NCBI GenBank assembly: GCA_941918925.1
Contig: OW799234.1
Location: 94,157,978 to 94,221,977, forward strand
Length of the DNA stretch: 64,000 nt
Origin: Phyto melanocephala
Lineage: Eukaryota > Arthropoda > Insecta > Diptera > Rhinophoridae
Reading direction: 5' to 3'
Part shown: in pieces, positions 1 to 64,000 of the stretch
Position numbering within the stretch: position 1 is the first letter of the stretch
How the letters are laid out: each line of letters opens with the position of its first letter
Position numbers and translations under genes: made by a program
Notes under the pieces: generated by a model
Databases searched by the model: none
What the model was told of the DNA's origin: nothing
The model's input: the letters and a program-made list of their open reading frames with translations, nothing else

Positions 1-189
1 CCACAAGTAGAAAGGACCTAACTCATATATTTTACAAAATTAAGTTTTTCAGTGATTTCAATACTTTTTACACAAATACACCTCGACACAGAAATTTAAT
101 GCAATTGTATGAAAAATATATTTTTACAAGCAATTTTACAAAAGAAACTACATTATCATAATTCAGTTTCAATAACGTTTTTTTCTTCA

Positions 190-560
190 CCTGTAAAGTA
201 ACAATTATTCGAGTTAGGGCCTTTCTACCTCAGTGTAGGTTTATGATTCCATGTGAAATATCTACCATATTAATTTCCAATACCATAATGTACATATTTT
301 CTGAGTGTTTATGAATAGGAGAGTCAATTGAGTAATGTCCGTTTGTCTGTATGTATGTTTAAACAAATTTTTTTAAGACCAATAAAATCGTCTGCACACA
401 TGTGTGGTACTTAAATATATGAATTATTAGGGAACAGATTTGTATTGAAAATCAGCACAATCGCCTCATAAGCTTCTGAGATATGAGCAAATAAACACGA
501 CAGCTCCTATATTTTTCCATAGTTTTACCACAAAAATTTAAGTTTTTTAATCCTCAAATA
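190..560 (-). repeat. Decayed INE-1/DINE-like repeat fragment
   Basis: Diverged copy of the repeat seen intact at 38685-40425. It shares, in order, the 'tccgtgtgaaat' type start, the 'tatgaataggagagtc' block, a short tccgtttgtctg run and the 'ctgagatatgagcaaataaacac' block. It has no coding capacity. The family call rests on resemblance to Drosophila INE-1; the limits are approximate. Confidence 0.5.
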
Positions 561-599
561 ATTTTTAAACATTTTGGTGACTTTTTATAGATATGTATG

Positions 600-1708
600 A
601 TAAAAGACAACAACACATTGAAATATTCATTTTAGACCCCATAAATCGGGGTTTCATTTTATGACGATCTAGCTATGTCCGTCCGTCTATCTGTCCGTCC
701 GTCTGTTGAAATCACGATAGAGGTCAGACCGAAAAAGCTAGGGGGCTCAAATTTTGCCAGAATATTTCTTATAGACAAGGTTTGTTTGGTATTGAAAATG
801 AAGTAAATCGCAATATCATCAAGAGAGTTATATCTCGAAATGCAAGAGTAGGGGAAAAAAACCATGTCCTTCCAACATCGAATAAAATGTAATTGTGTCC
901 AAACGCATTAATGTAGAGCCATGAAACTTTGAATGTATATTTCCTGAGTAAAAAAAAACTATTTTCCTTAAAAACTGTCAAAATCTATGAATTGGGAAAG
1001 GAGCTACAGATCAAAACGTATTAAATTTTAAAATGTAATATAAGTTACAAAATTAGATGTATGGTTCTGAAATTTTGCAAGCATCACTTCTAGGTCAAAG
1101 GCTTTGCATTAAAGGAAAATCAATTTCACACGCCCATTTTTATTCCAATCTCCGATATAACGCTTTATCTCCAATTCATATAGTATCTCTATGGACAAAG
1201 TTTTTGGAAGAATAAAGGACTATTTTGAAATATCTTAGTTGAATTTATAAGTAAAAACTACATTGACGCGCCTACTTTTCACTTAATTACTGTTAATAAA
1301 ACTTAAAAGCTTTATGAGCTTTATGTGATGATGAAATTCCGCACATATAGCTTTCTAGTCAATGTCATTGTTATGCCAGAAAATTAAGGTGACATGTCCT
1401 CTTTATCATAAATTCATATAAGTTCTATATGGACAAAGTTTTTGGAAGAATAAAGGACTATGTTGAAATATCTCTGTTTTATTTACCAGCCAATTTTAAC
1501 GCCCACTTTCAAGACTAAATTTACGAAAATATTTTAATAGCACATCGAAGTTATACAAAGAAAGTTATACATATTTTAGTATGAAGAGATTATTCAATAG
1601 CGATTACACTTAAAAAAATAATAAATTTTGAGCTATAAAAGTACATGAATTTGATGGTGGGTATCAGAAATTCGACACAGTCGAATATAATGCTCTTACT
1701 AGTTTCTT
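600..1708 (+). repeat. INE-1/DINE-like repeat, subfamily A
   Basis: Same sequence as the reverse complement of 9737-10952 and as 62625-63170. Shared landmarks are 'gacgatctagctatgtccg', the CCGTCCGTCTGT run, 'gggggctcaaattttg' and the terminal block near 1675-1700, which resembles the 'gccgaatatagcgctc' end of other members. The left end is truncated: the TATACCC hairpin is missing. The ORFs it contains are chance reading frames. Confidence 0.6.
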
Positions 1709-1729
1709 TTCATATGTGCTGTATCTCAA

Positions 1730-2045
1730 GATGACCTTACTTGTCATAATGTTCTAGCATTTTACAATAGTTTAAAAAAATTGTTCTTGCTTTTCAAGTA
1801 AAATAATACTACAGTGTACGGTATGTCTAGGGTGATGCTATTACTATTCAGATATTTGCGGCGATCGTCTTAGAAGCTGCTATGCCGGGCCTGCTGTAAT
1901 ATTTTTAAGCCGCCCTTCCATATCCGTTAAATAAATCTGTTTTAAAAAATTTAGCAAAATCGACGATTTAAATTTTATATATCACATTTATGAAGGGTCG
2001 TTCACAACAATCATACTTTTGTATGTTATTTTAAAAAAAAAATGG
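1730..2045 (+). repeat. Decayed copy of the inverted-repeat element seen at 30869-31465
   Basis: Shares ordered blocks with 30869-31465: 'ttttacaatagtttaaaaa', 'ttgcttttcaa', a 'gtacg(g/c)tatgt' block, a short GC-richer 'ccgccc' block, 'gttaaataa' and 'ggtcgttcacaacaa'. The terminal repeats are hard to see, so this is an old, damaged copy. Confidence 0.4.
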
Positions 2046-4587
2046 AATTTAGAATACCTTGCGAATTCAGTAAATATATTCACGGTTTATTGCATTTACT
2101 TTCAACTTGAGGACTGTCTTTTCCAATCCAAGGATTTTTGGGAACACCATGAAACTTTGTGTGATGAAGCAAGGCGGTCTGAGTTTAGCTAATTCTACTT
2201 CTATCTCGATCATTTTTACACAGGGAGGTATCGCCAATCATTAAGTAATTTTTTCCACCGGTGTAGTATATTATTTAGCTTTTGAAACTTCAACACGGAT
2301 ATCTTAAACATACACATCATTAAAATACATTTCTTTATCTCAAACTTGTTTGGCTTATATTCAAATAATTTAGCTAAATTTACAGCACAGTGGGATCATT
2401 CGTAAAATAAATGGATATAAATATGTAGTTAATTTAAAACTTGAAAAATCGACAAAAATATGCTAATAAAAGAAATACTAAATACTATCTAATTGCACAA
2501 AGTTTTAATATCTACTGATTGAAGAAGTTTTTAAAATTTTTGAGCTGCATATTCTATACATCAGTCAAGTTTACAATATTCCCAGCCCCAACGGTAGTGT
2601 AAAGTTTAGAAGAATTAAAAAAAATATGAAGAATTTTGTTACCATAATACTTGTTGGCTTTTATTTTAAAACACACATAAAAGTCCTAAGAGATTGTTAT
2701 TTGTATAATATATACTAACATATCTACTCTGTGCTCCTTACATACATATACACATTCATTCATTTATATAGATTTATTTGCCAACCATCCGCCATTAATA
2801 AATCGTTTATTTTTTAGAACAAACTTTAATTTATTGAAATGATTTTGAAGTAGTTTAACACCCCATCACTTTTTCTTTATTCAACTTAAGTTATATGCAG
2901 CATATGAAGAGCAGAATACTTGTCTGATAAAAGTTTTATTGAAAAACTTTTGCTGAATAACACATTCTTTCCAGCCTCACTTTTGCTACGCCTTATGATT
3001 TTGCAAGAGAGCTTAAAAAAACTTTCATTGAAATAAATGGTTCTAGATTGTCAATCGATTTATTTATATGAAAAATATTGCTTATCTATTTTTTTTTAGA
3101 AAGCATTAACAAACAACTTAAAAGAGAAACTTTAAAGTATATTTTAAGTTTAAATCTGATTAAACAATTTGGTTTGGAATAATCTCCCAAAACGACCACT
3201 TGCTGTTGATAAAACATTTTAAAATGACGACATCAAACATTGTCTTATATAAAAGGGTTGATTGAATAAGTATTGGATTTTAAAAGAAAAAAAAAATTAT
3301 AAAATACGAATTTAGTGTTTCATTAAGAATAAGCCATAAATTACTTGTTTTATTTAAGCATGTTTATTTTTTTAAATCATTTATTTGCAGAATCCACATA
3401 AAGTGGGAAAGCTTTATAATAAATCTTAAACATAATTGACAAGGACACTTTTCATTTGCCTATTATTCACAACTTAAGAGTCTGCAAATGGGTATGAAGA
3501 GTTTGGAATTTTTAAAGGAAGCTATAAATTCAACACTTAATAAATCATTCAGTTTAAGTAAAGTCGTCAGGATTTTTTTTAGCTGTAAACAAATGTTGTT
3601 AACAGCCTTGTTTTCGTATAAATACTAGTTTTTAGGTTAATTGTTCAACAATATATTTATTTATTCATTTATTTATTTTGTTAGAATGTATTATTATCTT
3701 TTTAAGTGGAAGTGGTGGAAGCAGATAAATAAAATATTTACAAACATAACTAATGCCAGTTTGCCGCAGGCCTTTTAAATAAAACTTATTTTACTTTATT
3801 TCTTTAATTTTTATTTTTTTTTTCTTGTTTCTTTCGTTATATTTGTTTACTGTTTGGATCTTTAAAGATAGGTTTGTGTTGATACAAATTTTTTATATTT
3901 TTTAGGAACTATTTTTTCTTAACTTTGTTTTTAATAAAACAACAAAAACATATTTGCTTCTAACGCCTCGGGATATACTTTTTAATGCTTTGAAAGTTTT
4001 ATCAATTTCTATAATAAAAAAAAATTACTTCACAAAATTCATTAAATATCCTTAGGGATCTTTAAATTAGTTGTTATCTTTTAGTAATGCCAGACAATGG
4101 TACAATACATCATTATTGTTTATTTATATTATGTTGTTTAGCTAATGGGCAAAATTTAAAACTCTTGCTGTCAAATATACAATTTTCTAATATTAAAACA
4201 AAAGATATCTATAAAATATTTTTTTATATTCCATCTGAAAAAGAAATACCCAAAGGTAGGAGAAAATAAAAAATATATGCTAATAAATAGTAGTCATCAA
4301 ATCAGTTATTTAGTTGAATTGTGACAACATTAAACATAACAATATAATAAGATCTAAAAGGTTTTCCAATAAGAGTGTTATGATTTCTTAAAAAAAACAC
4401 AAGCTTTTTATTAAGGAAATTCTTGGACAGTTTTGTTGGTTTACTGCACTTCTCAGATAAAAGTGAGCCTTGGTTTAGTGGAAATAGTGTTCGAATCGAA
4501 TCGAATTCGTTCCTGCAGAAGAAGTCGTGAAGGCCATTTGAATGACGTTTTATTTAGAACTTATATGATTCGAGTGTACTTCACATT
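2046..4587. other. AT-rich intronic or flanking DNA without recognisable genes
   Basis: About 2.5 kb of low-complexity AT-rich sequence with poly-T tracts and an ATTTATTT-rich patch near 3650-3690. The only reading frame (4087-4269, 60 codons) has no recognisable motif and AT-biased composition. I see no splice-flanked KChIP exon here. Confidence 0.6.
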
Positions 4588-5050
4588 CTTTAGGTTAGGT
4601 TAGGTTAGATTAGGTTAGATTCGGCGGCCGCCCGAAGGCATAGCTCACTTGGGTCCTCCGAGGGTCCCGTTGTGATACCGTTTGTCTATGTCCTCTGGCC
4701 GTCGTTCCTCAGCCATCCTGTCCTGTTTACGAAAGTATGGATCTTTCCCAGTTCAACTGTGGAAAGACAAGTTTTACTTACAAGTATTCGCTGACCTAGA
4801 ATGTGGTGTCTCAGGTCCCCGAATGCAGGACAATTACAGGGAAGACGTTCAGTTATCTCCTCCTCTTCCTCGTTATCGCAACTTCTGTAGAAGTCGTTGT
4901 AAGGGATATTTAGCCTTTTCGCATGTGTACCTATAGGCCAGTGTCCGGTAATGACCGCTATGAGGTTCCTAAGGTGGATTCGAGAATATTCACTGCATAT
5001 TGCGTTCTATTCGCATCCATGTCAGGCCAGATCTTTCTGGTTTCACATTC
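4588..5050 (-). mobile_element. 3' end of a non-LTR retrotransposon (LINE)
   Basis: Near-identical in inverse orientation to 54889-55517. On the minus strand it encodes the C-terminal tail typical of Jockey/I/R1-type LINE ORF2: a cysteine/histidine knuckle with an acidic EEE stretch after the RNase H region. The frame is broken by stops. The element ends at 4590-4620 in TTAGG-like repeats that act as its 3' tail. Being 5'-truncated is usual for target-primed LINE insertions. A dead copy. Confidence 0.75.
4590..4620. repeat. TTAGG-like short tandem repeat (LINE tail)
   Basis: About six TTAGG/TTAGA units, the reverse complement of the AACCT repeats at 55498-55517 where the sister LINE copy ends. 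Its position at the 3' terminus in both copies shows that it belongs to the retrotransposon. Confidence 0.8.
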
Positions 5051-5523
5051 TTCTTCTTCTTCTTTTTCAAGAAATCATATCAGCCTTATTGGAAAACCTT
5101 TTTAAAATAAAACAAAAAAACCACCATGACATAAATAATTACAAAGAAGTTTTTGCACAATCTAACATATGGACATTTCCATGAATATGTCAACCACGAC
5201 TGAAAAAATAAAAACTCTTGAAAGTTTTTCAATATAAGTTTATTGATAAGAAAAACTCTCAAATTTTACTATGCGCAGGTATTAAGGGCTTATTAAATTA
5301 TTTTAAGAGCAATAATAAGACTTTAATCTGATTATCTCTTTGACATATTAAAGAATTGCAATCAACTATTTTTTTTTTGCAACTAAATTGTAAAAATAAA
5401 TTGTAATTGTAAATGTGCTTTAAAATTAAGGTAACAACAACAATTAACAAGATCCATAAGAAAAAAGAAAATATAGAGTCCAGTTAGCGGTATTCTTTTG
5501 ATTTCCCTTGGATTTTATTTAAA

Positions 5524-6040
5524 TGTCACGTACGTAGTGCAAAAACATAATTTGTTTCCGCCATTCGTATTTGAACAGTAGCAAGAGCACCTAATTTAGA
5601 ATTTAATTTTTTTTTCTTAACATAATATAAATGTTATTACCTAAGAATAATATTAGAGAAAAATCTTTCGCGTACGCTATGTCACGAACGATGTTAAATT
5701 GAATTTATTATAAAATAATTTAAAGTTTGTTTTTAATTAAGTATGATGGATTTTAAATAAAAAACATTTGGTTTAGTGTAAGAAATTAAAAAAAAAATAC
5801 CTCCCAAAATTCACAGATTTTTTCATATTTCCATATTTACCTCAAAATCACTTCTATTTTATGTCACGTACGATATATTCTTATTTTTCTGGATATTTTA
5901 GAAAACAATGATTCGAATATAATTAAATTTTTTTTAAATAAAGTACTATTTGAATGAAACATAAAGATATAATATAGTTTCAGTTACTCTTACTTTTGCA
6001 AAAATTACTCCACTTTTAAGCAGTACAAATGTCACGTACG
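5524..6040. repeat. Four spaced TGTCACGTACG motifs
   Basis: The 11-mer TGTCACGTACG occurs at 5524-5534, 5862-5872 and 6030-6040, with a one-base variant (TGTCACGAACG) at 5680-5690. Spacing is 156, 182 and 168 bases. The core CGTACG is palindromic. The surrounding sequence is AT-rich and non-coding. Function unknown; it may be the inside of an unrecognised transposon. Confidence 0.5.
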
Positions 6041-6344
6041 ATGACATGGAAATTCCCATATACGATTATAGACATAAGTAATAGTAGACAAGTAGCACTA
6101 CACAAACACTTTCATTTATTTTATTTCACCAAACGCACTGAATATTTAAAAATTTTGATCAAAACTCCAAAAAAACAAACAAAAATTAACTTACGTGTCC
6201 TCTCTCCAAGGTACTGGATATCCACAATGGGAGATTTCTTTTTCTTAACCAATTTAAAGCGTTAAAGCAATTTATTTATATCTGTCGGTTGTAGTTGTCA
6301 TTTAACTTTTAATTGTAAGTTTTAATATAAAGGCCGTAGTGTTC

Positions 6345-6690
6345 TATCAAAACTCGCCTCTCAATAAGTCCATTGTTAGGCGTGCTGTGTGACATGTGGC
6401 ACCGTATTGTTGAAACCACATGTCATGCAAGTCAAGCTCTTGCATTTTGGGCAAAAAAAAGTTGGATATCATCTCACGGTAGCGCTCACCATTCACAGTT
6501 ACGAAAAAGTACGGTCCAATGATACCACCAGCCCATAAACCCCACCAAGCTGTGACTTTTTCTGGATGCATTGGTAGCTCTTGCAATGCTTCTGGCTGAT
6601 CTTCACTCCAAAATCGACAATTCTGCTTATTAACGTACCCATTGAGCCAAAAAAAAGCTTCGTCGATGAACACAATTTTTCGATAAGAAG
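6345..6690 (-). pseudogene. Fossil Tc1/mariner-superfamily transposase fragment
   Basis: The minus strand encodes a central transposase segment with the DEA(F)FWLNGYVNKQNCR block, 'LPMHPEKVTAWWGLW', 'GPYFF', 'VNGERYREMI' and 'DMWFQQYGATCHTA'. In active relatives the last block reads QQDGATCHTA, so the second catalytic Asp is Tyr here. It lacks the N-terminal DNA-binding part and everything after LLRGEF. Both termini are gone. A dead remnant lying just upstream of a KChIP exon. Confidence 0.85.
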
Positions 6691-6764
6691 CGCGCGATGA
6701 ACTTTGTTAACAGAGCACGCATTAGCATACATGCATACATGCATTAGCTAGTATTAAAAAAGAA

Positions 6765-7010
6765 AACGAAAATAAACAATTAAGAGCACTATATTCGGCT
6801 GTGCGGTATTTTAAATATCCACTACAAATTTCGTTTTACTTTAATAGCACAAAAATTGTTATTATTATTTTGTTATTAAAAGTGATCGCTATTGAATTAA
6901 TCTCTTTATAAATACAAAAAAACTATATAGGTATTACTTTCTTTGTGTAACTTCGATTTACGATTAATTTATATTTAGTCTTATAATGAAACGTTACGTA
7001 CTTCTATATT
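6765..7010 (-). repeat. INE-1/DINE-like fragment, subfamily A
   Basis: Begins with 'taagagcactatattcggctgtg' type sequence, followed by 'aaaaattgttattattatt', 'aatctctttata' and 'ctttgtgtaacttcga', in the same order as the left part of 9737-10952. Truncated after about 250 bases, some 180 bases before the KChIP splice acceptor. Confidence 0.6.
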
Positions 7011-7194
7011 AGGAGTGATACTACTCACTACTTTTTACTAAAATATTGTATTTTGATGGAAACTGAAGAGTATAGTTTGGTACCTATTGGTATTGAAGTT
7101 AATATTTTTAAAAAATCTTAGTTAAATAAAATTTTAAATTTTTGTACAAAGTTATAATTGATCTTTTAATCTTTTATATTTTTTTCTTATACAG

Positions 7195-7386
7195 ATTCCG
7201 AACTAGAAGAATTTGAAACACCGGCACGTTATCGACCAGATTCCCTTAGTGCTTTAAGTCGTTCCACCCGCTTTACGGAAGATGAAATTAAACGAATTTA
7301 TCGTGGTTTTAAGGCTGAATGTCCAACTGGTGTTGTCAAGGAGGAAACCTTCAAACTAATTTATTCCCAATTCTTCCCCCAGGGAG
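7195..7386 (+). CDS. KChIP: KChIP-like calcium sensor, internal exon (N-terminal part of the core)
   Basis: Encodes 63 whole codons plus split codons at both ends, reading (D)SELEEFETPARYRPDSLS and on to 'IYRGFKAECPTG' and 'LIYSQFFPQG'. These are signatures of the neuronal calcium sensor superfamily; RYRP and ELEEFE point to KChIPs, cytosolic EF-hand subunits of Kv4 (Shal) channels. This stretch holds the degenerate, non-binding first EF-hand (the CPTG region). The acceptor is a T-rich tract followed by ACAG (ends 7194). The donor after the lone G of an Ala codon is GTTCGT, weaker than the usual GTAAGT. The next exon supplies CT, completing the codon. Upstream coding exons are outside the window. 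Confidence 0.9.
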
Positions 7387-8039
7387 GTTCGTGCGGTACA
7401 GTATATTTTGTTTTGTTAACATTTTTCTAATCACTAGTTACTAATGCCTGTCAAAAAAAAATATTGTGTCTATTGTTTATTTTCTTTTTCTGCTTCCATT
7501 ATCTTTCTAATTAATGCTGTGTTTTAGCAACAGTAATCATTAAGTAGATAATTTGTACAAAAGCAAAAGTGTTTCAAAATAACAAAAATATATTTTAGAA
7601 AATTTTTTCATCAAACAATTGGTATTATATTATCTATATTTGTTTTCCTTTCATGTGATATTCTTTTTCATTTCATGTAATCCCTTTAATTGATTAATTA
7701 TTAAGTTTATAAAAACATTTCCAAATTAGTCTAGTTACACGCTTTATGTATATGAACTTATTATTATTATTATTTTGTTGTAAGAATAATATTACTGAAC
7801 CTACGTTCTCATTGAAATATTTGCTCAAGTTAGCGTAACCACTATTTTTGGTAAATAAATATTAATTGTTATATACTTATTATAATACCAAATATCTTAA
7901 AAACATATATAATATATAATGATAATATATAATTGATAATGCAATAAGATTCAGTCAAGAAAATTTTTAATTAAGCATTAATTTAGTGGTGACGTCTATT
8001 TTGTGAAATATTTGCCTTATATGAACACACCTGTACTGA

Positions 8040-8590
8040 TTAAAATTAATGATTCAATTTACAACCCTAGTTGTATCGTACTATTGGTACTATTTTTGTA
8101 TGTGTTTACAGTACTGTATGCTTGTTGTTGGTAATTTCCATTGAAACATTTTGTATAACAATACTATTTCATTTCATTTCATTTTGTTTTTAAAGTGGTG
8201 TATTAGACTCATACAGGGATGGAAAATTATTTTTTTTTTTTTCAAAATCTAATAATAATTTGTGTAGATTTTTTTTCTTCCTAAATAGTAAATATGTAAA
8301 AAATTTGTAATTGTGAATTTTTTTATATTTGCCTAAAATTTTTACTAAAAATTGTTTTAAAAATTTTTTGTAGCTCCAAAGTAATAAGATTTCATCAGCT
8401 TTCCCATTCCTGTTTTTCAGCTTTCCCATTCCTGTTTTTTATTCGACTGGCATTTAATAATTTTTGACATTTAACAATACAAGCATACATCGATACAACA
8501 GAAATTGTGTTTACAAGTAAACAAACAAAAACTGTACATCAATAGACGATACAGAATACAATACAAGAATGTGAATTAAACAAATATTTT
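8040..8590 (+). repeat. Dispersed repeat, copy 1 (sister at 46435-47300)
   Basis: Shares with 46435-47300 the blocks 'cacaaccctagttgtatcgta', 'ttgttgttggtaatttcca', 'ctatttcatttcattt' and 'actcatacagggatggaaaa', and further right 'tttaacaatac..caacagaaat'. Inside, 'cagggatggaaaa' (8213) faces a doubled 'ctttcccattcctg' (8398 and 8422), an imperfect inverted pair like hAT-type ends. Non-coding; the class is not certain. Confidence 0.55.
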
Positions 8591-9300
8591 TATATTTTAA
8601 TGCAAATGGCTTTGATAGTAGTAATTAGACTCACATATTTTTAAGATTAGGTTTACATTTAAGAAATACTATATTTTAAGAAAGTTTTATACATGTTATG
8701 TTAAAATAGTTTAACTCAGACTAGCAAATTATTAAAGCATTATTTTTTCTTATTTAAAATTAATTTTGTGTTAAACTATTACTTCAGAATAATACTTTAT
8801 ATAAAATTTATGTATATGCATTTAGGTTTTATAAACACTTGGGATTATTATGACCAAATAAAAAACAAAAACAATTTTTCTAAGTGTGGTATAACCGGGC
8901 TGTAGTTTCTGTTTAATATAAACCTGCTTACAGTTTATTATTAATTTTTTACTCGTAAAGGCTGAGAAGATTAAATAAAAATAAAACATGGAAAGTATTT
9001 TTTAATGCACATCCAATTAACTTTATTTATTAGATAATTTTATAGCATTAATATTCACATATTATTTCGGAAATATAGACGCCATAGAAAGTACATGCAT
9101 GACATAGACAGAAGGTCTTATTGTCATACTCGTTTTTAAGTAAATCAGGCTTTGTTTCTGCTATACAGTGCCAAGTATTCATTTCCACGAGCTTAATCGT
9201 ATCTGGTTATCCTGCAAGACTTTCAATTTTCCACAAGAAAATTATATAAAGACTTCAAAACACATAAACGAGATGGCCTGTAAACAGGTTATTTTCTTTT
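8591..9300. other. Intronic DNA, nothing recognised
   Basis: AT-rich sequence without conserved motifs, open frames of note, or repeats shared elsewhere in the window that I can see. Confidence 0.6.
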
Positions 9301-9560
9301 AGTTTTTTTATTTGTTCATTGAATTAATCCCGCACAATGTGATATGTGGCACTATTCTGCCGAAACCAAATGTCTGATACACTGATTCTATTCACGAAAA
9401 AGTTAATAAGCATGCCTGTCTGCCACTCACCGTTGACTGTAACGTTATGACCGTTAAAACATGTGGACTAATGTGTCCACTGACCCATAAAGTGCACCAA
9501 ATAACGAGTTTTTCTAGATGTCTCGTGACATATTCTTTTAAGCAAAAATGGGCTTACTTT
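9300..9560 (-). pseudogene. Fossil Tc1/mariner transposase fragment
   Basis: Minus-strand translation gives 'NGHNVTVNGEWQTGMLINFF' followed by 'SDIWFRQNSATYHIT', matching the mariner block VTVNGERYREM..FF..WFQQDGATCHTA. The catalytic Asp is Asn here. Stops lie on both sides. An inactive remnant. Confidence 0.75.
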
Positions 9561-9736
9561 TTAAGAATCATAAAACAAACAAAAAATACGTTAATTTTTA
9601 GTATTGTATTATTCAAACTCCTACACCGGTACATAAGTTAGTTATATGATTTTAATTCGTCGGGACTGACTGATTTTTATGAACTAGAGAAGATTTTAAG
9701 ATAAAGAGATTTCGATAGAACCAGGTTAAAATAGTA

Positions 9737-10952
9737 ACAAGTAAGAGCACTATATTAGGCTGTGCCGAATCTTTTATACCCACCACCAATTTGATGTACT
9801 TTTATAGCTCAGAATTTATTATTTTTTTATTAACAGTAATCACTATGGAATAATCTCTTTATACTAAAATATGTATCACTCTCTTTGTATAACATCGACA
9901 TGTTAGTAAAATATTTTCGTAAATTTAGTCTTTCGATGAAAGTGGACGTTAAAGTAGGCGTGTCAATAAAGTTTCTGCTAATAAATACAACTTAGATATT
10001 GCAATATAGTCCTTTACTTTCCCAAAAACTTTGTCAATAGAGAAATTATATGAATATAAGATAAAACGTTATAGGGGAGGTGGGCGTAAAAGTTGGCGTG
10101 TCACATTTATTTTCTGGCATAACAATGAAATTGACTTCTTATTTTGTAGGTCTCATGAGCTTTTAAATTTCTTTAACAATAGATAACTTGAAAAGTGGGC
10201 TTTATAGTAGGCGTGTCGAAGTTATTTCTGCTAATGAATACAACCCAGATATTTTAATATTGCTCATTATTATTCCAAAATCTTTATAAATAGAGCAATT
10301 ATATGAATTTAAGATATATCGTTATATAGGAAGTGGGCGTGTAACATTTATTTTCCCTCAGTACAAAGCCTTCGACCAAAAAGTCATGTTTGCAAAATTT
10401 CAGAATCGTACATATAGTTTTGTCAGTTTTATTACGTTTTAAATTTCAAATATACACTGCGCGGTATAAATTTTCGTACATTTTGATCTATAACTCCTTT
10501 CCTAATGCATAGATTTAAGAAATTTTTGGGAAGAAATATTTTTTTGATTCGAGAAATATATATCTGAAGTTTCATGACTCTACGTTAATGATTTAGGACA
10601 CAATTTAATTTTATTCGATGTTGGAAGGACACGGTTTTTTTACCTACTCTTGCATTACGAGCTGTAACTCTTTCCCTGATATTCCGATTTAGTCCATTTT
10701 CAATACAAAGCAAACCTTGTGTATAAGAAATATTCTGGAAAAATTTGAGCACCATAGCTTTTCGGTCCGACCTCTATCGTGCTTTTAACAGACGGACAGA
10801 CGGACGGACGAACATAGCTAGATCGTCATAAAATAAAACCCCTATTCAGAGTAAAAATAATTAGTGGGGTCTAAAATTGATATTTCGATGTGTTACAAAC
10901 GGAATGACAAAATGAATATACCCCCACCATTTTTTTGTTGGCGGGTATAAAA
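9737..10952 (-). repeat. INE-1/DINE-like repeat, subfamily A, near full length
   Basis: The left edge begins 'aacaagtaagagcactatat', with a TTAGGCTGTGCCGAA hairpin-like block and TATACCCACCACC. The right edge carries ATACCCCCACCA and GGCGGGTATAAAAA. The interior has two reiterated 'gtgggcgt..cgtgtc' segments and the usual ACGGACAGACGGACGGACG run. Both ends are present, so this is the reference copy for subfamily A in this window. Confidence 0.7.
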
Positions 10953-12660
10953 ACGAATTAAAAATGTTTAAAATAAATGAGGTATGAATTAGAAGACTAA
11001 TGATTTAAGAAGTCAAAAATTTTCTTAAATTAATATGTGGTAACAACAAACCCAAAAATTATTATCTTTACTTAAGAACCTAAGGCCATGTTCACACGGC
11101 AATATGAATCTCGTGGTTCGCTCTCTGAATCTCAAATGCGAACCTTGGCGTTCAGACGATAGTTCTGAGGTTTTTCTGAGGTTTATTGAAGTCATTCTTC
11201 TACACTTTGAAATACGTTTCACTATTTCTCTTTTTTCCATTTTAATTTAAATAGATATGTTTACACACATATTTTTTATTTCCACAATAATTTTTCTAAT
11301 ATCTTACACACAGTTTGTTTCTTTGATTTTCTTTGTTAATGTTTTGTTTTTGATTATTCGATTTTTTGTTATCAAAATTGGTAGTAAATTCTTCGAGATT
11401 CGCAACAAGATTCAAAATGAACCATGAAGATTCGCTGTCAAAATTTTGTATGGCGAATCTTGTAGATTTGATCAAGATTCTATCGCGAACCTTGAATGAG
11501 AGAGAACTATGTCCTGCTTATGTTCTATGTGAGTTTTTTATTAGCGAGTTTACGTCACACTCTTCACAAAAACTAAAAACACACTAATCTTATGAACACA
11601 AAGATACCAGAAGAAACATAACGCCAATTGCAATAACATTTTTTCAAAATATTGGTTTTTAGTTATTACACTTTTTAAGTTCTATTACAAAACAAATATT
11701 AGTAAGAGAGTGTTCCAACTTGTATGGAGCTTTTGCGGACCAGCCATTTATTTCAAGTTGTTTAAGGATACAAATTATCGCGGTTTAATTCTTACACTTG
11801 TGGTTTATTTATTGATCTGATGTTGTCAATTTATATTCACAATTTAGTGACGATAATGAAACGAAAAGTCGAATGACGCTCATCTGCGGTTATTATTTGA
11901 ATGTTGTGACTAAATTTTAAAGTTTTTATCAACATAGTGACATCATTATGCTAATCGTATTTTTTGCCTGGCTAGCTACATCATCTTTAAGTGATTTAAT
12001 TAGTTGTGAAATGTATTCCTTAAGCAGTTTTAAGCAATTATTTCAATGTTTTACATGCAGAATAACATCATTAATAAGGTTGTTAATCCTCTTCCCACAT
12101 TTTTGTTAATAATGGGATTAAGAATTCCCTATTTTCCAAGCGGTTGACTGTGTGCTGAGTAAATACAAATTTGTTATAGTTATTTGTTCTATACTTTTTC
12201 ATTTTAAGTTTTTATTTTAAATGTTAAAAAAAAATAGCAGTAGAAACAAGATACTTTTTGTAATAAAATAAGACAAATTTTGTATAAAAAATTTACTTAA
12301 AAAAAATATTTATCATTGAATTTTTCTGTGAACCAAAATTTAAAATTTTAATTAATTTTGTGCTTACACGCAGAGTGTCATACACAACCACAGAAAATTT
12401 ACTTAAGCAAATCACAAGTATAATTTTAATGAAAATTTGAAAACATCATATTTATTTATTTATGAATTTTTTTATTTATAAATAGTTCGAAAATATATAC
12501 AAAACAAATACAATTTTTTTGTTTTAGGTTTGTAAAAATTAAATAGTTTAATTTCATTTTCCAGATATTTATAACATTAAAGGACACCATTTGTTTTGTG
12601 TCCATCCTAGGCCGAGGATAAGGATAAACAAGTCATTTCTTAAATTTTATTTTTATTTTA
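10953..12660. other. Intronic DNA with a weak inverted-repeat patch
   Basis: At 11083-11530 several 'gaatctcg', 'gattcgc' and 'gcgaaccttg' words occur in both orientations, suggesting an old foldback-like insertion beginning near 'catgttcacacggcaa'. The rest is AT-rich. The last 20 bases before 12669 are T-rich with TTTATT, which reads AATAAA on the minus strand and could be the poly(A) signal of the gene to the right. Confidence 0.4.
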
Positions 12661-12668
12661 TTTATAAG

Positions 12669-13229
12669 CTATAAATTTAAAATTCCTTTTGGATCATTTA
12701 TATTCTGTATGCCATATCGGTGGCGTAAGTGCAGAATTTTTCCATTGGTTTTATGCAACTTTTTCAAACCTTCCTCCATTTCACAGATGTAATTGTGTAA
12801 GCAATTATATAACTGGGTAATTTGCAACAATTTCCGGGATATATATTCGTGGCGATACTTTAGTTTAGCTTTTTTTATTTTATTGTTGTACCGTGAACGA
12901 CGACATGCCTCGGCACGTTGTTGGTGTTTTAAAAATTTATCGATATTTTGTGTATTGGCTGATACTGTCACAACATCAATTAAATCATCCTGAGAAGATG
13001 GCAAGTGGTGTTGCGACCGGTTGTTGTCAATGCGTCTTTCAACAATTATGGGATTCTTCAGTAGCATTTGTTCCGTATACTGCTCTTCTTGTTGTATACA
13101 AGCTTTCTTTAGACGATCCATTTCCATTGCTATCATAGCATTGATATTTTCGTGATAAATATTTTTGTCTTGAGTCAAAATGTCTAGGAGTTGTTGTCGG
13201 AGACATTGCATTGCAGAAGAATCTTCCAT
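12669..13229 (-). CDS. sisterlessA-like bZIP transcription factor, paralogue 1
   Basis: A 186-residue intronless protein. Residues 36-66 match the distinctive SisA upstream block: 'MEMDRLKKACIQQEEQYTEQ' followed by MLLKNPIIVERR. Residues 104-130 are a SisA-type basic region (QQRAEACRRSRYNNKIKKAK), followed at about 134-158 by a leucine/hydrophobic coiled segment (LLQITQLYNCL..). In Drosophila, SisA is a bZIP activator that counts X dose by switching on Sex-lethal early in embryos. Length and single-exon structure fit that family. The start is the first ATG below a TATA-like box; no upstream in-frame alternative is needed. The C-terminal tail (HLRHRYGIQN..) differs more from Drosophila SisA than that of the 18.2 kb gene does, so this looks like the more divergent paralogue. 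A role in sex determination is inference. Confidence 0.85.
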   Translation of the reverse strand: MEDSSAMQCLRQQLLDILTQDKNIYHENINAMIAMEMDRLKKACIQQEEQYTEQMLLKNPIIVERRIDNNRSQHHLPSSQDDLIDVVTVSANTQNIDKFLKHQQRAEACRRSRYNNKIKKAKLKYRHEYISRKLLQITQLYNCLHNYICEMEEGLKKLHKTNGKILHLRHRYGIQNINDPKGILNL

Positions 13230-13298
13230 GATAACGGTTAATGTTTAGTTAATTTTGAATATGTTTTTTTCTACGTCTGTTGTGAGTATTTGTATAAC

Positions 13299-13306
13299 TA
13301 TTTATA
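13299..13306 (-). promoter_or_regulatory. TATA-like box of sisA-like paralogue 1
   Basis: TATAAATA on the minus strand about 70 bases upstream of the start codon. A TCAC initiator-like element lies near 13282-13285, slightly closer to the box than the usual ~30 bases. Positional inference only. Confidence 0.45.
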
Positions 13307-13519
13307 TGCTGATAATGACAATGCTTTCACCTTAACAGTTTTAGAAAAAATATAAATTTTTCTTAACATGCTCTTTGCTTTTATACATGTCATTTCGATC
13401 CGCAACATAATTTTGTACGTCATTGTTGTTAACGCTTGTTTACTTATATCATTTTTGCATTGTGTGAGTAGATTATATTTTATGGTCCTGTTTTTCTTTA
13501 CATTTTAATGATTATATTA

Positions 13520-15696
13520 CAGGTAGCTATGAGCCTTTTTTAGGCAATATATTTTTAATGAGCAACGTTGACTTATTGCAGTTTAAGCATCAATTTTCAT
13601 AATATCATATTTTTGATTGATAATTATACTACAAAAAATTAAGATATTGTTGTTGCTTTGTTATAAACAAAATAACATTTGCTTGCCCCAATACCTGGAA
13701 AAAAACAATTTAATCTTTTAAATATTTTGTACTGAAAACCATAACGAGTCCGAGATGTTCATAAGCTAATTAATTTTTTTAATTTATAAAAGCCGGTTTA
13801 ATATGCCAACATAAAGTGAATCACATACATTTTTGTAATATTTTCTTCGTTCAAGATTTAACTCTTTGTCTTATTTTGATTAAATGAATTTTGTTAAAAA
13901 TTTCTCTTTCGTGTTATTCGTAATTTATATTACTTTGGAAAAATAATAAATAATTAAAATTTCTTAATTGCGAACGTAAGATAATTTATATTAGCTAATG
14001 GAGTTTTAAAAAAATGTGTAATTTTTTTAAAAGTGTAATTTTGTGTTTTTTTTTTATATACCAATTTAGAGGGGCGTGTATTATATTATATTATTTAATA
14101 ATATTTAGTAATTTGCCTTTATTTATGTCAAATACTATTGCACTTATAGGACAGCAAAAATTGTAGTTCTCTGATTTTTCATTGGCTTAATTTTAAAAGA
14201 AAACATTACAAACTATATATCGCCGCTGTTCTCACGAATTTAGTTATGTGTTTTTAACTAATTTTTCAGAAGAGCAGAAAAAGCATTTCATTTTGTTAGT
14301 TCATAGTATTAAAGTTACATATATCGACTATTGTTTTTTTCTTAACCAATCAAGATATCCTTAAACGGTTTGGTAGATAAATGTATGACCAACAAAGGTT
14401 CAAAATAATGCAATAAAAAAATTGCAAAAATTGTCACATAACCGATAACGTCAGACGATATACGATATATATATAAAAGAGTAACGTGACTGACTGAGTG
14501 ACTAATTAATCATCACAAATGCAAAATGCTAGAGAAATAAAATTTGGACAATTGGTTCCTCCTTAGTTGTATAGCTCCATAAAGAAAGGATTTTTGGAAA
14601 TTCGAACTTAAAGGGGGTTAAAAAGAGTAAAAACAGGTAAAAATCCGTTTCCTATATCTGCTAAGCCAAATATTAAACAAATTAATTTGAAAAAGTATTG
14701 CAACTTAAACAAAAAAACAGCTGACAGGTATCTGGCCTTTTTTTGAATTTTCAACCCCTAGGAAGTAAAAATGGTTAAATCTATAATTTGGTACTTTTTT
14801 TGGTAATCTATGTAACTTTCAAACAGATAAAGCTAGGAAAAAAATTCTATTAGTTAATCACCAAAAAAATATTAATACTTTTTTGGCACCTTTTTCATGT
14901 TCGTTATTAATAATAAATTCTTATTAAAAAAAAAACAAGTGGTCTCAAGCTCAACGAAAAGAACTACATATGAATAAATTTGCATATTGTCAAGTTGTTT
15001 TTCCAAAATTCAGGTAAATTGTTTTTATTTTTTAGTTATTTTACTACTAAATATTATCTGGCAATCCAAACAGTTACCAACATATAAAAATAATAAAAAT
15101 TTAATTTTAATCCTATTCATGCATATGTTTAGTACGAACAATACACACAAACTTGCAAAAAACAAATATACAATTAAAAACAATACAAAAAAGAAACAAT
15201 AAACCCTTTTATTATATTATCCTTACAAACAAAATGTAAGCAGGTAAAAAACACGACTTATCCCATTTTTCTACGTAATTTTTTCTTTCAAAACTGCAAA
15301 CAGCATGCAGAGACATGCCTTTAACTTGTGTAAATATAAACTGAAGCGAATACAAATTCGCAATGTTTGCATTTAAGAAAAACACAATCAACAAGTTTGA
15401 AAATAAACAATAAACCCTTTTCAATATAAGTACATAAGTATGTACATACATATGAAGCAGGTAGGCAAGCAGTCAGACAAGCAGAAAAACAAACAGACAC
15501 ACAGGCATTTAATCTCATTTTTCAAAAATCACAACAACACTTGTCAAATAGATGATTTAGCGAAAACAAAAACACAAAAGGAAAAATTATTTTTATTATC
15601 CCATGCAAAAAAAAAACAACTGAAATGAGTTGTTTTATTTTTCATTTTTGTATCGTCATAAAAATTCTTACACCATCAACAAAAGCTGTCAGGTAA
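13520..15696. promoter_or_regulatory. Cluster of CAGGTA (Zelda/TAGteam-like) motifs
   Basis: CAGGTAG occurs at 13520-13526 and 15458-15464; CAGGTAA at 14634, 15011, 15241 and 15690; CAGGTAT at 14725 and, on the minus strand, at 13691-13697. That is eight sites in 2.2 kb of DNA with low GC, where fewer than one is expected from base composition. CAGGTAG and its variants bind the pioneer factor Zelda in Drosophila and drive pre-blastoderm genes including sisA. The cluster lies between two divergent sisA-like genes. Enhancer function is inferred. Confidence 0.55.
14455..14980. repeat. Possible unclassified dispersed repeat
   Basis: Contains 'tatatatataaaagagtaacg' type sequence followed by 'gactgactgagtgactaatt', an arrangement I associate with common small insect repeats. 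No second copy is visible in this window, so the call is weak. Confidence 0.25.
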
Positions 15697-15806
15697 TATC
15701 ACAACTGTTTGTTTACACTAGTTGTTGTTATATTAATTGTAAATAAATATGTCAAGATAATATACTTAATTATTTACAATCTAGACCTTGAAACAAACGT
15801 AATTAT

Positions 15807-16133
15807 AACAAGTAAAAGTGCTATATTCGGCCGTGCCGAATCTTATATACCCTTCACAACGTGTAGACATGCAATAACAGTAGTTTGTATCACTATTCAT
15901 ATCATATGAATTACGTACATACATATATAAAAAACATATGTACATATATAAAAACATCCCATTGTAAAATTAAAAATTTACGTGTGTATGTTAAAAAAAA
16001 TAATTTAAAAAAAAATTTTAAACAAATAATTAAAATATAAATACTAAATAATAAATATAAAACAAAAAAATAATCAAAAACAATTTAAAAAAATAAAAAA
16101 AAATTAAAAAAAATAAAAAAAAATTTAAAAAAA
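15807..16133 (+). repeat. INE-1/DINE-like repeat, subfamily B, left part (split copy)
   Basis: Starts 'aacaagtaaaagtgctatat' with the ATTCGGC-CGT-GCCGAAT hairpin, then 'tatacccttcacaacgtgta' and the A-rich middle. It stops abruptly where another full copy begins at 16134. The matching right part lies at 16982-17338, so this is one copy split by a nested insertion. Confidence 0.7.
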
Positions 16134-16981
16134 AACAAGTAAGAGCGCTATATTCGGCCGTGCCGAATCTTATATACCCTTCACAACGTGTAGTCATGCA
16201 ATAACAGTAGTTTGTATCACCATTCATCTCATATGAAATACGTACATACATATAAAAAATATACATATATAAAAAACATCCCATTGTAAAATTATAAATT
16301 TCCGTATGTATGTTAAAAAAAAAAATAAAAAAAAAAAAATTTAAAAAAAAAATTTAAAAAAAAAATTAAAAAAAAAAAAATTTTTCAAAAAATAATTAAA
16401 ATATATATAATTAGTGTAAAACAAAAAAAAAAATAAAAAAAAAAAATTAAAAAAAAATATTAAAAAAAAAATAATAAATAATATATTAAATAAAAAATAA
16501 AAAAAAAATTTTAAAAAAAAATTTTAAAAAAAATTTTTAATATATAAAAAAAATTTTTTTTGGCTCAGCTGGGATTCGATGCCACGTTTTCTCTAACCAG
16601 TATACACGTTTGTATGTATGTATGTTGTTGTTGTAATGTTGTTTTTGTGAAAAAAAAATCGAGGTGGTCGTGGGTTTTTGCTCATATCTCAGTTGTTTAT
16701 GTACCGATGTTTCTGATTTTCAATAGCGATCTACTCCCTAATATTTCTGATATTTTAATACCTCACCCGGGTCCAAGCGATGTCGGGGGGCTTCAAAAAG
16801 TTGATTTCAACATACACACGGACAGACGGTCAGACGGACAGACGGACAGAGCTTAATCGACTTCCCTATTCATAAGCTTTCAGAAAATATATACTTTATG
16901 GGGTCGGAAATGAAAATTGTAGAAATTTCACACGGAATGACAAACCTATATATACCCTTTTTCACTGTGTGAAGGGTATAA
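16134..16981 (+). repeat. INE-1/DINE-like repeat, subfamily B, full-length copy
   Basis: Left end 'aacaagtaagagcgctatat' with a 7-bp hairpin; long A-rich middle; then 'ggctcagctgggattcgatg', 'ctcatatctcagttgtttatg', the ACGGACAGACGG run, 'ggggtcggaaatgaaaattg', and a terminal ACCCTTTTTCACTGTGTGAAGGGT hairpin-like end. End hairpins and the GACCCCATAAAGTATAT-like block (here 'actttatggggtcgg' in reverse) are features of INE-1. The open frame at 16560-16856 is a by-product of the repeat, since it recurs in other copies. Confidence 0.7.
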
Positions 16982-17338
16982 TAATAATAAAAATATAAAT
17001 AATATATTAAATAAAAAATAAAAAAAAAGTTTTTTCAATTGTTTATGTACCGATGTTTCTGATTTTCAATACCGATCTACTCCCAAATATTTCTGATATT
17101 TTAATACATCACCCGGGTCCAAGCGATGTCGGGGGGCTTCAAAAAGTTGATTTCAACATACACACGGACAGACGGTCAGATGGACAGACGGAGAGACAGA
17201 CTGACAAAGCTTAATCGACTCCCCTATTTATAAGCTTTCAAAAAGTATATACTTTATGGGGTCGGAAATGAAAATTGTAGAAATTTCACACGGAATGACA
17301 AACCTATATATACCCTTTTTCACTGTGTGAAGGGTATA
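16982..17338 (+). repeat. INE-1/DINE-like repeat, subfamily B, right part (split copy)
   Basis: Resumes in the A-rich middle ('ataataataaaaatataaat'), lacks the 'ggctcagctggg' block, then runs colinearly with 16690-16981 to the same terminal hairpin. Read together with 15807-16133 it makes one element interrupted by 16134-16981. Confidence 0.7.
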
Positions 17339-18203
17339 AAAAAATAATGAATGTATGAATGTGTGTAACTATATTTGTGATAAGTTTGTACCTCATTTTC
17401 AATATATCAAAACCAAAAATTTTTTTTTTTTGTAAAACAAACCTCAGCTGGGGATATTTTTAAAATCTATTATGCTCTATGAGTCCTGCAAAAAATAGTG
17501 TAGATTGAAATTTTTTAAAACTGTGAACAGTTTGTTGAATTAGCTTAAGGTAGGAAAATATTCTGGTAGATTTTTCTATCAATACCATGAAATATATTTT
17601 TTTTTACTAGACCTTATGTGTACTCTATACTTCGTCCGAGCTTTAATTTCTGTTTTAAAGCCTAAAAATCTTTACTAGTACAATATAAACGATCTCCTGG
17701 GATTAAATTTGTTCAATTCATATATAATTTAGAAATATCTATGCTTTACGTGTTTAAATACATTTAAAAATGTTTAAAGATAGACTGTTGTTAAATATCA
17801 AGATCACGATACAAATTCAACAAACAAATTGTATCTTTTTAAGAATTGTGGGGTGTAGTGAGTACAATCGAAGAGCTAAGCCGCCTTTGACATTCTTAAG
17901 GGGTTCGTAATGGAGTTAAGCAATTCTCAAAACAATAGCAATTTTAGCAATCACACAAACCAGTTTTGACAATTTGTCAAAAAAAGTATACCCTTTATGA
18001 ACGATACTGTTATCTAATTTCTATGTATAATAACAGAAACATTAAAACAATGTACATCTTTACATGCATACATTTAAAAATTGATTCAAATTCTTATCAA
18101 ATATATTATGAAATCATTCTGTGGGCATGTGGCGACGATGTGTAAATGATAAACTGTTAGTGTCTGAGTAAATAATCATTTAAGTTTTAAAAAAATAAAG
18201 TCA
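17339..18203. other. 5' flank of sisA-like paralogue 2
   Basis: Non-repetitive AT-rich sequence. It holds one weak AAGGTAG word at about 17550 but no CAGGTA site; the CAGGTA cluster lies further left, beyond the DINE insertions. Confidence 0.5.
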
Positions 18204-18210
18204 TATAAAA
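18204..18210 (+). promoter_or_regulatory. TATA-like box overlapping the first ATG of sisA-like paralogue 2
   Basis: TATAAAA immediately followed by TG, so the A at 18210 is both the end of the box and the first base of the most upstream ATG. If this is the true TATA box, transcription would begin about 30 bases on and the first ATG would not be in the mRNA. Confidence 0.35.
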
Positions 18211-18971
18211 TGCATTTACCACAGCCAATTGGCATATTAGTAATTACAATCAATTCAGATGTTAAGCAACACTTTGATAGAACAATAAGATTGACACAAA
18301 TGAATTACCACCATCAGTACCAACAACAGCAACCACAACCACAACAATCTGATGGAAATCCAACAGGCCGGATTTTACAAGATGTACCATATGCATTCTT
18401 AACAGAAAATCTAATCCAAATGCAATCCATCAATTCGTATCAACACTTAAGCTCTCAATATATTGATCAAGTTGTGGAAATTGAAATGAAACGTTTGAAG
18501 GCCAATTGCAATCTAGAAGAAGAAAGCTATGTCAAGCAAATGCTATTGGAAAATCCTATAATTGTCGAAAGGCGTACAACATCTCCAACAATGCGCCCAC
18601 AAACATCATCATCATCCTTATTGGCAGCATCATCCCTACACGTAACAAAACCCAATCGTGATGGTGCCAATGATTATTTTAATTCTGGTGTGCAAGATGT
18701 TGATGACAACAATGATGAAGAAACAGTAATACAACGACAACGTTCCGAGTCCTGTCGTCGTTCTCGCATCAATAACAAAATTAAAAAAGTCAAAACTAAA
18801 TATCGTCACAAGTTTATGTCGAACAAACTGCTGCAAAGTAATAATGTGTTGGAATGCCTGCAGAAACTGATTGAACAAACTGAAAATCAATTGATAAGTC
18901 AGGGATTGAATGCAATGCAATTGCTTAAATTGAAAAGAGTTTTCTACAGCAGTTTTATGGCTGGCGAATAA
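18210..18971 (+). CDS. sisA: sisterlessA-like bZIP transcription factor, paralogue 2
   Basis: A 253-residue intronless frame. Residues 35-46 are Gln-rich. Residues 90-122 carry the SisA block (EIEMKRLKANC..EEESYVKQ, MLLENPIIVERR). Residues 176-202 are the basic region RQRSESCRRSRINNKIKK followed by KYRHKFMSNKL. A coiled segment then ends in a tail (EQTENQL..GLNA..L..LKRVF) that aligns well with the Drosophila SisA C-terminus, so I take this as the likelier orthologue. SisA is an early zygotic bZIP protein acting on Sex-lethal in Drosophila; its job outside drosophilids is less clear. The start is uncertain: Met31 (18300, context acacaaATGaa) may be the real one because TATAAAA overlaps the first ATG. 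Transcribed away from paralogue 1, same strand as the host KChIP gene. Confidence 0.88.
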   Translation: MHLPQPIGILVITINSDVKQHFDRTIRLTQMNYHHQYQQQQPQPQQSDGNPTGRILQDVPYAFLTENLIQMQSINSYQHLSSQYIDQVVEIEMKRLKANCNLEEESYVKQMLLENPIIVERRTTSPTMRPQTSSSSLLAASSLHVTKPNRDGANDYFNSGVQDVDDNNDEETVIQRQRSESCRRSRINNKIKKVKTKYRHKFMSNKLLQSNNVLECLQKLIEQTENQLISQGLNAMQLLKLKRVFYSSFMAGE

Positions 18972-19169
18972 GGATTTTTACGTAAGAAAATACTTAAATA
19001 TTTTACTTACATGATTTCTGATGTTATTGGTTATAAATAGCTTCGTGCCACTTCAAACTCTTAATAAGTTACAAATAATATTTTTTTTTTTTTTGTTAAA
19101 ATATTGAAAAAAGTAAATTTTTTTTATTTATAAGAGTATAAAAAATGCAAAAGAAAGTGTTTTTTCATT

Positions 19170-19554
19170 GGGCCAATTCAAAGTGTTTGCATATCAGTCA
19201 TATTTGTACTATTTCATATTATTTTATGCATGCATAAAATTTTTGTTAGTAATTTCCATACAAAAAAAATAATATGACTTTACACATTTGTTTCCTATGT
19301 ATAAGAAATTGTTTATGTTATACTGTTAATCATACTGTCTCTCAGAGAGAATTTCTTCGCTTCTCACCTCTCAGAGAGAATATTTTCTATTTTCTTCTTT
19401 CCTGTGTACATACAATTTTTAACAGCGTCATCTCTTTGTCTTCTTTCTTGTATTAAATACATAATTTGTTAACAAAAGGTGTTCAAAGTCACTAGTCATA
19501 TTAATATGAATTATATGACATAGTACAATATGAGAGTCTGCTTTGAATTGGCCC
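19170..19554. mobile_element. 385-bp MITE with 14-bp perfect terminal inverted repeats
   Basis: GGGCCAATTCAAAG at 19170-19183 faces its exact reverse complement at 19541-19554. Both sides are flanked by ATT (19167-19169 and 19555-19557), a 3-base target duplication. GG-C ends with a 3-base duplication suggest PIF/Harbinger type. Non-coding. It lies about 200 bases downstream of sisA-like paralogue 2. Confidence 0.7.
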
Positions 19555-20149
19555 ATTGTTATATAAAATAAATAGTTAAATAAAGTTTTGCACAACTTAA
19601 AAAGAATCAAACCAAGGTCCCTTAATTATTAATGGAATCAGTGAAGGCCTGTTTGTTCTGAAAATCGAAAAGGTTTATGATCTTATATTTCCAATTACAC
19701 AGTACCTTTGTCTCCAATACCAACAAAAAAAAAACTCATAAAAATGAGTTTTATAGTACAAATAGGATAAAATTAGTTGGTTTGTTATCCTAGTAGTTCA
19801 CTACACTCAAACTGTCAAGTAGAGTCTCTATGACATTGTTTTGACAAAATCACATATCCCGCCAAATTTGGTGTCTTTTGGAATCGGTTTAAAAGAGGGA
19901 TTTTTTTTAAATTATTTCTTGTCTTAAATAATATCTCGTTTATATTTGTCAAAACCAATTTATATCTAAATTATTTATGCAGCTTTAACTCCTTTTTAAG
20001 TCTGAAGATACCTTACCACATTTATATTAAATCGACTCTTTTTGCACGCGTTGCCAATTTCAAAATTATACATGTTCGATTCAAGTAGCTATCGTTCCAC
20101 TGACTGTGCGTATAATATATATAACTAACATATACACCTAATATCAAAG

Positions 20150-21190
20150 TAGGGGCACAAAAGCTCGGCTTGGTCTATTTGAGTGAGATCGTGATTTCGT
20201 AGTCCTCAGCAGAATTGCGACGGCATATGCGTTGGTGATATCCAAAGCAGATCCCTTTTTTGCTAGCTCGTTACCATAGCGACAGAAATCCAAACTAAAG
20301 CACAATCATTTAGCCAACCAAGCCTTGAAAACTCTTTCCTGCAGTGACTGATTAATTCAGAAGTGGTGGTGTATGACTTGAATGACAATACGACGCCTCA
20401 TTGTTGACAAAAACACCAATATTCCCAAGAATTTTCTTGTCATTTAGTGTTCTTCGTGACTCCCAGATAGCGAATATTTCAGCCTGAAATAGGCTACATT
20501 CATCTGGATCTCGGAAAAAAAACTGTACGCATAGCTCGCCAAAAAAGACACCAAATCCAACCCCACAGCCCATCTAAGATCCATCCGTATAAGCCTCTTT
20601 CACTCTTAGGGTGAATTAGAACCTTAAACGTTCTGCCAAAATCCATATACGGGGTGACATAATCAGAAAGTTATTTCAAGATCAAAGGCAGCCCGGCAGA
20701 AAACCCCCACGGGCATATGTTCCCGATCTAAAATATCCAGATGCACTGAGCATTACTGCACTATCTGCTGATATACCATACTATGAAGATCAATAGGATA
20801 AAGATGCAATATAGTATTCAGTCCCTCTGAAAAGCTTATGTAATACCCCCGTAATTCCCCGGAGATACTGTTCAACTGGTCTACAACATTTTTTTCCTCA
20901 CTGCAGTTCATAACACTAGAGATCAATTAATAAATAATAATTGGACGTACGACAGCGGAATAGATCTCCTTAACTATGTAAAGTTTGAATTCACATTTTA
21001 CACAGAACATCTTACGACAAGTGCTGCCGTAGCCTTTTTTACTCTGTATTGGATGTTTAGTTACCATGAAAATTTCGAGTCAAGGATAATGCCCAGATAT
21101 TTCGCCTTGTATTATAGAAGAATTTCACAGATTCCCATACACGGTTTATGATAAAAGCACATTATAATTTTCTAAGTTTGTAGCTTATTT
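20150..21190 (-). pseudogene. Decayed LINE: RT C-terminus and RNase H remnants
   Basis: On the minus strand 21020-21120 reads AKYLGIILDSKFSW..LNI..RVKKATAAL, the post-RT block of Jockey/I-type ORF2. Further on, 20352-20600 reads AYTDGS then GVGFGVFFGE and DECSLFQAEIFAI, the start of an RNase H domain with its first catalytic Asp and Glu. Stops and frameshifts are frequent. GC content is clearly above the surrounding DNA. An old I/R1-like element. Confidence 0.75.
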
Positions 21191-21941
21191 ATTTGTAGCA
21201 GTAGAAAGATGTCTTTTCAGGAGGATGTAGAAGGATATATTAACAATAACAGTCACAAATAAGTCAAAACATTAAAATCCTACACATCACTTTGTAACTT
21301 ATGCAGTCACATTTTGTCTTACTGCCCTTGTGCATTAAAATGTTAAAGTAAAAATCATTAAGAATCATAACATAATTGTGGTCATGATATTGCCCAACAG
21401 TTCTTACGAGTTTTGCACATATAGTAGTATATACCACATAATAGAGAGCATATAATTAATAAACTTCTTCAGATATGTCATTTATATTTTTTTTATATGA
21501 ATGAAACCAAGCTCTTATTTTCGATTCAATACATTTTTTACGAACTTTAAATTGACCATATTTAGTAGTAGAACAAGCGTATTCCACGTTGCTTCAGGAT
21601 TCAAAAAAAGAAATAGATCTATACTTGTTACAAGAAATCAGAGACAATAAATTTTACTCCTTTAGTTACAAACAAAAAAACACGCGGTTAATTGTAAAAT
21701 CCTCCAAAAATTTTATCATGGTTACGCTACACTACATAATTAACCACTGTAAGACTGAGGCGCAAAACTATCAAAGTTAAATGAAAAGTAACAGTTTGAT
21801 TGCCCCAAAATAACAATTTCAATGACAAGCGTTGCCAAATTCGTGTTTTTAGCACAGTGATATAATTAATAAAGGAGCTATTAACTTATGGTTGTAAAAT
21901 AAAATATTACATATATCAACAAGACTGCCACTTTTAGTTAG

Positions 21942-22740
21942 AACAAGTAAGAGCGCTATATTCGGCCGTGCCAAATCTTATATACCCTTCACAACGTGTA
22001 GTCATGCAATAACAGTAGTTTGTATCACCATTCATCCCATATGAAATACGTACATACATATAAAAAACATACATATCTAAAAACATCCCATTGTAAAATA
22101 ATAAATTTACGTATGTATGTTCAAAAAAAAAATAAAAAAAAATATAAAAAAAATATAAAAAAAAAAATTAAAAAAAAATTAAAAAAAATTTTTTAAAAAA
22201 ATAATTAAAATATATATAATAAATATAAAACAAGAAAAAAATAAAAAAAAATAATAAAAATATAAATAATTTATTAAATAAAAAATAAAAAATTAAAAAA
22301 AATATAAAAAAATAAAAAAAAAATTTTTTGGCTCAGCTGGGATTCGATGCCACGTTTTCTCTAACCAGTATACACGTTTTTATGTATGTTGTTGTTGTAA
22401 TGTTGTTTTTGTGAAAAAAAAAATCGAGGTGGTCGTGGGTTTTTGCTCATATCTCAGTTGTTTATGTACCGATGTTTCTGATTTTCAATACCGATCTACC
22501 CCCAAATATTTCTGATATTTTAATACCTCACCCGGGTCCAAACGATGTTGGAGGGCTTCAAAAAGTAAATTTCAACATACACACGGACAGACGGACAGAC
22601 TGACAGAGCTTAAGCGACTCCCCTATTCATAAGCTTTCTGAAAATATATACTTTATGGGGTCGGAAATGAAAATTGTAGAAATTTCACACGGAATGACAA
22701 ACCTATATATACCCTTGTGCACTACAGGTGAAGGGTATAA
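21942..22740 (+). repeat. INE-1/DINE-like repeat, subfamily B, full-length copy
   Basis: Colinear with 16134-16981 from 'aacaagtaagagcgctatat' to the terminal 'tatacccttgtgcactacag' hairpin and GGGTATAAAAAAGTG. The A-rich centre varies in length. It is directly followed by a second, older right end. Confidence 0.7.
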
Positions 22741-23112
22741 AAAAGTGATTAGCCATTTTAGTTATAGCAAAGCTACCTATAAATTATTCTATGGATGAAA
22801 ATTTTTAATTTTAGTGGTAAAGTTAGTCAGAAAGTTATGGGGCGATTGTGCTGAATTTCAATAGCGATTTATTTCCGGATATTTCTAAAAGATTGATATC
22901 ATTCACAGATCTGAGGAACATATAGTTGCTTCTAAGAGTTTATTTCAATCAACACACGGACAGACGGGCAGATAGTCAGGGTTTAATCGACTCCTATATT
23001 CATAAGCTTTCAGAAAATATATACTTTATGGGGCTGGGAATGAAAATTGCAGAAATTACAAAGGGAATGACAAAGCTATATATACCCTTGTGCACAACAG
23101 GTGAAAGGTATA
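22741..23112 (+). repeat. INE-1/DINE-like right-end fragment in tandem
   Basis: Repeats the right half of the preceding element (cacacggacagacgggcag, 'tatactttatggggctggg', 'tatacccttgtgcacaacag') and ends in the same GGTATAAAAAAGTGATTA word. It has more substitutions than 21942-22740. Confidence 0.65.
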
Positions 23113-23529
23113 AAAAAGTGATTATATAAGCAACTGTGAAGTTAAAGGTTAAGGCATTTTAGTTTAAAACTAATTACCTTATTTTATCTCGAAATAAATC
23201 TTAGATTGAGTTTTTTACCGATGTTAGAAAGTTTTAAATAAAATAAGCCAAGTGAATTAAAAGTAAATCACACAAAGTTTCTAAATTATATTTATTATAA
23301 TTTTCGGTTTATATATTTTATAAAATGTTTACTTTTATTCCTTCCCACCTTATTTTAACCTCAATATTGCTAATTATAGTAGCCGACATGAATTTTAAAT
23401 CTCTAGCTTCTACAAATCAGTTCTTCTACATCACTTCTTCTACAGATATTGCATGACGCAAGTGCGCTATTTAAATTTCTATAATGTAAGAAATTTGCAT
23501 TTTTGAGTAAAATAATTGTTAATTTCGAA

Positions 23530-23960
23530 ACTAGGTGCTCACCAAAATGATTTCCTACCAAATCCTTTGTGCAATAGTGGTTACCATTGACGGCAACATT
23601 CTGATTTTCCTCATATTTGAAGAAACGTAAACCAATGCTTTAAATAATACACTCTGAGCTACAGCTGCTATAGTTTCTTGACTACGTGCCAGTAATACTC
23701 TAACCAAATAATTCTGAATAAAACAGTTTGATATGAGTCATGCTGATCTTTAAAAAAAAGCCTATTGAAAATTAAACCTCATGATGAATCACTCAATATT
23801 AATGTTCAATTCACGTGCTTCTAGACTATTTAGTGATATTGCAGTTTTCAATTTGTTTTAAAAATAATAACTAGTTGGCGGACACTCAATACAACTGTAG
23901 GTATTTCTTCTATGAATATGCTCTATTCTATATTAAATTTTCCTGCCACCTTCAATCCTT
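23530..23960 (-). pseudogene. Fossil Tc1/mariner transposase fragment with internal deletion
   Basis: The minus strand gives ARSQETIAAVAQSV (N-terminal helix-turn-helix region) and, after a jump, LRFFKYEENQNVAVNGNHY, which corresponds to PYFFK..GQNVTVNGERYR of mariner. The middle, including the first catalytic Asp, is missing and frames change. Confidence 0.55.
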
Positions 23961-24904
23961 CGCCTTTTAATAGAAGAACAAAACAATATGTTTTTGTATC
24001 CATTGTCTTAAACATATACCAGTATGTTTAACTACAAGCCTCTTAGCATGTTCATGACCGTTAAAAGTTCTTGTCTAATGTTAACTTTTGCTGCATGCAA
24101 CATTACTGCAATAAAACATAGTTTTATGTAAAAAAATAATGCATGTTGGCATGTGCGTGCATGTGTTGCAGTGTTTTTACATGTATCAAAGCAATATGTA
24201 ACTTGTCATTTCGCACAACAAAAAAGCATGTGAATTTCACACACGCGCGCTTTTACATGTACACAAAAACAACTACACAAGCAAAAGATATAAAATCACC
24301 ACAGGAAGGTAATGCTTGCTGACATAAATAAGAAGAGACAGATAACTTTGTTGAGTGCCTTACATGCATTCATGCACTTGAAAATGTTAAACTTTAAAAT
24401 TAGAAAGAAATATAAAAGTTTTGAAGTTGGGAACATATCGTTAATTTTACAAAAAATTCTTATAAAAAGACCAAATGCAAATAAAGATAAAAATATTTCG
24501 GTAAAAAATGACAAATTCCATATTTGGCTAATCTTACTAAAATTGCTGGAGTAGCGGGCACAAAACTCTTTAAGCATTTTCAATAATTTTATAATATTTA
24601 AGAATAGGTTTTAACAGTAAGTTAAAGCTATTTTATGCAAAAAAAAATTATGCATTTCAAATACGAAATAAAAGGTGCAAGTAAAGAATAGGTGGGAATC
24701 TCCTCTCTTACCAACAAATACAAGAGGTTGCAAGTTTTAATTTGTGTGTGAGCTGTCTATCAATTTAACAATTTTTTAATTTGTTTAACATAAGGATTGC
24801 AATTAAATTGATAATATAATAGCTATATATAAATATTATTTCTATAACTATTCCTTTTTCTTAAGTTTATTTCAACCTTAAAGTAAAACGGTGTTTGTTT
24901 TTTT
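23961..24904. other. Intronic DNA, nothing recognised
   Basis: Contains TG/CA-rich words (catgtgcgtgcatgtg near 24160). Long overlapping open frames on both strands at 24296-24583 reflect AT-rich composition with few stops and have no motif. Confidence 0.5.
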
Positions 24905-24905
24905 T

Positions 24906-26050
24906 CATACCCCTTATCTGTGGTGCCATGGGTATGTAAAACTTTGTCATTTCGTTTGTAATTTCTGCAATATTTATTTCGGCGAAGCTAAAAATTTTTT
25001 CTTAAACTATTTTTTTGTAAAACATTAAGCTAAGTTAAATTAAATGTATATTAATTTAAAAACAATTCTGGGGATATTCATTGCACCCCCAGAATGGTCA
25101 AGTTAAGCCAATGCTTTCGACCCCATTAAGTTTATATTTTCTAAAAGCTTATGAATAGGAGAATCGTTTGAGATATATCCGTCTGCCCATGTGTTGGCTT
25201 AAATCAAATTTTTGAAGCCCCCACATGTCACATCGTTTGGTATTTTATGTGATATCAATCTTTAACAAATATTCGGAAATATTAAAAACCAGGATAATCA
25301 CCTCTTATCTTTCTGAGATATGAGCAAATAAACACATCATCATATTTATAATAGAAAAATCAACATATTTCAGTCTTACGATATCTTAGACACGTTTGCT
25401 TCTATTTGTAGATAAAATATGCCTGTAGGAATATTCCTAAAAAATTGTGGACCATTGATTCGCAAAGTTATGGGCAAAAATAATTTTTAAACATAAATAT
25501 TTTTTTAACTGTATCAAGTTATCTTTTAATTAATTTTTGGACACGAAAAAGACACCAGAAAACAAGCTGCGATTAAAAAATTATTACTAACAAAAATAGA
25601 CAATTCGTTTTGAAATAAACTGAGATTTAAGCACAAAAATACAAACGTTTTGATGATATTTCAAAAACTAATAAAGGAATATTCATTTCCCTTTTTTAAG
25701 ATTTAAAAAACCATGATGAACTCCATTACTAAGTGGCTCACAATAAATTTTTATAATAACATGGACCCACTTTAACTACTTACCTCAATATTGGTATCAA
25801 AGCAAAAGCCTTGACTAGTAGAATACAATAAAATATGATAAGGGTTGAATATAAGATGGAGTCCGAAATGAATTGGCGGATATATGAGTAAAACATAGTA
25901 ATTAAGGTTTTTGCCCCTTTCAACTCCCACGACATAAGTACCAAATGAAAGGCCTAAACTATGAAAAAGTTAAATTCCAAGATGGTGTTGTTTTCTCTAT
26001 CCCATCAATATGTACATGATGGTGGAGTTTATTATTAGATTCGGCACGAT
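24906..26050 (-). repeat. Decayed DINE-like repeat, subfamily D
   Basis: Starts with 'ataccccttatctgtggtgc' and ends in 'gattcggcacgatcaagta', the degenerate forms of the two DINE ends. Between them are 'gaccccattaag', 'tatgaataggagaatcg', 'tgagatatgagcaaataaac' and 'actgagatttaagc', in the order also seen at 33040-34220. Confidence 0.5.
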
Positions 26051-28200
26051 CAAGTATATTATACTTATTTATTTTTTTATTAAATTTTCTTTTTTCGTTT
26101 GGCTTATTTAATTTGTGAATGTGAGAGCTGCCCTACTAAATTTTTTCGGAAGGAATTACAAAGCTATTCTTAAGCTTTTTTGTAATTTCTTTACTTAATA
26201 TCTTTGATTAAAATAAGTATTTAGGGAAAAATTAAACCTACAAAGTAAACTTAATGCTAAATGTGTGTGTATGTTTGTATGTATGCATAAAAATCTTTTA
26301 TATAAGCAACAAGACAAACAAAAAGATTACACATGTAAATTATTAATTAATAATAAACGTTTATTAAGGGATTCTAATAGGACAGAAAAGTGTCTTTCTC
26401 TGGCATTTATTAAAGTAAAAATCTAATTTTTCATTAAAGTACAAAACTACTTTTTTATAATTATTTATTAATAGTATTATGTTTATGTTTAAAGATAATT
26501 TCCGTTTAAAAAATAAATCAAAGGAATTTTTATATAATACTTTACATTTAAAAAATAAGGAGATAAAATTTTTTTATATAAAAATTAGTTATATGAAAGC
26601 AAATGCTATTTTATTGATCCTTTTCTACGTCCATTTTATATGATTAATTTTTGCGCAAAATATAAATTTAGTCTCATTTCACAGATAGTTTATTTTATAA
26701 TGAATTAATATGAATTAATATGAATTAATTTATTAATTATGAAAACCATTACATCAGTATCCTTCTGAGCAGAACTCCTGAAATGTATATAGATTAATAG
26801 ATATTTAAAAGGACTTATCAATAAACAAGCTAAAACAAAACTGATTTTTGACATAAAATTTTTGTGTTATCCATTTATTAGTTACATTTCCCTAAAAAAC
26901 TCATGAGAGAAAAATTGTTCAAACTTATTGTCAAATTAAAAATTCATTAGTTTAAACATTTCAATCTAGTCTTCGGTGTTTAGTATACAAGTTCAAAAAT
27001 ACAATTTCGGTCAAAAATATGCCGATACCTTAAAGACAAAGAAGCGGTAGACCATCGTAGAATATAATTGCTATCAGTGAATTTGCCAACGCAATTGTGT
27101 CAACCGAGATCATTACTAATTAATTGATTCTGCATTCTTTTTTTCTACTGGTTACATATTATGTACTTTATGTTGACTATATATTTTATATGTAAAATAT
27201 GTAAAGGATAAAAAAGTATTATACTATCAAAGCAACAACAAATCTGGTTACTGTAAATTCAGCTGGGGGAGATTACGACCTTCAAATGCCATTAAAATAT
27301 ATATAACTCTTATTAGCTTCTTTATACAAAAAGGGCAGCTAACTCTAACGTTCGAGTAAAATTTCGACCACGTTCGAATTCAGTAATATGCTTTCTGTTT
27401 TTTTTTTTGTTTTTTTTTTTGTATATTGCAAAAGGCTTCAGCGTGGAAACTAAGGCTCACACCTGCAGGAGATATAACTGATAACGTAGATAACGACCAC
27501 AGACAACGATGTTTGTTTGCTATTTAAGTGATATTCAGTGTTTGAAAACCGATCCAAATTTTTTATGCTTCGATGAAAGGCATAATTACAACAAATTCTA
27601 CGTTTTTATTAATAAGAAATAAATCCACAAAAAATTGCTGACATCATTTTAATATAATATTCAAGAGGTTATATAGAAGTGATAAAAAGTTGAACAAATA
27701 CCAAACCTAAATATATTAACTTTAGACCTTTATAATGGTAGCTCACCCATTGTCATTATTGATAATATTGGTATGCACCATTCCTTGTCATTAAGACCTT
27801 CTGGGTATTGCATAAATGATTTAAAACCATAAAGTCAGTAAAATTTAATTGGATAGCTGATATTTTTTAGTTTAAATCAAGGCATATTCATAAGTTATAT
27901 GCATCGCAGCAACAAACACAACAATTAAAAAATACATGAATTTTGTTTTTGTATATATGCCGGCGTATGTTATACAAATTTTTAATTTTAATAGTTTTTA
28001 AAAAACTTTCAGCGAAAACTTTTTATTCATGGTTTTGTATTTTTTTAAACATTTAAAACCAACTGAAACTGTGAACTATTTATTGTATAATAAAAACAAA
28101 AAAGTTAAGTTTGACAAACGCAAACAGACTTTTAAAAAAAGTTGGTAACGCCGATAAGTTGTACATAAAAAAAAAATAGTCAGCTTATTGGATACGAGTA
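26051..28200. other. Intronic DNA, nothing recognised
   Basis: AT-rich sequence with a small ATGAATTAAT tandem repeat (26699-26730) and poly-T near 27400. No coding or structural signals that I can support. Confidence 0.55.
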
Positions 28201-28690
28201 CCTTACGCCCCTTAATAAAGCTAAAAATTATAACTTTTTTATGGGCGTGGCACTGCCCACGAAACGATATAATCATGACAGCTCTATATGTGTGCAAAGT
28301 TTCACAAAAATTGGCACTTTTCTAACCTCGAAATTGTATAGTCGTGAGAGCTCAATATGTGTGCAAAGTCAAATCGGTGAAGTTCAAGTAGCTAAAAACG
28401 ATAACTTATGTTTAATGGGCGTGGCACTGCCCACTTTCCTAATCGTGAAATTGCATATTCATAACAGCTCAATATGAGTGCAAAGTTTCAGAAAAAACGG
28501 TCAAGTGCTAGTAGCTAAAAATGATAACTTATTTTTAATGGACGTAGACCCGCCCACTTTTTACCACCCATAACACTTCCTGGAAGGTGTACCATAACTT
28601 TCCAAAGTTTGACTCCGATCGGCTTTACGGTTTCGGAGTCTATAGCTAACACACACAGACACACAGAGTTTCACTTTTATATATATAGAT
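28200..28690 (+). repeat. Non-autonomous element with iterated 'gggcgtggc' units, diverged copy
   Basis: Shares with 39190-40060 the 'tacgccccttaat' start, the unit 'atgggcgtggcactgcccac', 'agctcaatatgtgtgcaaag', the 'tcggagtctatagctaacac' block and the end 'agtttcacttttatatatat'. It has fewer units (at 28242, 28418 and 28540). Possibly Helitron- or SINE-like; class unknown. Confidence 0.6.
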
Positions 28691-30599
28691 TGACCAAAAA
28701 TAGTATAGCCCGATATATACCGTTGGATTCTGATCATAATAGTTAAGTTATTATTTGAATTGATTTACTTCGTTTGATCAAGCCTTTTTACCAGAATTTA
28801 TTTCCTTGGGTATAAATCGTGGCTGATATTATTGATAACAACTGTGAGTTTTGAAATACTATTCTTAGTCTGATTTTATTTTTTAAACATTGGATGTGCC
28901 CTAATCTAGTCATTGCTACTTTAGCTTATTGTATATGTTTGTGACATAAATGTAATATGACATCTCATATTCTAGATTTACCATTCAAGTGCAGTTGTGA
29001 GTCTTTTAAGTCTTCTTCTTCGTTATAAAATTGTAATGTAATCACGTTTAAGTAAACTAAGTTACACAGAGAATATATGATATGTCATGTACTTACATAT
29101 ATATTACTTGTATACATTTCTACATACATATATGTATGTACCTATGAGTTTGTGTAAAATGTGTTTTTATAAATGTTAAGCCTCTTTTGTGTTTGATTCT
29201 TGCTTCCTTACACGAGATGCTGCTATGTTTTTTGTTATTGTTGCTTTCTCGTGAGAAAGGTTAAGAAGTCTAAGCACTTAGGGTCCACATAAAAATGTCA
29301 TATGTATACATAGTAATATTATTTATGCATACATACATAAATATGCATATGTGTATAAGTATTAATGTATATGCTGGTTGTTTACCATTTCCATAAGCAC
29401 TATTTGAATACTTTATATGTTAGAATATCAAATTATTAGACATCTAATTTATATTTTGTTTTCCTTACTTCTTCTTCTATTTCTGTTTTCGTTATCTCGC
29501 TGACAAATATAAGCGGATTTCCTAAGGCGAAAGCAAAAAAAATATGATTTATGAATGATGATTTGGCTGCTTAAAAATATGTACAGAAATTGAAAAAAAA
29601 ATAAATACAAGCACAAAATTGTAGAAACAAATTCTATTGAGTTAATGAATTTGTTATTTATTCTTTAAGAAAGACAAATAGTTTTTTTTAATAAACAAAA
29701 AAACATAAATGCAAATGTTTCTAATTTAAAAATTTAATGTTTGCTTAATGATATGCTTAAGACAAATTTGAATATAACGAAATAAGCAGATTTTATATTA
29801 ATATTATACAAATATTCGATAAAATTCACCACATCGAAATTTCAGTTTTATTTCTTTTACCTCAAATATTTAATTCTTTTTATTGTACTATGGATCAGTG
29901 ATGGGAACTTTTTTTCAAACTTTCCCTCTAAGTTTGACCTTAAAAACTCTAGAATAAAAGACTGAACTTCAAACTATTTAAAAAATTTAGTAATAAACCG
30001 CTATTTTTTCAATTTTTTATATACTTAAAAATTTATTTCAAATTTTGATTTTATTCCCTTCATTCATTCGCATGTTGTTGAAATCAACTTTTGTAATCCG
30101 CTACATATAACACAGATCTGTAAATGGTACAGAGAAATATAAGAGTTAATTCATATCGCTTTATACTCACATTTTTAATTCTTTTGTATTGTTTTCAACA
30201 TCAATATGTATGACTGTCATTAACTTACTCTTGGTTTAAAAGTGCTGCTACCAAAAATAAACAAAAAAATTCATACTGTATAGTATTCAAATAACTCACA
30301 AAAGCAGGGTAACGTAAGCATATGCTTTCAAACTTTTTTCAAAGTTCCATTTAAACAGCAATTGAAAAGTGTTTTTAGAAAATTAAATATAATGTAAAAA
30401 GAAATGTGGCAAATAGTTTTTAAGAAGTATTCAAAACAATCATGATGATTTATAGAATCATATCAATAAACATACATTGCAAGCAGTGACATGGATATAA
30501 TAACAACAGTTGCCATGATATGGATCATGCCTTAGCATTATTATTAATATTTATTGCTAGCTCAACAATAAATAGAAAATGCAAAATTATGCCATTAGA
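28691..30599. other. Intronic DNA, nothing recognised
   Basis: AT-rich, with a TACATATATGTATG simple-repeat patch near 29090-29140 and 29310-29370. No supported feature. Confidence 0.55.
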
Positions 30600-31900
30600 T
30601 TCCTAATTAAACAGGTCTTTAATGTAGTATCAATCTTTTGCAAATACTTTAAATCCAACACAATATCTCCAAAACTTTTTGAGATATAAGCAATTAAGTA
30701 AATAAAAATCAAAATTTTTAAAATACCTTATAGTCATAATTGCTACAATTGACAGATATGATACGTTTTCAGGATTATTCGTAACAATATTTGAAGAAGT
30801 CGACCTCTAATCGGAAAAGTTATAAGCAAAAATTAGTTTTGAAAATATAAATTTTTTTTAATATATCTGGGTGATTCACAAGGTGTCTTATCATGTCATA
30901 TTGTCCTATTGTCCTAAAATTTTACAATGGCTTAAAAATGTTGTTGTTGCTTTTCAAACAAAAAATGTCTTATAATAATAGAACGTTGTACGCTATGTTT
31001 ATTGTGTTGTCGTATTTAATAAGCATAGACCTGTGCTAAACGGCTAAGCCGGCTAAGCCAAGCCGAAACAGTTTTTGTAAGCTGTCGCCGTTCATTGTAT
31101 AATTTTATCGGGCCGCCAAATTTGAGCGCAGTTGCTAATTTTTCATAACAAATCACTGGTGGCGTTAAATAAGATCGGCTAAGGACTCTGCTGTTTTTGT
31201 TTATCAAACAAAATTTAATTTATTTGTAATTTATTTACTTGAGTTTGCCATTACAACATCCAAAAACAAACTGACTATTATTTTGTTTTTTTTTTTACTT
31301 GTTTTTGAAATTATGAAAGAAAATATTTATTTTTATAATTGTTTTACATCAGCTGATTTAAATTTAAAATAGCACACTTAATTATGAGGGGTTGTTCACA
31401 ATAGTCTTAATTTTTCATGCTATTATTATAGGACATATGACTTTATGACACTAATGTGAATCCCCCAATCAAGTTACAATTTTAAAACTCCTGATTAATT
31501 TTTGCACAACATAAAGACACTCAATTATAATCCGAAATCCCTAGAACTACTGCTGAGAAAGACTAACTGAGATATAAGCGAAATAAGTTTTCCTGAAATT
31601 TACATACGAAAATCGTTTTTTCAGCTCATGTGATATGGGCATCAAAAGAACGAACTTGAATAACAAAATATAAAACATTTTAAAAAATATAAAATCAATA
31701 ATGGCTACCACTACAAAAGGCGCACAACAAATTTATATATTAGTATAGAGGTACATCGAACAATTGGTGCTTAAGTAATTTTTAAACTGAAAAGTTTATT
31801 AGTCCTTGCAAAAATACCCTAGTTACTGTTTTATCTAACAAAATAATTAGTTACCTTTCAAATACAAAGTTATGAGCAATATATTTAACCAATTTTTAAC
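30600..31900 (-). repeat. Decayed DINE-like repeat, subfamily D, interrupted
   Basis: Its two parts (30600-30868 and 31466-31900) match consecutive parts of 24906-26050: 'gagatataagcaa', 'tataagcaaaaatta', then 'tcaagttacaattt', 'ttaatttttgcaca', 'aagacactc' and 'actgagatataagc'. The gap between them is exactly the inverted-repeat element at 30869-31465. Confidence 0.4.
30869..31465. mobile_element. About 600-bp element with imperfect ~38-bp terminal inverted repeats
   Basis: The left end 'gggtgattcacaaggtgtct' followed by GTCATATTGTCCTAT pairs with the right end, which in reverse reads 'ggggattcacattagtgtca' and then GTCATATGTCCTAT. It is inserted into an older DINE-like repeat. No transposase frame. 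A diverged relative lies at 1730-2045. Superfamily uncertain. Confidence 0.6.
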
Positions 31901-33039
31901 TTTCAACGTAGACCCGTCCTCATTAAAATACCTTTAAATAATTTTTGTATTGATTTACAAATTTTTTATTTATTTATTATTAAGATTTCGGTTATTTTTC
32001 TACTTCTTAAATTTAAGATCCATTAAAAGTATGTCTGTCAATAAGTAACATAAGTGAAATATTTATATTTAAATACCTTTGTATGTGTTTTGTATGTAAA
32101 TACACATACTAACTGTCTTTAAATTCACCTTTCATAAGTATTAGGGTAATTATTTTAATTAAGTCATGTTGACATCTTTATTACCTGTAAAAGAAAATGC
32201 ATATACTTTAATAGGCACAAGTTTAATATAAGATTATAAATAAGTAATAAAAGTGATAATTAAATAAAATTTTATAGAAATTAAAACATAAGTTAGCAAA
32301 TTAGTGAGAAAAAATTCTTTTTTTAGCAAAACACTGTAACGTTAATATTTTGTACATACTGTAAAAAAAGACATCATTTTTACTTTTAGTTCTTCATAAA
32401 AACTAAAATTCTTCTAGAATCTCTTAGATGATTTGTCTCAACAATTGGAGCTACACTTTCATTTCCAGCTTTATTGTAACAACGTTGCTTATATAAAAAA
32501 AAGATGTTGCAGCTTTTAGATCTTAGTTTTAAATATGTTTAACAAATACTAACAGTCGTATGCAAAAATAGTCTACACAGCTTAATAGAAAACGAATACA
32601 ATTGAGTGAAGTACAATAAAAAATAGTTAAAACTATTGGGTAAACGAACGAACCTAATATGTTTTGATTTACACTGAGCAAGTTTTTTTAAGCGCGTTGT
32701 TTTTTTATTTTTCTTTTAAAATTTCTTTCTTTTTTAAACTTCTTATAAATATGGTGACAATCCGTTCAGTATTAAACAGAAGAGTACTGTATTTAAAAGT
32801 CTTGTTTTGTATAAATTATTCATTTTAAATTTTGTTTAGTATTTGTCCTGTACATTTATACCTAAAAGTGCTTAAAAAAATCAACGAAAAGTTCTTAAAA
32901 TATCAATTATAAGTACTATCGTAGTTCCATAAAAATACAAAAACTAACATGAGTTTTGTGTAATGGGCACTTTTTAGTTGTTCGATATATTAACGTTTGA
33001 ATGCACATATTTAAAAAAATTAAATCAAATTTGAAACTT
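31901..33039. other. Intronic DNA, nothing recognised
   Basis: AT-rich sequence with no open frame, repeat or structural motif that I can support. Confidence 0.55.
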
Positions 33040-34220
33040 TTTATATCCATTACCTGGGGTGTCATGGGTATAATATATTGGTTTTTCATTTTATTGGTTG
33101 TTCACACAATATTCATTTGCGACCCTATAGAGTATATAACGTTGGACTTCTAAAACTTTACAGGAGAAGGCAAAAACGTAATACAAACTGTATTATCATA
33201 ATGTAATATGTTTTATAAAATTGCTTCTAAGATTGTTATTTTTGATACTATTACGTTAATCTTTTGTGTACAGGTGTAGGATGTGTATTGGAACAACTTA
33301 AAAATTCAACTTCGTAAGAAAGTACGAGTTATGGTATTTCTACTTAAAAATAATGGGGGTGAAGATTAAATGATGACTCTCTATCTCTCCATCTGTTTTA
33401 ATCAAGTCAACTTTTGCATTTATATATTTTTTGCACAAACGGTTGTGTGGTATGATACTCTAAAAAATAATCAATAGAAAATCCATATTGCAAATTAGCA
33501 GAGGCGGTGAAAGCTGCTAGATATAAGCAAAGAAACACAACTGCCACTTTGTTTCCATATTTGTAACACTGAAATTATTTATTTTTTTGCTCTTGGATAA
33601 TTTATTGAACGTTTGCTATTATTTACATATACGATATCGACTTTAAGCTTTTTGTATAAAATTTTAGATAAACCACTTACTAATTTACAAAGTTATAGAC
33701 TAAATTCATTTGGAAAAAAAAATTTATATCTCAAATATCTAAAGTTTCTAATGAATTTTAAGACAAAAGAATGACATCAAATCATATGTCTGTAGCGGTA
33801 TCGAAATATATTCCAAAGAGAAATTAACAAATCGATTTGAAACTAACTGAGATATAAGCCCTAAAATACATCTGCTTCTAAAATTCACAAACCAAAATGA
33901 ATTGAGGGGCTAAGTATGGACATTATATAAAAGGGCTCGACTAACAGAATACAGTTCACTATACAAAATCTAAGATCTTTGATAGACGCTTCACAAAATA
34001 ACGTATGAAAAGTGAATTAAATCTAGTATTAAAAAATTCAATATTGATATCCAATAAAAGACCAGTAAAGTACAGTTAACTATGGTAAAATTCAAAATCT
34101 ACAAATGCGTTCAAAATAGAATGGCGGTATGTTGTATTTCTAACTTCGTAAATATTAAAATAAAGGCTTGACTAGTATACACATATATAATGTTGAAGAT
34201 TCGGTATGGTCGAAAGCCAA
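33040..34220 (-). repeat. Decayed DINE-like repeat, subfamily D
   Basis: Begins 'ttatatccattacctggggt' and ends 'attcggtatggtcgaaagcc', with 'gaccctatagagtatata', 'agatataagcaaagaaacac' and 'ctaactgagatataagccc' between. Colinear with 24906-26050 but well diverged. Confidence 0.45.
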
Positions 34221-34377
34221 GAAATTTAAAAACATTATAAATCCATTAAAATATGTATTTCAAATAAACCTGCAAAATTATTTGTTTTTGGTTAAGCCTT
34301 CGACTTACACATAAATATTATAACATATACATACATTTAATAATTTTTTATTTAAATATGAATAAATATATACATAT

Positions 34378-34407
34378 CTGTGGAGTTTTGACAAAAGCAC
34401 ATAAGTC
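34378..34407 (+). repeat. Left terminal inverted repeat of the 3458-bp transposon
   Basis: 30 bases starting CTGTGGAG and ending CATAAGTC; differs from the right repeat only at position 8 (G against C). Confidence 0.9.
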
Positions 34408-34916
34408 CTTTTTTCAAACTTTTCAGAAGAGCAGAAATACTGATAAAATGCATATCATTGTTGCTGTGTTCTTATTTAAGAAAAAATTAAAATTTTGTAT
34501 TATTTAGTTTTTTTTTCTTTAATTGTGAATTATTTTCAAAAAGCTATTACAGTATTATTTTTCAAGAAAAGAAATAAAACACTAAATATGTTATTTTGTC
34601 ATACGAACTTTTACAAGAAAAAGTAACATTTTTTGAGATATGATATTTTGTCAAAAGTAAAATTAATAAATTTCCTGCCACCTATGTTTACTTACGGTCT
34701 TTTGCCAGACTAAATCTATTTAAAATATGTTAAATAAGTTATTTTTAATAAAAGTTGTGTCAAATAAAATTTTATTTTTAAATAAATTAAGATTATTTCA
34801 TACATGTATATAAGTTTTACATACTACTTGTATATATAAGTCATACATTAATGTTTATTAGTTAATAATGATAAAATAATTTTGAACTTCAGTATGGATT
34901 GTAAGTATGTAATTTT

Positions 34917-37051
34917 TATTGTGTTTCATCCACTTCCAAATCTGAATCGATTTCGATTACGCAATCACCTTCGACTTTCAGATCATGGTAAAATTGGTGA
35001 AAACTTTTGTTTATTAACGGCAGCATCTCAATCAAATCTCGCTTTTTGTTAATTGAAATATGCAGCTTATTGCTGTAGCTTTTGCTTAAAGGACCATATT
35101 CAGTTTTTCGACGACGCGGTTCGATATTTAACCTTTTGAACCCCTCCGCTAATTCTACAGAATATTTGTACTGTAAAATTCCTGGTAGTTACTTTTCATA
35201 ACGCATCGAACGAATAAGCTTCCATTCGAACTTTTCACCTAAAAATAATAAACAAAGTAAGATGATATACAAAAATGGTAAATAGATTAGTTTAACAAAC
35301 CTGTTTTCTAGTTATATCTTTCTTTCAACAAAGATTTAAAATCATAAAAGTCTTCTTGTTTTAATTCGTGAACTTTATACTTTGAACTTGTAGCAGCAAT
35401 TAAATTAACCCAATTATGAGGATGTTGAATAGAGCTTGAAGATTTTTTATCTTTTTTTCAATTTGTGAGTGAACTGTGTCACATTCAAGATGAGTGTGAC
35501 CTACAACAAGAAATTTGTGATCAATGGAGGCAATATTCGGATGATCTTGTGTGACTTTTAAGAACATAGAGCTAATGTAGGTGTTTCGATTTTGGCCGGG
35601 GCATGAATCGCTATATAAAATAACATGTTTCACCAAATTAGGTAAATCAGTGAGACACTTAAGAATGCAGTAACCAATGTCGTTTGCACCACGTTTGGCA
35701 ATAGTTTCATTCCAAATATAGCAATGAGCATTTTTAAATGCACCATCATACATAGTCAAATTAAAAGACCACAAAGGACGTTTGAATAAGAATATTGATG
35801 CGTTCAAGTATGGAGTTGGAAGACATTGCTGTAAGTCAAATGAAAACATTTTTACGGATTGGTCACTTTTAGATAGCTCTTTATCGTTTCTTTTTTGATC
35901 GTAAGCAAAGTCATGATGGTGTGTAGATAATTGCATGGAAAGTTCAGCCTTTACGTTTACATCTTCAGAATTTTTGATTTTGACTTTTAAAATTTCACAA
36001 CGAGTGCATAAATCAAGTTGTGGTTTCTTGAAATAAATGTCTAGCGTATGAAATATTTTCTGAAACTTTGATTCGGATACTGGTCGAGATATTTTTTCCG
36101 TGTAAAGTTGTAATAATGTTGCGAGATTAAGTCCACGATGGAAATACACCTTGTTTGTGTGACGGCGTATGTAATGGCTTTGGTATTTTGGGAACTCATT
36201 AAAAAATTTAACAACTTCATTATGTTTTTCAATAGGCAACTTGTGAGATGGAGCATATTTGCCGCGTTGGTTATTTTGTACAAAAACATGTGTACCATGT
36301 ATCTTATAGTTACATATGGTTTTAATTGATTGGTTAGTTTCGCCAAAAATATTTAAAAAGCATCGTTTACAAACTCTCACTTTTTCACCGTGAATTTCAA
36401 AGTGGTATAAATAATTGTATTGACGAGTTTTTGGATTTTGAGATTTTTTAAGAGTTGAAGTTTTTTTCGACTGGATTTCGATTAAGTTTAATAAAACTTG
36501 ACGCCTTTTATTATAATCTCCCAAATTCCAATAAGACTCGAAAATAGATTTCTGTTGTTTAAAACTTATTTTTGTGTTGCATTTCTGTCTACAGTTTCCC
36601 AACTCATGTGTTTCTTTAGCAGAAATAACTTGATTTTTGTACGTTACATACTCTTTTCGTAGATTTTTATTGCGTCTATTATCTTTTAAGTGATGAACTT
36701 GGCAGCTCATTTTCATTTTGTTCACGTGATTCGAAATTGTTCAAGTTAGCTTCTAAGATAGCTCCCATAGTCCTAATACTCTCTGACTATTTAACTATTT
36801 AATTCTGATTCTGAAATTCTTCGAAGGAATAAATTAGGAATCATCGAAGTCAGTTTCGTGAAATACATCTTTACTTTCGCTGTCAATTTCTCCAACACTA
36901 CTATTAACTTTTTGTAATCTTTTGACTGAAGTTTAAGCAACATATATTCAATCAATTCTACATCGTGCGAGGTTGCTATCTCATAGGGAAGCTGCTTCCA
37001 TATTGACTCTTCTTCGCTAGCTAAACTTTCCAGACTCTTTTTTTTAAACAT
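34917..37051 (-). pseudogene. Transposase-like gene of the uncharacterised DUF7869 type, frameshifted
   Basis: The main frame (36725-35400, 441 residues) has paired cysteines near its start (GNCRQKC), an FESYWNLGDYNKRRQ block, 'HKLPIEKHNEVVKFF', CTRCE, and then three acidic blocks: FSFDLQQCLPTP, VILYSDSCPGQNRNT and VVGHTHLECDTVHSQIEKK. This order is typical of insect proteins I know as DUF7869; the Asp spacing suggests an RNase H-like (DDE) fold, which is inference. After IEKK a one-base shift in an A-run (about 35446) opens another frame continuing HPHNWVNLIAA. A 62-base intron (35239-35300, GT..AG on the minus strand) precedes EKFEWKLIRSMRYEK, and the last exon ends near 34918 in AATAAA. 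An upstream frame (37051-36791, MFKKKSLESLAS) probably belongs to the N-terminus. At least two frame breaks and a stop make it non-functional. Confidence 0.7.
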
Positions 37052-37805
37052 GCTTCATTTTGCTTATATAATTCTCAAACAGAGAGCAAAAAAGTATTCT
37101 GAAACCAATACGATACGAACCTGTTTTGTTGAAATTAAAAATGCTACTGGTGAAATTTAGTTATTTTTCTTACGAAGTTCTTTGTTGACAATCGTATGCA
37201 ATAAACGCAAAAGCAACGTGGTTACTAGGCACTCTGTTCAAGCATAAAACTTAGATGAATAAAGGAAATAACGTATATTTCTACAAAAAACAACTTAATT
37301 ATTTGTATTTTCTCGTATAATGCATTTGACAAAACCCCTTATAACAACATAAAAAATGATATTTTAGCTAAAAAATTTTGACAAAAGCGCTTATTTTAAT
37401 GTAAGTTGTTTTGTCGCATTGTAAATTTCAAAAATTTTGATTCATTTAATAACTTATTTCGATTTGAGTCTGCAGTTTTAAATTTTTCACTTACAACAAA
37501 TGCCAATATATTGAGATATGTTGTTTTATGAAAAGTATGTCAAGAGAAAAAGCAGACTATTAAAATAAGATAAGATGTTTTATCAAAAGGAAGTTAACCT
37601 ATTTCTATGATTTTTTCTATATGTATTCAACATATTTAAAATAAGCTGTTTTGTCAAATGTAAGCTAATCAAACTTTTAGTTAAGTTGATTTTTCCTGTG
37701 TGATATCTCATAAACTAAACGGCATAGGCGTATGCCGATAAGACAGAAAAATCCGCTTTAAAAAGTTACTTTTATAACAAAAAATTTGGCAAATTTTCTT
37801 AAGTC

Positions 37806-37835
37806 GACTTATGTGCTTTTGTCAAAAGTCCACAG
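37806..37835 (-). repeat. Right terminal inverted repeat of the 3458-bp transposon
   Basis: Reverse complement of 34378-34407 with one mismatch. Confidence 0.9.
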
Positions 37836-37851
37836 ATATATATGTATGTAC

Positions 37852-38579
37852 TAGGGTGATCGACTCGGTTTTACAACCGGTGGAAGCCCCGGTTTTTTCC
37901 TCTTTTAGCTGGCGGTTTTTTCTAAATGTTCATTTTTCGAATATCGAATACACCGGTTTTTTACTCACAGAAGCCGGTTTTTTATTTTTTTAAGTTAATT
38001 TTTATACAACTTTGTAATTAATCGTACCATAGTATATTTAGTACGCGAAAAGTTTCAAAAAAAATAGAAAATAAAAACTATTAAATATTCTTCCATAATA
38101 TTGTAAGAAATTTATTTGTTGTTTAAAAAACAAATGTAAAATAAGAAAAATAATTGAGCTTAAATATTATTTTTTTATAAGATATAACACTAACGTCTGT
38201 CAGCGGTATAAGAAAGAATTTTCAAAATTAAATTTTAAGGATTTCCTCCCTAGCCTTTAAAATGTGTTTCAAATTACAGAAATCATCTCAAACAAAATAC
38301 GTTAGTGCATATTAGTTTAAAAGATCTATTTAACATTTAAAAAATGTACAGCCAAACGTATATAAACTGTAAAAATTTCATATTTAGATATCATTTTTAT
38401 TATAATCTTTTTTTTTAAATATTTTTTAATTTTATTTTTAAATATTATATTTTATATATTCGAACCGATTAACTGGTTTTTTCTCAATTTCCAAAATAGC
38501 AACCGGTTTTTTTTTAATTTTAAATTTTAAACTATTTGAAAACCGGTTTCTTAGAAAAGTCGAATAATCGATCACCCTA
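37852..38579. mobile_element. 728-bp hAT-type MITE
   Basis: TAGGGTGATCGA at 37852 faces TCGATCACCCTA ending at 38579, and the perfect 8-base duplication GTATGTAC flanks both sides (37844-37851 and 38580-38587). Both the end sequence and the 8-base duplication are hAT hallmarks. Several AACCGGTTTTTT words lie near both ends and may be subterminal binding repeats. No transposase frame. Confidence 0.85.
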
Positions 38580-38684
38580 GTATGTACATTATTATTAAAA
38601 ATCTGGCAGACTCATTCGTTTCGGTATTCTGTATTTTGGTTAAAAAATTATGGCCACCGTACTTATATATAGAAATCACCTTTT

Positions 38685-40425
38685 TATACCCTTCACACAG
38701 TGAAAAAGGGTATATATAGGTTTGTCATTCCGTGTGAAATTTCTACAATTTTCATTTCCGACCCCATAAAGTATATATTTTCTGAAAGCTTATGAATAGG
38801 GGAGTCGATTAAGCTCTGTCAGTCTGTCCGTCTGTCCGTCTGTCCATCTGACCGTCTGTCCGTGTGTATGTTGAAATCAACTTTTTGAAGCCCCCCGACA
38901 TCGCTTGGACCCGGGTGAGGTATTAAAATATCAGAAATATTCGGGAGTAGATCGGTATTGAAATCCAGACACATCGGTACATAAACAACTGAGATATGAG
39001 CAAAAACCCACGACCACCTCGATTTTTTTTCCACAAAAACAACATTACAACAACAACATACATACATACAAACGTGTATACTGGTTAGAGAAAACGTGAC
39101 ATCGAATCCCAGCTGAGCCACAAAATTTTTTTTTTTTTTTAATTTTTTTTTTAATTTTTTTTTTATTTTTTTTTTATCTTTATTTAATACTAGCCAAACC
39201 CGGCGCGCGTTGCTACGCCCCTTAATGAATCAAAATGCATTCTGAGTTTTAATTGAATATCAAGTGCAAAAACCTAAAAATTAAAATTTTTTTATGGGCG
39301 TGGCCTTGCCCAATTTTCTAATCACGAAATTGTAAAGTCGTAACAGCTCAATACGTGTGCAAAGTTTTAGAAGAATCGGACCAGTGCAAGTACCTCAAAA
39401 TTATAATTGTTTTTATGGGCGTGGCCCTGCCCACTTTTCTAGTCACGAAATTGTAAAGTCATAACAGCTCAATATGTGTGCAAAGTTTCAGAATAATCGG
39501 TCCAGTGCAAATACCTCAAAATGATAACTTTTTTTTATGGGCGTGGCACTGCCCACTTTTCTAATCACGAAATTATTTACTCATGACAGCTCGATATGTG
39601 TGCAAAGTTTCAGAAAAATCGGTCTGGTGCAAGTACCTCAAAATTATAACCTTTTTTTATGGGCGTGGCCCTGCCCACTTTTCTAGTCACGAAATTATAT
39701 GGTTGTGACAGCTTAGTATGTGTGCAAGGTTTCAGAAAAATCGGTCCAGTGCAAGTACCTCAAAATTAAAACTTTTTTAGGGGCGTGGCCCCGCCCACTT
39801 TTTTTATCACGAAATTATTTAGTCATGACAGCTCGATATGTGTGCAAAGTTTCAGAAAAATCGGTCAAGTGCAAGTAGCTAAAACTGATAACTAATTTTT
39901 TATGGGCGTGGCGCCGCCCACTTTTTTTCACCCATAAACACTTCCTGGTATGTGTACAACAACTTACCAAAGTTTGAGCCCGATCGGTTTTACAGTTTCG
40001 GAGTCTATAGCTAACACACACACACACACACACACAGAGTTTCACTTTTATATATATAGATATTATTTATATTTTTATTATTTTTTTTTTAAATTTTTTA
40101 AAAATTTTTTTTTTTAATTTTTTTTTGTTTTATATTTATTATTATTATTGAAAAAAAAAATTTTTTTGTTTTTTAATTTTTTTTTTTAATTTTTTTTTAA
40201 AATTTTTTTTTTATAAATTTTTTTTTTCTTTTTTTTTTTTCTTTTAACATACATACGTAAAGTTTTAATTTTAAAGTGGGTTGTTTTTTTATATGTATGT
40301 TTTTTATATCGTTGTACGTATTTCATATGGGATGAATGGTGATACAAACTACTGTTATTGTATGACTACACGTTGTGAAGGGTATATAAGATTCGGCACG
40401 GCCGAATATAGCGCTCTTACTTGTT
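38685..40425 (-). repeat. INE-1/DINE-like repeat, subfamily B, interrupted full copy
   Basis: Reads, on the minus strand, from 'aacaagtaagagcgctatat' (40425) to the terminal hairpin at 38685-38710, colinear with 16134-16981. Its A-rich centre is interrupted by the repeat at 39190-40060. The 100-codon frame at 38819-39121 is the same repeat-derived frame found at 16560. Confidence 0.7.
39190..40060 (+). repeat. Non-autonomous element with six ~121-bp tandem units
   Basis: Starts 'ctagccaaacccggcgcgcg' and 'tgctacgccccttaatgaat', then repeats a unit with 'gggcgtggcc', 'tgcccacttttctaatcacg' and 'agctcaatatgtgtgcaaag' at 39299, 39419, 39540, 39661, 39781 and 39904. It ends in a (CA)n tract and 'agtttcacttttatatatat'. 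Inserted in a DINE copy. Helitron-like or SINE-like; unresolved. Confidence 0.7.
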
Positions 40426-40825
40426 GAGTACTAACAATACTCATAAAATGCCGTGGTTGTTGAGATAATTATTATTTTTTGAATTTGATGTAACAACTAT
40501 CTAAGTGCATGTGTTCGAAATATAATTTTTTCAAACAATTAATTCGCTGGAAAGTGTGAACACTTTTTTACAGAAAACCAAATGCCCTTTGATTCTTTTT
40601 CTTGAAAACCGGTTTCTCCGCTTTCTTTTTAATATAAGGCTTTCTTTATCCCATTATAACTTACACGCGCCAAAAAGAACTTGCTCAATGTAAACACCAT
40701 TTAAGACTATTAATCGGTACTTTACTTTTCATACGACTGTAAATGTATTTTAATTTTTGTGTAAAACTCTCTTATTACAAAAGCAATTTATCTTATTAAA
40801 TATTTCTCTCTGTTCTACAATTTAG

Positions 40826-40899
40826 CTAATCCAACACTTTACGCCCATTACGTTTTTAATACACTAGACCAGGATCATACGGGTATCGTTAGTTTTGAG
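40826..40899 (+). CDS. KChIP: KChIP-like calcium sensor, internal exon carrying EF-hand 2
   Basis: 74 bases: CT completes the split Ala codon, then NPTLYAHYVFNTLDQDHTGI and VSFE. The EF-hand loop DQDHTGIVSFED (its last residue is in the next exon) has Asp at loop position 12 instead of Glu, as in vertebrate KChIPs, whose second EF-hand binds calcium poorly. The acceptor is TTTAG; the donor GTAAGT is perfect. Product context: cytosolic modulator of Kv4/Shal potassium channels. Confidence 0.92.
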
Positions 40900-40999
40900 G
40901 TAAGTTTTAATTCAAACTAAATAATACTTATATACCATATCTAAATCTAAAATCGTCAAATTTATTAAAAGCTTCTTTGCGCTTTTAAATATTTCATTA

Positions 41000-41930
41000 A
41001 ATATTGTATTTTATAAATTGACGGTTTATCGATAAGTATATTTTCCATAATTCTTAAATTTTAATTTAAGACAAAAAAAAATAGAAAAAACTCTAAAATT
41101 AATTTATATATAGTTTTTTTTACAAAATTCATATTTAGAGTTTTTATTATTCCAAATGGTTAATAAAAAAAAGAGCAAAAGATATCAAAAAAAATTTATT
41201 AAAATTATCAAAAATAAATAGCATTTTCAAATTAATTTCTTTTTCCCTGACAACATCTATTTAAGTCAATTGCACTTGTCTGCGAAACTGAACATGTTAC
41301 ACTTTATCTTTATTATATTATCATAAACTTTTTGTTTACATAAGCATTAACAACTAAAAAAGTTTTTAAAATACTGGAAAAAATTAAGGGAACGAATTAA
41401 ACCAAAATACATATCACTCAGGTCGACTGAAACTGGCATTTGATGAAGCCTACCTCGTTACAACGCACCTTTGTTTTAATACCAGCAGGCCATGTACCAG
41501 CGAAATATTACAAGCCTTGCTGTTGTGTAATGAAAAGGCAATTGAGCCTTTTGTTGCCAAAAAACGTGGAGAAAACTTTTGCATGAATTTGTTAGGAAAC
41601 AATTTTTTTCGTGCTCATGCACGTTGGCTGCCATTATTTCTACTTGTCAAAAACAGTTTTCATGTGAAAAATTTTACTATATTCATTGTCTTTGGGAATT
41701 TTATCAAAAAAAAAAAAGAAAAAGAAAAAAACAAGTAAATGTAATACAAAGAAAAATTAAAAAAAAAAAATTGTCAGGTTTTAAAGAAAAGTTCTGTTTT
41801 TAATGGGCAAAAAAAAATCGTTACGCCATTTTTCGTGATACATTAAAGTTTACTTTATAGAGTGACTTTAGAAGTGTATAACTTATTAAAAAATAAAGAA
41901 CAAAAAAAAAATTCGATGGAATGACCAAAA
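41000..41930. other. Intronic DNA, nothing recognised
   Basis: AT-rich, apart from a GC-richer patch at 41420-41640 with overlapping open frames whose products have no motif I know. Confidence 0.45.
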
Positions 41931-41939
41931 ATTTGTTTT

Positions 41940-42260
41940 TTATGTCTTTATGACATATGTCCTCCGTGACTGTGCCTTTTGAACGCCATCCTGGCGGTCC
42001 AATTTTAAAAAAATTTTCCAGTACTTCCGGCCATATTTCTTTAATAATGCTTCGAATTCTGAATTATAAATGGTCAGTCGTATATGGTTTATTATTCTAA
42101 GCCAAAGTAGCCTCACAAAAATGACTCCAAAGGTTTTAATCAAACGGATAAGTTAGACGTTTGACTCAACAAACTGATGGTTTCACACGCAGTGTGGCTT
42201 GTTTCGCTGTCTTGTTGGAACCATTTCTCCTTTAAACGGTTCGAAATCACATGAAAACTA
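41940..42260 (-). pseudogene. Fossil Tc1/mariner transposase fragment
   Basis: Minus-strand reading gives EKWFQQDSETSHTACETISL at about 42160-42230, equivalent to the WFQQDGATCHTA block. Further on there is a tail DRQDGVQKAQSRRTYVIKT resembling the ARGGHLxxIIFKT C-terminus, in another frame. The second catalytic Asp is kept, but the gene is truncated and shifted. Confidence 0.55.
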
Positions 42261-42455
42261 AAAAATTTCTAAATCACGACACTGAGATTCCGAGACAGGC
42301 GTAGGCTTGATAAATTGGAAACCTCTGTCACACTCGCTTCTAAAGCGGCGATGAATCCTTTTTTATGTACAATTTGGGCTCGATTTGGATGAATATTATC
42401 CAAGAGATTAGATATTGTTATGAATATATCTATAATATTGCGTATTACCTATTTA

Positions 42456-42958
42456 AGGAGCTAATACACGGCATGTTTTTTACATCTAACTTGTCAAATT
42501 CCACACTGCTAAATACAAACATGTCGTGTGTTACCTTTCAAACATTACTTCTGTAAAAAACATGTGTTGAGACATCTGACAAAATTTTAATAAGAGCGCG
42601 CTCTATTTTCTTCTGTCAAAACATGTGACATAAGCCGTTGGCAGAAATCTCTGCTGCTGCAAAGCAGCCAGCGTAAAAGTACAATTTTGACAGACATGTA
42701 GATTTACATATGTCTCACAAATTTTAAAGTCAAATGTAAAAAACATGCCGTGTATTATAGCCTTAAAGGCCAACGGCTGATGTCACATGTTTTGACAGAA
42801 GAAAATAGAGCGCACTCTAATTAAAATTTTGCCAGATGTCTCAATACATGTTTTTTTTTACAGAAGTAATGTTTTAAAGGTAACACACGACATGTTTGTA
42901 TTTAGCAGTGGAGAATTTGACAAGTCAGATGTAGAAAACATGCCGTGTATTAGCTCCT
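42456..42958. mobile_element. 503-bp foldback-type MITE with ~190-bp inverted arms
   Basis: The left arm from 42456 (AGGAGCTAATACACGGCATG...) pairs almost throughout with the right arm ending at 42958. The arms include 'acatgtcgtgtgttaccttt' and its complement, and 'tagagcgc' words. TTA-type bases flank both ends, so the duplication is short. A further inner copy of the terminal word occurs at about 42743-42765. Non-coding; it would form a long hairpin if transcribed. Confidence 0.7.
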
Positions 42959-43889
42959 TTAGATGAATGATTATATGCACCGTTATCGTATCAAAGTGCT
43001 CTATAATATTTGTGAAAATTAAACACGTTCAATACTTTGTTTTGTAAAAAAATTAAGTCTTTTGAAAAATGTCTGCAAAAAATTTTTAATTATTTGATAC
43101 GACACCCCAAGTAGTAATCTCTTTTAATCCGTTAATATAGTCCTGCAACAGGACTGTTATATATTTGTCTTCTATAAAAACTTCTTTAACAAATATCTTT
43201 ATTTATTAAATAATCCCACTTTTTTAATTCTATAATTTCAAGTCATACCACTTCCAAAGACATTTACGTTTCGTTTGTCTTTATTAAGCGTGACACATTT
43301 AATTAAATCCTTATTTTTAATTGTTATTTATTCAAGACAAATTAAATATTTGCTATGTACTTTAAGACTGTGTTTTAATAAAATTTGTTAAAAACAATTA
43401 ATGGTGTAGAACCCACACTTCAAAACGAGACCGTGCTTCTCGGGTGGTTTATTAAGAAGAAAATTTCACTTAATGTTTGGTCGCCCGCTAATGGAAAGCA
43501 GCAGAAAATAAAAATGAATATACTTTAAATTATACACAATAAGAAAGACAAAATCCTGTTTTAAAATTGCTCGTGTTAAATCAGAAAGAAAAAAATACCG
43601 TCTAATTAAGAATTAAGTAAAATTTAAAAAAAAAGACACTTAAATGTCATAATTATTATACAAAATATGGGAAATTCAAATAAATATTTAAATTTATTTC
43701 CAAGTGTACTTATACTAAAGACCATTAACTCTTGTTTTAATTTTTTTTAAAAACCCGTATCCTACAAATACAGACATGATTGAAAATTTTCTGCCAATTA
43801 AATATTTTTCTATAAACTGAGATTTTGCTTAATATTTAATGATATAAGTTTATATTTTTTAAAAAACAATCCATAAAAAGTGCATGTTT

Positions 43890-44870
43890 TAGATAGGAAA
43901 CAGGAGTGGCGAAAGTAAGGGAAACTTACAACACCAACACTTGGATCCTGAAAGTTCATTGTATTTCTTTTCATAAAAGAAAAAACAAAAAATTAGGAAA
44001 AAAAAAAAGAAAAATCAAGTACTAAAAACAGGATAAATTGAGGATATAAATAATGTAGAAGAAATCAAATAAAAAATCTGCGAAAAACTGTCCTATCTAC
44101 TAACTACCCGACGCCAAAGATGAATTCAATTTTATTCTCTAGTTTGAGACATTTTGGAGACATGACTCAACTTATCGTTTAAGCGCTTTCCAAACCAGCT
44201 AACTCCAACTAACAGCTAACAGATAACATGATGATTCACCATTTCTATATCTTCCTCATTCTGACACATCCTACAGTAATCCGGAGCGTTGCGATCCCAA
44301 CTACTGATATTAGCTTCTATTGAACAATGTCCCATAATAACCCGAACAGTGGTCCTCAGACATACGCTATTTAGGTCCAGAAATACCATAGAGTCCACTG
44401 AGTTTACCTTTGCTTACTAAGCCTTTGACTTTCTGTACTCACTTTGCCAGAAATAGTGGCTTATAAGAATTAGTATGCTTTTTTTATATGTCGACACTAG
44501 TGCCGATCTGCCGCACATAATTTCATCTGCAATTTCATTGCCGACAACTTTCAACAAATTTAAGAAGCCCATAATTCCACCAGGAGCTCTCCTATATTCC
44601 CGAAGCAGCTTAGATTTGTCATAATATCCTCTCGAGGTCTTGTGAAACACCTGAATATCAGCGTAAAGAGTAACCTCCATACTCTTCAAAACATGTTTTA
44701 TTATAAGATCAGTTGCCATATAGATGATCAGTATCTCTGGTTTAAATACACTAATTTCTCCCCCATGATATAGACACCAGTCACTGTTCCTTTATCTATC
44801 TTCAGTCCATCCGTGAAAACTGCACAACCCTCATACAGTCCATCACATGATTAAATTATTAAACCTCAAG
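43890..44870 (-). pseudogene. Decayed LINE 3' region (RNase H and zinc-knuckle remnants)
   Basis: The minus strand holds VVGNEIADEI (RNase H end block), then CLRTTVRVIMGHCSIEA, and the Cys/His knuckle YCRMCQNEEDIEMVNHHVIC, followed by an apparent 3' UTR at 43890-44100. That UTR has a parallel near 47790-47870 ('cattgtattt', 'caacacc.acact.gg'), which suggests another copy. Frames are broken. Confidence 0.7.
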
Positions 44871-46430
44871 CAAGTACCAATTTTATAACTTTTTTTTTTA
44901 TTAATGATTTGTAAACGAAGAGACATTCTGAACTTTGTAAAAAACATTTAAATTTTCAAGAGTCAGTAATGCAAAAAAAAAAACTAATCACATACATACG
45001 TATATTTATATTAACAAAAATTAAATTTCCAATCTTACTGCTGTCAAATTTTAATTATGAAACATTTTCAATTATTCGCTACGTAAAATTAATTTGAATC
45101 GTATTGTATTTCCTTTTATTTTCGGTGCTTATGTCAGTATTATGAACTTTTAATTCATAGTTTTGGTCCCTTTGTTCTTATTGTTTAAAGGGAAAATTAA
45201 ATTTTGTTCACTAAGTTATTACTTGTTATAGTTGTTGAACAGCTGAAGCATTAAATGGCATGTAATAATTCAACGCGTAAATACAATGTGGAAAAGTGAA
45301 ATTTCAACTAAAATTAAACACGAGGTATTTAAAGCAGCAGCGTAAGTTTGTTGAAAATGTTTAGTGTGATTGTTATAAATAGAAAAGTCGCTGAGTTGGA
45401 AAGAAAAATTTTAAATTTACTATTTTAAAAAAGATTACTATGGAGTTTTTAAGACAATGTGTAAATCATTTATTTTTGCTTCAGCGACACAAATTTTAAT
45501 TAAATATTTTCAAAACTTTCGGTAGTATTAATTTGCAAAAAACAACTTTTTTCAAATTTCTCCAAAAAAACCTTGTCTCATAAATAAAATAAAATTCCTT
45601 TAAAAAATTTGTTCACTAGAAAAACCTAGTCTCATTTTCTAATCATTATAAACTGACCAACCACTCCAGTTGCAAGTCGTTAAAAAAAGACTATTTTGAC
45701 ATGAATTTTACATTCTTTTTTTTGTTGGCTCTTTGTTTTTGATGGCTGGCAACAAACACTATCACAAAATAACAGAACAGCAATATATACCAACAAACAG
45801 TTAAACTTAAAACAACAATATAGTCATTAAAGTCTAATGAGATAATGACGCTGTTTTTATTTAATTCAACACTAAACATTTTCATATTCCTCTTTAAAAC
45901 AGTGTTGCCAGGTTAACAATTTCAACGCTTTATATTGGCAGCAAGAATTAGTATTTATACCTTCTTTAACAATATTAAATTAAATCAAGTAAGAGAAATA
46001 TATATTTAGTTTAACCGAATTGTGAATACCCTCCACCATAATTCCATAGGTTAATTGAATTTTTATTTGTAACTGCCGGTAACACTGCGTATAAAATATG
46101 TTTATTTTCGCTACACCAAAAGTTTTAACGGTAATATGCATTACAAATATAGTGATAAATATTTGTAATGCAATCTATAGTTACTATTTGTTACAAATTC
46201 TATTCATTTATAAGATTTCTTTTTAGAATCTTTTATTTATTTAGAAATTTTTCTGTACTAGATTGATGGAATTTTGCTATCTTACTTTAACCAATTTAAG
46301 GATTTCCGGTCATCTTGAACATTTTAACATACATTCAGTCTCGTCAACAATGTAATATTATTTTTAAAAAAGTGAACACACACATACTAATATTTATCGA
46401 TAGTTATGAAATTTTTAACAAACAATAATT
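44871..46430. other. Intronic DNA, nothing recognised
   Basis: AT-rich, with a short DINE-like left-end word near 45985-46030 ('aagtaagagaaatatatatt'). Confidence 0.5.
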
Positions 46431-46434
46431 CAAT

Positions 46435-47300
46435 TCACAACCCTAGTTGTATCGTATTATTGGTACAATTTGTGTATGTGTTTACAGTATTGTATACTTG
46501 TTGTTGGTAATTTCCATTGAAATATTTTGTATAACACTACTATTTCATTTCATTTGTATGTTCAGTATTAAACTCATACAGGGATGGAAAATAAATTTTT
46601 TTTTGCAGAATAAAAATAACAAATAACTTTTTCTTCTGAAAATGCTATAAAAAAATTATGTAGCTTCGGCACGTAGCGCCGTCCTGTTGAAACCAAATGT
46701 TGCCAATATCGTCCTCTTCAATTTTTGTGAACAAAAATTCGTTTTGGGTGTATCGCCTTTTCAAGATATGCGTGCGGGTTTTATGTGCCCCAAATGCGAC
46801 AGTTTTGATTGCTGACATACCCACCAAGATCAAAATGAGCTTCATCTGAAAAGATGATTTTTTTGACAAAATCGGTCAAAGTAATGTCGCAATATTTCCC
46901 AGCGTTGTTCAAGCGTATACACAACCATATTCGTTCAGCGGAAGAATAAAACTAATTATCTGTTAAATCAGACATGAGCTAAGTGTTACCATTCACGAAT
47001 TAAGCAGTAGTTGACAAAAAAACGTTAGATGGCATACCCATAATTTTTGTTTTTGTATTTTATTGCTTCCAAAATATTAAATTATAATAAACGTTAAGCG
47101 TTTTGTTGATTTTTCTTTGCTAATAATTTTTACTAAAATTTTTTTAGTTTAATATTTTTTGTAACTCAGCAGATCTTACATATGATCAACTTTTCCATTT
47201 CTGATTTTTTATTTGCCTGACGTAAAATATTGACTGTCGTTTAACAATACAACAGAAATCATGTCTAAATGTAAATAAGCTAAAACTGTTATTTAATATG
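46435..47300 (+). repeat. Dispersed repeat, copy 2 (sister at 8040-8590)
   Basis: Matches 8040-8590 at both ends but is longer, because 46630-47090 holds extra DNA including a mariner fragment. The left block 'caaccctagttgtatcgtat' and the right block 'gtttaacaatacaacagaaa' are clear. Confidence 0.5.
46645..46970 (-). pseudogene. Fossil Tc1/mariner transposase fragment
   Basis: On the minus strand one frame reads SDEAHFDLGGYVSNQNCRIW (first catalytic Asp block), another reads FLFTKIEEDDIGNIWFQQDG followed by ATC (second catalytic Asp block). Both catalytic blocks are recognisable but lie in different frames. Confidence 0.8.
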
Positions 47301-47639
47301 CGATACAAAATATAATTCGGAAATAAATTTTATAGAGAGAGTAGTTTTACAAGCTGTGCTGAATAGATTTTTTGCCGTATGGCATTTTTTGAAATTATAA
47401 AACTTTTTTCACCGCATGTCTTCCTAATTGCTACATATATATTTCAGCAGTAAAAAGTTATTTAAATTTATTAAAGAGCTTTTTTTACGTATCCCCCTAA
47501 CTTGTTGTGCATCGTACAAATTACTTAATTTGGTTCAAATTAATAGTTTTCTCTACTCCCATTGAAAAACTATATTTATATAAATTTTAACATTAAAATA
47601 TTAGAAAAAATATTATATCGGTTTTTTTATGACTCTCAG

Positions 47640-47890
47640 CTCCTGTTATGAAGTTGACTTGTTGGCATAGACCAATGATTTAGCTCTGGCTATATCTTAC
47701 CAAAATGTGTAATAAAATTAATACCTGTGTTGGTAATATTTTGTTTTGCTTAGCACTGCTACACATTAAAATCATTTCATCAAGATAGGAAAGGAGGATG
47801 CAGGAGAGGAAAGGCGGAAACGCCACCTCCAACACCCACACTCGGAGACTAATATGGTCCATTGTATTTAAAAAAAAAACCATCAAACTT
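47640..47890 (-). repeat. Possible LINE 3' UTR remnant
   Basis: GC-richer block with 'ggaaaggcggaaacgccacc', similar in word order to 43896-43960. No coding motif survives. Confidence 0.3.
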
Positions 47891-48179
47891 CTTTTCAAAT
47901 CTATTTTACGAAGAAAAGCATTAAAAATTATTTCTTTAATGCAAAACTTTTGAAAGTTTTTTTTTCGAATTTATGAACTGCAATTGAGTTTTCTAAGTGA
48001 TTTTTGGAATTTAATACATATTAAAATTTTATTGTTTATTTTATGTTAAACAAAATTTAATATATGTTATTGAGTTAACGAAAAGTAACCCGTTAATGAG
48101 TTTTCTGTCGTTTCCTGTTTAATTGGAAATATTAAAGTAGAGTTAAATATTAAATCAAAATGATTTTTTTTTTAATTTA

Positions 48180-48790
48180 TCCACACATGCACATTAGTAG
48201 TAGTAGCAGTAGTAGTATTCTTTATTTCAATTTTAGCAATATATAAACATACATATGTGTGAGTTAGTTATAAAATGATTATAATTTTAAAGAATATAAG
48301 AACAATGTTGTCAGTTGTTAAGCTATTTTTACATCTAAATATCTTTAGTAGTAGTTGATTTGTTTTATATATTAAATTCAGTTAATAAATAATTTCTATA
48401 TATTACACATGTTTTTTTATTTTGCTAATAATTGCCAGTTTGCTATTTTACCATCTAATATATTAACTATTTCTTTCTCTTCTAGTGCAGTTTTTCCAAA
48501 GTATGAAGCCCTAAACTCTCTTAACGCATAACAGCGGCGTATGAAATGTTTAATATTCTCTTTCTCTTTCAAACTACATAGTGAATAATAACGCTTGTAT
48601 TAAAGTTGTTATCATTAAGTTTGATCAAATCACTTCTTGCCTTAAATATCCATGTAATATGTTCGGAACTTACACTATCCGTGATATAGTTTTTTCCTGC
48701 GAATGTGCTTAGTTTCCTATAAAATCGGCTTGTTTGGTTTACGTGTGTCAATAAATCTTGTTTGTGTTTGTTTCTCAAGTCGTGAAAATT
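48180..48790 (-). pseudogene. LINE C-terminal region and 3' UTR remnant
   Basis: The minus strand reads HVNQTSRFYRKLSTFAGKNY, then SEHITWIFKARSDLI and, in a shifted frame, CSLKEKENIKHFIRRCYALR followed by EFR, a Cys/His knuckle typical of ORF2 C-termini. A (TAC)n/(GTA)n tract at 48196-48216 and AATAAA on the minus strand mark the 3' end. Confidence 0.55.
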
Positions 48791-49139
48791 GAATGAAAAT
48801 CGAATTAAAATGCGATTTTCATTCTATTTTCTTTTATTGAAATTTTGTCCTGTCCATGAGATACCGCAAGGAGAACATATTCTGTTTATGTGCTTTAATC
48901 AAAACAACTGACTTTCTACGAGTAGTTTTGAAAGCCACATGCACATTAAATTGTTATCAAATCACTTCAGCAGAGCAAAACAAAACATTTTTAATTTTCG
49001 TCAAACTGACCAAACCTATTCGCGTGAATTAGGTTTACTAATACTATGAAAATAAATGAGTTTGACGAAACTGTTTGATGTGTGTACAAAAAGCTTAAAC
49101 GTTTAATTGATACAATACGTTTATCAAATTTTAATTTAA

Positions 49140-49300
49140 ATAAGCCGACTGCTATAGCCTCTGTGTGGCTTTTAGTATCATCTTGTTGAAACTACACGTC
49201 GTTAATGTCTAGCAGTTAAATCGCTATTAAATATAACGTGGTGGTCAACTGAAAAATGGCGCAGCAGTACCACTGGTATAAAAACTTCACCACACAGATA
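49140..49300 (-). pseudogene. Small fossil Tc1/mariner fragment
   Basis: Minus-strand NDV*FQQDDTKSHTE corresponds to DMWFQQDGATCHTA with a stop in place of Trp. Nothing else is readable. Confidence 0.4.
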
Positions 49301-49728
49301 TTTTTTTGGATAATTTGTGTTTCTTAAAGCACACCTTCGGTAACTAGTAACGCTTTTTTTGTTTGAGGGAAGACTTCAATTATTTGTAATTACTGTTCAG
49401 GTGTGTACTTTGTTATATGAAAATAGTGTATTTATGCTATGTTTTGACATTGATAGACTGGTTATAGGTTTAAGGATAATATATTTAATACAAGATTTTC
49501 TTAAATAAATATATATTTTACAATTATTAACAAAAATATTTATTTTACGTAAAGAAACTAAGAATGCGGCTTAGTTTTCTACCTATTTTGTTAGTAACAT
49601 AATTGCGTATCGCTCCCTTGTAATTGATCTAAATATATATAATTCTTAAACATTCCTTGATTATACCTAAATGCAATAGCAATTAAAGTTTCAGAGAAGT
49701 CCCTCCACTAAAAATCTATTTTCCTAAA

Positions 49729-49741
49729 TAGTCTTCTTAAT
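49729..49741 (+). repeat. 13-bp direct repeat left of the hammerhead array (target duplication)
   Basis: TAGTCTTCTTAAT, repeated exactly at 51294-51306 at the other edge of the array. Confidence 0.7.
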
Positions 49742-49867
49742 ATTAAATTTTAATGTGAACCATTTTTTATTTTGGCTTAAGTTCATTTGTTTCTTTATTT
49801 TTAATTTTATAATTCAAATTAAATTAAATTGTAACCATTGTAGGAATATTCTTTCTAAAAATTATTT

Positions 49868-49935
49868 CCGATATTAGCCGAGTGGAATGCATTTTCGAAA
49901 TCAGCTACGATTTCATCATCAGCACTCTTTATCGG
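49868..49935 (-). ncRNA. Type-I hammerhead ribozyme, unit 1
   Basis: Minus strand: outer stem I CCGATA/TATCGG, internal loop AA/GGCTAA, inner stem I GAGTG/CACTC, core CTGATGA, stem II GAAATC-GTAGCT-GATTTC, core GAAA, two-pair stem III (AA/TT around TGCA) and cleavable C (complement of 49885). One extra T lies between CTGATGA and stem II, which departs from the textbook core. A short stem III usually means such ribozymes work as tandem dimers. Confidence 0.8.
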
Positions 49936-50413
49936 TATACTACTATGTAACTTAAAATTCCTATTTATGTTACAATTGAATGAAATTTGAATTAGTGAAT
50001 CTTAGTATTAATTTTCATATTTTGTTGAATATTTAATTTCACCTATCAAATGACAATTCATAATTCAACATGTTCATATTCTTCTATATTCGTAATACAT
50101 TTTCGTTATGCTTTCAATATCCATCCTTTGGCTGGAATTATTGAAAACAAGGTTGTATTTACATTTTTCATTTATATAAGTCCATCTAGGTGATAGACAC
50201 TGAACAATGAATTCTTGAATGTCATTAACACCGTGCCATGTGTGTTATAATTATATATTTATATTTTATTCGAACTTTTTTCTATATATTAAATTTTAAT
50301 GTGAACCATTTTTTATTTTGGCTTAAGTTCATTTGTTTCTTTATTTTTAATTTTATAATTCAAATTAAATTAAATTGTAACCATTGTAGGAATATTCTTT
50401 CTAAGAATTATTT

Positions 50414-50481
50414 CCGATATTAGCCGAGTGGAATGCATTTTCGAAATCAGCTACGATTTCATCATCAGCACTCTTTATCGG
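50414..50481 (-). ncRNA. Type-I hammerhead ribozyme, unit 2
   Basis: All 68 bases of the fold are identical to unit 1, 546 bases further on. Confidence 0.8.
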
Positions 50482-50959
50482 TATACTACTATGTAACTTA
50501 AAATTCCTATTTATGTTACAATTGAATGAAATTTGAATTAGTGAATCTTAGTATTAATTTTCATATTTTGTTGAATATTTAATTTCACCTATCAAATGAC
50601 AATTCATAATTCAACATGTTCATATTCTTCTATATTCGTAATACATTTTCGTTATGCTTTCAATATCCATCCTTTGGCTGGAATTATTGAAAACAAGGTT
50701 GTATTTACATTTTTCATTTATATAAGTCCATCTAGGTGATAGACACTGAACAATGAATTCTTGAATGTCATTAACACCGTGCCATGTGTGTTATAATTAT
50801 ATATTTATATTTTATTCGAACTTTTTTCTATATATTAAATTTTATTGTGAACCATTTTTTATTTTGGCTTAAGTTCATTTGTTTCTTTATTTTTAATTTT
50901 ATAATTCAAATTAAATTAAATTGTAACCATTGTAGGAATATTCTTTCTAAAAATTATTT

Positions 50960-51027
50960 CCGATATTAGCCGAGTGGAATGCATTTTCGAAATCAGCTAC
51001 GATTTCATCATCAGCACTCTTTATCGG
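50960..51027 (-). ncRNA. Type-I hammerhead ribozyme, unit 3
   Basis: All 68 bases of the fold are identical to unit 1. Confidence 0.8.
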
Positions 51028-51069
51028 TATACTACTATGTAACTTAAAATTCCTATTTATGTTACAAAA

Positions 51070-51117
51070 GAGTGCTGATGATGAAATCGTAGCTGATTTC
51101 GAAAATGCATTCCACTC
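51070..51117 (+). ncRNA. Hammerhead ribozyme in the inverted partial unit, outer stem lost
   Basis: Keeps inner stem I (GAGTG/CACTC), both core segments and stem II, but the 5' half of the outer stem I (CCGATA) is cut away at the inversion junction. Confidence 0.65.
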
Positions 51118-51884
51118 GGCTAATATCGGAAATAATTTTTAGAAAGAATATTCCTACAATGGTTACAATTTAATTTAATTTGAATTATAAAATTAAAAAT
51201 AAAGAAACAAATGAACTTAAGCCAAAATAAAAAATGGTTCACATTAAAATTTAATATATAGAAAAAAGTTCGAATAAAATATAAATATATAATTAGTCTT
51301 CTTAATGTTCATAACAATATTAGAAATATGTTAACATTTTGGCTGGCTAATTTCTAAGACATAAGTCAAAATAATAAATTTTCCACAAACAGTTTTATTT
51401 TGAAAAGCTGTAATATAACGCACATCATATGCGAGATTGACCGACTATTACTTTCTTTTATATTTTTTACAATGTCGTTGTTATATTTTTGATATTCGTT
51501 TATCCGTTTAGAGATTTATGAGATGAGAGGTAAACAGTAGGTTTATTCAAAAAATAGTGACAAAAAATATAATAGAACTTAAATAACATTTAAAAACCGT
51601 AACAATTTAGTTGTATTCTTATTTTATGTACAAACAAAATGTGTGCAAATTTGAGGTATCATTTTAAATTGTATAAAAATAAAAAGAGTTTCTTCTTTAA
51701 TTTTTAAAATATTGTTTCTTGTAGTTTATTACAAATTGGTTTCGATAAACAAATAAAAATTATGTCAGTCAAGTGAGCTACAAGTTCGGTAGGCTCCTTA
51801 TATTTTAACCAAAATTTTTAAACAGTGCTTTTAATAAACTGTTGTCTGTTGGATAATTTTATTTTTAAGGAATTATTTGTGTAC

Positions 51885-52140
51885 ACTTTATGTTGCTAAA
51901 AACCCTACAAAAAAATAGTCTAAAGGTGTCAAATCGCACGATCTTGATGGCCAATTCACTTGTCCACAAAGAGAATTTATGCCATTTTTGAACATCTCTT
52001 CAAAACACCAATTGTTTCTCTTGATATATGGCAAGTGTCACCATCCTGCTGAAACCACATATTTTTTACATCATAATCATCAATTTTTCTCCAAAAAAGC
52101 TTCGTTCATCTCCCTATAGCTATCTACTTAAAACTGTTTA
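51885..52140 (-). pseudogene. Fossil Tc1/mariner transposase fragment
   Basis: The minus strand reads NMWFQQDGDTCHISRETIGV followed by LKR, then after a stop a VNWPSRSCDLTPL-like segment. The second catalytic Asp block is intact, but stops follow. Confidence 0.75.
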
Positions 52141-54850
52141 AACTTGTTTCTTTATTTTCGAAAATAAATTTTCTTTTCATATGTTTTAATGGTTTTACCT
52201 TTATTCTACTGTTATTTACCTAAAATATGAATACCGCTATGACTGTCACTATAATTTAATTGTAAACTCTATTTTATAACCAAAATCTGTATATATTAAG
52301 GCTAGAAATATTGACACGCATAATATTAAAAATTAAAAATCTCTCCTAAAACAACAAACACATAGTTAGTTTTAAATATTCTAAATAAAATATACATATT
52401 TATTTTTAAATTATAGAAGAAAAAAACTAACTCCCTTCCTTATCATTATTTTATATAAGCCCACTGTTTGTGGCTTTTATGTTTGTGTTAGTGTGTCCCT
52501 ATTTATACGCCTGTTAAAATTTTATGAGCCACCAACATTAAGGGGGCTTAAATAAATTACCATTCTGACGCGAAAGTTAATGTGTAAATGTAAGATAAAA
52601 GCCAATCACCAAAAATACCCCTGGTGCCTTTAATTCTTTTCTTTTCTTTCATTCCTTCTGTCTTGTTGCTCTCCTTCTCTCTGGCTTTAAGTGTTACAAG
52701 ATTGTTATTTTTCATGTAAAAATTTTTTTTTTAGCAACATTATTGTTGCTGTTGTTGCTGCAAAAGAAAACAATGTAAACCTCATTAGTTTATGACGATG
52801 TCACGACCACCCTTTAAAAAAAATATTAACAAAAATAGCAGTAGTAAAGACAGTAGCAGCAGCAACAATAAAAACATTTTCGCTAAATGGCTGTAATGTG
52901 TACATAAATAAATGAAGGGATAACCTTTAAAAATAATAATAAAAATATAAAACAACATTAAGAGCAACCAAAAATAACTATGTACATGGCTAAACTTAAA
53001 AGACACAACAGAGATATTTTATCAAAAGTACCATTAAAGGAGGCTTTTCCCTTTTTCATCAACTACATTTATATTTATTTTTATAGTGTTGTTATTTTTT
53101 ATTAAAAAGCTTAATTATGTAAAAGGTTGAAGGTCAATCTGTTTATTTAGAAAAAAATTAAAAAAAAAAAACTTTACAAAATACACTAGAGTGTAGCTCT
53201 AGTTATATAGAGAAAGTAGCTAGCGAAGGTCTTTAAATTATTGTTGGTATATTATTTAATTACTTGTTTATAAAATAAACAATATTCGTTGTTTACTCTT
53301 TCTAAATAAATATTTTAATTGTTTAACATAAAAAAGGTAAGGGACAGTAATATAAAAAATGCTTAATTTAAAAATTCAAGTCAAGCAAATTAAATAAAGG
53401 CAACGGAGAATATTAAGAAAATGTAATGAAAATTAAAAACAAGTGGCAATTTGGAGGCTGTTAACAATTTTAAGCTTTTTAAGAAAATTTAATATTTTAC
53501 CATCTTTAACAAATGTATGGATTCATTGTTTTTTTTTCAAACATTTGGTATATTCACAGAAGAAATCCTAAGTGCCGCATTTTCATAATATTCTAAATTT
53601 CTAAAAATTTTAAATTTAATCAAAAAATCTTTTTAACTTTTTAAGCATTATAGCATTATACAAATACGACACTTAGTACACCTTGTGAATCCATCAATTG
53701 TATTTTAATTTAAAGCATATAAAATATATCAATTTTTCTGTAAGCGAGTGATAAGAAATACGAAATTTATTTTTTGATAATAATCTTCCCATCAAATGCC
53801 TAAACTTTATCTAATAGAAATTTGTTTTCACTTTATTAAAATTAAATTCTCTATAAAATTTGTAAATGCTTCCTTATTTTTATTACAAAATTTACGACTG
53901 CAATAATCTTTACACCACATAGAGAAAGTAATAAAGAATGTAAAACCAAGTACGTGTAAATAAGCCTGAAAAACTACTTCTAATTTTTAAGACTATTAAC
54001 TATTGAAAAGTAAATTAGAGATAAGTTTTATATGTGTTTGTGTGTATCCATGATTTAACAAAAAGAAAATCCAAATAATCTTTTAAATGTAGATTTTTTT
54101 TTCTGTATTGTTGTTCGACATACTAAAATTTGATGTTCTCGTAGATGTATGTGAAGAACTATAAAGCAGATGCTATCATTGAATTCGTCATGGAAATTAA
54201 GTGGCTAAAGGTCATGAAATAAAGCAGCATTCAGGCATTATTTCTTATTTCTCTTTATTTCACTTTCGCTTGAATATTGTTTTTTTTTTGGATATTTATA
54301 TTCTTTATCTCTAAAAAATCTTTCTTAACGAAATTTACGGTTATAGAAGTAGCCATTTCCTTTTAGTAATATTTCTTTCAGACAAAATTGAAAAAAAATG
54401 TTTCTATACTACAGCAACTTTTACTTTCTACTGTAGAATTCTTTTTTTTTTTTTTTTTTCGTTTTATTTTCTCCCTCTAATAATGCTCTTATTTTTCGAA
54501 TCCAAATATATGGTTAGGTTAGAAAGAGAAGAGGAGCATAAGCTTTCGCATACACCTAAACTGAAAATAAGGCCTATTTATTGCTCTTTACATTCGTTGT
54601 CGTCAAAATCATCTTATGAATTTTTTTCACACGTGTTTCTTGGTAAAGCAATCACCATAGGGCGAATTCCCGACACGCATAATATTAATAATTTCTTGGC
54701 ATTTTTATTCTTCTTCCCTATTTTAAATTACGTTTGAAATCAACAGTTTGGACCTCTTTTGACTTATAGCCAAAATATTACCAATTGGCGTAGCTGAATT
54801 TTTTTCCGGTGGTTGGAAAAAACTTATAAACTTTATTCTAAGTTAATTTT
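52141..54850. other. Intronic DNA, nothing recognised
   Basis: AT-rich sequence with CAG/TGCTGT-type trinucleotide runs near 52745-52760 and 52840-52870. No supported gene or repeat. Confidence 0.55.
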
Positions 54851-54852
54851 AA

Positions 54853-54887
54853 ATGTATGTATATGTACATATATATATGTATATGTA
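54853..54887. repeat. TATATG/TGTATA microsatellite
   Basis: Alternating ATGTATATGTACATATAT motifs immediately before the LINE fragment. Confidence 0.7.
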
Positions 54888-55517
54888 TATGTTGGTAATA
54901 ATAGAGCTGATGCACTTGCAAAAGCCGGTACCACCCTACATTCGGTTGAATCCAGTTATGCTTTGGGTATTCCCTTATAGAAGGGTAAGCAGCTAATCTC
55001 ACATCAATTCTATTTGGATGCCAAGGAAAGATGGGTGAGAGAACCCACTTGTTTGGAAACCAGAAAGATCTGGCCTGACATGGATGTGCATAGGACGCAA
55101 TAAGCAGTGAATATGCCCCGAATCCACATTAGGAACCTCATAGCGGTCATTACCGGACACTGGCCTATAGGTACACATGCGAAAAGGCTGAATATCACTT
55201 ACAACGACTTCTGCAGAAGTTGCGATAACGAGGAAGAGGAGGAGACGACTGAACATCTTCTCTGCAATTGTCCTGCATTCGGGGAACTGAGACGCCAGAT
55301 TCTGGGTCAACAAATACTTGTAAGTAAAACTTGTCTTTCCGCAGTTGAACTGGGAAAGATCCATACCTTCGTAAACAGGACAGGATGGCTGAGGAACGAC
55401 GGCCAGAGGACATAGACAAACGGGCGATGGTGCCTACGGTATCACAACGGGACCCTCGGAGGACCCAAGTGAGCTATTCCTTCGGGCGGCTGCCGGATCT
55501 AACCTAACCTAACCTAA
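54888..55517 (+). mobile_element. 3' end of a non-LTR retrotransposon, sister of 4588-5050
   Basis: The plus strand encodes GNNRADALAKAGTTLHSVES (the D/N-rich end of RNase H), LDAKERWVREPTCLET and RIHIRNLIAVITGHWPIGTH, then the zinc knuckle FCRSCDNEEEEETTEHLLCN, CPAFGELRRQILG and a short tail. Two stops interrupt the frame. It ends in AACCT repeats (55498-55517). A 5'-truncated copy of an RNase H-bearing LINE (I/R1-like group). Confidence 0.85.
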
Positions 55518-56189
55518 TTTTATATGTACGTTAAATGTCAATTGTTATTTTTTTAATTCAGTAAAACTAATTCTGGGGATAAATTGCAACCCCAGCATCA
55601 TCAAATAACGCCCGTGATATTACCTTATTCAATTTATTTTGCCATTTTGTTTCTTTTTCCTAGATAATTCATAATTTTTTATCTAAAATACACCTGTAAT
55701 GCGATTCAATAACAACAATTTAATATATTCCGGTATTTTGTATCATATTTTACCGACAGTTATTTTTGTCATCTAAACGAAATTAATTTATTTGTTGTTT
55801 ATCAACAAAAATTTAAACTTTATATCTGATTATCACTTGTTTAAGTTTATTGCGGCGTGACTACCTGTAGAATTGATGTTAATGGTAAATTTATTTACAC
55901 TTTAATGTAACAGTTGTCAAGTATAGTTAAAAAATGTTAAGTTAATCGCATAGTCGTTAGTGCAAATAACAACAAGGGTCGACAAATATAACGATTTTCG
56001 GATCGTTAAAAGTTAGCGAATCGCCGCACTGAGTGTATTTTTATCAGATATTATTTGGTATAACAACCACTTTGATGTCCTTTGATATATATTGTCGAAA
56101 GGCCTAAAATACTTACGTCGGAAACTTCTGACTGTAGTAGTTAAGAGTGTGATTTTAAATCACCTATCTGATCTCGGGCTCTTGGCTTA

Positions 56190-56810
56190 AAGACTTACAG
56201 GGGAATTATAAGCCCAGTATATAGACTGGTGCTTTGCGAGTTATTTGTGCTTTCCGGACTGTATCAGATGATGCAGCATTGGTGATTGCGGGAATGATGC
56301 CAATAGATCTTTAGATCAGAGGCTTCTCAGACATTGCAACTATTGCTGAGTGGCAGTGGCGATGGTCCTTGTCAAAGAAGGTAAGATGGACGTATTCTCT
56401 TATTTCTGACTTGGTGGTCCCATGGCTCAAGCAGGCAAATGGAAATCTAGACTTCTATATTACGCAGTTGCTTAGTGGACACGGTTGTTTCTGGTCATAC
56501 CTATACAGATTTGGTCGTGAAACTTCTTCGTTCTGTCCGAGTTGTGATGGTAATGTCGAGGATAATGCTGAACATGTATTGTTTTCGTGCCCGCGAAATA
56601 TAGGGAGAGACAATATCTTGAAGGGATGATAGGCCGTTGTGTTGATCACGATAATATAGTGGAGATTATGTTGTCCTCTGCACGCTGTTGGGAGTATGTA
56701 TGTGAATATGCTAGATTGGTTCTCACTGAACTTCCTAGGGTTGAGAAAATCCATATGTTTGCTTACATGAATTGTATTTATTTTAAGCCACATCATTTAT
56801 GACAAATTAT
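56190..56810 (+). pseudogene. R1-like LINE C-terminal remnant
   Basis: The frame at 56369-56629 reads MSKKVRWTYSLISDLVVPWL, LDFYITQLLSGHGCFWSYLY and RFGRE, then FCPSCDGNVEDNAEHVLFSC followed by PR. The 'TQLLSGHGCF..YL' block with a Cys-Cys-His-Cys knuckle is characteristic of R1-clade ORF2 C-termini. The frame then shifts. Different family from 54888-55517. Confidence 0.7.
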
Positions 56811-59380
56811 TTCGCAAGAAACTTGATGTAAATGTGTGATTCATAATTAACATCGCGCAATATGGTTATACCACCATTTATTTGAAAACTATCTTTTAGG
56901 AAGTTAAGCCAAAAGCTTCTAAATATTATTTCCAACTTAATGAAGATGTCCACATAATAGAGGACTTTCAACCAAAATATATACAAAAAATTTGTCCACA
57001 TCCATATAAGGAAGTGTTTACTTATGGATGCTTAATTCAAATGAAAGTTTTCATATGGTGTTACGTTTCAAAATTTTTGTTCATTAAAACAAGATGTCCG
57101 TAAAAGAAAATGTTCACTATAAGGAGTTTTCACTGCACTTTTAATTTTAGCGGATGCAAAGTACTCAACTTTATTAAGAATGTTATCAAAATAAAATTTT
57201 ATATTTCCACTCTAAATTTTAGTTTAAAATTTTTGTTTTTTTTTCATAAAACTTTTATTCATTTATTTTTTTTTTATAATGAGATGGATTACATTTTATC
57301 ATATTTAAGGCTTCTTCACATCTACATAGTATCAATTATTATAAACTTAAGTATTTCATAAACAATTTAATTGTACACAAAAATTCTTGCTAGATAGAAT
57401 ATTTCACAAAAAATAAACAAAATTATAAATTGAATAACAAAGCCTTGAATATTATTAAGGACAAATAAAAATTGTTCTCTTTAACATTTTAAGTAAAAAA
57501 TTAATAGCAAAATCTTAAGTGTAGGAATTTTAAAACGATAAATGTATGATTATGTTAAAGTTGACAAGCTGAAAAAAATATAAAGAAATTTAATTTATAT
57601 TATAATCTTATTCCCTAGAAAGAGTACAGAAGTGTAAAAGAAATACTTTAAGCCCTAAAAGGTGTTTAAAGTTAAATCTTTGTCTTTCAAAATATATTTT
57701 TATTTATCTTTTAATACAAAAACTTGTTCTTTATTGATAAATTCTTGAAAGAATAAATAAAATAATGACTGAATACGTGCAATACCAACAATAGCAAAAA
57801 ATAAATTTATATTTCTGGTTACTGTTCTTATTTAAATCTTTCAACTGTGAAACATTTGTCAGTATTTTCATTTCTATATAACAAATGACCTTTGGAAACC
57901 AACACTTAAGGGACACAAAAAAATTTTAGAAAATATATATGACTGCGTATATAAAAAAAAATGTACGAAAAACGTAGAGAGAAAACAAACTGAAAAATTA
58001 TCTTGTGGCTTTAGGCAATTTCTTACAATTTAGTCTTTTTTTTATGCAAAAGTAATTTTTTCCTGTTTTTGTACACATACATTCATTTACGGACACACAT
58101 ACAGTTACAATTACTTTGTTATTAAAGCATTGACATAAGGTATTGGGAGATGCCTACCCATCTCCCAATACCATTTTCATTGATTCAAAAATTCACCTTC
58201 AGAAGATTTTTCCTCTACAACAACGAAAAATATACACTTACTTATCTAACTGTGAAGTATACATATATGTACATATACTCTGTAAAAGAACTCTGTAAAA
58301 GAATTGATTATTTTTTCATATTTAATAAACAAACTTATATGTTTTTGTAAAAGTTTATTATGGATACAATTTTTCTAAACAGACATATATGTTTTATATG
58401 TGTATATAATAACCTTCGCACACATACATATATTTAAAATTATACTTATAAAATTTTCGATTAAAAATTATACCAGGAATATATTTAATTTCACATTAAT
58501 CTTTGTAAAAATGTAGAAGAGTTATTAGAAAAAGAATTTCAAAAATTAAAAACTTTGTTAAAATAATTGTTTAATATAATGCAGAAACTCTCTATAGCTA
58601 CAAGCAAATTTTAGATAATATTTAGTCTCCTTTATAGAAAATTTTCGCATTACAAGTTTCTTTACAAATAATTACTGAGTATAAGTTTTCGGTTAAAAGT
58701 ATGTAACAACTTTCTTAAAGCAATTTTCTTATTTTTTTAAAATGTTTTTCGAAAAATCATTTTCTGTATAAAAGTTATTCGGACAATATTTTTCCATTTA
58801 AAAAATATTTCTTTACATATGAAACACAATTTTATATGAATAATTTGTTTTTCATTAATATATTTTCGAAAACTCTTTAAATATTTACAAAATCTTTTTT
58901 CTATATAAAGAAATGAGGGGTTCAGATAATTCTTTGGATTTTATCTCTTATTATCCGTTTTTGTATGATTTGAAAGTTTTATTTTTATAAAAAAACCAGC
59001 TTCGACTAAATTCGCCTTTATTCCAAATGTCAAACCTTCGCTTTTTACTTGTTAAGTGTACCATGGTAAAAATTCATAAAGTATAATTGAAATTTATATA
59101 ACAAGTAAGAACGCGAAATTCATCTATACCAATTCTATTATATTCTTCTTACAGTACACATCATCATGTAAATACATGTATAAAAACATATGTTTTTTGA
59201 ATATTTACTGACAAACCAAATGCACTCTCTTACAATACTGATCATAACTTTCGCATAATCTCTTAATATTAACATTCATCTTCCCTTTTCTTATTACGAT
59301 GACTTTTTGTTTTAAGCTAATGTAAATGTATTTATAATGTTTTTTTTTTTTTGTATCGTTTTATTGTTTTATTTCGTTAG
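56811..59380. other. Intronic DNA with one hairpin
   Basis: Extremely AT-rich; nothing recognised apart from the perfect hairpin at 58139-58172 and the polypyrimidine tract before the 59381 exon. Confidence 0.5.
58139..58172. other. Perfect 14-bp inverted repeat (hairpin)
   Basis: GGTATTGGGAGATG and its exact complement separated by CCTACC. The stem is half GC in a very AT-rich context. Role unknown. Confidence 0.6.
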
Positions 59381-59593
59381 GATTTCGTTCAAGGACTTTC
59401 GATATTGTCACGTGGTTCAGTGGAAGAAAAACTACGTTGGACTTTTCAACTATACGACATCAATGGTGATGGCTATATAACGAGGGAAGAAATGACTGAT
59501 ATTGTGACTGCCATTTACGAACTGATGGGTCGTCTGCCCGACGAATTACCCGATGAACATAAAATCAAAGGCAAAGTGGAACAAATATTTCAG
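59381..59593 (+). CDS. KChIP: KChIP-like calcium sensor, internal exon carrying EF-hand 3
   Basis: 213 bases, 71 codons in phase 0: DFVQGLSILSRGSVEEKLRW, then TFQLYDINGDGYITREEM, 'TDIVTAIYELMGRLPDELPD' and EHKIKGKVEQIFQ. The EF-hand loop DINGDGYITREE has all canonical calcium ligands, including Glu at position 12. The acceptor is GTTAG after a T-rich tract; the donor is GTAAGC. The next exon should start with the fourth EF-hand (K-M-D-type sequence) but is not found before 64000. Confidence 0.93.
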
Positions 59594-61740
59594 GTAAGCA
59601 CAAAACAGTAACTCTTGCTGCATGAACATTAACTATTGTTATGGTAAATTATACATATAAAGCACAATGACGATAAATAAAGACAAAATTATTAGGATGA
59701 AGTAATATATTATTGTAGTGAATTCCTTAAGATATATTGGCTCGAAATTATGTTTATGTTGTTTGTTTATGAGTTTGTGTGTTGGCTTTCTTGTAGCTTT
59801 TATTAAAAGTCTTCATGTTGAACGGAAGTTAATTGAATTAAAGCAATTTTTTGACATAATGGTTATAACAAAAGCTGAAAGAAATAAAAAAAAATATTTC
59901 TAAAGATAAATGCTAAAAGCGACGAAGAAGACGGTAGCGGAAATGTCAGAAAAATATTTTAATTAAAGTTTATATTTCGCTTTAAGAAAAATACACTTAA
60001 ACTGTTTTAAATTACATATTTAGTGAGCAATTGTGAATAAGGAATCAAAGTTTTTTTATTTTTCTTTTCCATTATTGTTTGCTCATTTTAAAAACTTGTT
60101 TATTTCCAGTACGTAATTTTACTGTTTTAAATGAATTTTTAGCACATTTTATTGATAGTTTTAAATGCAATTACTTATTAAGTTTTACAGCATTCAACAT
60201 TTTTCGTTGAATTTTATTTAGTTTCTATTTGTTTATGATAATTTCTTTAATAAATATTTCTACATATAAATCAATTGTATACGTTTGTCTCGATAAAACT
60301 CGTGAACGGCTGCGCCGATTTGTCCAGTTTTGATGTTGAAACGATGAGAAGCATAAATATTAAGTAACGGAAAATACTAAAAAATGAAAATTAAATTTTT
60401 CAATATAAAACTCGTAAGGCTCTAAATCTAAAGCATTTGGCTTCTCTTGTCTTTTTTTTAGCAACAAAAAATGTTCACTTAGTTTTCAATTATTTATAGG
60501 TGCGTTTAGAAATTTATCTGTTTCACAGCCGCAATAATCCATTTGGTCTGCTTTGTTGCAATACAGAACAGTTCTATTATAGAAATAAAAAAGTGCAAAA
60601 ATGTCAGCTCTTTCATTGACTTAAAAGAGGCACTCATTCAGTGTGCTTTAATGGACAAAAAACAACAGAATGAGAGAATGAGCAATATTGTCACCCAAGA
60701 ACAAATACCTCAATGATCTCAATGCGACCATTCAGAATTTTCTTAATTTTTTTCGTACAAATCAGTTGACACAGTTACAAAGCAGAATCACGTGTTCATC
60801 TATCGCATTGAGTTTTTCAAGTGTCCTAGATAGCCTGAATTAACATTTCACAATTTACAATTTAAGACAGGATCGGTTGTAATTATGCTGCGTAAACTTA
60901 ATCAATTTTAACTGTGCAATGAAATGATGCTGGCTGTAAAAAACAAAATGATTAACGTCATCGAGGCCAACGATCATCAAGGGAAAATAAAAACGAAAAG
61001 ATATCTTTATCCTGCATAAATCAATGATTTCAACGGATTTGTTATTCAATTTTAATTGTCGACAATTTACCGTGCGTTTGGCGTTTGCGACGACCATAAA
61101 TAAAACGCAACGACACTTGTTGAAAGTTTCCGGAAATAACTTGTAGTCTATGGGCAATTATATGTCAAGAATGATAAAAACAAAATTAAGTATTGCGCAG
61201 GTTTGTTATAATTTTTAAAAAATCAGCTTCCTCTTGCGTGACGTTACACCGGCAAACAAAATATTGATATTGCATGTAAAAATTTAAAAAAAAAGCTGAA
61301 AAAAGTTACAATAGTAAAAAATAATAATAAAAAGTAACAAATAAATAAATAAAGTCAAAAACAAAAAAGTAATAAATTTTAGTAAATAACCATATAAGCC
61401 GTAATATCGTCAATAATATACTTTTAACTGAAATATACTGCTTTTATTCTCCTTTTTTTAATAAATCTCACTGTTTATGTATTGCTTTTGATAAGTGCGA
61501 GTCTGATGTGACGTACATGTTCAAAACGAACAAATTTTTACAGTCGGAATGCGTGATTTTGTTTTTATCATTCTTGATTATACGCCGCGTGCTTGCGGGT
61601 CGGAAAACCATCATCTTTATATATTTACGCACCGAAAAAACTGTGTTGCAAGTAATGCAGATAAATATTAGGTTTGTTCGACATAAATCCGGGTAAAGTC
61701 CGGTAAAATGAGAGTGAACAAAAAATTCTCTCAGGTAACG
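59594..61740. other. Intron after the EF-hand 3 exon; nothing recognised
   Basis: AT-rich to about 60290. From about 60300 to 61950 it is less AT-rich, with open frames (for example 60855-61157 minus) that show no known motif. Possibly an old transposon. Confidence 0.45.
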
Positions 61741-61749
61741 ATAAATTTA

Positions 61750-61930
61750 CCCAAATTTGCTGGAACGCAAAAAACCACATTACAATCCCGAAAAAAACGT
61801 CAAAATCGTACAGCTGTTGTTCAGAGGTCCAGGTTGATATGCTCCCAACCGGCTTACCGCCGTCGCCGAATTATTTTGTTCAGATGAACCGCATCAGGCT
61901 ATCTCGACTGATGGCGTTAAATGTTTAGCA
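61750..61930 (+). pseudogene. Fossil mariner-type transposase fragment (C-terminal catalytic block)
   Basis: Plus strand: NAKNHITIPKKTSKSYSC then EVQVDMLPTGLPPSPNYFVQ, which follows the mariner pattern NARPHVAKxVKTYL..WEVLPHPPYSPDLAPSDYHLF. The third catalytic Asp position reads Asn. Short and diverged. Confidence 0.45.
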
Positions 61931-62624
61931 AAGTCCCTTTTTGCAAACTAGAAATGAGAGGCATATATTTTTCTCATTCTCTTTTAAAACTTTCTAAATT
62001 TTTTACAATTAAGAAATTAATTTTTCTAATTTTTTTCGCTGTCGTATGGTGCTTAAATCGTATAACAAACTACTAAAGAGATAATGAGATGAAAAAATGA
62101 TATAAAATTTAAAAAAAATATATAAAAAAGTTAAAGAAAAATAAATTGTACTACGCACTTCAACTCAAATTTCGACTGTCTGTTTTTTTAGTTTCTCTAT
62201 TGTAAAAGGGGACGTAGCACTAAGTTTTAATGAAAAAGATTTAAAATAACTCTGTTATGTCCGCAATCAAACAATAGAGTATATATATATTACGGCTGCA
62301 CTAAAAATTACAAGAAAAGCATATCAACATAAATCGTTGTTTTTTCAACTCGCTTTCATTCGCGCATATATGGTAATACGAAATCAATTTAATTTTCTAT
62401 TATAAAAAACCAAAAGTTTCTGTATGATAGCGTTAAGATAGTTTAATCATTATTAGGTTTGATATAAGAAATTATATTGAGTTTTACTAAAATATATCCT
62501 GGATCAATACTTTTGTTATATAAAATAATGGAATGCTAAGTGTTTGTAATCGTAAAGATATGACTGCACAATATAATTAACGCAAAACCTACTTATTTCG
62601 TTAAAACACTTATTTTCCCTTATT

Positions 62625-63170
62625 TTTATACCCACCACCAAAAAAATGGTGGGGGTATATTCATTTTGTCATTCCGCTTGTAACACATCGAAATATCCAT
62701 TTTAGACCCCATAAAGTATATATATTCTGAATCGGGGTTTGATTTGATGACGATCTAGCTATGTCCGTCCGTCTGTCCGTCTGTTGAAAGCACGATAGAG
62801 GTCGCACCGAAAAAGCTAGGGGGCTCAAATTTTGGCAGAATCTTTCTTATAGACAAGGTTTGTTTGGTATTGAAAATGGGCTAAATCGGAATATTAGGAA
62901 GAGAGTTATAGCTCGAAAAGCAATAGTAGGTCGAAAAAACCGTGTCCTTCTAACATCGAATAAAATGGAATTGTGTCCAAACAGATAAACGTAGAGTCAT
63001 GAAACTTCGGATATATATTTCTCGAGTCAAAGGAATATTTCTCCTCAAAAATTGCTTATATCTATGAATTGACAAAACTATATGTACGGTTCTGAAATTT
63101 TGCAAACATGGTTTTTTGGTCAAAGTCTTCGTTATAACGGAAAATAAATGTGCCACGCCCACTTTTTTTT
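62625..63170 (+). repeat. INE-1/DINE-like repeat, subfamily A, right-truncated
   Basis: Begins with a TATACCCACCACC..GGTGGGGGTATA hairpin, then 'tcattttgtcattccg', 'gaccccataaagtatatata', 'gacgatctagctatgtccg' and the CCGTCCGTCTGTCCG run. Colinear with the reverse of 10952-10390; it stops at 'ccacgcccactttttttt'. Confidence 0.7.
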
Positions 63171-64000
63171 TAAATTTTTATAAAAATATATTAGTCATAT
63201 TCATTAGCATTTATTCATTGCAGATGGCAACATCTGTTGAAGGCGCCACTACATTTTGCAAACACTGAGGATGATGTCTTTGCTAAACATCACGTAGAAC
63301 ACTAGATGACTCTAGTAACATTTTTTTGCACAAACTACAAAGGAATTTTATAGGGGTTTGTGAAAACGAAAATGACCGAAGTTTGTTGACAAAAATTAAC
63401 TAGAGTAATGATTTGTGCCCAACTTTACATATAGTTGTACACACAGTCTTATGAGGTTTAAGATTTAAAAATATTAAAAAAAAATGTGCATCAGTAGATT
63501 TAAAATAAGTATTTGAATATTTAAAATACATATTTTAACTTAATTTTTTTTTATCTATCTATTCTTTTGTAAAGGGTGGTTAAATTTTAAGGGCCACAGG
63601 GTGATTCAAAATAGACATGCTCAGCATTTTGCTAAAACGGGAAACTTATTAGTAAGATTTTGATTTTTAAAGTTCTATAACATTTTACTTTTAAAAGATT
63701 TTCAAACGAAATAAGTTTTGTATAATTTTAAAATTTGTTAGCCATTAGTACATAAAAATAAATAGTTTATAATGTTTAGAAATATTTTTTTTTTATCTTT
63801 AAGTCTAAATTTTCCTAAATTCCTTTTTTTAGTACACCATAACTTCTAGAAAACATAAGATAACAAAAAGAAATTAGCACCATTTAGTAGATAAAACTCT
63901 CCTCTTTACCCCTATACCCCACTGTATATCTGGGACGATCCGACCGTGATCACCAGACCAGTTTTTGTGACACAAGGTCAAATATTTTTTGCAAAATTTT
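63171..64000. other. Intronic DNA, nothing recognised
   Basis: No fourth EF-hand exon and no repeat match that I can support, apart from a short 'gggtgattca' word at 63599 like the end of the 30869 element. Confidence 0.5.

Follow-up and report, generated by a model that had tools for sequence, protein, structure and literature searches.

The window, that is the whole stretch of 64,000 nucleotides analysed here, carries hammerhead ribozyme motifs in a repeated 546-nt unit inside a KChIP-like gene, and raises the question of what kind of element this unit belongs to and how it was brought there. For animal retrozymes, the identity of the mobilising enzyme and a role of the plentiful circular RNAs as its template are open issues, and Penelope-like elements (PLEs) are suspected as the movers on circumstantial grounds in the portions of two accounts used here (PMC7229834, PMC7761336).

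A sequence-only reading of the window had described three units in tandem. Self-comparison of the window bore out the 546-bp spacing; the array itself proved to be composed of an arm of about 2.4 non-coding units with three complete type-I hammerhead (HHR) motifs, and of a shorter inverted arm that is 100% complementary to part of the long one. The reading had overlooked a 13-bp target-site duplication (TSD) on the two sides. The window array is a single head-to-head insertion, named L001 in the set of loci, with the following features.

49729-49741: left copy of the TSD, TAGTCTTCTTAAT, the last 2 nt of which are also element sequence
49740-51067, minus strand: long arm of some 2.4 units, each 546 nt in length, whose RNA 3' terminus is at 49740 (site A, position 145 of the unit)
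49868-49935, minus strand: hammerhead 1, predicted cleavage 49885/49884, recognised from the sequence, by the descriptor scan and by model R1 built from its own family, with no match in Rfam
50414-50481, minus strand: hammerhead 2, recognised by the descriptor scan and the family-built model R1
50960-51027, minus strand: hammerhead 3, recognised by the descriptor scan and the family-built model R1
51067: head-to-head join of the arms, 1 nt common to both (L001 position 2827)
51067-51129, plus strand: partial hammerhead in the inverted arm, with the core and inner stem I and without the 5' strand of outer stem I
51067-51295, plus strand: short inverted arm, 229 nt, whose RNA 3' terminus is at 51295 (site B, position 183 of the unit)
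51294-51306: right copy of the TSD, the first 2 nt of which are also element sequence

The unit has a GC content of 24.9% and no long open reading frame (ORF), its longest ATG frames being of 22 codons in sense and 61 codons in antisense, and the monomer RNA is predicted to fold more stably than 100 shuffled sequences (z = -4.1). The proposed location in a KChIP intron agrees with the KChIP-like exons found on both sides, at +7302, for which the closest solved structures are calsenilin and KChIP4, and at +59462, for which they are NCS-1 and then the KChIPs. Within this intron, 50794-51295 is an inverted repeat, perfect over 229 bp and interrupted by a spacer of 44 nt, which in the KChIP pre-mRNA would give a long hairpin with one partial sense hammerhead and might be a source of small RNAs. 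Elsewhere in the window, inspection by eye disclosed an ORF resembling a mariner-type transposase on the minus strand at 6347-6706, a resemblance shared by an ORF of another locus (L041:618-1367); a 446-codon open frame is present on the minus strand at 35400-36740, and at 39263-39925 a 122-bp sequence is repeated 5.5 times in tandem.

The HHR motif reads, on the sense strand, CCGATA AA GAGTG CTGATGA T GAAATC GTAGCT GATTTC GAAA ATGCAT TC^CACTC GGCTAA TATCGG. It contains the core positions of a type-I hammerhead. The three minus-strand motifs of the sequence-only reading were recovered at their positions with every part claimed for them, namely CTGATGA, GAAA and a C suited to cleavage, a stem I in two parts, a stem II of 6 bp and a stem III of two pairs, and the cleavage position assigned to the first of them agrees with the sequence. 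A descriptor scan that used inner stem I only gave three minus-strand matches and one plus-strand match, at 51075, in the 64-kb window, and 0 matches in 400 simulated 64-kb windows with the same dinucleotide make-up. The comparison with Rfam hammerhead covariance models that had been proposed as a check was run, and no hammerhead match was obtained with the whole window at the gathering threshold or with 49700-51350 at E up to 10. The lack of a covariance match, named by the sequence-only reading among its refutations, was thus encountered with Rfam, but the motif is complete, non-random in the descriptor scan and better conserved in young copies than any other part of them: compared with the window unit, the HHR diverges by 0.2%, unit positions 191-478 by 0.7% and 20-190 by 2.9%, the last value being inflated by gaps and flank overrun. 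Eight Rfam matches to 49700-51350 at the loose threshold were rejected, two of them to miRNA models, for which the inverted arms pass as a hairpin, and the others to snoRNA and S15-leader models, under their cut-offs.

Among 12 HHR variants of the family no compensatory change in the stems was detected, so that covariation does not yet support the fold and is uninformative either way. An extra base before stem II (after A9) occurs in all 104 near-complete copies listed, as T or, in a few, as C. Judging from the motif, pairing is conceivable between UAGC in loop II and GCUA in the internal loop of stem I, and a dimeric hammerhead might form through AAUGCAUU, the self-complementary strand of stem III. 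The junction TTC^CACTC is intact in 92 of 108 HHR BLAST matches (L001, L009-L039), and the 16 altered ones are located in L017/L018 (11), L019 (4) and L039 (1). The paper on the PLE of the anole places C3 and G8 ahead of the start codon, and its text, as distinct from an alignment, implies a CUGAUG-AUG arrangement that would resemble the one in the unit (PMC11167929).

Search of the genome (740 Mb, 9 contigs) disclosed at least 31 further places of the element outside the window, mostly dispersed and on several contigs. The first search, in which the best 33 of 120 candidates were scored, gave 29 places (31 regions, three of them one cluster), or 30 with the window; the second, in which the best 40 of 197 were scored, added an insertion at C1:67.65 Mb and a place at C5:34.6 Mb, the copy counts being lower bounds. 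Head-to-head arms were found in 15 of the 32 places: 14 belong to the first 30, and the C1 insertion, taken as one place, makes the fifteenth. In all 15 the RNA 3' sides face outward. Single-ended copies with a mapped end occupy 13 places, six with an end at A, six at B and one (L010) at 172. No canonical end was mapped in L019, L020 and L021, and at C5:34.6 Mb the arm, of at least 18 units, extends past the region examined.

The C1 insertion, a large one, is found again at 67.69 Mb (L051, L065, L066, L074) with identical join, flank and TSD, and was thus duplicated after insertion. At C2:38.56-38.58 Mb (L016-L018) there is a local array of about 20 kb composed of diverged units largely in one orientation, with 11 HHR copies altered at the cleavage junction, and from its sequence this looks like a retroelement becoming a satellite. 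Weak matches of about 70% to unit positions 77-187, in L018 and L026, were discarded as A-rich sequence. In L009, the unit at 3079-3237 jumps internally from position 388 to 7 in an otherwise homogeneous arm, perhaps as a result of a template jump.

First-pass BLAST ends ran into the flanks (L001, L009, L015, L034), and the ends were re-mapped by strict local alignment, with the right border of L009 set by hand after inspection. For the first 30 places this gave the positions of 40 ends. Site A (140-148) takes up 18 of them and site B (177-186), some 38 nt away, another 20, so that the two clusters account for 38 of the 40. The exceptions are L010, at 172, and the right end of L009, at 153, which becomes 146 once 7 nt common to the target are discounted. 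Each of the 13 fully mapped head-to-head insertions, including all 10 with a TSD of 13-15 bp, has A at one end and B at the other, for which the chance under independent choice with equal odds is 1.2e-4. L016, also head-to-head, is not among the 13, its right end halting at unit position 346 against other sequence. In the C1 insertion, the fourteenth, B (near 178) is paired with a third site near 61, at the right end, and in 0 of the 14 is the same site used twice.

Exact TSDs in the 13 insertions measure 13-15 bp in 10 cases and 7-8 bp in 2, with none in 1, and the longest duplication in 156 mismatched pairings was 10 bp; the TSD of the C1 insertion is 15 bp. Homology between target and element at 20 start sites has a mean of 3.6 nt against 1.1 nt in 180 mismatched controls, a value obtained from maximised matches in AT-rich DNA and uncertain in size, which suggests that the starts have a short homology with the target. 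Every insertion has its own arm join, with an overlap of 0-4 nt in eight and a filler of 1-4 nt in four of the 12 counted, the join of L013 being unreliable and left out. The lengths of the arms bear on the template. If the template were a linear monomer released by HHR cleavage, synthesis begun at 145 or 182 would reach its end within 145 or 182 nt, and 25 of the 26 arms of the 13 insertions are longer than this, the exception being the short arm of L028; thus the template was circular or uncut. The cleavage junction is intact in the HHR copies of these 13 loci.

Comparison of the units gave further information on the template. Between the two arms of an insertion, units show differences at 32 of 40,869 sites (0.08%), and within an arm at 62 of 36,624 (0.17%), 32 of the 62 in L010 alone; units of different insertions differ at 9,082 of 555,193 sites (1.6%). 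These figures leave aside positions 77-106 of the unit, gapped sites and the last 8 nt at either outer end, and the untrimmed values are 0.30% within and 1.92% between insertions. Random re-pairing of the arms gave none as good in 20,000 trials (p = 5e-5). The partner arm is the closest one for 10 of 12 insertions (two with ties), and for the window insertion and L012 the arms of three other insertions are nearer than the partner. In a tree of 54 units, the 11 of L009 and the 12 of L011 form one clade each, with 7 identical units spanning both arms; L010, L013, L014 and L019 are single clades too, and L001 and L012 are not. The 18 units at C5:34.6 Mb have three fixed variants in common and two single-unit variants in 9,675 sites. 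Four fixed variants are common to all units covered of L009 and the C1 array, with no shared single-unit variant in the parts compared, and the two probably derive from a common source. The homogeneity of both arms and the lack of inherited single-unit variants point to one monomer per insertion, i.e. a circle. Against one haplotype per insertion stand the mixed units of L010, differing at 32 of 2,283 sites, and the old array L019 with its 120 variable positions.

On these grounds it seems probable that the insertions belong to a retrozyme-like non-autonomous element, the monomeric and probably circular RNA of which is copied from both target ends by a trans-acting enzyme of the Penelope type. 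The tandem array would be transcribed, and the HHRs would cut the RNA into 546-nt monomers to be ligated into circles. A PLE-type reverse transcriptase (RT)/endonuclease supplied in trans would make staggered cuts, up to 13-15 bp apart, in the two strands of the target, and both DNA 3' ends would prime reverse transcription, a step whose footprint is seen in the insertions. Synthesis would begin at about position 145 of the unit from one end and at about 182 from the other, on a monomeric template copied for multiple laps; for this step the starts and the homogeneity are observed, and the template would be circular. Last, the two cDNAs would be joined head to head and the target stagger would become the TSD. 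Outward 3' ends at two adjacent fixed sites, TSDs and variable joins match a PLE protein able to cut and extend the two target strands from neighbouring internal starts (PMC11167929), and match as well the inverted pLTR of rotifer PLEs, with or without its tail (PMC3846280). Priming of sense RNA from two ends accounts for this same build, since the ends start at different sites and each adjoins the TSD.

By anatomy, then, the element appears retrozyme-like and by footprint PLE-mobilised; its membership among retrozymes is likely, with a unit larger than their usual size, and it is not an autonomous PLE. The label "retrozyme/Penelope-like" given by the sequence-only reading gains from the TSDs, the outward RNA 3' ends at two fixed sites, the head-to-head arms and the unit homogeneity, and its suggestion of recent activity from exact TSDs and arms that are identical or nearly so. 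The 546-nt circle that it predicted gains indirect support from the single RNA haplotype of each insertion and from start positions for which the copied template must span the cleavage site. More tentatively, and with somewhat less than even confidence, a dimeric PLE-type enzyme may act on one circular RNA, each protomer using one start site and extending one target end, so that a complete insertion would be an A/B palindrome from a single RNA molecule copied many laps, of which there are about 7 units in one arm of L009 and at least 18 in that at C5:34.6 Mb.

Several observations count against copying of a circle from both target ends. L023, L028 and L032 have no long TSD, and the antisense arm of L028 is only about 50 nt; the C1 insertion uses the site near 61, L010 has mixed units, and L001 and L012 are not single clades. 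The Rfam hammerhead match and compensatory changes within the family, both looked for as described above, are absent. In the anole PLE, the HHR is dispensable for insertion in vitro, and RNA-seq gave no reads ending at the HHR cleavage site (PMC11167929).

As for the helper enzyme, a search of the genome with the GIY-YIG profile PF01541 gave one match, SLX1-like, which by eye we take to be the open frame of the host SLX1; this too weighs against the PLE reading. A second HHR family was found in L042 (C2:38.55 Mb), with copies at 712-940 and 3884-4110, 3,172 bp apart, the second copy having one core letter of CTGATGA changed. L042 and the 546-nt unit have in common a module, about 215 nt in length, that reaches from the HHR to the region of the RT starts, and no similarity is visible in the alignment upstream of the HHR; the module is the likely cis signal. 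Among the ORFs of at least 80 codons between the two L042 copies no RT was recognised by eye, and a LINE-like ORF pair was seen by eye downstream, at L042:6941-9900.

The same enzyme might have used as template an uncleaved linear multimer from the parental array, with no need of a circle. The anole PLE inserts uncleaved RNA in vitro (PMC11167929) and the units of L010 are mixed, as this alternative would have it; nevertheless it is unlikely in view of the four fixed variants shared by L009 and the C1 array with no single-unit variant in common, and of the 18 units at C5:34.6 Mb with their three fixed variants and two single-unit changes. A parental array that was itself homogeneous might, read as a linear multimer, also give homogeneous arms. 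Target-primed insertion of the LINE type with twin priming is much less credible. LINEs too give inverted segments and TSDs, yet here a poly-A or 3'-repeat end is absent, the ends lie at two internal sites and there are several head-to-tail units per arm.

Two DNA-level explanations are more improbable still, and to a similar degree. A Foldback-type DNA transposon with tandem repeats in its inverted arms, like Tetris of Drosophila virilis, would account for the long inverted arms of tandem units, the TSD and the local satellite-like array, and the part of the Tetris account used here describes a comparable build (PMC4079207). It is largely contradicted by termini that are unlike (A against B) in 13 of 13 insertions where identical inverted ones would be foreseen, by the single-ended copies, 13 of the first 30 places, which carry just one such end, and by the join and unit haplotype proper to each insertion. 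An ordinary satellite spread by unequal exchange, with the hammerhead incidental, takes up one of the refutations that the sequence-only reading had named, an ordinary satellite. The array of about 20 kb on C2, with its diverged units and altered cleavage junctions, is indeed satellite-like; for the other copies the explanation is contradicted by their dispersal, by the long TSDs in 10 of 13 mapped head-to-head insertions and by the lower divergence of the HHR than of the rest of the unit in young copies. Copying of a monomeric RNA from both target ends by a PLE-type enzyme is thus the reading preferred here.

The insertions bear a two-start footprint of the PLE type together with a signature of one haplotype per insertion, and suggest that PLE palindromes can come from two-ended priming of a sense template. 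For the inverted pLTR of rotifer PLEs, self-priming on an antisense template is favoured in the part of the account consulted (PMC3846280). Both the helper machinery and the origin of the palindromes are now open to direct testing. If the reading with a dimeric enzyme on one circle were true, the helper machinery of animal retrozymes would be identified and the circle would be the transposition template.

In comparison with known systems, the element resembles metazoan non-LTR retrozymes, as far as the portion of Cervera and de la Pena 2020 used here describes them, in its non-coding AT-rich unit, type-I HHR and tandem copies, and in a monomer that folds better than shuffled sequences (PMC7229834). 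The same portion gives a GC content below 50% and a TSD above 4 bp for retrozymes, and the values found are 24.9% and, in 10 of 13 insertions, 13-15 bp. It gives a descriptive range of about 150-450 bp for the unit and about 170-400 nt for the RNA, which the 546-nt unit exceeds, as the sequence-only reading had remarked; RNA circles of 150 to more than 1000 nt are allowed there for HHR-flanked repeats in general (PMC7229834). Head-to-head inserts with two start sites, recognised here from DNA alone, are not in that portion of the retrozyme description. Tetris, in the part of its account used, shares inverted arms with internal tandem repeats and a tie to satellite arrays, and differs from the element, which has non-identical termini at two RNA start sites and unit haplotypes for each insertion (PMC4079207). 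In titles and abstracts of open-licence literature, neither PLE-type ends for a retrozyme nor one-haplotype insertions were found to be reported.

Unlike a canonical PLE, the element has no RT/GIY-YIG ORF, and the strict pairing of A with B and the single RNA haplotype per insertion are absent from the PLE accounts in the portions used (PMC3846280, PMC11167929). The anole PLE (Poseidon of Anolis) cuts and extends both strands in vitro from two adjacent internal starts, which are not homologous to the cut DNA, in contrast to the short homology suggested for the 546-nt element (PMC11167929). Rotifer PLEs, in the part of their description used, are bordered by TSDs and have an inverted pLTR, to which a tail of 31 bp may be added at one side (PMC3846280). 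Insofar as these partial accounts go, the 546-nt element is like PLEs in having an HHR followed by two adjacent RT starts, with 38 nt between them here against a tail of 30-40 bp, and in the extension of both target strands, the inverted arm and the short TSD (PMC3846280, PMC11167929).
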